This document shows, piece after piece, positions 1-36,103 of a stretch of 36,103 nt of DNA. The position numbers were made by a program, and so were the translations under genes. Positions within the stretch are counted from its first letter, which is position 1. Every line of letters begins with the position of its first letter. The DNA is taken from the NCBI GenBank assembly GCA_002396385.1, contig DGTD01000053.1, positions 7,810-43,912 on the forward strand, written 5' to 3'. The notes under the pieces were generated by a model. That model did not search any database and was not told where the DNA came from. It was given only the letters and a program-made list of their open reading frames with translations. The DNA comes from Bacteroidales bacterium UBA4345. GTDB taxonomy: Bacteria > Bacteroidota > Bacteroidia > Bacteroidales > Paludibacteraceae.

Positions 1-154
1 TGTCGCGCAGGTTGCAAGCCTGGCCTGGACCTTGAACACCATAACCGATAACGGCAATAGTTTCATTCTTCAAAACTTCACGAGCTTTCTCCAATGAGAA
101 TTCTTTGCTGGTGATGACTGTTTCCATCACACCGCCAAAATTCATTTGTGCCAT
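1..154 (-). CDS. ilvC: ketol-acid reductoisomerase, N-terminal 51 residues (cut by window edge)
   Basis: Only the first 51 codons are inside the window; the rest lies beyond base 1. The peptide starts MAQMNFGGVMETV and reaches a Rossmann-type dinucleotide-binding segment IAVIGYGVQGPGQACNLRD, which matches the NADPH-binding fingerprint GYGxQG of IlvC. The enzyme converts acetolactate or acetohydroxybutyrate, the products of the upstream ilvB-ilvN enzyme, to dihydroxy acids, which the ilvD product then dehydrates. The gene follows ilvN on the same strand after a 154-base gap. That gap is longer than the other gaps in the operon and holds its own promoter-like box, so ilvC may be transcribed both from the ilv promoter and independently. 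The ATG at 154 is the only sensible start. No acyl-ACP thioesterase gene lies between ilvN and ilvC, as is seen in some Bacteroides. Confidence 0.93.
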   Translation of the reverse strand, partial: MAQMNFGGVMETVITSKEFSLEKAREVLKNETIAVIGYGVQGPGQACNLRD

Positions 155-234
155 GTTTCTTAAATATAATAAAACTGTATAAAAATTTAATCTGTTTCTT
201 TTGCAAATAGACGCCGTTAGAAACATCTATTATG

Positions 235-267
235 CAAATTTACTTAACTTTTCGTTATTTCCTTCAA
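235..267 (-). promoter_or_regulatory. possible internal promoter for ilvC
   Basis: The minus strand reads TAAATTTG at 242-235, an exact TAnnTTTG match to the Bacteroidota -7 element, with a TTG at 267-265 about 22 bases upstream as a weak -33 element. It would give a leader of roughly 75 bases before the ilvC ATG. The gap is AT-rich, so a chance match is possible. Confidence 0.4.
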
Positions 268-308
268 TCTTGATGCAAGAAAATACGATTAAAGGGAAAA
301 CTGATACC

Positions 309-854
309 TTACTCTTTGTTGAGGTTTCTTTCCAGTTTGGCGATTTTTGCGCTTAAAGGCTCTTCTTTCGATTTTGTAATGACAATTCGTCCGGTTCTGG
401 AGTACTGTAAAACGCAGTTCAATTCGTCTAACGAGAAGTAGAGGTCCATAATCTGGTCGGTCATTCCGGTTATGGTAACAACCGAGAAAATGGAGTTTGA
501 CTCAAGAATTTGTGCGTTATGCTGTCGAATAACCTTACATACCTTCTGGTTTTCAAGCATAACCGGCGTGCTGATTTTAATGAGTGCCACTTCTTGGATG
601 AAGATCTCATCGTCGGTCAGGACACGGCTCTGCAACACATCGATTTTCTTCTCAATTTGTTGGCTTATTTTCTGAATCTGATCCTCTTCGCCATAGGCGG
701 TAATAGTGTACTTGTGTACGCCCTTAATAGAGGAAGCCGACACGTTCAGACTTTCGATGTTGACCTGTTGTCGTGTAAATACCGAGGTTATCTGGCTAAG
801 GATACCCGCCCTGTTCTCGGAGTGTACAATAAGGGTATATAGTTTGTTTTCCAT
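309..854 (-). CDS. ilvN: acetolactate synthase small (regulatory) subunit
   Basis: This 181-residue protein is the regulatory subunit of acetohydroxyacid synthase. It stimulates the catalytic subunit and normally carries valine feedback inhibition. Residues about 4-75 form an ACT domain: YTLIVHSENRAGILSQIT is the typical first strand, loop and helix, including the conserved N-R-(A/P)-G-(I/V)-L turn that binds valine. The remainder is the small-subunit C-terminal domain. The length is normal for the family (about 160-190). It starts 5 bases after the ilvB stop codon, so the two subunits are translationally linked and probably made in balance. The start codon is ATG at 854; no alternative is better. 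The gene could equally be named ilvH. Confidence 0.93.
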   Translation of the reverse strand: MENKLYTLIVHSENRAGILSQITSVFTRQQVNIESLNVSASSIKGVHKYTITAYGEEDQIQKISQQIEKKIDVLQSRVLTDDEIFIQEVALIKISTPVMLENQKVCKVIRQHNAQILESNSIFSVVTITGMTDQIMDLYFSLDELNCVLQYSRTGRIVITKSKEEPLSAKIAKLERNLNKE

Positions 855-859
855 CGGAT

Positions 860-2575
860 TTATCTTTTAATTTCAAGAACCATCTCGTTAACACTTGCAC
901 CCGGAGGCGTCATAGGCAGCACGTCGCACTCTTCAATGACAGCCACCTCGAGCAGGTAGGCCCCCGGCGTGTTGACCATTTTCTGGATTTCGTTGTCGAG
1001 TTGACTCCTATCGGTTACCAGACTGTAATTGATGTCGTAAGCTTTAGCGATGAGGTCGTATTTGGGGTTCATCATCGGGGTAAACGAGTAGCGGTGGTTG
1101 AAGAACATTTCCTGCCACTGGCGTACATTGCCCAGGTAGTTGTTGTTCAGCAAAATGATTTTAACCGGAGCTTTCTGTTCCATGATGGTCCCCAGCTCCT
1201 CTATTGTCATTTGTAGGCCGCCGTCGCCCGAAAAGAAGCAGACCATGCGGTCGGGTGCGCCGAAAGTTGCGCCAATGGCAGCCGGAAGCCCGAAACCCAT
1301 TGTGCCCAATCCGCCACTTGTAACCACACTGCGTGGTTCAGAATACTTGAAATAGCGAACCCCCATCATTTGGTTCTGACCAACGTCAGTAACCAAGACC
1401 GCCTTGTTCTGGGTGGCTTCGGTAACCTTACTGATAACCTCACCCATTTTGATAGGTCCGTCGGTAGGGTGAACCTCTTTGCTGATGACCTTGTCGAATT
1501 CCTCTTTGTCGTATGGCTTGAAACTTTCTGCCCACGCGCTATGTGAGTTCTTTTCGAGCAAAGCAGTCACCATTGGAATGGTCTCTTTGCAGTTGCCAAG
1601 AACAGTGACATCGGCGCGGATGTTCTTGCTGAATTCTGTTTTATCGATGTCGAAATGAATGATTTTAGCCTGCTTAGCGTAGGTAGAAGGCCGGCCGGTA
1701 ACACGGTCAGAGAAACGCATACCCACAGCTATAATCAAATCGGCTTCCTGGGTTTTGACGTTTGGTCCTAAATTTCCGTGCATACCCAGCATACCCATAT
1801 TAAGTGGGTGACTGGAAGGCAGAGCCGACAAACCCAGAACGGTGCTTGCAAAAGGAAGGCCGGCTTTCTCAACGAATTCGGTCATCTCTTTTCTGGCCTC
1901 CGCCAACTCAACGCCCTGACCTACTAAAACCAGAGGCTTTTTCGACTGGTTGATTAAATCGGCCGCCTGTTTTACGCTCTCGTCGGTTGGTTTCGGATAA
2001 GGGTTGTAGCTTCTGATGAAGTCGATATGCTTAGGTTCGTATTCGAACTTATTAACCTGGGCATTTTTCGGGAAGTCGAGCACGACCGGCCCCGGACGAC
2101 CAGTGCTGGCTATATAGAACGCTTGCGAAACAGCCCAAGCAACATCTTCCGGCCGACGAATCTGGTAGCTCCATTTTGAGATAGGTTGGGTGATACCGAC
2201 CAAATCGACTTCCTGGAACGCATCGCTTCCAAGAGCAGCAACTCCAACTTGCCCTGCAATGACAACAATAGGCGTGTTGTCCATCATAGCATCAGCAATG
2301 CCGGTAATGGTATTGGTAGCCCCCGGTCCGCTAGTCACGAGACAGACACCCACCTTTCCACTGACACGGGCATAACCTTCAGCGGCATGGGCCGCCGCTT
2401 GCTCGTGGCGGACAAGAATGTGGTTGAAAATAGGATTTTCAGGTCTTGTATAATCGTATAGAGCGTCGAAAACGGGCATAATGGCTCCCCCCGGATAGCC
2501 GAAGATGGTGTCAACACCCTCGGCTCGAAGTGAGCGCATCAGCGCCTCCGCTCCAGAAATCAGTTCTTTACTCAT
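860..2575 (-). CDS. ilvB: acetolactate synthase large (catalytic) subunit
   Basis: This 571-residue thiamine-diphosphate enzyme condenses pyruvate with pyruvate or 2-oxobutyrate, the first step of valine/leucine and isoleucine synthesis. The N-terminal TPP domain (about 5-170) has FGYPGGAIMPVFDAL and RHEQAAAHAAEGYAR, in which E58 is the cofactor-activating glutamate. A central domain (about 195-330) follows. The C-terminal TPP domain (about 385-540) carries the GDG...NN metal/diphosphate motif (G450-D451-G452 to N477-N479, then YLGNVRQWQEMFF). The length is standard. It lies 9 bases after ilvD and 5 bases before ilvN, in one transcription unit controlled by the attenuator in front of ilvD. 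No frameshift or missing residue was seen. Confidence 0.96.
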   Translation of the reverse strand: MSKELISGAEALMRSLRAEGVDTIFGYPGGAIMPVFDALYDYTRPENPIFNHILVRHEQAAAHAAEGYARVSGKVGVCLVTSGPGATNTITGIADAMMDNTPIVVIAGQVGVAALGSDAFQEVDLVGITQPISKWSYQIRRPEDVAWAVSQAFYIASTGRPGPVVLDFPKNAQVNKFEYEPKHIDFIRSYNPYPKPTDESVKQAADLINQSKKPLVLVGQGVELAEARKEMTEFVEKAGLPFASTVLGLSALPSSHPLNMGMLGMHGNLGPNVKTQEADLIIAVGMRFSDRVTGRPSTYAKQAKIIHFDIDKTEFSKNIRADVTVLGNCKETIPMVTALLEKNSHSAWAESFKPYDKEEFDKVISKEVHPTDGPIKMGEVISKVTEATQNKAVLVTDVGQNQMMGVRYFKYSEPRSVVTSGGLGTMGFGLPAAIGATFGAPDRMVCFFSGDGGLQMTIEELGTIMEQKAPVKIILLNNNYLGNVRQWQEMFFNHRYSFTPMMNPKYDLIAKAYDINYSLVTDRSQLDNEIQKMVNTPGAYLLEVAVIEECDVLPMTPPGASVNEMVLEIKR

Positions 2576-2584
2576 AATTTTCGA

Positions 2585-4420
2585 TTAGTCAATAATTCTT
2601 ACACCGCCTTTGTCGGCCGAAGCAACCATTTTCGCATAGCAGCGAAGAGCTTTAGAGACAACGCGGTCGCGTTTAGGCTGCCAAGCGTTGGCGCCTTTGG
2701 CATCTTCTTGTTTGCGTCGTTCTGCCAGTTCTGCATCGGTCAGTTTGACGTTGATAGAACGGTTTGGAATATCGATTTCAATGGTGTCGCCATCGCGAAC
2801 GAGACCAATGTTACCACCAGATGCAGCTTCAGGTGAAATGTGTCCGATGGAAAGTCCGGAGGTTCCGCCAGAGAAACGGCCGTCAGTAATAAGGGCACAT
2901 TCCTTACCCAAGTGAATAGACTTTATGTAACTGGTAGGGTATAGCATCTCTTGCATACCAGGTCCACCTTTAGGGCCCTCGTAAGTAATGACAACCACGT
3001 CGCCCGCCTTGATTTTCCCGCCAAGAATACCCTCGCAAGCGTCTTCTTGAGAGTTGAACACCTTAGCGGTGCCGTTAAACTTCCAGATGCTTTCATCGAC
3101 GCCAGCCGTCTTAACGACGCAACCATCTTTTGCAATGTTACCGAAGAGTACGGCCAAACCACCATCTTTCGTGTAAGCGTGTTCAATGTCGCGAATGCAG
3201 CCGTTAGCACGATCGGTGTCAAGCGAGTCGTAAGTGCAACTTTGAGAACCCATCTTGTTGCTGAATTGGAAAGCCGGAGCAGTAGAGTAGATGCGTTTTG
3301 CCTCGGCCTCGACATTAGCCTTCATGATAGAGTAGAAATCCAAATCTTCAGCCAAAGTGTGTCCGTTGACGCGCTTTAACTTGGTGTTGAGAAGTCCACC
3401 CTTAGCCAGTTCGCCAAGAATGCCGAGAATACCACCAGCGCGGTTACACTCTTGAATAGAGTATTTTGCGGTGTTAGGAGCCAGTTTGCAGAGGCAAGGT
3501 ACTTTTCTGGAAAGCCCGTCTATATCCACCATCTTGAAATCAACACCGCCTTCGTTAGCCACAGCAAGCAAATGAAGAATGGTGTTGGTGGAACCTCCCA
3601 TCGCAATGTCGAGCGTCATGGCGTTCAAGAAAGCGTCGCGTGTGGCAATGCTTCTAGGCAAAACGCTGTCGTCGCCGTCGCGGTAATACTTATAGGCATT
3701 TTCCACTATCTGTTTAGCCGCGTCTTTGAAGAGCTGAATGCGGTTGGTGTGAGTGGCCAGGATAGTACCATTGCCAGGCAGAGACAAGCCGATGGCTTCG
3801 GTCAGCGAGTTCATAGAGTTGGCAGTGAACATACCCGAGCAGCTGCCGCAACCAGGACAGGCATGGTGCTCGATCTCGTTCATTTCGTCATCGCTGATGC
3901 TCTTGTCGGCGCCTTTGACCATGGCGGTGATAAGGTCGATGTTTTCGCCTTTCCATTTTCCAGCCTCCATTGGGCCACCCGAACAGAACACAGCAGGTAT
4001 GTTCAGGCGCATAGCAGCCATCAGCATGCCCGGAGTGATTTTATCGCAGTTAGAAATACAAATCATCGCATCGGCCTTGTGAGCGTTGACCACGTATTCA
4101 ACCGAGTCGGCAATGAGGTCACGGGAAGGAAGCGAGTAAAGCATACCGTCGTGTCCCATAGCGATACCGTCGTCGATAGCGATAGTGTCGAATTCTGCCG
4201 CATAACAACCCAACTTTTCGATTTCCTCTTTCACGATTTGTCCGATTTCGTGTAAGTGGGTGTGTCCAGGAACGAATTGGTTGAACGAGTTGACAATGGC
4301 AATGATAGGTTTGCCAAATTGTTCTTTCTTCATACCATTAGCGACCCACAGGGCGCGGGCTCCAGCCATACGGCGTCCTTCTGTGCAGACAGAACTGCGA
4401 AGCTTGTTCTTGTATTCCAT
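2585..4420 (-). CDS. ilvD: dihydroxy-acid dehydratase
   Basis: This iron-sulfur enzyme dehydrates dihydroxy acids to 2-oxo acids, the step after ilvC. From the start chosen here it has 611 residues, close to the 616 of E. coli IlvD, and begins [20 protein letters not shown]. Cluster-binding cysteines are visible in [12 protein letters not shown] (about C125) and [19 protein letters not shown] (about C188, C191, C194). The sequence resembles the oxygen-sensitive [4Fe-4S] type around [11 protein letters not shown]. An in-frame ATG at 4453 would add 11 residues, but it lies in the U-tract of the attenuator terminator, so I reject it. It is the first structural gene of ilvDBNC and is the one directly gated by the leader-peptide attenuator. 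Confidence 0.95.
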
Positions 4421-4454
4421 TATAATGAGTTTTGTTTTGTTATTGTCTATCATA

Positions 4455-4487
4455 CAAAAAAACCTTCCTCAAAAAAGAGAAAGGTTT
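4455..4487 (-). terminator. ilv attenuator: intrinsic terminator in the leader
   Basis: Read on the minus strand this is an 11-bp stem, AAACCTTTCTC / GAGGAAGGTTT, with one G-T wobble (arms 4487-4477 and 4470-4460). The loop is six T, and a T-tract runs to 4455. It ends about 35 bases before the ilvD start. Its left arm can instead pair with 4525-4517 (AAGAGAGGG, 9 bp including two G-T pairs), which would be the antiterminator. This makes it a conditional terminator rather than an end-of-gene terminator. Confidence 0.85.
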
Positions 4488-4528
4488 GTATTATTTATTG
4501 AAATAGTACCTACATACCCTCTCTTGTC

Positions 4529-4588
4529 TTAATAGCCCACCACGACCACCACGACAGAGAAAATAATATGGAGCGACTTTTTCATCAT
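4529..4588 (-). CDS. ilv operon leader peptide (attenuation peptide)
   Basis: This 19-codon ORF encodes MMKKSLHIIFSVVVVVVGY and stops with TAA at 4531-4529. Nine of 19 residues are branched-chain amino acids: one Leu, two adjacent Ile and six consecutive Val codons (GTC GTG GTG GTC GTG GTG, 4555-4538). It lies about 12 bases downstream of the expected transcription start and upstream of the terminator at 4455-4487, the arrangement of classical ilv leader peptides. The bases TCTCTGTC at 4560-4553, just at the first Val codon, can pair with GACaAGAGA at 4528-4520. A ribosome stalled on Val codons would mask that arm, free 4525-4517 to form the antiterminator and let RNA polymerase reach ilvD. 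An alternative start is the second ATG at 4585. Confidence 0.82.
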   Translation of the reverse strand: MMKKSLHIIFSVVVVVVGY

Positions 4589-4606
4589 TCTGTTCTTATT
4601 ACTATG

Positions 4607-4614
4607 CAAATATA
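4607..4614 (-). promoter_or_regulatory. ilv operon promoter (-7 box)
   Basis: The minus strand reads TATATTTG at 4614-4607, an exact TAnnTTTG. The expected start near 4600 leaves about 12 bases before the leader-peptide ATG at 4588. The -33 region is not a clear TTTG. The position fits the leader peptide and terminator so well that I take it as the operon promoter. Confidence 0.7.
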
Positions 4615-4673
4615 GTTAAATTTTCTGTCATTGTTAAATTTTGCCTATATAATTTGCGGGCTTTATGCGTTTA

Positions 4674-5144
4674 TTAATCTGTTTTTTCGGATATTTTCCA
4701 CCGTAACCTCCAAACACCCTCGTTAAATGAAGAACTGACGATCTTAAACGTTCCAATTTGGCTGGTATTGTCAACGTGCGACCCAATGCATAGGCAGGCG
4801 TCGTAATCGCCAATTTTCACGATTCTGACGTTTTCGGATGCATTTTCTGGCAAACGTTTCAGATTGTATTTGTTTTTAGCCTCTTGCTGGGTCGTGAATT
4901 CAAAGGTGACGGGTAGGTTTTGACGTATAACCTTGTTGACTTCTTCTTCGAGAGCTTGAATTTGTTGCATCGAGGGTTCGTTTTGAAGAGCGAAATCCAT
5001 CTTCGACTTTTTCCGTTCGATATGTGCTTCAAGGGCACGTTCGCATCCGAACAGCCTAATCATGGCCTGGTTAATGATGTGCTCGGTGGTGTGTGCGGGT
5101 GGAAACTCTTTCTTATTGTGGGCATTGAATTCGGTTTGTTCCAT
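4674..5144 (-). CDS. AlaX-like free-standing alanyl-tRNA editing protein
   Basis: This 156-residue protein resembles the editing domain of alanyl-tRNA synthetase (the 'second additional domain' fold shared with ThrRS). The zinc site of this family is visible: H18-TTE-H22 (HTTEH, the HxxxH motif) and C119-IGS-H123 (CxxxH). Family members hydrolyse mischarged Ser-tRNA or Gly-tRNA for Ala, or related mistakes, in trans in the cytoplasm. All four metal ligands are present, so it is probably active; the substrate cannot be read from the sequence. It follows rpsP but is separated from it by a strong terminator, so it probably has its own weak promoter or relies on read-through. I saw no TAnnTTTG box in the 70 bases upstream. 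ATG at 5144 is the natural start. Confidence 0.75.
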   Translation of the reverse strand: MEQTEFNAHNKKEFPPAHTTEHIINQAMIRLFGCERALEAHIERKKSKMDFALQNEPSMQQIQALEEEVNKVIRQNLPVTFEFTTQQEAKNKYNLKRLPENASENVRIVKIGDYDACLCIGSHVDNTSQIGTFKIVSSSFNEGVWRLRWKISEKTD

Positions 5145-5213
5145 CGTTTGAAAGTCTTTAAAGATTGGAGGTTGTGTGAGCTGATTGTTTTGAAACCGCC
5201 CATAGCGTAATAA

Positions 5214-5241
5214 AAAAAGCGCACTTTTAAGTGCGCTTTTT
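5214..5241. terminator. bidirectional intrinsic terminator after rpsP
   Basis: A near-perfect dyad AAAAAGCGCACTT / AAGTGCGCTTTTT with a TT centre. It gives a GC-rich stem with T-tracts on both strands. On the minus strand it lies just beyond the rpsP stop codon and ends that transcript. Confidence 0.88.
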
Positions 5242-5264
5242 GTAATTTATTGAATAGTTTTTTA

Positions 5265-5831
5265 TTATTCAGCAGCAGGAGCTTCTGCGGCAGGAGCAGC
5301 CTCTTCGGCAGCAGCGCTTTCGGCTTCGGCCTTGGCAGCGGCTTCAGCTTCGGCTTTAGCTTTAGCTTCAGCAGCCTTCTTGTCGGCAACAGCTTGTGCT
5401 TTAGCCTTGTTGATAGCCTCTTCTGCAGTCTGGCGTTCTTTAGCGCTTTGTGCAGCCTTGGCGTTCATACCTTCTTTAACCTTGTTTTTCTTAGCGTCTT
5501 TCTCAGCCTTCCATGCATCGAATCTCTTCTGAGCCTCAGCTTCATCGAAAGCGCCTTTCTTAACACCACCTTCAAGGTGCTTTTTCAAGTAAACGCCTTC
5601 ATCGCTAAGAATGTTGCGAGCAGTGTCGGTTGGTTGTGCACCAACTTTAACCCAATAAAGAGCTCTTTCGAAGTTTAATTCTACAGTAGCTGGATTGGTG
5701 TTTGGATTGTAAGATCCAAGTCTCTCAATGTATTTACCATCACGTGGTGCATCGCTATCTGCTACGACTACGTGGTAAAACGCGTACCCCTTGCGGCCGT
5801 GTCTTTGCAATCTAATTTTAGTAGATCCCAT
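5265..5831 (-). CDS. rpsP: 30S ribosomal protein bS16 with long Ala/Glu-rich tail
   Basis: Residues 1-80 are a canonical bS16 core: [20 protein letters not shown], then [13 protein letters not shown] and the helix [21 protein letters not shown]. bS16 binds 16S rRNA early in assembly of the small subunit. The protein is 188 residues, about twice the length of E. coli bS16 (82). The extra part (about 100-188) is a charged, then almost purely Ala/Glu/Lys, low-complexity segment ending PAAEAPAAE, probably helical or disordered. Extended bS16 proteins are usual in Bacteroidota. It has its own strong promoter at 5867-5897 and the terminator at 5214-5241, so it is probably a single-gene unit, although pyrG upstream could also read into it. 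Confidence 0.95.
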
Positions 5832-5866
5832 TTTAAATTTTATTAAACTTTGAAAATTTTACGGCG

Positions 5867-5897
5867 CAAAGTTAGAGTTTTTTTTTCATAAATCAAA
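5867..5897 (-). promoter_or_regulatory. rpsP promoter
   Basis: On the minus strand TAACTTTG (5874-5867) matches TAnnTTTG, and TTTG (5897-5894) lies exactly 19 bases upstream, the best promoter match in the window. The expected leader is about 28 bases. Strength fits a ribosomal protein gene. Confidence 0.82.
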
Positions 5898-5926
5898 ATA
5901 AAACCGCTTTGTGTTTGTTTTCATTT

Positions 5927-7534
5927 TTATTTCTTAAAGTCGTTGGCAGCCTTGATGAAGGCTTTGAACAACGGATGTGGTTTCAAAACAGAACTTTGGA
6001 GTTCTGGGTGGAATTGTACGGCAATGAAGAATTTTTTAGAAGGTATTTCAACAATTTCCACCAAGTTGCTGTCAGGGTTCAATCCCGAAGCCAGCATACC
6101 GTTCTCTTCAAATTCTTTTAAGAAATCGTTGTTGAATTCGTAACGATGCCTGTGCCGCTCCTGAATAATCTCACGTCCATAGATTTGAAAAGCCAGTGTG
6201 TTATTTTTAATCTGGCAAGGATATGCCCCCAAACGCATAGTTCCGCCCATACCGGTAATGTGCTTTTGGCTTTCCATCAGGTCTACCACTTTGTGTGTAG
6301 TAGTAGGAGCGAATTCCGTGGAGTGTGCATCGGAGTATCCAAGCACGTTTCTTGCAAATTCGATAACTGCGCATTGCATACCCAGACAAATTCCGAAGAA
6401 AGGAATGTCGTTTTCACGCGCAAAGCGTACCGCCTCGATTTTTCCTTCGATACCCCTGTCGCCAAATCCGCCAGGAACAAGTATACCATCGAATCCGTCT
6501 AGCTTTTCCTTTGCGTTTTCGTGGTTAACGTGTTCGGCTTGAATGAGGGAAACCTTTACTTTGCATTCGTTAGCCGCCCCGGCGTGGATAAACGATTCAA
6601 GAATAGATTTGTAAGCATCGGGCAATTCGACATATTTGCCAACCACTGCGATATTAACGTTTGTTGTCGGATTCTTGTATTTAGACAGGAAATCCTTCCA
6701 TTGGTCGAGGTCAGGCTCGTCAGCATCTGAAATCCCCAATTTTTGAAGGACAATATTGTCTAAACCCTCCTCGTGCATAAGCAGAGGGACTTCGTAGATA
6801 GTAGGAGCGTCGATGCATTCAACCACCGCATCTTTGTCTACATTGCAGAACAGAGCCACCTTTTTCTTCACATTGTCGCTTAAAGTGTGTTCGGTTCTGA
6901 GGACAAGGATATCTGGTTGGACACCGCTTTGAAGCAGGAATTTGACAGAATGCTGTGTAGGTTTTGTCTTGAGCTCGTGAGCAGCTGCAATGTAAGGAAC
7001 GTAGGTAAGGTGGATACACAGACAGTTTTTTGTACCCATTTCCCACCTTAATTGGCGCATAGCCTCAATGTAGGGCAGCGACTCAATATCGCCAACCGTT
7101 CCACCGATTTCTGTGATGACAACATCGTACTTTTTAGTGTTCCCTAAAATTTTGACGTGGTGTTTGATCTCGTCGGTAATATGGGGTATAACTTGTACCG
7201 TTTTCCCTAAGAAGTCACCTTTGCGCTCTTTGTTGATAACCGATTGATAGATGCGTCCGGTGGTAACATTGTTGGCTTGTGTCAACTCTTCCCCTAAAAA
7301 TCGTTCGTAATGTCCTAGGTCTAAATCGGTAACAGCACCGTCGACGGTTACGTAACATTCTCCGTGTTCGTAGGGGTTCAGGGTGTCGGGATCGACGTTA
7401 ATGTAAGGGTCAAGTTTTTGAATGGTGACAGACAATCCCCTGGATTGGAGCAGTTTTCCTAGAGAAGAGGCAATAATACCTTTCCCTAATGACGAGGTCA
7501 CACCTCCTGTTACAAAAATATACTTGGTTCTCAC
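5927..7534 (-). CDS. pyrG: CTP synthase
   Basis: This 535-residue cytoplasmic enzyme makes CTP from UTP, ATP and glutamine. The N-terminal synthetase domain begins [17 protein letters not shown], the ATP-binding loop, and includes [19 protein letters not shown]. The C-terminal class-I glutaminase domain has the nucleophile in [16 protein letters not shown] (Cys near 380) and the His-Glu pair in [10 protein letters not shown]. The length is normal. The start is a GTG at 7534 (reading [11 protein letters not shown], Met in practice); there is no in-frame ATG close upstream. No hairpin separates it from rpsP downstream, so read-through is possible. A weak promoter-like GAAATTTG occurs near 7562-7569. 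Confidence 0.96.
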
Positions 7535-7617
7535 TTCTTTTGGTGTTTAATAAAAATCATGCAAATTTCATTTATTTTGCTGGTGTATGCAAGAGAATAG
7601 TGCCATTTTATGTGACA

Positions 7618-9141
7618 TTATTCGTTATCGGACAGCGGCTTTATGTTCTTGAACACGTTCCAATCTTTATTTTCCCTATAGCTGTTGATAAGGTTGGCAG
7701 GGACATAAACAATGCAATTGTCAAAGTCGACACCAGTGAATGCGTATTTGTCTATTTCAGGAACTCTTGGGGACCTCACAATCAGTTTCTGCAGGTTGAT
7801 GCATCCGAAAAACATACGGTTGCTGATTTTTTCGAACGACTCAGGCAAATCGGCAGATTTCAACCTTGGACAGCAGAAAAACGCACCAAGTCCGTTCGCC
7901 TCTTTGGTCCCGTTTTCGAAACGAACACTTTCCAACTGGCTGCAGTAAGAACAGAAGAACGGACCTGTGACAAATGTCGGGTCAATTCTCAAAGAAGAAA
8001 GCCGGCTACGTTGGAAAGCCCTTTCATCAATAGTTGTTGTGGGTTTAATGTAGACGTCTCCACATAATGCAGGCGGACATAAATAGACCGAGTTTCCTTT
8101 AAACAGCAAACCAGACTCAGCGGTGAAACTGATATTTTCTTTGGCAACTTCAAAATGTTTGATGCCAGACCCATTGAAAGCCCATTTGTCAATGAAATGA
8201 ACATCCTTGCCTAGAATCAGAGTGTCAATTTGGCACGTCTTGAATGCGCATGTGCTCAATTGGGTCACTCCGTCTGGCAATTTATAGGAGACGGCTGTTT
8301 TTCCAGGTGGAAATGCTACGAGTGACAACGTCTGATAATCGTTGTCGGCAGCATTGTTCTTCTCAAATAAAAGTCCGTCGGTGCTGGTGTAGAAAGCGTT
8401 ACCGCTTTCTACCTTTATTACTTTGAGATGCCGTGCCCCCCAAAAGGCAGACCAATTGATGTTGACAACTTTATTAGGAAGGGTGAACGAGTCGTCTTTC
8501 TTTCCAGCAGGATATGAGACGAGACTAGTTGTGTCTTTGTTATAGAGTACACCGTTATATGAACAGAAAGATTTGTTGTTTTTGTCAACTTCGATGTTTT
8601 CCAGCGAGTAAGCAGCGGCAAAAAGACAGTTGCCAATCTGGTTGACGCTAGCAGGTATAGTAAAAGTTTTTTTGGACAGCAGAGCCGGGTAAACGATTAT
8701 TTTTGATTCATCGGCAGAGTAGAGCACACCATCGACCGACTTGAAATGGGTGTTATTGGGGCTAACTTTAATCTCTTTCAAATTCAGGCATCCTTGAAAC
8801 GCTTCGTCTTCGATAGTTTCAACATTGTCGGGAAGCGTAACGGAAGTAAAGAGGTTCGAGTCGAAGTAGAATTGGATATCATTCAAATTCTCGGCTTTCG
8901 AAAGGTCTAAGCATTCCAAACCATTGCAGTCGAGTGTCTTGAGGAAAGCAATGTCAATTTCATTTAAAGGACCTTCAATTGCTAATTTCTTTATTAGGCT
9001 CCATTGTTGGCCCGAGCATTGTTGAGCCAGAGTACCCGCTTTTTCAACCTTTACAGTTACAATCCCATTGTTGTTGCAACTATAAAAGGAAGTCGCCAAA
9101 ATCAGAGCGATAATTGTGCCATATAATCCTTTCTTCATCAT
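7618..9141 (-). CDS. BspA-like leucine-rich repeat lipoprotein
   Basis: This 507-residue protein starts with a lipoprotein signal, MMKKGLYGTIIALILATSF followed by YSC-N, so C22 is the likely lipidated cysteine and the protein is membrane-anchored outside the cytoplasm. Residues about 30-85 form the N-terminal cap module shared by the paralogues in this window (AGTLAQQ..., LAIEGPLNEIDIAFLK, LECLDLSKAENL). The rest is LRR_5 repeats, interrupted three times by inserts of the type NTHFKSVDGVLYSADESK...YPALL that recur in BspA proteins. The C-terminus has the closing motif IVYVPANLINSYRENKDWNVF. It is the last gene of the operon starting at 11483 and begins 1 base after the pseudouridine synthase stop. 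BspA relatives bind host proteins or other bacteria; the target here is unknown. Confidence 0.85.
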   Translation of the reverse strand: MMKKGLYGTIIALILATSFYSCNNNGIVTVKVEKAGTLAQQCSGQQWSLIKKLAIEGPLNEIDIAFLKTLDCNGLECLDLSKAENLNDIQFYFDSNLFTSVTLPDNVETIEDEAFQGCLNLKEIKVSPNNTHFKSVDGVLYSADESKIIVYPALLSKKTFTIPASVNQIGNCLFAAAYSLENIEVDKNNKSFCSYNGVLYNKDTTSLVSYPAGKKDDSFTLPNKVVNINWSAFWGARHLKVIKVESGNAFYTSTDGLLFEKNNAADNDYQTLSLVAFPPGKTAVSYKLPDGVTQLSTCAFKTCQIDTLILGKDVHFIDKWAFNGSGIKHFEVAKENISFTAESGLLFKGNSVYLCPPALCGDVYIKPTTTIDERAFQRSRLSSLRIDPTFVTGPFFCSYCSQLESVRFENGTKEANGLGAFFCCPRLKSADLPESFEKISNRMFFGCINLQKLIVRSPRVPEIDKYAFTGVDFDNCIVYVPANLINSYRENKDWNVFKNIKPLSDNE

Positions 9142-9142
9142 A

Positions 9143-10096
9143 TTACAAGTGCATTACTTTAGGAATAGGAGCCTCAAAAGTGACAGGTTCGCCTGTATTA
9201 GGATGCACAATAGTGAGGGAAGCCGCATGGAGTCCCAAACGTCCGATCGGGCTGGTGGTAGCTCCATATTTCCGGTCTCCCACAATAGGGTGACCAATAG
9301 CGGAAAGTTGAACACGAATTTGGTTTTTTCTACCTGTCTTGATGTTGACTTTCAACAATGACATGCCTTTTTTACGGCAAACGACATGATAAGAAGTGAT
9401 AGCCTGTTCGCCTCCATTGTCGAAGAACGAATTGTGTACTTTAAGCGATTTCGGGTTCTCGGTCAACCAAGATACGATAGAGTCATCGTCTTTCTCGACC
9501 TCACCTTCAACAAGAGCGTAGTAAAAGCGCTGGTGGCTGTCGTCGTGCCAGTGTTCCTTAATATTGTTTTGCGTGTCGAAATCCTTTGCGAAGATAAGTA
9601 CACCAGAAGTTTCACGGTCTATTCGGTGAACCACGAACAAGTTGTTGCGCAGATTTTGCTTCTTCACATAGTTTAAAATTATTTTGTAGGCGGTCACCTC
9701 CTCGTGCAGAGGAGAAGAGACCGAAAGCAAACCGACGTCTTTATTAATGGCAATGAGATAATTGTCTTCGTATATGATTTTAACTTTAGGATGGGAAAAT
9801 TTGTATTTAGTGTTGGTAGAGTCAATTTCAACCAAATCACCAGTGTTTAGTTGGAAATTATATTGTGATTCGACAGAACCATTAACCGAAACACGACGTT
9901 TAGCCAGAAGGTTCTTGACCGATGTTTTGCTCATACCTCCCATTTTTTGCAAAAGAAAGTCCATAAGCATAACGGGTTCACCCACTTTTAGTTTTGTGTG
10001 GCGTTCGCGTGCGTAGTTTTTTATGAAAGGCTGGCTAGAGCCTTTGCCGGCATTTTTCTTTGCCCTGTCGAAATCTGAACGTCTTTTGTTATACAT
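9143..10096 (-). CDS. RluA-family RNA pseudouridine synthase with S4 domain
   Basis: This 317-residue enzyme would convert specific uridines in rRNA or tRNA to pseudouridine. Residues about 40-95 are an S4-type RNA-binding domain (MDFLLQKMGGMSKTSVKNLL ... RRVSVNGSV). The catalytic domain has the RluA signature VVHRIDRETSGVLIFA with the catalytic aspartate D160, and later KTGRKNQIRVQLSAIGHPIVGD and GLHAASLTIVHP. The N-terminal 35 residues are basic. Which position and RNA it modifies cannot be told; RluD/RluC-type 23S rRNA activity is a reasonable guess. It sits 5 bases downstream of dedA and 1 base upstream of the LRR lipoprotein gene, so it is in the middle of a tight operon. Confidence 0.9.
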   Translation of the reverse strand: MYNKRRSDFDRAKKNAGKGSSQPFIKNYARERHTKLKVGEPVMLMDFLLQKMGGMSKTSVKNLLAKRRVSVNGSVESQYNFQLNTGDLVEIDSTNTKYKFSHPKVKIIYEDNYLIAINKDVGLLSVSSPLHEEVTAYKIILNYVKKQNLRNNLFVVHRIDRETSGVLIFAKDFDTQNNIKEHWHDDSHQRFYYALVEGEVEKDDDSIVSWLTENPKSLKVHNSFFDNGGEQAITSYHVVCRKKGMSLLKVNIKTGRKNQIRVQLSAIGHPIVGDRKYGATTSPIGRLGLHAASLTIVHPNTGEPVTFEAPIPKVMHL

Positions 10097-10101
10097 GGTG
10101 A

Positions 10102-10797
10102 TTAAATGTTTTCGATTTGATCTTGTTCCTCTTCTGCTCGAAGAATTTTTTTAGCCTCTTTGTGCGCTTTTCTTGCTTTCATTCTGAAATAATAGATGAG
10201 AGCAGCGATAACAAGGACAACTATAATAACAAGTGAAATATAGTGCCCATAGTGTTTTGCAATTTCAGGAATTTCATCAATATTGCCGATCGATTTATGC
10301 AACATATAGCCGATAAAGGCTAAAATGCAGTTCCAAATGCCAGCTCCCAGAGTGGTGTATGCGACAAATTTGAAGAAATTAAGTTTAACCAGTCCTGCCG
10401 GAATGGAAATGAGCTGCCTGATAGCAGGAAGCAAACGACCGACGAAAGTAGAAATGGCCCCGTTTTTATTGAAGTAGTTTTCTGCTCTTTCCAATCCTTC
10501 TTGCGATAGAAGGCACATGTGTCCGATTTTGCTATTGACAAACTTATAGAGGATGGGCCTACCCAGCACATAAGCTAAATAGTAATTGATAGTGGCCCCG
10601 ATAAGTGAACCTAATGTGGAAAAGAAAATGACTAAGGAAATGTCTAATTTACCTTCTGCAGCCAGATATCCGGCCGGAGGAACAATAATTTCAGAAGGGA
10701 AAGGAATGAAAGAACTCTCGATAGCCATAAGAAGGGTAATAGTTCCATAGTTTAAATGTTCGAGACAACTGTTAATAAATTGGATGATTGTTTCCAT
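10102..10797 (-). CDS. DedA-family inner-membrane protein
   Basis: This 231-residue integral membrane protein of the DedA/SNARE-associated family includes undecaprenyl-phosphate and phospholipid flippases and is linked to membrane homeostasis. The N-terminal re-entrant region with the acidic residue is seen in MAIESSFIPFPSEIIVPPAG, and the second signature in FVGRLLPAIRQLISIPAGL with two conserved arginines. Several hydrophobic segments follow (about 50-70, 130-175, 185-205), then a short charged C-terminal tail (KARKAHKEAKKIL). The length is normal. It lies 9 bases after the small membrane protein gene and 5 bases before the pseudouridine synthase. The exact lipid substrate is not visible. 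Confidence 0.87.
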   Translation of the reverse strand: METIIQFINSCLEHLNYGTITLLMAIESSFIPFPSEIIVPPAGYLAAEGKLDISLVIFFSTLGSLIGATINYYLAYVLGRPILYKFVNSKIGHMCLLSQEGLERAENYFNKNGAISTFVGRLLPAIRQLISIPAGLVKLNFFKFVAYTTLGAGIWNCILAFIGYMLHKSIGNIDEIPEIAKHYGHYISLVIIVVLVIAALIYYFRMKARKAHKEAKKILRAEEEQDQIENI

Positions 10798-10806
10798 CGT
10801 TCTTTT

Positions 10807-11157
10807 TTAATTTTTTTTGTTTGGTGTTCTAAAAGCTATTACAATATCGGTAATTGCAGCTGCCAGTAAACAGACAATCCAATGCCGTTCGTGGTTATAC
10901 ATAAAGTAAGTGGCTGCCAAGTATAGAATGGAACTTATAACAAGTTGGAACTCCAACCTTTTAATTCTGGACTTGTCGTCGCCCTCCAAAGGGTTCAGCA
11001 CCCTATAAACTATTAATGCGAGGCACCCTAAACCCATTATGATAGTAGATAATTGAATGCCTTGAGAAAGGACGGGCTGTTCAGAGGGGTAGAGCAGGGC
11101 GGAAAAGAGGATGGCTATATAGCCTAAATATAAAAGAGTTGTTGAGTACTTCTTCAT
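10807..11157 (-). CDS. small four-helix membrane protein of unknown function
   Basis: This 116-residue protein has four predicted membrane segments (about 8-23, 33-50, 70-87 and 92-108), separated by a charged loop NPLEGDDKSRIKRLE. There are no catalytic motifs, and I do not recognise the family beyond a general resemblance to conserved Bacteroidales membrane proteins found downstream of the FtsB-like gene. Its start overlaps the preceding gene's stop by four bases (11154-11157), so it is translationally coupled to the FtsB/DivIC-like gene. A role at the division or cell-envelope machinery is possible only by context. Confidence 0.75.
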   Translation of the reverse strand: MKKYSTTLLYLGYIAILFSALLYPSEQPVLSQGIQLSTIIMGLGCLALIVYRVLNPLEGDDKSRIKRLEFQLVISSILYLAATYFMYNHERHWIVCLLAAAITDIVIAFRTPNKKN

Positions 11158-11483
11158 TGTATTATAAATATATCTTCTTTTGCCTTCTTCATCTTGTATT
11201 GTTCTCTGGCAAATTTTTCCAAATTCTCGTTATTAGTCCTTAATTCGTTACTTTTCTTTATGCTTTGAGCGATGTCTGCTTTGTAGGTCTCAATTTTTTG
11301 CTGTAATTGTCTGATCTCGTTTTTATACCGAATGTCGGACATGATACAGTTCTCATCGAAAAAAGAAATCCAAACAAGAAAGCACACAATGGTAATGATG
11401 TATTTGTTTTTCAGCTTAGTGTCTTTATTCTTTAAAGATGCGAAAACTGACGAAAGCCTGTTTTTTAAATCGAAATTTCCCAT
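11154..11483 (-). CDS. septum formation initiator, FtsB/DivIC-like
   Basis: This 109-residue bitopic protein has a short basic cytoplasmic N-terminus (LKNKDTKLKNKY), one membrane helix at about 28-43 (IITIVCFLVWISFF) and a coiled coil at about 50-95 (YKNEIRQLQQKIETYKADIA ... NELRTNNENLEKFAREQYKM). It ends with the usual FtsB/DivIC segment AREQYKMKKAKEDIFII. FtsB/DivIC proteins join FtsL and FtsQ/DivIB in the divisome and signal septal peptidoglycan synthesis. It is the first gene of a five-gene operon that runs to the LRR lipoprotein at 7618. The promoter-like box at 11507-11514 overlaps the end of the gene upstream. Confidence 0.83.
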   Translation of the reverse strand: MGNFDLKNRLSSVFASLKNKDTKLKNKYIITIVCFLVWISFFDENCIMSDIRYKNEIRQLQQKIETYKADIAQSIKKSNELRTNNENLEKFAREQYKMKKAKEDIFIIQ

Positions 11484-11506
11484 ATGATATGCAATTTAAG
11501 ATTCGC

Positions 11507-11514
11507 CAAATGTA
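11507..11514 (-). promoter_or_regulatory. promoter -7 box for the FtsB-like/DedA operon
   Basis: The minus strand reads TACATTTG at 11514-11507, an exact TAnnTTTG. It lies just upstream of the ATG at 11483. The -33 region is poor, so confidence is moderate. Confidence 0.45.
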
Positions 11515-11516
11515 TA

Positions 11517-12053
11517 TTAGTCGTTTCTATATTTTTCTAAATAATCCTTTAAAACAATATAGCAACTATAAACTGATTTGGAAAACAAGTTGTTGGCAAC
11601 CTCTTGTTCTTGAATGCCTTTATCGGTTTCGATTTTCAATTTTACGATACGCTCGTTCATTATTTTGTCGAGGTCGGCCAGTTCTTTCTCGTTGTATTGC
11701 ACACCATACGAGACAATGATTTTTTTATCGACCGCCTGAATGTCGGAAGTATTGTGTAGAACAATAATCTCGCCTTCGTTGGTGATTAATTGTAAAGCAC
11801 TGCCTTTCTTTATCTCGAAGCCTGGAGCGTTCTCCAACTTCAGGTTCAAGCAGAAAAGCGTTTGCATAGCTGTATTATATGCCACCCCTAGTGAGACACT
11901 GCCATTACCACTATTGTTCGACCAGAAAGTAGGTAGAAAATCAGTGGCTATAAATACACCGTTTTCGTTTTCCTCGTCAACAGCTATTTTCTGCGCATAA
12001 GAAGACACTGCAACGGTGAAAAATAACAATATAGTTGTTATATATGATTTCAT
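11517..12053 (-). CDS. small secreted/periplasmic protein of unknown function
   Basis: This 178-residue protein starts with a type I signal peptide, MKSYITTILLFFTVAVSSYA, with cleavage expected after SYA and before QKIAV. The mature part has alternating short hydrophobic strands (ALQLITNEGEIIVLHN, KKIIVSYGVQY) and a C-terminal helical part ending YIVLKDYLEKYRND. It looks like a small mixed beta/alpha domain. I do not recognise the family and saw no catalytic motif. It may have its own promoter (TATTTTTG at 12077-12070). It lies 33 bases upstream of the FtsB-like gene. Confidence 0.72.
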   Translation of the reverse strand: MKSYITTILLFFTVAVSSYAQKIAVDEENENGVFIATDFLPTFWSNNSGNGSVSLGVAYNTAMQTLFCLNLKLENAPGFEIKKGSALQLITNEGEIIVLHNTSDIQAVDKKIIVSYGVQYNEKELADLDKIMNERIVKLKIETDKGIQEQEVANNLFSKSVYSCYIVLKDYLEKYRND

Positions 12054-12069
12054 AAAACCAGTATTTTTA

Positions 12070-12077
12070 CAAAAATA
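12070..12077 (-). promoter_or_regulatory. promoter -7 box for the small secreted protein gene
   Basis: The minus strand reads TATTTTTG at 12077-12070, an exact TAnnTTTG, 17 bases upstream of the ATG at 12053. That spacing agrees with the short leaders seen elsewhere here. No good -33 element was found. Confidence 0.45.
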
Positions 12078-12110
12078 CGGAATTTTTATTGCATTCTATG
12101 TTTTGTAGCC

Positions 12111-12725
12111 TTATAATATGTACTCTATAAGATTGAAATTCTTCCAAAAAACATCGTTTTTGTATTCTTCAAATCCTTGTCTGACGATGTAGAATTCGCT
12201 GTTATTGTTGATAGAGACAAAACTGTCGTTGCTACAAATAGGCGGGTAGCTTGCCTCGCAGACAATGGTGGAGAGGTTTGGACAATTAGCAAAAGCCTTT
12301 TTCCCGATAATAGAAATGTTCGTTGGCAGCGTAATTTTCTGGATAGCCAAACAATTGAGAAATGCATTTTCTTCGATTGTGGCTATTCTTTTGGCGATAG
12401 TAACGTTTTTTAGTTTGATGCAGTCTTTGAAACAATTCTTTGGAATGGTGTTGCAGGAAGGAAGAGAAATAGATACAAGTTCGTCGCAATGTTCGAAAGC
12501 ACCGTCGGGAATATTGCTGATAGACGCGTCTTGTAAATCGATGTTTTGCAAAGAATTGTGTGCCAACCCAGACAATAAGGCAATGTCTTTAACTCCAATA
12601 GTACGCATAACTTTTATGCTTCCGATTGTAGCCCATTCAGAACTTCCCAACCTGTCTCGTAATGTGTTCGGCTCGTCAAGAGCGATGACAGTTGCCGTTA
12701 ATTTTTTTGTTTGTACGTCTTCCAT
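12111..12725 (-). CDS. short BspA-like LRR protein without export signal
   Basis: This 204-residue protein lacks a signal peptide (MEDVQTKKLTATVIALDEPN) and is therefore predicted cytoplasmic. The shared cap module is at about 10-65 (NTLRDRLGSSEW, IKVMRTIGVKDIALLS, LQNIDLQDASI). About four LRR_5 repeats follow (FEHCDELVSISLPSCNTI, FKDCIKLKNVTIAKRI, FLNCLAIQKITLPTNI, FANCPNLSTIVCEA). A C-terminal closing segment reads FYIVRQGFEEYKNDVFWKNF. It begins just after the terminator at 12732-12762 that follows the next LRR gene, and no clear promoter separates them, so it may be expressed only by read-through. Function unknown; the fold suggests protein binding. Confidence 0.75.
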   Translation of the reverse strand: MEDVQTKKLTATVIALDEPNTLRDRLGSSEWATIGSIKVMRTIGVKDIALLSGLAHNSLQNIDLQDASISNIPDGAFEHCDELVSISLPSCNTIPKNCFKDCIKLKNVTIAKRIATIEENAFLNCLAIQKITLPTNISIIGKKAFANCPNLSTIVCEASYPPICSNDSFVSINNNSEFYIVRQGFEEYKNDVFWKNFNLIEYIL

Positions 12726-12731
12726 AAAATA

Positions 12732-12762
12732 TAAATAAAAAGGGATGCGTTTTGCATCCCTT
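12732..12762 (-). terminator. intrinsic terminator after the 20-repeat LRR gene
   Basis: A 9-bp perfect stem AAGGGATGC / GCATCCCTT (12740-12748 with 12754-12762) and a 5-base loop. It is followed on the minus strand by TTTTATTTAT. It lies 18 bases beyond the stop codon at 12781. Confidence 0.82.
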
Positions 12763-12780
12763 CAATATGAATCTGTATAT

Positions 12781-14574
12781 TTATTTCTTCTTTTTACGGG
12801 TAGCAACAGGCTTTGTGTTGTTACCTGTCCCCTTGATGTTGGTGAACTCTTTCCAGCCAGCAGTACTCTTATATGATTCAATAGCCTTACTAGGAACGGT
12901 GAGAGTGCAAATGTTTTTATTAATGTCGGCAAATTCCTGAGTTGTAGGCGGAGTATTGGCATGAACAGTGAAGTTTTTCAGGCTGCTGCACTTACTTAAA
13001 ACTCCATCTCCTAATTTGACAATGCTGCTAGGGATTTCAATAGAGCGTAGGAGCCAGCAAGTTGAGAAAGCAGAATCGCCAATAACTTCAACACCTTCGT
13101 TAATAGTGACAGTTTTAAGCCATGTACAGTCGCCGAAAGCATTGATTCCGATTTTCTTGACACTACCAGGAATAGAAATAGACGTAAGGTCGCTTAAAGC
13201 GAAAGCTCTGTTTCCAATAGACTTAACACCTTCTGGAATTTTAACGGTTTTAAGTCCGCACAAGTAGAACGACTCTTGACTGATAGTTCTGATGCTGGAA
13301 GGTATGTTGATTTCAGTCAAGTCTTTACAGTTAGAAAAAGCTCTGTAGCCAATCCAAACGATAGTAGAAGGTAGAATAACCTTAGAAAGGTCTTTACAAT
13401 CGAGGAAAGCGCACGAGTCTATCCTAGTAACACCATCGGGAATGTTAATGGTTGTAAGCGAAAGACAGTCTTGAAAAGTGTTGGGTTTGATTTCCTTAAT
13501 GCCAAGAGGAAGGATGATAGACTTAAGTTCGGTACAACCCTCGAAAGCATGTGCTCCCAGTTTTTTTATACTAGAAGGTAAATTAATATTAGTTAACCCT
13601 TCGCAATACTCAAAAGCACCTTTCCCGATTTCTTCAATGCCGTCGGCCAATGTAACGAATGCCAATTTCTTGCATTGGAAGAAAGCCATATCCTCAATTT
13701 TCTTGACACTTCCGGGAATCATAACAGACGTGAGGTTCTCACATTCGGTAAATGCCCCCGAGCCGATAGTCGTAGTGCTAGAAGGAAGTTTGATGCTGGC
13801 AAGCGCTTCGCAACCCCAAAAGGCATTGTCGCCAATTACTTTCAGACTGCCAGGCAGGGAAATGTTTTTCAATTTAGAACAGCCCCAGAAACAATTGTCT
13901 TCAATCTTTTCAATACCGAAAGGGATAGCAATCGTCGAGAGGTTCGAACATCCGTCGAAGCAACTTTTCCCGATGTGCTTGAGTTCGTTAGGAAGCGAAA
14001 TGCTAGAAATGCCGCTACAGCCTTTAAACGCTTCACTTTCAATAGAGTCGACTTTGACGAGCTCGACATTACTGATATTAGAGCATTCCTGAAAAGCATT
14101 TTTACCAATAATTTTCAGTTCTTTCGGATAATTTAAGTTGGTAAGTTTATTACAACGCTTAAATGCTTTGTTACCGATAGACGTAACGTTATCAGGTAAT
14201 AACAGGGTATTTAATTCCGAACAGTCTTCAAAAGCCGATTGTCCAATGGCCTTAACAGAAGAGGGTAGAATGATGGCATAGATGCTACTACAGCCCGCAA
14301 ATCCGCCATCCATAATCTCATCTAGGCCAACCGCCGATTTCAAGTTCAGCGTATTAATGGTTTTATGCTGTTTTAAAACCGAACGTAAATATGCGATATC
14401 TTCCTTGTTGATAGGACCACTGATACTTAAATCGGTGACTTTAGAAAGTTTCTTCTCGCTTATTTTGGTGGAAAGAGTACCCGGTTTTGTCGTCTTAATG
14501 TTTTTCAAATTTTCAGAAAAACCCGAAAAAGAGATAAAACCGCATATCGCAAATGCTATTAACTTGTTTATCAT
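12781..14574 (-). CDS. secreted BspA-like protein with 20 tandem LRR_5 repeats
   Basis: This 597-residue protein has a type I signal peptide, MINKLIAFAICGFISFSG, with cleavage likely after GFS. The cap module follows (KPGTLSTKI, LSISGPINKEDIAYLR, INTLNLKSAVGL). I count 20 uninterrupted repeats of about 23 residues with the pattern FxxCxxLxxIxLPxxIxxIGxxA, from about 88 to 545. Nearly all carry the cysteine at the same position, giving a cysteine ladder along the solenoid. The closing motif LTVPSKAIESYKSTAGWKEF is followed by a basic tail ending TRKKKK. No sorting domain or lipobox is seen, so the mature protein is periplasmic or secreted. It has its own terminator and a probable promoter at 14611-14618. 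Confidence 0.86.
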   Translation of the reverse strand: MINKLIAFAICGFISFSGFSENLKNIKTTKPGTLSTKISEKKLSKVTDLSISGPINKEDIAYLRSVLKQHKTINTLNLKSAVGLDEIMDGGFAGCSSIYAIILPSSVKAIGQSAFEDCSELNTLLLPDNVTSIGNKAFKRCNKLTNLNYPKELKIIGKNAFQECSNISNVELVKVDSIESEAFKGCSGISSISLPNELKHIGKSCFDGCSNLSTIAIPFGIEKIEDNCFWGCSKLKNISLPGSLKVIGDNAFWGCEALASIKLPSSTTTIGSGAFTECENLTSVMIPGSVKKIEDMAFFQCKKLAFVTLADGIEEIGKGAFEYCEGLTNINLPSSIKKLGAHAFEGCTELKSIILPLGIKEIKPNTFQDCLSLTTINIPDGVTRIDSCAFLDCKDLSKVILPSTIVWIGYRAFSNCKDLTEINIPSSIRTISQESFYLCGLKTVKIPEGVKSIGNRAFALSDLTSISIPGSVKKIGINAFGDCTWLKTVTINEGVEVIGDSAFSTCWLLRSIEIPSSIVKLGDGVLSKCSSLKNFTVHANTPPTTQEFADINKNICTLTVPSKAIESYKSTAGWKEFTNIKGTGNNTKPVATRKKKK

Positions 14575-14610
14575 ACTGTTTTATGATGAATAACTATTTG
14601 TATACCTTTA

Positions 14611-14618
14611 CAAATATA
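14611..14618 (-). promoter_or_regulatory. promoter -7 box for the 20-repeat LRR gene
   Basis: The minus strand reads TATATTTG at 14618-14611, an exact TAnnTTTG, 37 bases before the ATG at 14574. The -33 region lacks TTTG at the usual distance. The remainder of the 14575-14846 gap holds only the band-7 terminator. Confidence 0.5.
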
Positions 14619-14794
14619 GTGATTAATCCTGTTTAACTATCCATAGACAACCGCTTTTTTGTATCGGTGGTATTATTTTCTAACCGGCACATTAAAATTC
14701 TGGCTTGTAAATGAACGGCAATCTAAAGAGTTTGGATAATCGATGTCCTCTATAAAGAGTTGTAGCTGAATTTTGATTAAAGTCGTTAAAAACT

Positions 14795-14825
14795 AAAAAA
14801 GGGTGTATCAATCCTTGGTACACCC
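14795..14825 (-). terminator. intrinsic terminator after the band-7 gene
   Basis: On the minus strand GGGTGTA (14825-14819) pairs with TACACCC (14807-14801), with an inner CAA/TTG extension. The stem is followed by TTTTTT at 14800-14795. It lies about 20 bases past the stop codon at 14847 and ends the 17997-14847 transcription unit. Confidence 0.82.
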
Positions 14826-14846
14826 ATATTAAAAAGTTAGAAGTGC

Positions 14847-15836
14847 TTATTTGTCGTTTTTAAACAATTCCTTAATGCCGCCCAGACTCCCCAAAATATT
14901 GGTGGCCTCGTAAGGCAGGTAAACGGTCTTGGTTTGTTCGCCTGAAGCCAAGTTCTGCATCATTTGTATGTAATTCTGAGCCAGCAGGTAGTTCGCCGGA
15001 TTAGAAGACTGTCCGACAGCCTCAGCAACTTTTTGAATAGATATTGCTTCGGCTTCCGCTTTGCGCATTCTTGCCTGGGCTTCACCCTCGGCATTGAGAA
15101 TAGCAGATTCCTTAGCGGCTTCAGCGTTGAGAATAGCAGCCTGTTTAGCAGCTTCAGCCTGGTTGATTAAAGCCGTTTTTTCACCTTCCGATTTCAAAAT
15201 GGCGGCCGCTTTCAAACCTTCGCTTGTAAGAACGGTAGCGCGTTTGTTACGTTCAGCCTGCATCTGTTTTTCCATGGCCTGCAAAACACTTTCAGGAGGA
15301 GTGATGTCTTGCAATTCGACGCGGTTAACTTTAACACCCCATTTGTTCGTAGCGTCGTCGAGAACAGCGCGCAATTTGGTGTTAATTGTATCTCTAGATG
15401 TAAGAGTCTCGTCCAATTCCATTTCACCGATAATGTTACGCAAAGTAGTCTGTGTCAACTTTTCAATTGCGTTCGGTAAGTTGTTAATCTCGTAAGCCGA
15501 TTTGAAAGGATCAACAATTTGGAAGTAAAGAAGCGCATTGATTTCAGTTTGAACGTTATCTTTCGTGATAACATTCTGTTTCGCGAAATCCATAACTTGT
15601 TCCCTAAGGTCAATGGTATCGGTCACATAAAAACGACCGTTGTTACAAAAAACGACCTGTTTGGCAACGTCGATAAAGGGAATAATGAAGTGAATGCCGG
15701 CATCGAGTGTCGCAGAGTATTGGCCGAGACGTTCAATGATTTTAGTCTCAGATTGAGGAATAATGATGATGCACTTCTTTATTAATATAACCACAAGAAG
15801 TACGACAAAAATGAGAAAAATATATGTGCCAGTCAT
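14847..15836 (-). CDS. SPFH/band-7 membrane protein (stomatin/QmcA-like)
   Basis: This 329-residue protein has an N-terminal membrane helix (about 4-26, YIFLIFVVLLVVILIKKCII). An SPFH domain follows (about 27-180), with the typical IIPQSETKIIERLGQYSATL, GIHFIIPFID and MELDETLTSRDTIN segments. A long Ala/Glu-rich coiled coil (about 185-275, e.g. NAEAAKESAILNAEGEAQAR) would drive oligomerisation. Such proteins form large ring or cage assemblies in the membrane and work with an NfeD partner. Here the NfeD-like gene lies directly upstream with a 22-base gap, the usual pairing. Upstream of that, 12 bases away, is an LRR gene, which suggests co-expression of all three. Confidence 0.92.
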   Translation of the reverse strand: MTGTYIFLIFVVLLVVILIKKCIIIIPQSETKIIERLGQYSATLDAGIHFIIPFIDVAKQVVFCNNGRFYVTDTIDLREQVMDFAKQNVITKDNVQTEINALLYFQIVDPFKSAYEINNLPNAIEKLTQTTLRNIIGEMELDETLTSRDTINTKLRAVLDDATNKWGVKVNRVELQDITPPESVLQAMEKQMQAERNKRATVLTSEGLKAAAILKSEGEKTALINQAEAAKQAAILNAEAAKESAILNAEGEAQARMRKAEAEAISIQKVAEAVGQSSNPANYLLAQNYIQMMQNLASGEQTKTVYLPYEATNILGSLGGIKELFKNDK

Positions 15837-15858
15837 AAATATATAGAATTTATTAAAA

Positions 15859-16353
15859 TTATTTACAATTTTTTGCTAGTAGACAAACTTTCTCGCCGTT
15901 CTGTTTCACCTGAACTTTAGAAACTGTAATAATGACACTGTCTTGTTGAATGACTTCGACTTTAGTGCCCTCGGGAATAGGATCGCCATTGCAAGAAATA
16001 GCTTTCCAGTCGTCGCCAGCAACACTAACTCTGCCATAGCCGTTTTCTTGTATAGCTTCACTAACAAAGCCAGTTTCTCCAATGATAGCAGATACATTAC
16101 TTTTAACATTCTTTTTCTTGTTCATCTTAACCAAGGCAGGTTTTATGAAGAACATGGCGAAAACAGAAGCTAAGCAAAAAACTGTTATCAAGATAAATAT
16201 GTTAGACGTGAAAAGAGAGACTGGAATGACGACAAATGCGCCAAAAGCCAGACACATAATGTAAAAACCACCTGTTGAAAGTTCTAATAAGGCTAGAACT
16301 ATTGTTATTATACTCCATATAATCCAGGAGTGGGATGATAGAAAATCTGTCAT
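15859..16353 (-). CDS. NfeD-like membrane protein, partner of band-7 protein
   Basis: This 164-residue protein is the short NfeD type (no N-terminal serine protease domain). It has three or four hydrophobic segments (about 10-60, including IIWSIITIVLALLELSTGGF and FILITVFCLASVFAMFF). A C-terminal OB-fold domain follows (about 85-150), with IIGETGFVSEAIQENGYGRV, a basic/acidic linker, and PIPEGTKVEVIQQDSVIITV. NfeD proteins associate with SPFH proteins and are thought to organise or protect membrane domains. The gene is immediately followed by the band-7 gene and preceded by the repeat-tailed LRR gene. Confidence 0.87.
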   Translation of the reverse strand: MTDFLSSHSWIIWSIITIVLALLELSTGGFYIMCLAFGAFVVIPVSLFTSNIFILITVFCLASVFAMFFIKPALVKMNKKKNVKSNVSAIIGETGFVSEAIQENGYGRVSVAGDDWKAISCNGDPIPEGTKVEVIQQDSVIITVSKVQVKQNGEKVCLLAKNCK

Positions 16354-16365
16354 TTGTTATCTGAT

Positions 16366-16830
16366 TTAAAAAGAAGCACCACCAGACGGATTGACCTCAT
16401 CGTCGTCACCGTCAAGGTTCAGATTCCTGATGTTGTTGTCAGCATTGCTAAAAGAAGCACCACCAGACGGATTGACGTCTTCATTATCGTCGTCAACATC
16501 AAGATGGTTTATTTTACTGTTGCTTTGGCTAAAAGAAGCGCCGCCAGACGGATTGACCTCATCGCAGTCGTTAGAGTCCGCATAGAGGTTGTTTATTTTG
16601 ATGGAACTACCGCCAAAAGTAGCACCTGTTGACGGATTGACCTCGTCGCAATCAGTATTGGCATCGAGATTAGAAATTTTGTAACAGCTGTCGCCAAACG
16701 AAGCACCGTTAGACGGGTTTACCTCTTCACTATCGATTTCAGAGCCCAGGTTGTTGATTTTTGCTTTTGCCAACATTGTGTTTTGTAAGTCCGTAACAGA
16801 CGGGTTCACCTCGTCTTCATCGACACGTTC
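16366..16830 (-). repeat. coding tandem repeat, 81/84-bp units
   Basis: Equivalent bases of successive units lie at 16373, 16454, 16535, 16619 and 16700, giving spacings of 81, 81, 84 and 81. All are multiples of three, so the reading frame is preserved. Units share the core for NPSGGASF (minus strand) and diverge in between. A sixth, degenerate unit lies near 16792-16830. Confidence 0.9.
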
Positions 16831-17997
16831 ACTCATAACCTCACACCAACCGTATGCTTTTTTGTAAGCCTCCTTATTCTGCGCAGGGACAATAACCTCG
16901 AGATTGTCGGCCCAGTGGAAAGTTTTAGGAAGACAGAACGGAGGTTGAACAGCCTTACAGTGAATGATCTGTAAAGAGGAACAGTCGCGGAAGACATACG
17001 AACCAAGGTTCGCAATAGTACTAGGAAGCGTTATTTCCTTCAAATCGTTACAGTCGCGAAAAGCCTCGTCATCAATAGAACGAATACCGAATCGGGTGAT
17101 AAATCCTGTAGAGATTTTGCTTTTCTGCCCTTCCGGCATAGTTATATTCCGCAAACACTTACAACCACGAAAAGCCTCTTTTTTGATTGTAGTGACGGTT
17201 TGTGGAATAGAAATTTCCTTTAAACTTCTACAATCTTCAAATGTCTTAATGTCTATTTCAGTGATGCCTTCCGGTATGGTTATAGAAGAAAGACTAGAGC
17301 AACCTTTAAACGCCCGTTTTGATATTCTTTTAACCGTAGAAGGAATAGAAATGCTTTCAAGTCCGGTGCAGTATTCAAAGGCTCCTTCTTTTATTTCCTC
17401 GAGTCCTTCGTGAAGAACGACTTTTTTGAGGTTGACACAATTCATAAAAGTTTCTTCTGGTAGAACTTTTACGCCTTTGGGGATCTCAATTTCAAGCAGG
17501 CTTGTACACTCTTCAAAAGCGCAATAGCCCAGTTCTTCTAGCTGTTCGGGGAGAATGACTTTTTCGAGGTTAGAACAGTCGGCAAAAGCTCTTGGACCGA
17601 ACCGGCGAAGTTTGTTGGGCATGACGATTTGTTTGAGACCACACCTCAAGAAAGCATATCCGCCAATGTTATTCAAACTGTCTGGCAGTTTTATATCTTC
17701 TAATTGGTTACAGTCTTCAAAACACTTTTCATCTATTAAAGTGACGCCTTCAGGTAAAACAAGTTTTTTCAGAGCCTTGCTTCCATAGAAGATATGGTTT
17801 AGGTCGGCAGTCATTCTTAGACCTTCCGTATTCCCTAAATCGATATACGCTAGTTTGTTTTGAGCTAAAGTGCCAAGGAATTGCCAGTCGGAAAAGTTAA
17901 TGTTACCAGATATTTGTACCGAGGTAACCTCTTTCCATTGTTCGGCAGACATAGCTTCAGACAATGAGCCTGCCTTTATGTTGTTGATATTTGTCAT
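16366..17997 (-). CDS. BspA-like LRR protein with C-terminal 27-residue tandem repeats, no export signal
   Basis: With the ATG at 17997 the protein is 543 residues and begins MTNINNIKAGSLSEAM; a TTG at 18042 would add 15 residues but lies beside a promoter-like sequence. There is no signal peptide. The cap module (AGSLSEAMSAEQW, VQISGNINFSDWQFLG, LAYIDLGNTEGL) is followed by about 12 LRR_5 repeats and a closing segment VIVPAQNKEAYKKAYGW. The last 150 residues are different: an Asp/Asn-rich array in which EVNPSxGAxF recurs every 27-28 residues (five good copies plus one degenerate copy), each followed by IxNL and an acidic stretch. The protein ends exactly on DEVNPSGGASF. It is 12 bases upstream of the NfeD-like gene. 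Confidence 0.8.
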   Translation of the reverse strand: MTNINNIKAGSLSEAMSAEQWKEVTSVQISGNINFSDWQFLGTLAQNKLAYIDLGNTEGLRMTADLNHIFYGSKALKKLVLPEGVTLIDEKCFEDCNQLEDIKLPDSLNNIGGYAFLRCGLKQIVMPNKLRRFGPRAFADCSNLEKVILPEQLEELGYCAFEECTSLLEIEIPKGVKVLPEETFMNCVNLKKVVLHEGLEEIKEGAFEYCTGLESISIPSTVKRISKRAFKGCSSLSSITIPEGITEIDIKTFEDCRSLKEISIPQTVTTIKKEAFRGCKCLRNITMPEGQKSKISTGFITRFGIRSIDDEAFRDCNDLKEITLPSTIANLGSYVFRDCSSLQIIHCKAVQPPFCLPKTFHWADNLEVIVPAQNKEAYKKAYGWCEVMSERVDEDEVNPSVTDLQNTMLAKAKINNLGSEIDSEEVNPSNGASFGDSCYKISNLDANTDCDEVNPSTGATFGGSSIKINNLYADSNDCDEVNPSGGASFSQSNSKINHLDVDDDNEDVNPSGGASFSNADNNIRNLNLDGDDDEVNPSGGASF

Positions 17998-18042
17998 AAA
18001 TCTATATTTTGATGTGTCGTAGTCTTTCTGTAAAGATAACAA

Positions 18043-18313
18043 AGTATTGTAAGATAAGAAAGAAACAGGTTATGTTAAATAACACATTTCAGTCTGAAAC
18101 ACGAGAAGTAGTCATTTGTACTCTTTGGCAAATTTGAAAGATTTTTCTTTTGAGAAGATTCGTTTGTCTTTTCTTGAAAACTAATATAATAGAACACTTC
18201 TATGCAAAAGAACATTTTTGTATAAAAGTAATTATCAGTAGATAGCCTTATCTTTTTCGATTAAGTATAAAAAAATAGTCTCATGCTTTGTGACACAACG
18301 GACATCAAAACAT
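18043..18313 (-). other. AT-rich gap with a weak terminator-like hairpin
   Basis: This 271-base gap between two LRR genes holds no ORF I can support. At 18268-18296 the minus strand has GTGTCA / TGAGAC (one mismatch) followed by ATTTTTTT, a possible weak terminator for the LRR operon ending at 18314. A promoter-like ATACTTTG lies at 18047-18040, one base short of the consensus spacing, in front of the repeat-tailed LRR gene. Confidence 0.35.
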
Positions 18314-19276
18314 TTATTCTATAACTTTATAGGCACTTTGTGGCAAATCGACAGATTTCAGACTGTGACAGTTTGCGAATACGTTATCCTCAATTCCGGT
18401 TATTCCATTCTCAATGTTAACATCCGTTAGTTTGTGACATTCTGTAAAAGCCCTTTCGCCCAGGCGGATGATACTGCCTGGTAAATTTACAGTTGTTAAC
18501 AGAGTGTTATGTGAAAAAGCGAGTTTGCCAATTTTTTTAACCCCATGCGGAACATTAAGGCGCTTGATTTGAGTGTTTAGAAATGCATTGTCTCCAATTT
18601 CTTCCAATGAGTCGGGAAAAACAATATCTTGTAGTTCCGTACAATCTTGAAAAGCGGCGTTTGCAATAACCTTTACACCATTAGGGACGGAATAAGAAGA
18701 TTCTGGTTTGTGGCTTGGGTATTTTAACAGGGTAGTACCATCGTTAGAAAACAGGATATTGTCAATAGACTTGAACATTTTGTTGTTTTCATCTACCCTG
18801 ATTGATTCCAGATTTTTGCAAGCTAAAGCCCAATTGCCAATAAACTTGACGTTTTTTGTGATTTTAAATTCAATAAGCGAATAGCAGGCGAAAAAAGCGC
18901 TTTTGCTTATAGTTTGCAGACTATCTGGCACCACAATTTCATTAAGACACCTGCATGACTCGAAAGCTGATTCGCCAATTCTAAGAAGTCCATTGGGCAG
19001 AATCACCTTTTCCAGACAGTCGCAACCATGGAACTGGTTGTTGTTGATTTCAAGTATTTCAGAAGCACCTCCGATGTTTAAAACTCTTAAAGCACCATTA
19101 TCCTTAGCAATCCGAACAAGCCTGTCTATGTCTTTTTTGCAGACAGGTCCGATAACGGTTAATTCGGTAATGTCGTTCAAAGCAAAGTCTTTGTATGAAA
19201 GTAGGTCGCCAGGCCTTTTGGTCTTTATGACCTTTTTAGTTTTAAATTTTAGAATTATGCTTTTGAATAGTCCCAT
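18314..19276 (-). CDS. BspA-like LRR protein with basic amphipathic N-terminus, no signal peptide
   Basis: This 320-residue protein begins MGLFKSIILKFKTKKVIKTK, a short amphipathic basic helix rather than a signal peptide. The cap module follows (RPGDLLSYKDF, LTVIGPVCKKDIDRLV, LRVLNIGGASEI). About nine LRR_5 repeats come next, with one BspA-type insert (NNKMFKSIDNILFSNDGTTL ... LKYPSHK). It ends abruptly, DLPQSAYKVIE, without the VYVP...W closing motif found in most paralogues here, so it may be C-terminally shortened. It is the last gene of a four-gene LRR operon and starts 4 bases after the lipoprotein gene. Predicted location: cytoplasm, perhaps on the inner face of the membrane. Confidence 0.76.
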   Translation of the reverse strand: MGLFKSIILKFKTKKVIKTKRPGDLLSYKDFALNDITELTVIGPVCKKDIDRLVRIAKDNGALRVLNIGGASEILEINNNQFHGCDCLEKVILPNGLLRIGESAFESCRCLNEIVVPDSLQTISKSAFFACYSLIEFKITKNVKFIGNWALACKNLESIRVDENNKMFKSIDNILFSNDGTTLLKYPSHKPESSYSVPNGVKVIANAAFQDCTELQDIVFPDSLEEIGDNAFLNTQIKRLNVPHGVKKIGKLAFSHNTLLTTVNLPGSIIRLGERAFTECHKLTDVNIENGITGIEDNVFANCHSLKSVDLPQSAYKVIE

Positions 19277-19280
19277 GGTC

Positions 19281-20009
19281 TTAGTGTTTTTTCCAATTGG
19301 TGTCGGAAAAGAAAATAGATTCCTTTACACCAATTATATTGTTTATTTTATTCCAGCCTGCCGCTTTTTTATATAGTTCAACGCAACCCTTGGGTACATA
19401 AAGGCAGGCGTCGGAAGGGATATCAGCAAAACACCGGCTGTTGCATTGTGGAGGAATTGTTGCTTCACAAAAGACGTATTTCAAATTGGAACAACCGCAG
19501 AATGCACCGTCTTTAATAATGTCAATAGATGCAGGCAAAGCAATTTGTGTGAGAGAAGAGCAGTTTTTGAATGCGTTTTCCTCAATGATAATACATTCGT
19601 CAGGAAGTTTGACGTTTGAGAGACTTGTGCATCCGCTAAACATGTGGTGTGGTATACTTAACATGCTTAGTTTGGGCAAATAAACCGTTTTAATAAAGGT
19701 ACATCCCGCAAAGGCATGGTGTGGCATCTTTATATCGCAGTTCGAGAGGTCTAACTGAGTTAGAATGTCAGAACTGGTGGCCAATTCAATCAAATAATCG
19801 GTGTCTGCTTGTGTTATAGTTCCATTTATGCGTATGTCAGTCGCATCATTTCCTTTGTTTTGCAGCGATTGTTTTAAATCGCCGGGATTGACGGCCGTCA
19901 ATTCCAAGTATTTATAACCATTGCAACTATGTAGAGAAAAAAAGGCGAATGCGGCGAAAGATAAAACTTTCGTCGCATTTAAAATATATTTTTCTCTATG
20001 GTTCCACAT
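19281..20009 (-). CDS. BspA-like LRR lipoprotein, short
   Basis: The start is set at the ATG at 20009 (MWNHREKYILN), giving 242 residues and a 1-base gap to the gene upstream; an upstream TTG would overlap it. The N-terminal region has a hydrophobic stretch VLSFAAFAFFSLHSC-NG with a lipobox-like SLHSC, so the protein is probably lipid-anchored after export, although the 15-residue charged lead is long. The cap module is VNPGDLKQSL, IRINGTITQADTDYLIEL, LTQLDLSNCDI. About four repeats follow, then CLYVPKGCVELYKKAAGWNKI. It lies between genes whose products have no export signal, so one operon feeds both sides of the membrane. Confidence 0.75.
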   Translation of the reverse strand: MWNHREKYILNATKVLSFAAFAFFSLHSCNGYKYLELTAVNPGDLKQSLQNKGNDATDIRINGTITQADTDYLIELATSSDILTQLDLSNCDIKMPHHAFAGCTFIKTVYLPKLSMLSIPHHMFSGCTSLSNVKLPDECIIIEENAFKNCSSLTQIALPASIDIIKDGAFCGCSNLKYVFCEATIPPQCNSRCFADIPSDACLYVPKGCVELYKKAAGWNKINNIIGVKESIFFSDTNWKKH

Positions 20010-20010
20010 T

Positions 20011-20919
20011 TTATTTGCCAAAAAGATTCTTTAAGTTTTTCCAACCATCAGTCTGCCTATAGGTTTCAATGGCCATGAGCGGCACATAAACGTTGAGGTG
20101 CTGCATTTCAAACTCGTCAGGTGTGAAAACGGGAGGTTCGATACCTGATAGTGTGAGAGCATGTAAAGACTCGCATTTGTTGAAAGCGTTCGCCTTTATT
20201 TCTTTTAGAGTGGAAGGTAGTTCAATGGTTTGTAGAGTAGTGCAACTGCCAAATGCAAATTCGTTAATTGAAGTTATACCTTCGGGCAGTACAATGTTCT
20301 TCAAGTTGTCGCACATGAAGAAAGCATAATCGCCAATGGTTTTTACTTTTTCGGGGAAGACGTAGGTTTTGTCTTTTTTTCCCGCAGGATATTTAATGAG
20401 TTTTGAAAAATCTTTGCTGAAAATGACACCATTGTCGGTGCTAAAGAATTTATTAGACGCTTGAATTTTGAATTCTTCGAGTTTTGTACAACCACCGAAA
20501 GTCTGAGACCCTAATTTTTTCAAATTCTTTGGTAGTGTGATGTAGGGGAGCGCAGAGCAACCATTGAACGAGAAATTTTCAATGGCTTCAATGTCGCTGG
20601 TAAGTGAAATAGAGGTTAGTTTGTCGCACATGCAGAACGCACCCCAACCAAGTTGTTTGACAGAACTGTTGAGTTTGGCAGAATTAAGCACCCCACCCTC
20701 TTCAAACGAATTCCGGTCAATGGCATAAATGCCAGAAGCATAACTTAAATCTATTCCTTTAATGAATCCGTTACGTCCGGTAGCTTGCTTAATGAATTTC
20801 ATGTCGCCATCGTTCATTCTGCCAACAACTTTCAAGTCAGCGTTTTGAAATTCTTTTTTTCTCTCAATGACTTGTTTCCTTAAAGAGCCTGGTTCTGATA
20901 ATTCTATTTCTATCTTCAT
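20011..20919 (-). CDS. BspA-like LRR protein without export signal
   Basis: The ATG at 20919 gives 302 residues starting MKIEIELSEPGSLRKQVIER; the TTG two codons upstream is less likely. No signal peptide or membrane segment is present. The protein starts directly in the cap module (EPGSLRKQV, LKVVGRMNDGDMKFIK, IKGIDLSYASGI). Then come about seven LRR_5 repeats, one insert (NKFFSTDNGVIFSKDFSK ... KYPAGKK) and the closing motif VYVPLMAIETYRQTDGW. Second gene of the LRR operon; there are only a few bases to the neighbour on either side. Its role is unknown; the fold and copy number suggest protein-protein recognition inside the cell. Confidence 0.76.
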   Translation of the reverse strand: MKIEIELSEPGSLRKQVIERKKEFQNADLKVVGRMNDGDMKFIKQATGRNGFIKGIDLSYASGIYAIDRNSFEEGGVLNSAKLNSSVKQLGWGAFCMCDKLTSISLTSDIEAIENFSFNGCSALPYITLPKNLKKLGSQTFGGCTKLEEFKIQASNKFFSTDNGVIFSKDFSKLIKYPAGKKDKTYVFPEKVKTIGDYAFFMCDNLKNIVLPEGITSINEFAFGSCTTLQTIELPSTLKEIKANAFNKCESLHALTLSGIEPPVFTPDEFEMQHLNVYVPLMAIETYRQTDGWKNLKNLFGK

Positions 20920-20926
20920 AATCAAC

Positions 20927-22036
20927 TTATTTGCTTGTTATTGTACCTTCGAAAATGTTTTTACCCACATACTCGACGTATGAAGGGAGAACAAAGGCTT
21001 TAAGGGCAGAACAACCGGCAAAAGCCTCATCGCCAATTTTAAGTAACGAGGTAGGAATGTTAACCTCGTTAAGTTTTGTGCAGGCATAGAAGACCCTATT
21101 CCCGATATTGGTAGTGCCGTTGCTCATTTTTACACGTAGCAGGCTGCTGCAGTTGCAGAAAGCCTCGTTGCCGATTTTCTCAACGCTTGAAGGTATATCG
21201 ATTGCTTCTATTTTGTCGCAATTCATAAATGCCTTGTCTCCAATGATATTGACATTGCCAGAAATGTTGACCTTGGCAAGCGATTTGCAGCCATAGAACG
21301 CCTCCTCAACGATTTTAGCAACCCCGTTTGGAATAGTGTAATCGGTGATTGCGTTATCGTTGGCAAATTTAACAAGCGCGCTACCGTTTCTGCTGAATAA
21401 AACGTTGTCAACAGCTATGTAACTAGGATTGTGTGGTTCAACAATAATCCTTTTCAAGCATTTACAGTTAAAGGAACCAGTCCCGATGCTTTCAACACGA
21501 CTAGGAATGACAAATTCTTCAATAAGGTCATCGCCCGAGAAAACGTCCTTTCCCAAGCGGTAGAGGCTTTTGGGTAGAATGACGGAAGCTAGGTGCGGAC
21601 AATTGGCAAACGCTTCTTCAAAAATGCGTTCAAGTCCTTCTGGAAGGTAAACTTCTTGAAGGTTTGAACAAGCTTTGAACGCTCTGTTCTTTATGCTGAT
21701 GATGCCATTCGGAAGAATAACCTTACGTAAGGAATCACACTTTGACAAAGCATCTTCAGGTACATCCTCAAGTCCTATTAGACCAGACAAATCAATGTTT
21801 GCCAAATTCTCATATTTCTCACAGATGTTTTTAATAAATCGGAATAACTCAGGACCTTTGCCAGATCTGGCAGGACCGAGTACCACCAAGTCGGTGATAA
21901 TTTTCTGTTCTTTCTTAGAAAGGAGCTTGTCGACAGGAGAGTAGATGTCGATTGTAATGACTTTTTTTGATTGAACCGCCTTCTTATTTCTATTAAATAG
22001 ATTCCTAAAGATTTGTAGTATTCCCATTTGAGACAT
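20927..22036 (-). CDS. BspA-like LRR protein, first gene of a four-gene LRR operon
   Basis: The promoter at 22052-22059 excludes the more distal TTG at 22054; ATG at 22036 (MSQMGILQIF) or 22027 (MGILQIFRNLFNRNKK) is the start. The N-terminus is a basic amphipathic helix like that of the protein at 18314, not a signal peptide. A variant cap module follows (YSPVDKLLSKKE, LVVLGPARSGKGPELFRFI, LANIDLSGLIGL), then about 11 LRR_5 repeats with one insert (NPSYIAVDNVLFSRNGSALV). It ends GKNIFEGTITSK, without the VYVP...W closing motif. Predicted cytoplasmic or membrane-peripheral. Confidence 0.77.
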   Translation of the reverse strand: MSQMGILQIFRNLFNRNKKAVQSKKVITIDIYSPVDKLLSKKEQKIITDLVVLGPARSGKGPELFRFIKNICEKYENLANIDLSGLIGLEDVPEDALSKCDSLRKVILPNGIISIKNRAFKACSNLQEVYLPEGLERIFEEAFANCPHLASVILPKSLYRLGKDVFSGDDLIEEFVIPSRVESIGTGSFNCKCLKRIIVEPHNPSYIAVDNVLFSRNGSALVKFANDNAITDYTIPNGVAKIVEEAFYGCKSLAKVNISGNVNIIGDKAFMNCDKIEAIDIPSSVEKIGNEAFCNCSSLLRVKMSNGTTNIGNRVFYACTKLNEVNIPTSLLKIGDEAFAGCSALKAFVLPSYVEYVGKNIFEGTITSK

Positions 22037-22051
22037 ATTTTCTATTTTACA

Positions 22052-22059
22052 CAAAGATA
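22052..22059 (-). promoter_or_regulatory. promoter -7 box of the four-gene LRR operon
   Basis: The minus strand reads TATCTTTG at 22059-22052, an exact TAnnTTTG. The expected start near 22045 leaves about 9-18 bases to the ATG at 22036 or 22027. The intergenic region to valS (22060-22164) is shared by divergent promoters. Confidence 0.6.
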
Positions 22060-22140
22060 CGAATTATCTGTTCTAGACCCGTTCTTTGTCTGTAGTTTTT
22101 TACGAATTCGTACGAATTAATCTGGTTTGGATGATAATGT

Positions 22141-22172
22141 TTTGTGAAACCCGAATTTCATTTGTATTTTTG
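22141..22172 (+). promoter_or_regulatory. valS-ndk promoter
   Basis: TTTG at 22141-22144 and TATTTTTG at 22165-22172 are separated by 20 bases, a full match to the Bacteroidota -33/-7 pattern. The expected leader is about 24 bases. That leaves no room for a T-box or leader-peptide attenuator upstream of valS. Confidence 0.8.
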
Positions 22173-22201
22173 CGTTTTAAAACGAAAAAAAATAAACAAG
22201 A

Positions 22202-24898
22202 ATGGAATTAGCAAGTAAATACAATCCGTCCGAAGTGGAGGATAAATGGTATCAGTACTGGCTTAAAAATGGCTTTTTCAAGTCAAAGCCAGATGGAAGA
22301 AAACCTTATACAGTTGTCATTCCTCCGCCAAATGTGACGGGAGTCCTTCATATGGGACATATGCTTAATAATACCATTCAGGATATCTTAGTGCGTCGTG
22401 CCCGTATGCAGGGATTTAACGCATGTTGGGTGCCAGGTACAGACCACGCCTCAATTGCAACGGAGGCTAAGGTTGTAAACAAGCTTGCTAGTGAGGGTAT
22501 AAAGAAGAAAGACCTTACCCGCGAACAGTTCCTTGAGCATGCTTGGGACTGGACTAGAAAACACGGAGGCATCATCCTAGAACAGTTGAAGAAGCTTGGT
22601 GCTTCATGTGATTGGGACCGCACTGCTTTCACCATGGATGATAAACGCTCGGAATCGGTTCTTAAGGTTTTCGTTGACCTTTATGAAAAGGGCTTGATTT
22701 ATCGCGGTCTTCGCATGGTTAACTGGGATCCTAAAGCTCAGACTGTGCTTTCAACTGAAGAGGTTATTTACCGTGATGAGAAGAGCAAACTTTTCTACTT
22801 GAAATACTATGTGCAGGATAGTGAGGCTGTTAAACTTACCGGTGAAGAGGGTGAAGTTTTCCACAAAGATGAGAAAGGCTACTATGCAGTAGTTGCTACA
22901 ACACGTCCTGAAACTATCATGGGTGATACTGCAATGTGTATCAATCCAAAGGATCCAAAGAACCAGTGGTTGAAGGGTCACAAGGTGATTGTTCCATTGG
23001 TTGGCAGAGTAATTCCTGTTATTGAAGACCGTTATGTAGATGTTGAGTTCGGTACCGGATGTTTGAAGGTTACTCCTGCTCACGATGTAAACGACTATGC
23101 ACTCGGCAAGACACATGGCCTTGAAACTATCGACATTTTCAATGCAGACGGTACTATCTCAGAAGCAGCTGGAATGTATGTCGGACAGGATCGTTTCGAT
23201 GTTCGTAAGCAGATTGCAATAGATCTTGACAACGCAGGTTTGCTTGAAAAGGTTGAGGATTACAATAATAAGGTTGGTTATTCAGAGCGTAACCAAGATA
23301 CAGCAGTTGAACCACGTCTTTGCAAGCAGTGGTTCCTTTCAATGCAGCACTTCGCAGACATCGCTCTTCCGCCTGTTGTAAACGGTGAGTTGAAATTCTA
23401 TCCTTCTAAATATGTAACTACATATAAGAATTGGTTGGAGAACATTCAGGATTGGTGTATCTCTCGTCAGTTGTGGTGGGGGCATAGAATACCTGCTTAT
23501 TTCTTACCAACAGAAGAAGGTGCAGAAGAAAAATTCGTTGTAGCTCTTACCGTAGAGGATGCTTTGGCAAAGGCTAAGAAGATTGCTGGTTACGAAAATA
23601 TTACAGCAGATCAACTTGTTCGGGACGAGGATGCTCTTGATACATGGTTCTCTTCTTGGTTGTGGCCAATCTCGTTGTTCGATGGCATTAACAATCCTGG
23701 TAACGAGGAAATCAATTATTATTATCCGACAAGTGACTTGGTTACAGGTCCGGATATCATCTTCTTCTGGGTTGCACGTATGATTATGGCTGGTTATGAA
23801 TACCAGGGCAAGATGCCTTTCCGCAACGTATATTTCACTGGTATTGTACGTGACAAGATTGGTCGTAAGATGTCAAAGAGTTTGGGTAACTCACCAGACC
23901 CATTAGACTTGATTGCTACATACGGTGCCGACGGTGTCCGTATGGGTATGATGCTTTCTGCGCCTGCCGGTAACGATATCTTGTTCGATGACGCGCTTTG
24001 CGAACAGGGACGTAACTTCAATAACAAGATTTGGAACGCATTCCGTTTGGTTAAGGGATGGGATGTTGACGATAAACTGGCACAGCCTGAAACTGCTAAA
24101 CTTGCAATTAAGTGGTTTGGTGAACAGTTGAACAAGACTATCATTGAAATTGACGACTGCTTCAGCAAGTATCGTCTTAGCGAGGCTTTGATGGCTGTTT
24201 ACAAATTGTTCAGAGACGAATTCTCTGCATGGTATTTGGAAATGGTTAAACCTGAGTACCAGCACCCAATCGACGCTGCTACTTTGAACGCAACACTCGG
24301 CTTCTTCGAATCGTTGTTGAAGTTGTTGCACCCATTCATGCCGTTCATTACCGAAGAGCTTTACCAGGCAATCAGCGACAGAGACGCAACCGACTCTATT
24401 ATGGTAGCACAGCAGCCTAAAGCCTCTTCTTTCGATGAAACCGTTATCTCTAAGATGGAAGTGACGAAAGAACTTATTGCCGGTGTTCGTAATTTGAGAG
24501 CTGAAAAGGGTATTAGCCCTCGTAAGGAGTTTGAGCTCTTCTATAACGGAAATCTCGATTGCAGCAATAACGCTTTGATTCAGAAATTGGCTAATATTAC
24601 ATCGATAAAAGCGTCAGAAAACAATATAGATGGCGCTACCGCATCGTTTATGGTTGGAACTGTTGAATGTATTGTTCCGCTTGGCGATACCATTGATGTA
24701 GAGGCTGAAGTTAAGAAGATTGAGGCTGACATCAAGTATTACGAAGGTTTCTTGATTTCTGTAGAGAAGAAGTTGGGCAATGAGAAGTTTGTGGCTCACG
24801 CTAAACCAGAAGTTGTAGAAGTTGAACGAAAGAAAAAGGCAGACGCTGAATCAAAGTTGGCAACATTAAAGGCAAATCTTGCCGCATTAAAGAAATAA
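22202..24898 (+). CDS. valS: valyl-tRNA synthetase
   Basis: This 898-residue class Ia synthetase charges tRNA-Val. The catalytic Rossmann fold carries the HIGH variant in [12 protein letters not shown] (about 50) and the KMSKS loop in [14 protein letters not shown] (about 555). Between them is the editing domain that clears Thr-tRNA(Val), containing [14 protein letters not shown] and [19 protein letters not shown]. The segment [16 protein letters not shown] is diagnostic. The C-terminal 70 residues form the tRNA-binding coiled-coil arm ([19 protein letters not shown] ... [14 protein letters not shown]). The length is normal and all key motifs are intact. Transcribed from the strong promoter at 22141-22172, divergently from the LRR operon, and coupled to ndk one base downstream. 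Confidence 0.97.
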
Positions 24899-24899
24899 A

Positions 24900-25361
24900 A
24901 TGGAAAAGACTTTAGTTATTTTGAAGCCAAGCTGCTTGATGCGTGGCTTAGTCGGTGAGGTTACCCGTCGCTTTGAACAGAAAGGTTTGAGATTGGCTGG
25001 AATGAAGATGTGCCAGTTGACCGACGAACAGCTTTCTGAACACTACGGACAGCACAAGGGTAAACCTTTCTTCCAACAGTTGAAAGATGCCATGATGGTT
25101 ACTCCGGTTATTGTATGCTGCTACGAAGGTGTTGACGCTGTTGAGGTGGTAAGAAACCTTGCTGGCGTTACAAACGGACGTAAGGCTGCTCTGGGTACTA
25201 TAAGGGGCGATTATTGTATGAGTTTTCAGGAGAATATCGTTCATACGAGCGATTCCATCGAAAATGCGAAAATTGAATTGGAGAGATTTTTTAATCCAGG
25301 CGAGTTATTCGACTACAAGATGCCTCTGTTAGACTATCTGTATGCGGCAGATGAATTGTAA
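24900..25361 (+). CDS. ndk: nucleoside diphosphate kinase
   Basis: This 153-residue enzyme transfers the gamma-phosphate of ATP to NDPs through a phospho-histidine. The P-loop-like N-terminus (LVILKPSCLMRGLVGEV) and the substrate-binding GTIRGDYC are present. The active-site histidine is H115 in NIVHTSDSIENA, where the family usually has NxVHGSDS; the Gly to Thr exchange next to the histidine is a small deviation that need not abolish activity. C-terminal segment ELFDYKMPLLDYLYAADEL is the longer form found in many Bacteroidota. It starts 1 base after valS and ends at the terminator 25379-25408, so valS-ndk is a two-gene operon. Confidence 0.94.
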   Translation: MEKTLVILKPSCLMRGLVGEVTRRFEQKGLRLAGMKMCQLTDEQLSEHYGQHKGKPFFQQLKDAMMVTPVIVCCYEGVDAVEVVRNLAGVTNGRKAALGTIRGDYCMSFQENIVHTSDSIENAKIELERFFNPGELFDYKMPLLDYLYAADEL

Positions 25362-25378
25362 ATAAATATGATATTAAT

Positions 25379-25408
25379 AAAAAGCCTCCCTTTTTGGGAG
25401 GCTTTTTT
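25379..25408 (+). terminator. intrinsic terminator after ndk
   Basis: AAGCCTCCC / GGGAGGCTT stem (25382-25402) with a short T loop, followed by a run of T on the plus strand. It lies about 20 bases past the ndk stop. An A-tract on the left side could also let it work on the other strand, but no gene there needs it. Confidence 0.88.
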
Positions 25409-25481
25409 GTTTTCTATGTAGCATATTTTAAAGAATTACTTGTGCCTGATTGTCATAAAAGTGGCTGGATTCCCGTAATTT

Positions 25482-25489
25482 TATGTTTG
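25482..25489 (+). promoter_or_regulatory. vsr promoter -7 box
   Basis: TATGTTTG at 25482-25489 matches TAnnTTTG exactly. It overlaps the upstream in-frame ATG at 25483, which therefore cannot be in the mRNA if this box is used. The next ATG, 25507, then has a leader of about 10 bases. No good -33 element is seen. Confidence 0.5.
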
Positions 25490-25506
25490 CAAATAGTAAA
25501 CAGAGT

Positions 25507-26037
25507 ATGGTTGATAAACTGAGTCCGGAACAAAGGCGTAAATGTATGCAGGCGAATAAGTCGAATGATACAAAGCCTGAGTTGATTGTGCGGAAGTATT
25601 TATTCAGCCAGGGTATACATTATAGGCTGCATTGCTCGAATTTGCCAGGAAAACCCGATATTGTCTTAAAGAAATATAGTACAGTGATTTTTATAAACGG
25701 GTGCTTTTGGCACGGACATGAAGCGTGTCCTTATTATAGGTTGCCGAAGACAAACACGTTGTTCTGGAAAAACAAGATAGAAACCAACAGGGAGCGTGAC
25801 GAGCGCGTCCGACAACAACTGATTTCCTTAGGGTGGGGTGTGATGGTTATTTGGGAATGCCAGTTGAAACCATCGGTAAGAGAGGCAACTTTAAAAGAAG
25901 TCGTCTATAATTTGTCTGTTGCCTATTTAAAGAAATGCGGAGTTAGAACAACAGGGGAAATCTATGCGCCAAAAGAAGACGATATTGCCATTGCCGCAGA
26001 AGGTTATGCCCCTTATGGAAAGGAGCATAACGAGTAG
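25507..26037 (+). CDS. vsr: very-short-patch-repair (Vsr) endonuclease, orphan
   Basis: With the start at ATG 25507 the protein is 176 residues and begins MVDKLSPEQRRKCMQANKS, like standard Vsr (TPEQR...CM). It nicks DNA 5' to T:G mismatches that arise by deamination of 5-methylcytosine. Catalytic and zinc-site motifs are intact: DTKPELIVRKYLF, HYRLHCSNLPGKPDIVLKKY with the metal-binding Asp, INGCFWHGHEACPYY with the Trp and His residues, FWKNKIETNRERD, and GWGVMVIWECQL. Vsr genes normally sit next to a C5-cytosine methyltransferase; none is in this window. The C-terminal 40 residues extend beyond the E. coli form. It converges on the DUF4293-type gene with a 14-base gap and no terminator. 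Confidence 0.9.
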   Translation: MVDKLSPEQRRKCMQANKSNDTKPELIVRKYLFSQGIHYRLHCSNLPGKPDIVLKKYSTVIFINGCFWHGHEACPYYRLPKTNTLFWKNKIETNRERDERVRQQLISLGWGVMVIWECQLKPSVREATLKEVVYNLSVAYLKKCGVRTTGEIYAPKEDDIAIAAEGYAPYGKEHNE

Positions 26038-26051
26038 ACGTATAGGGCCGC

Positions 26052-26486
26052 TTATCGTAAATGGTCGTACGAATGAACTAAAGCTTCGTCTTTTCCAATT
26101 GCCCTCCATGAGATGTATGTGAGAATAATGTTGATGAATGGAATGAGAATTGGAAGTTCGAAATTCAACTTTGTGCCTTCATCTTTCAGGTAGTACATAT
26201 AGAAGGCCATAAGTGCGTATTGCCCAATCATTAAGATGGCATTGAGGGTGCAAATACGCATTTGTAGTATTCTGTTTTTGTATGCGAAAATGGTGTATAG
26301 GGCAATTGCTAAAATAAGGAAATTTAGAATGGCAAGCGGCCAGGTAGTACAAACATTCTCAATACCACATACGTTGAAACCGCTTGTTTCAACTCCTTTT
26401 TCGAAATTTGAGAAATCGAAAAGGAACATCAAACCAGTTAGAAAAACTACAACGAGAAGAAATAAAGATTGAATTCTCTGAATCAT
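26052..26486 (-). CDS. DUF4293-type four-helix membrane protein
   Basis: This 144-residue protein has four membrane segments (about 5-23, 48-68, 78-98, 110-128). It begins MIQRIQSLFLLVVVFLTG and ends with a conserved acidic/basic tail GKDEALVHSYDHLR. This layout matches the DUF4293 family, widespread and essentially confined to Bacteroidota; the molecular function is unknown. The loop after helix 1 (about 25-47) contains two cysteines in FNVCGIENVCTTW, facing the periplasm if the N-terminus is cytoplasmic. It has its own promoter at 26507-26539. Identity of the family is from memory of the pattern and not from a search. Confidence 0.78.
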   Translation of the reverse strand: MIQRIQSLFLLVVVFLTGLMFLFDFSNFEKGVETSGFNVCGIENVCTTWPLAILNFLILAIALYTIFAYKNRILQMRICTLNAILMIGQYALMAFYMYYLKDEGTKLNFELPILIPFINIILTYISWRAIGKDEALVHSYDHLR

Positions 26487-26506
26487 GATACTTTTAATTT
26501 ATTATG

Positions 26507-26539
26507 CAAATTTATGAATTTATGAGCATTTATAAACAA
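26507..26539 (-). promoter_or_regulatory. promoter of the DUF4293-type gene
   Basis: The minus strand reads TAAATTTG at 26514-26507 (TAnnTTTG), with TTG at 26539-26537 about 22 bases upstream. The leader to the ATG at 26486 is about 15 bases. It is divergent from the promoter at 26603-26634. Confidence 0.6.
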
Positions 26540-26602
26540 TAAGAGACTGGGTTTGTGCGACTGAAACACAGAAACTAAATTAAATAATCGTATACTTTTT
26601 GA

Positions 26603-26634
26603 TTTGTTATCTATCAATAAAGTCTTTAATTTTG
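26603..26634 (+). promoter_or_regulatory. promoter of the conserved unknown gene at 26653
   Basis: TTTG at 26603-26606 and TAATTTTG at 26627-26634 are separated by 20 bases, a full match. Expected transcription start is near 26640, 13 bases before ATG 26653. This rules out the longer ORF start at 26599, which lies upstream of the promoter. Confidence 0.78.
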
Positions 26635-26652
26635 CGTAATAATATAGATTAT

Positions 26653-27273
26653 ATGGGATTATTAGATAAATTAACAAAAAAGCGAGAAGAACAGCAGGAA
26701 AAAGTTCAAGCCCGTGAGGAAGAGTTCCTTTCTTTAATAAGAGTTTATTTGCAGGCTGCCGTTGCAGCAGAGCCAAAGTTAGGTATTGCAAACATCAATA
26801 TGTTGCCAGATTTAAGAGATTTCAAGCGTGCGTTGAAGGTACCTACACAAGGCCGTCTGGGAATAGGTGAGAAAGCCGCCGCAAAGAAACTGTTGAATTC
26901 CCAGTATGGATTGAATGAAGCATTCTGTAAGGATTTAGATAAGTCTATAAACAGAATGTGCCATAAACAGACCGATGTGCAAGCGTACTTTTTCTGCTTC
27001 CAGAATTTTACCAATGACTTGTTGACGGTTCTGACCAACCAATTGCAATGGAAACTCCGTATACCTAGCTTTTTCCGTAAATTAATCCGTTCCTCAATAA
27101 ACGATGCGGTAAACGATATTATGACAAAGAACGACTGGTCGGCGCCCGATGTGTTCCAAGCCTGTCAGCGTATTCGTAAGAATGTGGGAAAGATGGGTGT
27201 GTCTCAGAAATGGATGGCAGACTATGCGTTCCCTATCTTGATGATCGCAAAGGGCTCAAAGGTTACGAATTGA
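26653..27273 (+). CDS. conserved Bacteroidales-type protein of unknown function
   Basis: With the start at ATG 26653 (fixed by the promoter) the protein is 206 residues, MGLLDKLTKKREEQQEKVQA. It is soluble and mostly helical: a charged coiled-coil-like start (2-25), a helix-rich middle with RDFKRALKVPTQGRLGIGEK, and a C-terminal part with LQWKLRIPSFFRKLIRSSIN and a stretch of basic residues. There is no signal peptide, membrane segment or catalytic motif. Basic residues cluster (KR, RKL, RIRKN), so nucleic-acid or membrane-surface binding is possible but only a guess. I think I have seen similar proteins across Bacteroidales but cannot name a family. It is a single-gene unit ending at the terminator at 27351-27393. 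Confidence 0.75.
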   Translation: MGLLDKLTKKREEQQEKVQAREEEFLSLIRVYLQAAVAAEPKLGIANINMLPDLRDFKRALKVPTQGRLGIGEKAAAKKLLNSQYGLNEAFCKDLDKSINRMCHKQTDVQAYFFCFQNFTNDLLTVLTNQLQWKLRIPSFFRKLIRSSINDAVNDIMTKNDWSAPDVFQACQRIRKNVGKMGVSQKWMADYAFPILMIAKGSKVTN

Positions 27274-27350
27274 TTAAATTTAAAGTCGGAAATAACCTAT
27301 TAAAGTTGACACTAGAAGGTAAGCATCCGGTGAACCCCGTAATGTAAAAT

Positions 27351-27393
27351 AAAAGAATAGGCGCTAACTTAGTCAGTTAACGCCTATTCTTTT
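27351..27393 (+). terminator. long intrinsic terminator
   Basis: AAAAGAATAGGCGCTAACT pairs with AGTTAACGCCTATTCTTTT apart from one C/A position, giving an 18-19 bp stem with a TAGTC loop, and T-rich sequence follows. It lies about 80 bases past the stop of the gene at 26653 and could also act on the minus strand. Confidence 0.75.
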
Positions 27394-27424
27394 CTTAGTA
27401 AGGTATTAGTAAGACCTTACTAAG
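27394..27424. repeat. perfect 11-bp inverted repeat beside the terminator
   Basis: CTTAGTAAGGT (27394-27404) is the exact reverse complement of ACCTTACTAAG (27414-27424), with a 9-base spacer. It abuts the long terminator hairpin directly. The spacer repeats part of the arm (TTAGTAAG), so the element may be the scar of a duplication or insertion, or an operator. Confidence 0.7.
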
Positions 27425-27480
27425 AAGAAGTATGTGCGAGTCTCAAGAGTCTAGGCAGAAGTTCGTTCAAGTCTTTGTTG

Positions 27481-27708
27481 TTTCTCTGATAATAAGGGGA
27501 CTTTCGTAGGACATCCATGTTATATTCATCCGTATATGGATGGTAATGGTCGAATGAGCAGATTCCTCATGAACACCATGTTTACAACAGGTGGATATGG
27601 CCATTGCAGAGACGAGATGAATATATGAAGGCCTTAGAGACCGCTAGTATAGAAGGAAACATTCGACCTTTTGCTGAATTTTTAAGAGAACTTATTGAAA
27701 CAAAATGA
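27481..27708 (+). pseudogene. Fic-domain protein remnant (AMPylase-like), frameshifted
   Basis: In the frame of 27527 the DNA encodes IHPYMDGNGRMSRFLMNTM, the complete Fic active-site motif H-P-x-x-D-G-N-G-R-x-x-R with the catalytic histidine at 27527-27529. After about 27593 the family sequence continues in another frame (from 27598): WPLQRRDEYMKALETASIEG, then NIRPFAEFLRELIETK and a TGA at 27706-27708. This matches the C-terminal end of class-II/III Fic proteins (...RRDEYMxALExAS...FAxFL). A net deletion thus separates the motif from the tail. No N-terminal half is found upstream, where sequence quickly loses similarity, and no start codon fits. It is a decayed fragment, not a functional gene. 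Confidence 0.82.
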
Positions 27709-27716
27709 CTTTATAT

Positions 27717-27754
27717 TGCATCAATGCATCAAAACATATTTATGTTTTGATGTG
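27717..27754. repeat. repeat R1 (CATCA/TGATG element)
   Basis: This 38-base element is 37/38 identical to R2 (28845-28882) and in the same orientation. It contains two CATCA words 8 bases apart, followed by a perfect dyad CATCAAAACATA-TT-TATGTTTTGATG (27727-27752). It lies between the Fic remnant and the 3' end of the endonuclease gene. Confidence 0.9.
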
Positions 27755-27786
27755 ATTTTATATTGTATCTTGCTTGTTATCAATAA

Positions 27787-28802
27787 TTATATATCTAAAT
27801 AGGTGCTCTTATACCATTTTGCCCAATCTACTAATTCTGTATCATCTTTATACTTATCTGCAATCTCAATTATGTCCTTTGGTGTGAAATAATTAAAACC
27901 TAATTTTGGATTGAAGTATTTTTCATATTCTTTTAACTTGTCTTCCAAATCTTTGTTGTCAGGATGATATACAACAGAGAAATGAGCAGATGCGTAACGC
28001 TTGTTGTCCACAAGAGCGAATGCTAGTAACTGGTTTCTCCAAAGTTGATTCATTCCCTTTTTAAAAGGGCAATATGATAGGACATTAGCCATTTCAGAAA
28101 AAGCATCTAGGTGTTTTTCTGTTATACCCCAATATCTGTAAATTTTATAATATGTACATTCTTCAGGTTTACAAGAGGGTAATCCTGATAAAGGATTACA
28201 TGTGTTGCAAAAATTCTGTACGGCCCTTTTACTTTTATACCCTCCGCACTCTGTAAATTCGAGTTCAGTAAGCTTGTGTTCTATAAGCCAAATGCATTTT
28301 TCTCTTTGTGCATTCACGTATGCTATTGCCACATCACTGTCTGTTCCTGCGTGCGGTGTATGGTCTCCAAGATGTCCTTTTGAATCATAGTTATCTTTAT
28401 CCCAAAATTCAAAACAATATCCATTAGATAAATTACTTCTATCAATTTTTACAAAGTCAGATGGACAAGTATGTAGACTTTTTAGTATATCATCTGCATG
28501 TTCACTTTCCAAAAGAGGAAGAAACAAATTGACACATGCAGTTTGGGAACTTACTGCGTGGTTTGCGAACTTATGAGGTTTGTAATCTAATAGGTCCTTC
28601 TTTTCTTTACACTTTTGATAGAACATTAGAGGAGCGTCATCAGATTTATAATCTTCAGGAAACAAGGCGTCATATTCATGTCCCTTGAATATGCCAGGTT
28701 TTTTTTGGGTATCTGGATACTTCTGCCATTAAGTTCGATCAGATGTTTGTACATCTTTTCTTGGAAAGGTGTAAGTTTTGAAGGTAATTTGTAAGATTTC
28801 AT
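27787..28802 (-). pseudogene. PGN_0703-type restriction endonuclease, frameshifted at an A8 tract
   Basis: The body (28698-27787) encodes PGIFKGHEYDALFPEDYKSD and then a PD-(D/E)xK-like core GTDSDVAIAYVNAQ...IWLIEHKLTE, where the aspartates and E-H-K are the likely metal-binding/catalytic residues. A Cys-rich segment CGGYKSKRAVQNFCNTCNPL...CKPEECTYY may bind zinc. The probable start, ATG 28802 (MKSYKLPSKLTPFQEKMYKH), is one base out of frame with the body. The two join at a run of eight A (28706-28699, minus strand); nine A would give one 338-residue ORF. As written, the start frame stops after about 58 codons. It could be a decayed gene, a phase-variable gene, a slippage-expressed gene or a sequencing/assembly error. 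The resemblance to the Porphyromonas PGN_0703 putative endonuclease family is from memory. Confidence 0.65.
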
Positions 28803-28844
28803 ATTATAAGTTTTATGCTTTTTCTTAGAATTAAATAGTATTTT

Positions 28845-28882
28845 TGCATCAATGCATCAAATCATATTTATGTTTTGATGTG
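28845..28882. repeat. repeat R2 (CATCA/TGATG element)
   Basis: Differs from R1 at one base (A to T in the left arm of the dyad, which breaks one pair). It lies between the endonuclease start (28802) and the stop of the glycosylase-like gene (28920), so it is upstream of one gene and downstream of the other. Confidence 0.9.
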
Positions 28883-28919
28883 CTAATCGTTTTTTATATT
28901 AAAGTCTTTCAATTACTTA

Positions 28920-29489
28920 TCATTTTCTCCAAGGATATGCAATGTAGCCGTTCTTTTTATTCCACCTGTCTTTCTTCCAATAATATCTGTAATTCTTATC
29001 GCTATTGTTTACATTCCATCTTCTGTCTTTCTCGAAGTCGATTTCTACAGTCTCTTTTCGTGGTATGATTAATGGGTGAGTGGCCATACTTTCAAATGCA
29101 TTGAAGTCTGCAAATAACTCCCACATGACTTGTCTAGGTCCGCAAATGAATTGCCCATTATTGTTTTTTATTGTTCTGATTAGAATACCTCCATAGTTAT
29201 TGTTGTCACTCTTAAAAGACAAGTCCACGCCACTTTCGTGCATGAACCATTCGCCAAGTCTTGTTGTTCTTGGTATGGTTATATTTGTTCCTGGTTCATC
29301 TGTCTTATTGTGGTAAAATTCGATTTCAACAATTTCGTAAATGTTGTCTCCTTTTTGGATAAGGAAATTCTGAAAAATTGCAACAGCTATAGACTCGAAC
29401 TGTTCTTCAATTTCTTCTAAACTTTCTGCTCCATTGAGTTCTAGTGCTTTAATTAAATCTTCTTTAGCGTTAATTATTGTATTCTTCAT
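28920..29489 (-). CDS. possible MPG-type (alkyladenine) DNA glycosylase-like protein
   Basis: This 189-residue soluble protein is not one I can name with confidence. Its order of motifs resembles the MPG/AAG 3-methyladenine glycosylase fold: YEIVEIEFYHNKTDEPG aligns by eye with the (V-E-x-E-x-Y) strand that holds the catalytic Glu and the flipping Tyr; TIPRTTRLGEW with the T-x-R-N region; YGGILIRTI with the strand that ends in Leu-Leu-Arg-Ala; and FICGPRQVMWELF with the G-P-x-K-L-x-x-A-L helix. The Glu, Tyr and Arg expected at the active site are present. The N-terminus is acidic-helical, and the C-terminus is rich in Tyr, Trp, Lys and Arg (NYRYYWKKDRWNKKNGY), fitting DNA contact. It is flanked by repeats R2 and R3 and paired with the endonuclease gene. 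No TAnnTTTG promoter lies upstream. Confidence 0.4.
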   Translation of the reverse strand: MKNTIINAKEDLIKALELNGAESLEEIEEQFESIAVAIFQNFLIQKGDNIYEIVEIEFYHNKTDEPGTNITIPRTTRLGEWFMHESGVDLSFKSDNNNYGGILIRTIKNNNGQFICGPRQVMWELFADFNAFESMATHPLIIPRKETVEIDFEKDRRWNVNNSDKNYRYYWKKDRWNKKNGYIAYPWRK

Positions 29490-29504
29490 TGTATTGACTG
29501 ATTT

Positions 29505-29547
29505 ACATCAGTACATCATTATGCGTTGATGTATCGATGTTTTGATG
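29505..29547. repeat. repeat R3 (diverged CATCA/TGATG element)
   Basis: Has the same CATCA-N3-CATCA start as R1 and R2 (29506-29518), then inverted TGATG words at 29527-29531 and 29543-29547. The sequence between is not conserved. It lies 16-58 bases upstream of the ATG at 29489, an operator-like position. Confidence 0.75.
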
Positions 29548-29561
29548 TTTTATTAATTTTA

Positions 29562-29594
29562 TTGCTGTCCGATAAACGTTAACTTCTATATTTG
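29562..29594 (+). promoter_or_regulatory. promoter of the rod-shaped ncRNA
   Basis: TATATTTG at 29587-29594 matches TAnnTTTG exactly, with TTG at 29562-29564 about 22 bases upstream. The expected start, 29599-29601, coincides with the first base of the predicted closing stem of the RNA. No ORF follows. Confidence 0.65.
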
Positions 29595-29598
29595 CAGG

Positions 29599-29761
29599 TG
29601 GCTATAAGCGAGTATGCGATGGCCGCCCTGTGTGCGGAAGCGTCATTGCCGCAGAACTGATCTTCCTCCCGATAACTAGGTATCGTTACGTATTTGCCCG
29701 CAAATTTCCTCCCCCTCGCAATAACAAGAGAGTACGCTGTTCACTGGATGCTTACAGACCA
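29599..29761 (+). ncRNA. candidate rod-shaped small RNA, 6S-like
   Basis: There is no ORF here on either strand, yet a promoter and terminator frame about 160-240 bases that are more GC-rich than the flanks. The first bases (TGGCTATAAGC, 29599-29609) pair with GCTTACAG-a-CCA (29750-29761), with one A/C mismatch and one bulged A. The hairpin CGATA-actagg-TATCG at 29670-29685 lies almost exactly at the midpoint of that span. Side hairpins TGCGG/CCGCA (5' arm) and ATTTG-CCCG-CAAAT (3' arm) flank the centre. A single long irregular rod with a terminal loop and an open middle is the 6S RNA plan (RNA polymerase-binding regulator). I do not recognise conserved 6S sequence blocks, so identity is open. 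It does not look like tmRNA, RNase P or SRP RNA. Confidence 0.5.
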
Positions 29762-29801
29762 TAGGTTTCAAAATAATACAGTATCATTCTGGAATATAGA
29801 C

Positions 29802-29842
29802 AAAAAATAGGGTGCATCTGTTAAATGCACCCTGTTTTTTTT
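29802..29842. terminator. bidirectional terminator between the ncRNA and atpG
   Basis: Stem AGGGTGCAT (29809-29817) / ATGCACCCT (29825-29833), 7-base loop, followed by T8 on the plus strand and by T6 (complement of A 29803-29808) on the minus strand. It would end both the plus-strand RNA and the atp operon, which finishes at 29855. Confidence 0.88.
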
Positions 29843-29854
29843 AGAGAAACTTTC

Positions 29855-30754
29855 TTAATTTTCAAGAGCTGCCGCACCGCCCACAATATCAAGCAATTCG
29901 CTAGTAATTGCAGCCTGTCGGGTCTTGTTATATAAGATAGTCAATTCGCTAATTAATGATTCGGCATTGTCGTTTGCCGTTTGCATAGCAACAACTCTCG
30001 CTGCGTGTTCAGAAGCATTAGAGTCAAGTAAGCAGGCATACATCTTTGTTTTGATAGCCTTAGGAATCAAAACTTCCAATATGGCAGCCTTGTTAGGCTC
30101 GACTATATAGTCGGCAGAAAAACTGTTTTTTCCAGCGTCTGCATCTGCTTCAGTTTCAACAGCGGTGTCGAGGCTAATCGGAAGAAAAGTATTAGATACC
30201 AATATTTGGCTTGAAGTATTCTTGAAGTGATGATAAATAACGATAATCTTGTCAAGTTCTTTTTTTATGAACTTGTTAACAATAACGTTAGTCACATTGT
30301 CAGTAATAGCTTCAAAAGTAGGTTTGTCTGCGAAAGACTTATAGTTGCCTTGGACATTGAGTTCCAATTTTACAGCGGCACTATATACTTTTTGTCCAAT
30401 AGGGTAAATCTCAATATTTTCTTTACCTAAGTGCTTGTACTCATCTAAAACAGCGTTCATCTGTTTTATAACGTTAGAGTTAAAAGCACCACAAAGGCTC
30501 GAGTTAGACGAGAAAACGACAATAGCAATTCTATTAACGGGACGAATATCGGCCAATTCTGATTTATAATCAGTTTCCGTTTTTAGGAAGTTGTTCAGAA
30601 TTCGATTCAAACGATTCTGATATGGCTCGATACTTTCAATAGCACGTTCGGCTTTCTTCAGTTTGGCAGAAGAAACCATTTTCATTGCTCCTGTAATTTT
30701 CTGTGTAGAAGTGACAGAAGCAATTCTAGCCTTTACCTCTTTTAATGAAGCCAT
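29855..30754 (-). CDS. atpG: ATP synthase F1 gamma subunit
   Basis: This 299-residue central-shaft subunit turns inside the alpha3beta3 hexamer. The N-terminal coiled coil (MASLKEVKARIASVTSTQKI, TGAMKMVSSAKLKKAE) and the matching C-terminal helix (ARVVAMQTANDNAESLISEL, then LYNKTRQAAITSELLDIVGG) are the family signatures. The globular middle contains the usual Rossmann-like part plus an insert around 195-220 (TAVETEADADAGKNSFSADY). It is the last gene of the operon, 18 bases after atpA, and is followed by a bidirectional terminator. Confidence 0.96.
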   Translation of the reverse strand: MASLKEVKARIASVTSTQKITGAMKMVSSAKLKKAERAIESIEPYQNRLNRILNNFLKTETDYKSELADIRPVNRIAIVVFSSNSSLCGAFNSNVIKQMNAVLDEYKHLGKENIEIYPIGQKVYSAAVKLELNVQGNYKSFADKPTFEAITDNVTNVIVNKFIKKELDKIIVIYHHFKNTSSQILVSNTFLPISLDTAVETEADADAGKNSFSADYIVEPNKAAILEVLIPKAIKTKMYACLLDSNASEHAARVVAMQTANDNAESLISELTILYNKTRQAAITSELLDIVGGAAALEN

Positions 30755-30772
30755 TGTCAGTCAGATTATCAG

Positions 30773-32410
30773 TTAGACACTAGTAACACCGTTCTCTACG
30801 TTAGCTACACCAGCCACACCGCTATTGTTTTTGAAACGGTTGGCAATAACGGCAGCCTCTTTTTCAAGAATTTGTGAAATTTCGTCGTTCAAGACACCGT
30901 TTTTCAACTGTTCCATTACATCGTTGTGCGTAGAGCGCATTAACTCAATGAAATTCTTCTCAAATTCGTGAATTTTGTCTACAGGAACATCATTCATCAA
31001 GCCTTTAGTACCACAGTAAATTGCTGCAATCTGTTCTTCAACAGGGGCAGGGGAGTACTGAGGCTGTATAAGCAATTGGGTGTTCCTGAGACCTTTGTCG
31101 ATTGCCATCTTTGTAACAGGGTCCATATCGCCACCGAACTTAGAGAATGATTCCAATTCACGGTATTGGGCTTGGTCTGTTTTCAAAGTACCAGCAACCT
31201 TCTTCATTGACTTAATCTGTGCACTACCACCCACACGTGATACAGAAATACCCACGTTAATAGCCGGACGAACACCTGCATTGAACAAGTTACTTTCCAG
31301 GTAAATTTGACCGTCGGTAATAGAAATCACGTTAGTAGGAATGTAGGCAGAAACGTCGCCAGCCTGAGTTTCAATAATAGGAAGTGCGGTAAGAGAACCA
31401 CCTCCCTTAACTTTTCCTTTCAGAGAGTCTGGAAGGTCGTTCATTTTTTCCGCAACGCTCTGGTTAGCGATGATTTTAGCGGCACGTTCCAACAGACGAG
31501 AGTGCAAATAGAAGATATCACCAGGATAAGCCTCACGACCGGAAGGACGACGAAGAATCAGTGACACCTCACGATAGGCAACCGCCTGTTTCGACAAGTC
31601 GTCGTAAACAACGAGTGCGTGTTTACCCATATCGCGGAAATACTCACCGATAGCAGCACCCGCAAAAGGAGCGTAATACTGCATAGCGGCAGGGTCGCTT
31701 GCAGTAGCCGACACAATAATAGTGTAGGCCATAGCACCACGTTCCTGCAAAGTATTTACAATATTTGCAATGGTTGAACCTTTCTGACCAATGGCAACAT
31801 AGATACAATAAACAGGATTACCTGCATCGTAGTTGGCCTTTTGGTTCAAAATAGTATCGATAGCAATGGCAGTTTTACCTGTCTGACGGTCGCCGATAAT
31901 AAGCTCACGCTGTCCGCGACCAATAGGAATCATGGCATCGATAGCCTTGATACCAGTTTGCAACGGCTCGTTAACGGGCTGACGATAGATAATGCCCGGC
32001 GCTTTACGTTCCAAAGGCATTTCGATAAGGTCGCCCGTGATAGGCCCCTTTCCGTCAATAGGTTCACCAATAGCGTTAACAACACGACCAACCATATTGT
32101 CTCCCATCAACAGAGAAGCGATACGCCTGGTTCGTTTAACGGTGAACCCTTCTTCAATCAAGTTAGTAGGCCCCATAAGCACAGCACCCACATTGTCTTC
32201 CTCCAGGTTCATAACCACGGCCTTCATACCGTTAGCCTGAGGGAATTCAAGCAGTTCTCCGGCCTCAGCGTTTTGCAAGCCATAGATACGAACAACACCA
32301 TCGCTCACTTCGAGCACAGTGCCGACCTCTTCAAACTTGGCTTTAGCGTCGATGCCTTCAAGTTGGCTTTTCAGGACCTCTGAAACTTCACTCGCTTTTA
32401 TGCTTGACAT
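30773..32410 (-). CDS. atpA: ATP synthase F1 alpha subunit
   Basis: This 545-residue non-catalytic nucleotide-binding subunit of F1 shows the Walker A motif GDRQTGKT at 173-180, preceded by [12 protein letters not shown]. The arginine-finger region [20 protein letters not shown] and the alpha signature segment [17 protein letters not shown] are intact. Compared with E. coli (513 residues) it is somewhat longer, with an extended C-terminus ending [15 protein letters not shown]. It starts 44 bases after atpH and is followed by atpG. Confidence 0.97.
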
Positions 32411-32454
32411 TTAAACGATCTTTAATATTAAACAAAATAGTATAAAATAAGCAA

Positions 32455-33033
32455 TTACAGTGCGCTAGAGTGCGCCTTGTCAATCAAGTTTTTCTTGATC
32501 TCTTGTAATTGCGTCGCTACACTGGCATCGAGCAAATTTGATTCCACTTGAAGCTGAAATCCGCCAATAAGGTTTGGATTAACTTCAGATAAGAATTCAA
32601 CTTCGCCTCCCAATGGCAAATTCGCGATTTGAGCAACAAGTGCTTTCATTTTTTCCTTAACCTGGTCAGACACCTCGGTGGCTGTGGTCAGCTTACCGAT
32701 AATGATGTTGTTGTCTTTCCTGTAAAGGTCTTGGAAAACAAGACTGATAGACTGGAAGTAGTTCTCTCTCTTTCTATCAATCACCAAGTCAACAAACTTG
32801 CTAAATTCGGAACTTACAGGAGAACTCTCGTTTCCAGCAGCTGATAAAAGTAATTTTTTCCGTTCATCAGTGGTGACATGCGGATTGTTCATGGCCTTTT
32901 TTAGGTCGGGAACAGCGAAAAAAGCGTTAGAAACGGATTCCATTTCCTGATACACTTTATTTGCAGAGCCGTTCTTTTGGGCGACCTCCAATAAGGCTTT
33001 TGCATATCTGACTGAAATTCTGCCTGTATCCAT
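32455..33033 (-). CDS. atpH: ATP synthase F1 delta subunit
   Basis: This 192-residue stator subunit connects F1 to the b-subunit stalk. It starts MDTGRISVRYAKALLEVAQK, the conserved (R-Y-A-x-A-L-x-x-x-A) N-terminal helix, and ends with GGFQLQVESNLLDASVATQL (the usual G-G-x-x-x-x-x-(D/N)...D-x-S). The length is close to the family's 175-185. Only 3 bases separate it from atpF, and 44 bases from atpA. Confidence 0.94.
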   Translation of the reverse strand: MDTGRISVRYAKALLEVAQKNGSANKVYQEMESVSNAFFAVPDLKKAMNNPHVTTDERKKLLLSAAGNESSPVSSEFSKFVDLVIDRKRENYFQSISLVFQDLYRKDNNIIIGKLTTATEVSDQVKEKMKALVAQIANLPLGGEVEFLSEVNPNLIGGFQLQVESNLLDASVATQLQEIKKNLIDKAHSSAL

Positions 33034-33036
33034 TGT

Positions 33037-33540
33037 TTACTGCTTGTTTATAGCGTTAATTTCATCTAACTTCTCGTTGATGAATGCTTCTTGGCTCTGT
33101 TTGTCGCTAAATTGTTTCTTCAGCACTTTTTCAGAGAGTTGAAGAGTCAGTTCGATAACTTGAACCTTAATGTCTTTTAAAGCATTCTCTTTTTCAGCGT
33201 TGATGCTAGACTTAGCATTTTCAATAATTTTAGCGGCTTCGGTTTCCGCTTGCTTTTTGGCTTCTGCAATGATTTGATCCTTAACATTCTGAGCCTCGTG
33301 TACAATTTGGAACTGTTGGCTTTTTGCCTCATTAAGAATCTTTTCGCTTTCTTTCTTAATGTTGTTCAGTTTCTCATTTGCATCTTTAGCCGATTGTATT
33401 GAATCTTCGATGTATTTGTTCCTTTGTGCAATCATTTCTGTGATTACCGGCCAAGCAAATTTTGCCAATAAGAAGAAAACAATGCCAAAGACAACTAACA
33501 TCCAGAAAACCAAACCGAATTCTGGTGTTATCAAAGACAT
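33037..33540 (-). CDS. atpF: ATP synthase F0 b subunit
   Basis: This 167-residue peripheral-stalk subunit has one N-terminal membrane helix (about 8-28, GLVFWMLVVFGIVFFLLAKF) followed by a long charged helix for the dimeric coiled coil (about 30-160), e.g. EKLNNIKKESEKILNEAKSQ. The hydrophobic helix ends in the conserved (F-A-W/K-P) segment. There is a single b gene; no b' copy is in the operon. Three bases separate it from atpH and 18 from atpE. Confidence 0.94.
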   Translation of the reverse strand: MSLITPEFGLVFWMLVVFGIVFFLLAKFAWPVITEMIAQRNKYIEDSIQSAKDANEKLNNIKKESEKILNEAKSQQFQIVHEAQNVKDQIIAEAKKQAETEAAKIIENAKSSINAEKENALKDIKVQVIELTLQLSEKVLKKQFSDKQSQEAFINEKLDEINAINKQ

Positions 33541-33558
33541 GGGCTGAAGTATTTAGAA

Positions 33559-33825
33559 TTATACGAAGAGAGCCAAAATAGCAACAATGATTGCCAAGAA
33601 TGCAACACCTTCAACAAGGGCTGCAGCCACAATCATGTTGGTACGAATCATACCAGCAGCTTCTGGTTGACGACCCATAGCTTCCATAGCAGAACCACCA
33701 ATATGGCCGATACCGATACCAGCGCCAATTGCTGCTATACCTGCACCTATACATGCACCTGCCTTTGAGAAAAATGCTGCGCTTGATGCTGCATCAGCAA
33801 CAGCCTGAAGAATAATTGATAACAT
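33559..33825 (-). CDS. atpE: ATP synthase F0 c subunit
   Basis: This 88-residue two-helix proteolipid forms the rotor ring. The first helix is glycine-rich (IGAGIAAIGAGIGIGHIGGS), the polar loop is GRQPEA (51-56), and the second helix carries the ion-carrying carboxylate E72 in AAALVEGVAFLAIIVAI. The extra ligands of Na+-binding c subunits (Gln in helix 1 and Ser/Thr after the Glu) are absent, so proton coupling is expected. It lies between atpB and atpF. Confidence 0.95.
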   Translation of the reverse strand: MLSIILQAVADAASSAAFFSKAGACIGAGIAAIGAGIGIGHIGGSAMEAMGRQPEAAGMIRTNMIVAAALVEGVAFLAIIVAILALFV

Positions 33826-33869
33826 AGTTTTCTGATTTTAATTTATTTTTTTATTGATTTTTTCGTTGA

Positions 33870-34952
33870 TTAAGCGTGTTCGTGCTCAGGGCGTTCTTGA
33901 GCCATACCGATGAATAAAGCGGAAAGCATAGAGAACACATAAGCCTGTATTAAGCATACAAGGACTTCCAAACAGTCCATAAACACAGCTAAAAGAATAG
34001 AGATTACAGAAACGCCGTAAGCGGTGACAGCACCGAACAGAGAACCCATAATGAAGATTAAACCTACCAAGATTAACTGCATGATGTGACCAGACAGCAT
34101 ATTGGCAAATAGACGGACCATGAGGGCAATAGGCTTTGTGAACACTCCTAAAAATTCAATAAACTGCATAATAGGAATAGGACACTTAAGACCCAATGGG
34201 ACTGCCGGATTGAAAATTTCTTTCCAGTAGTGACCGTTGGTGGTGAAGTTAGTAAAAAGGAAAGTGATAAACGCTAAAACAAAAGTAATAGCAATATTAC
34301 CTGTAACATTCGCACCACCAGGGAAAATTGGAATAATGCCAATAAGGTTGGTAATCAAGATAAAGAAGAATACAGTTAAGATGTATGGTGAATATCTTTT
34401 GTAATTCTTACCGATACAAGCTTTAGTAATGTCTTCTTCAACAGTCAAAATGATAGGCTCTAATAAAGCTTGTGCTCCAGAAGGAGTTGCTAAATAGTCC
34501 TTTTTGTATTTCTTTGCAATACCAAGGAACAAAACCAACATGATAGCAGCTACCAAGAATAGGGTAAATACGTTCTTAGTAATAGACAAGTCTAATGGTC
34601 TAACTTCTTTGCCATCGACTACTTCTACAATTTTTCCAGCGTATTGACCTTCTTCACTCTGCTTGTAGCCTTTATAGCCACCTTCGTGGAGTTTAGATGC
34701 GCAAAACACATCCCATCCGTTCTGACCTTTAACGATACACAGCAGCGGGATGTTGATGTGCTTATCGTTGATAGTGCACACATGCCAATTGTAGTCGTCA
34801 TTGATATGACCGAAAACAATTTCTGTGATGTTTACTCCTCCTTCTTCAGAATTGTGTTCATTTGCAGATGCTGCATTGATAGACAAACCGAGGAACAGTA
34901 GAATGCACCAAAGGAAACGGCAGTTTTTAATGCTATTTTTGATTGAGTTCAT
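33870..34952 (-). CDS. atpB: ATP synthase F0 a subunit with N-terminal periplasmic extension
   Basis: This 360-residue stator channel subunit is longer than E. coli AtpB (271). The first 30 residues look like a cleavable signal peptide (CRFLWCILLFLGLSINAASA), followed by a hydrophilic region of about 90 residues (AHVC...GKIVEVVDGKEVRPL) before the first core membrane helix. The core has the usual segments, including the essential arginine in KPIALMVRLFANMLSGH and the C-terminal LEVLVCLIQAYVFSMLSALF. The signal-plus-extension form is common in Bacteroidota. It overlaps the small membrane gene upstream by 20 bases. Confidence 0.95.
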   Translation of the reverse strand: MNSIKNSIKNCRFLWCILLFLGLSINAASANEHNSEEGGVNITEIVFGHINDDYNWHVCTINDKHINIPLLCIVKGQNGWDVFCASKLHEGGYKGYKQSEEGQYAGKIVEVVDGKEVRPLDLSITKNVFTLFLVAAIMLVLFLGIAKKYKKDYLATPSGAQALLEPIILTVEEDITKACIGKNYKRYSPYILTVFFFILITNLIGIIPIFPGGANVTGNIAITFVLAFITFLFTNFTTNGHYWKEIFNPAVPLGLKCPIPIMQFIEFLGVFTKPIALMVRLFANMLSGHIMQLILVGLIFIMGSLFGAVTAYGVSVISILLAVFMDCLEVLVCLIQAYVFSMLSALFIGMAQERPEHEHA

Positions 34953-35346
34953 TTTGATGTCTGTTGTTTAGTTTTGCTCGAAACGCAGTTTCAAAAACTG
35001 TGAATACAACATATAAAACTACAAGGGAAACAAAGAAACTGATTAATTGAGTATTTACTAACCACGCGTACAAGAGAAACACAAGTGCCAGCAGTAAAAG
35101 CTTTAGCATGCTGGTAACCATAGATATGTTTACAAATGTAGCATTGTCTCCCTCTATAGCCTTAGCAGTTACAGAAACGACAATAGCGCTTATGGCAAAC
35201 ATAAAGAGAACCAGAGCCGGATATAGCTCGAAATAGTATTCTTTAAGTAGCAGTTTGTAGAGAAGCATGCCTCCCACATTACAAGCTACCATTACGTAAC
35301 CCAATCGAGTGATACCTTCTTTGATTATCTTGTCAGTAGGTGTCAT
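34933..35346 (-). CDS. small membrane protein of the atp operon (AtpI-like position)
   Basis: This 137-residue protein has four hydrophobic segments (about 13-30, 40-60, 78-97, 100-120), the size and topology of AtpI-type assembly factors for the c ring. Sequence similarity to AtpI is not obvious by eye. It sits between atpC and atpB, overlapping atpC by one base and atpB by 20 bases, so all three are translationally coupled. In Bacteroidales this slot is regularly filled by such a protein. A role in F0 assembly is inferred from position only. Confidence 0.72.
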   Translation of the reverse strand: MTPTDKIIKEGITRLGYVMVACNVGGMLLYKLLLKEYYFELYPALVLFMFAISAIVVSVTAKAIEGDNATFVNISMVTSMLKLLLLALVFLLYAWLVNTQLISFFVSLVVLYVVFTVFETAFRAKLNNRHQNELNQK

Positions 35347-35594
35347 TAAGCCTCTAAAATCTTTTCAATACACACAGAAATCTTATTGTCTCTCACTTCT
35401 GCAAATCCGGAATCAATGCGAATTCTATTTTCTCCATCTGCGTCGATGTAGATGATTTCGCCTTCTTTTAGAGAAGAAATGAGGGCTGCGTGTTGGGGTA
35501 GAATGGTAAACTGACCTAACACACCAGGCAAAGTAACTGAGTCAACCTTGCCCGTATAAACAATGCGCTCTGGAGAGATGATTTCTAATTCCAT
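35346..35594 (-). CDS. atpC: ATP synthase F1 epsilon subunit, N-terminal domain only
   Basis: This 82-residue protein corresponds to the N-terminal beta-sandwich of epsilon: MELEIISPERIVYTGKVDSV, LPGVLGQFTILPQHAALISS, and the last strand IDSGFAEVRDNKISVCIE. The C-terminal helical hairpin (about 50 residues in E. coli epsilon), which can insert into F1 and inhibit ATP hydrolysis, is absent. The natural stop overlaps the next gene's start, so this is not a local truncation by frameshift. Short epsilon forms are known in Bacteroidota. It lies 9 bases after atpD. Confidence 0.93.
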   Translation of the reverse strand: MELEIISPERIVYTGKVDSVTLPGVLGQFTILPQHAALISSLKEGEIIYIDADGENRIRIDSGFAEVRDNKISVCIEKILEA

Positions 35595-35603
35595 AATAGC
35601 AGA

Positions 35604-36103
<500 letters not shown>

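Follow-up and report, generated by a model that had tools for sequence, protein, structure and literature searches.

The leader of the E. coli ilvXGMEDA operon, which encodes the leader peptide IlvL (b3766), is a four-arm switch, and a switch of this kind is what we propose here for an ilv operon of the Bacteroidales. The ilvL leader resembles ours in having a short ORF rich in codons for branched-chain amino acids (BCAA) with a terminator downstream. It differs in its mixture of Ile, Val and Leu codons, in its length of 32 codons, and in that a simple search found a weak arm 2 (-5.6 kcal/mol). The leader peptide of ilvBN, IvbL (b3672), shares with our locus a short ORF with Val runs (MTTSMLNAKLLPTAPSAAVVVVRVVVVVGNAP), a strong terminator and an acetolactate synthase gene. 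It is nevertheless unrelated in sequence, has 32 codons compared to 19 here, and precedes genes in a different order; moreover, the arm 2 picked by our search lies 1 nt after the first base of a Val codon, compared to 12-18 nt in the Bacteroidota.

As far as the listings of our literature searches show, no publication treats an ilv attenuator in the Bacteroidales. Within the phylum, one sentence in a passage on Flavobacterium psychrophilum speaks of 'strong clues' for leader peptides ahead of amino acid operons (PMC9723704), and a passage on B. thetaiotaomicron describes sORFs 'reminiscent of leader peptides' (PMC7366714). The mechanism is old and its presence in the phylum has already been noted, but a group-wide ilv device appears to be undescribed within the searchable literature. 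What is new here is the breadth of its occurrence in the Bacteroidales, the spacing of its codons, and the coupling of transcription and translation that it would imply in leaders with hardly any Shine-Dalgarno-like sites.

Results

Anatomy of the leader and the genes behind it

The window, by which we mean the whole 36,103-nt stretch of DNA that was analysed, carries on its minus strand, in this order, a TATATTTG box, a short ORF, an arm 2 and an intrinsic terminator, followed by ilvD, ilvB and ilvN. The box (4614-4607) has the form of a promoter -7 element, TAnnTTTG. The ORF, MMKKSLHIIFSVVVVVVGY with a TAA stop (4588-4529), comprises 19 codons, including six consecutive Val, two Ile and one Leu (ATG ATG AAA AAG TCG CTC CAT ATT ATT TTC TCT GTC GTG GTG GTC GTG GTG GGC TAT TAA). 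Direct reading confirmed what the initial annotation had given for the box, the ORF and the Val and Ile counts, and both elements recur in relatives, where the same box is found and BCAA-rich ORFs occupy the same place. As a correction to that account, the ORF has two start codons in tandem (4588 and 4585). The run of Val codons (4555-4538), which we propose to be the control codons, begins at 4555, and the first bases of the six codons lie 15-30 nt upstream of 4525; counted on both strands, no other run of six GTN codons occurs in the window.

An intrinsic terminator (4487-4456) separates the ORF from the first gene. Its stem of 11 pairs (4487-4460) has arm 3 (4487-4475) on the left and arm 4 (4470-4460) on the right, and the T-run (4462-4456) begins with three T inside the stem. 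Arm 4 and the T-run were assigned by terminator search and reading, and arm 3, which would also serve as the 3′ strand of the antiterminator, additionally by alignment of relatives. This is the one terminator-like site in 4400-4700, against a mean of 0.1 in shuffles. Arm 2, GACAAGAGAGGG (4528-4517), is the putative 5′ strand of the antiterminator and adjoins the leader stop codon; we assigned it by reading and by its pairing with arm 3 (2:3) in relatives. Its part GACAAGAGA (4528-4520) is the putative partner of arm 1, TCTCTGTC (4560-4553), whose coordinates were read directly, which is paired in the minimum-energy fold, and which we propose to bind arm 2 when free of ribosomes (1:2). The overlapping part AAGAGAGGG (4525-4517) can form nine pairs, two of them G-T, with 4483-4475 in arm 3. 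The arms of the two competing pairings that had been drawn from the letters alone lie at the bases given for them. For the leader as a whole (4600-4454) the computed folding energy is -45.2 kcal/mol (z -5.17), a value that none of 200 shuffles attained.

The first gene after the leader, also on the minus strand, is ilvD (4420-2585), which encodes dihydroxy-acid dehydratase (NF009103 and TIGR00110, above cut-off). Its start was placed by homology at ATG 4420, at or near which IlvD begins in relatives, and not at 4453. It is followed on the same strand by ilvB (2575-860; acetolactate synthase large subunit, TIGR00118 above cut-off), ilvN (854-309; small subunit, TIGR00119 above cut-off) and the 5′ part of ilvC (154-1, first codon 154-152; PF07991), which leaves the window. 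A second promoter-like box, TAAATTTG at 242-235, precedes ilvC and suggests a separate ilvC promoter. Because of this box, the leader may not be the sole control of ilvC, which the initial annotation had included with ilvDBN behind the attenuator.

Leaders of the same layout ahead of ilvD in relatives

Among named relatives, Candidatus Physcocola equi (Bacteroidales, Paludibacteraceae) is the closest (IlvD 92%). IlvD was detected in 93 of 150 genomes of the family, 136 of 295 of the order and 214 of 296 of the phylum (the last mostly at 34-57% identity among the matches listed), as well as at 49 named loci. Upstream regions were taken for a subset of these matches, comprising 90 family, 49 named, 108 order and 29 phylum loci together with 20 loci of the same class, and removal of identical regions left 287 distinct upstreams. 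The start codon is uncertain at five loci (L100, L114, L124, L125 and L136). Our detection rule called for an ATG ORF 8-40 codons long in which five or more of eight residues are Ile, Leu or Val, and for a hairpin of -8 kcal/mol or lower with a T-run, located in the interval between 5 nt ahead of the ORF end and 80 nt beyond it. The thresholds were fixed after the first relatives had been inspected, so the counts are descriptive, and shuffles and antisense strands serve as the controls.

A BCAA-rich short ORF with a terminator, cognate to the operon as are the six Val, two Ile and one Leu codons before ilvDBN, was found in 152/287 upstreams, compared to 5/1,435 shuffles and 0/287 antisense strands; the loci share ancestry and are not independent, and these statistics are uncorrected for kinship. 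By group, the positives were 51/87 (family), 18/48 (named), 75/105 (order), 3/27 (phylum) and 5/20 (class), and the 18 named ones include Parabacteroides, Tannerella, Bacteroides sp. UBA939 and Odoribacter laneus. None of the ten named loci that lie outside the Bacteroidota by title was positive (L032, titled Clostridium sp., was left out of the ten). The three 'phylum' positives (L246, L249 and L252) were judged by eye to be chance occurrences and were dropped before later counts, which reduced the set from 152 to 149. The rule failed in 135/287 upstreams, and some of these are misses, since in nine of them a promoter box is followed by an ORF in which six or more of eight residues are BCAA, unlike in the remaining 126. 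Within the family, loci at which ilvD is leaderless by the rule include L006-L009, L018, L020, L022, L023, L025, L026 and L028-L030, which belong mostly to genera g15, g19 and g25.

In 129 of the 149 leaders the last 60 nt ahead of the ATG contain a TAnnTTTG box, at a median box-to-ATG distance of 23 nt (n = 129), compared to 6/149 for the next 60 nt upstream; in a passage of a study within the phylum this motif is named as the Bacteroidota box (PMC9723704). In 5/149 leaders the 20 nt that precede the ATG contain a Shine-Dalgarno-like site (AGGA or GGAG).

Conservation of the proposed antiterminator and terminator pairings

Arm 2 was located in each of the 149 leaders solely through its pairing to the terminator left arm, relative to 100 shuffles. 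The 2:3 pairing was better than in shuffles at p ≤ 0.05 in 115 leaders and at p ≤ 0.01 in 71, and the medians place arm 2 at -3 to +9 relative to the end of the ORF. The window's own leader is borderline when taken alone (p 0.05). Across all 149 leaders, unselected, arm 2 paired more strongly with its own arm 3 than with those of other species (mean -12.3 versus -10.0 kcal/mol), and the own arm 3 beat 90% of the foreign ones in 52/149 cases compared to 14.9 expected; the window's arm 2 showed no such preference (rank 0.7).

We considered covariation in an alignment of 87 leaders that were picked for 2:3 at p ≤ 0.02, a choice which favours 2:3. Paired cells amounted to 752/861 (87.3%) for 2:3 and 655/694 (94.4%) for the terminator pairing 3:4, against row-shuffle maxima of 82.3% and 89.0%, respectively. 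Cells altered on both sides numbered 63 (2:3) and 55 (3:4), whereas none of 500 row shuffles gave more than 31 and 26, respectively. The count of extra pair types was not above row shuffles for either helix (24 versus a maximum of 25 for 2:3; 18 versus 18 for 3:4). Compensatory changes are thus present in relatives for an antiterminator whose formation would exclude the terminator.

Codon spacing and the amino acid that may be sensed

Counted back codon by codon from arm 2, the share of Ile, Leu and Val is 0.13, 0.05, 0.16, 0.61, 0.92, 0.96 and 0.89 in the 115 of 149 leaders with 2:3 at p ≤ 0.05. There is accordingly a step 4-6 codons before arm 2, which is not built into the analysis because arm 2 was located independently of the codons, and the Val codons of the window stand 15-30 nt before 4525. 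Ribosomes extend about 12 nt past the codon that occupies the A site; a ribosome on one of the BCAA codons would therefore reach to the edge of arm 2, and a ribosome at the stop codon would cover arm 2. This spacing is a prediction of stalling-controlled masking and not of a small functional protein. The his and trp leaders described below, for which a cruder search against the whole hairpin was used, did not show it, and neither did ilvL and ivbL of E. coli in the simple arm-2 search; for this reason we regard it as established for the ilv leaders of the Bacteroidota only.

The initial annotation had suggested valine as the main signal. This fits the genus, in which the leaders of two relatives contain five and six Val codons compared to six here, but it does not carry over to the group at large, in which the codon totals of the 115 leaders are 496 Val, 420 Leu and 333 Ile.

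Leaders ahead of other amino acid operons

Within the family, a His-run leader with a terminator precedes hisG in 12 of the 29 loci examined (30 were fetched), and a Trp-run leader precedes trpB in 19/26 loci (20/26 with a longer upstream region; 0/26 on the antisense strand). Like the ilv leaders these have a run of specifier codons, a stop codon and a terminator, but they specify other amino acids, and, judged by eye, arm 2 of the trp leaders apparently pairs with the hairpin loop and right arm. Pairing of arm 2 reached p ≤ 0.05 in 8/12 his and 12/19 trp leaders. The genome from which the window derives contains one of each. Its His-rich leader, MSVSHIHHHHQR (L437; G000:C35:11539-13000, minus strand), lies about 640 nt before hisG, preceded by a TACTTTTG box and followed by a terminator hairpin of -17.0 kcal/mol. 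Its Trp leader, MTLKTLNKVWWWRLRN (L353; G000:C105), lies about 200 nt before trpB, and the hairpin and T-rich tail downstream of it were read by eye and not called by the terminator search; TCGTGAG after the stop codon is pairable, again by eye, with CTCACGA in the hairpin loop and right arm, a topology unlike that of ilv. No Thr/Ile-rich leaders were found before aspartokinase genes (0/30) and no Leu-rich ones before leuC (0/30) in searches that covered 700 nt upstream, a length at which leaders in front of a gene situated earlier in the operon would be missed. A pattern search of the window's own genome for His codons was too unspecific to be of use.

Discussion

The leader ORF, the promoter box, the terminator, the possible alternative pairings, their conservation and the codon spacing are all observations from sequence and comparison, and this comparative anatomy lends support to the initial reading of the locus as an attenuator. 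We consider it very likely that ilvDBN is controlled by ribosome-mediated (leader-peptide) transcription attenuation as in enteric bacteria. With ample Val-tRNA, the ribosome would reach the leader stop codon and cover arm 2, or would depart and allow 1:2 to form; either way, arm 3 would pair with arm 4 and RNA polymerase would stop in the T-run at 4462-4456. If Val-tRNA became scarce, stalling would occur at one of the six Val codons, which lie 15-30 nt upstream of 4525, and the stalled ribosome would mask arm 1; arm 2 would then be free to form 2:3, no terminator would arise, and ilvDBN would be transcribed. From the anatomy we infer translation of the ORF, stalling, the choice between termination and read-through, and transcription and translation that run close together.

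A part of this scheme with weaker support is the protector (or pause) hairpin 1:2. In a simpler, three-arm version there would be no working 1:2 hairpin and arm 2 would be masked solely by a ribosome parked at the stop codon, such that in the complete absence of translation the operon would be on, the opposite of the trp-type default. The position of arm 2, which starts at the stop codon and would therefore be covered by a terminating ribosome, fits such a device, as does a duplex-only test of 1:2 in which the count was near chance (20/149 at p ≤ 0.05). A partition-function test spoke for 1:2. The mean probability that arm 2 is paired upstream is 0.77, compared to 0.64 with synonymous and 0.61 with permuted codons (n = 115), and 1:2 reaches p ≤ 0.05 in 30/115 leaders against synonymous codons, 36/115 against permuted codons and 46/115 against shuffles, although it is individually non-significant in most relatives in the synonymous and permuted-codon tests. 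In the window itself, none of 60 shuffles matched it, with p 0.017 for synonymous and 0.05 for permuted codons (0.08 in the cruder duplex test). We therefore regard the three-arm version as rather unlikely. The conservation in relatives that the initial annotation had proposed to look for is accordingly present for the ORF and for 2:3; for 1:2 it takes the form of pairing strength relative to randomised codons, and the support is weaker than for 2:3.

Two further readings dispense with ribosome-controlled switching at the leader. The ORF might encode a small functional protein or be a chance ORF, with the hairpin terminating a small RNA and no switching taking place; Val-rich ORFs can resemble membrane peptides, and a small RNA, too, would have a promoter and a terminator. 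This is very improbable given that the layout arose in just 5/1,435 shuffles, that beyond subgroups of close relatives the peptides have little in common except BCAA content and spacing to arm 2, and that arm 2, which would have no role in such a model, nonetheless co-varies with arm 3. Alternatively, a metabolite riboswitch, a T-box or a protein-bound leader might make use of the hairpins, the ORF being incidental. The leader is structured, as its z score shows, and four sub-threshold Rfam matches (E ≤ 1) fall in 4400-4660, the best of which is MicX (E 0.00012, 28.3 bits compared to a gathering score of 75). At gathering score, however, no Rfam 15 family was found in the window, the regions of 20 relatives yielded two tRNAs only, and the specifier codons shift with the operon (Val/Ile/Leu, His or Trp), all of which makes this reading every bit as improbable as the small protein.

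Returning to ribosome-mediated attenuation, we judge it evenly balanced whether the Bacteroidia as a group use attenuators that sense tRNA charging for ilv, his and trp at least, the leaders being translated for the most part without Shine-Dalgarno sites and, in ilv, having an antiterminator arm on or beside the stop codon. If true, this would imply that the first ribosome closely tracks RNA polymerase; to our knowledge there has been no test of transcription-translation coupling of such a kind in this phylum. It poses a testable question, namely whether coupling in the Bacteroidota is tight enough for ribosome-mediated attenuation despite the scarcity of Shine-Dalgarno sites. The leaders of the Bacteroidia may have arisen independently of those of proteobacteria. 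In practical terms, a leader recognisable by eye and equipped with specifier codons would allow the amino acid regulon of every Bacteroidales genome to be read, and the alignments of Bacteroidota ilv leaders obtained here suffice to start an RNA family.

The window that contains the Val-rich leader also contains a valyl-tRNA synthetase-like gene (22202-24898; a class I tRNA synthetase with Val_tRNA-synt_C), and this co-occurrence is possibly a coincidence. Directly upstream of the leader, at 4674-5144, a stand-alone protein of 156 aa has matches to the domain tRNA_SAD and to part of AlaS/AlaX, and is perhaps a trans-editing factor.
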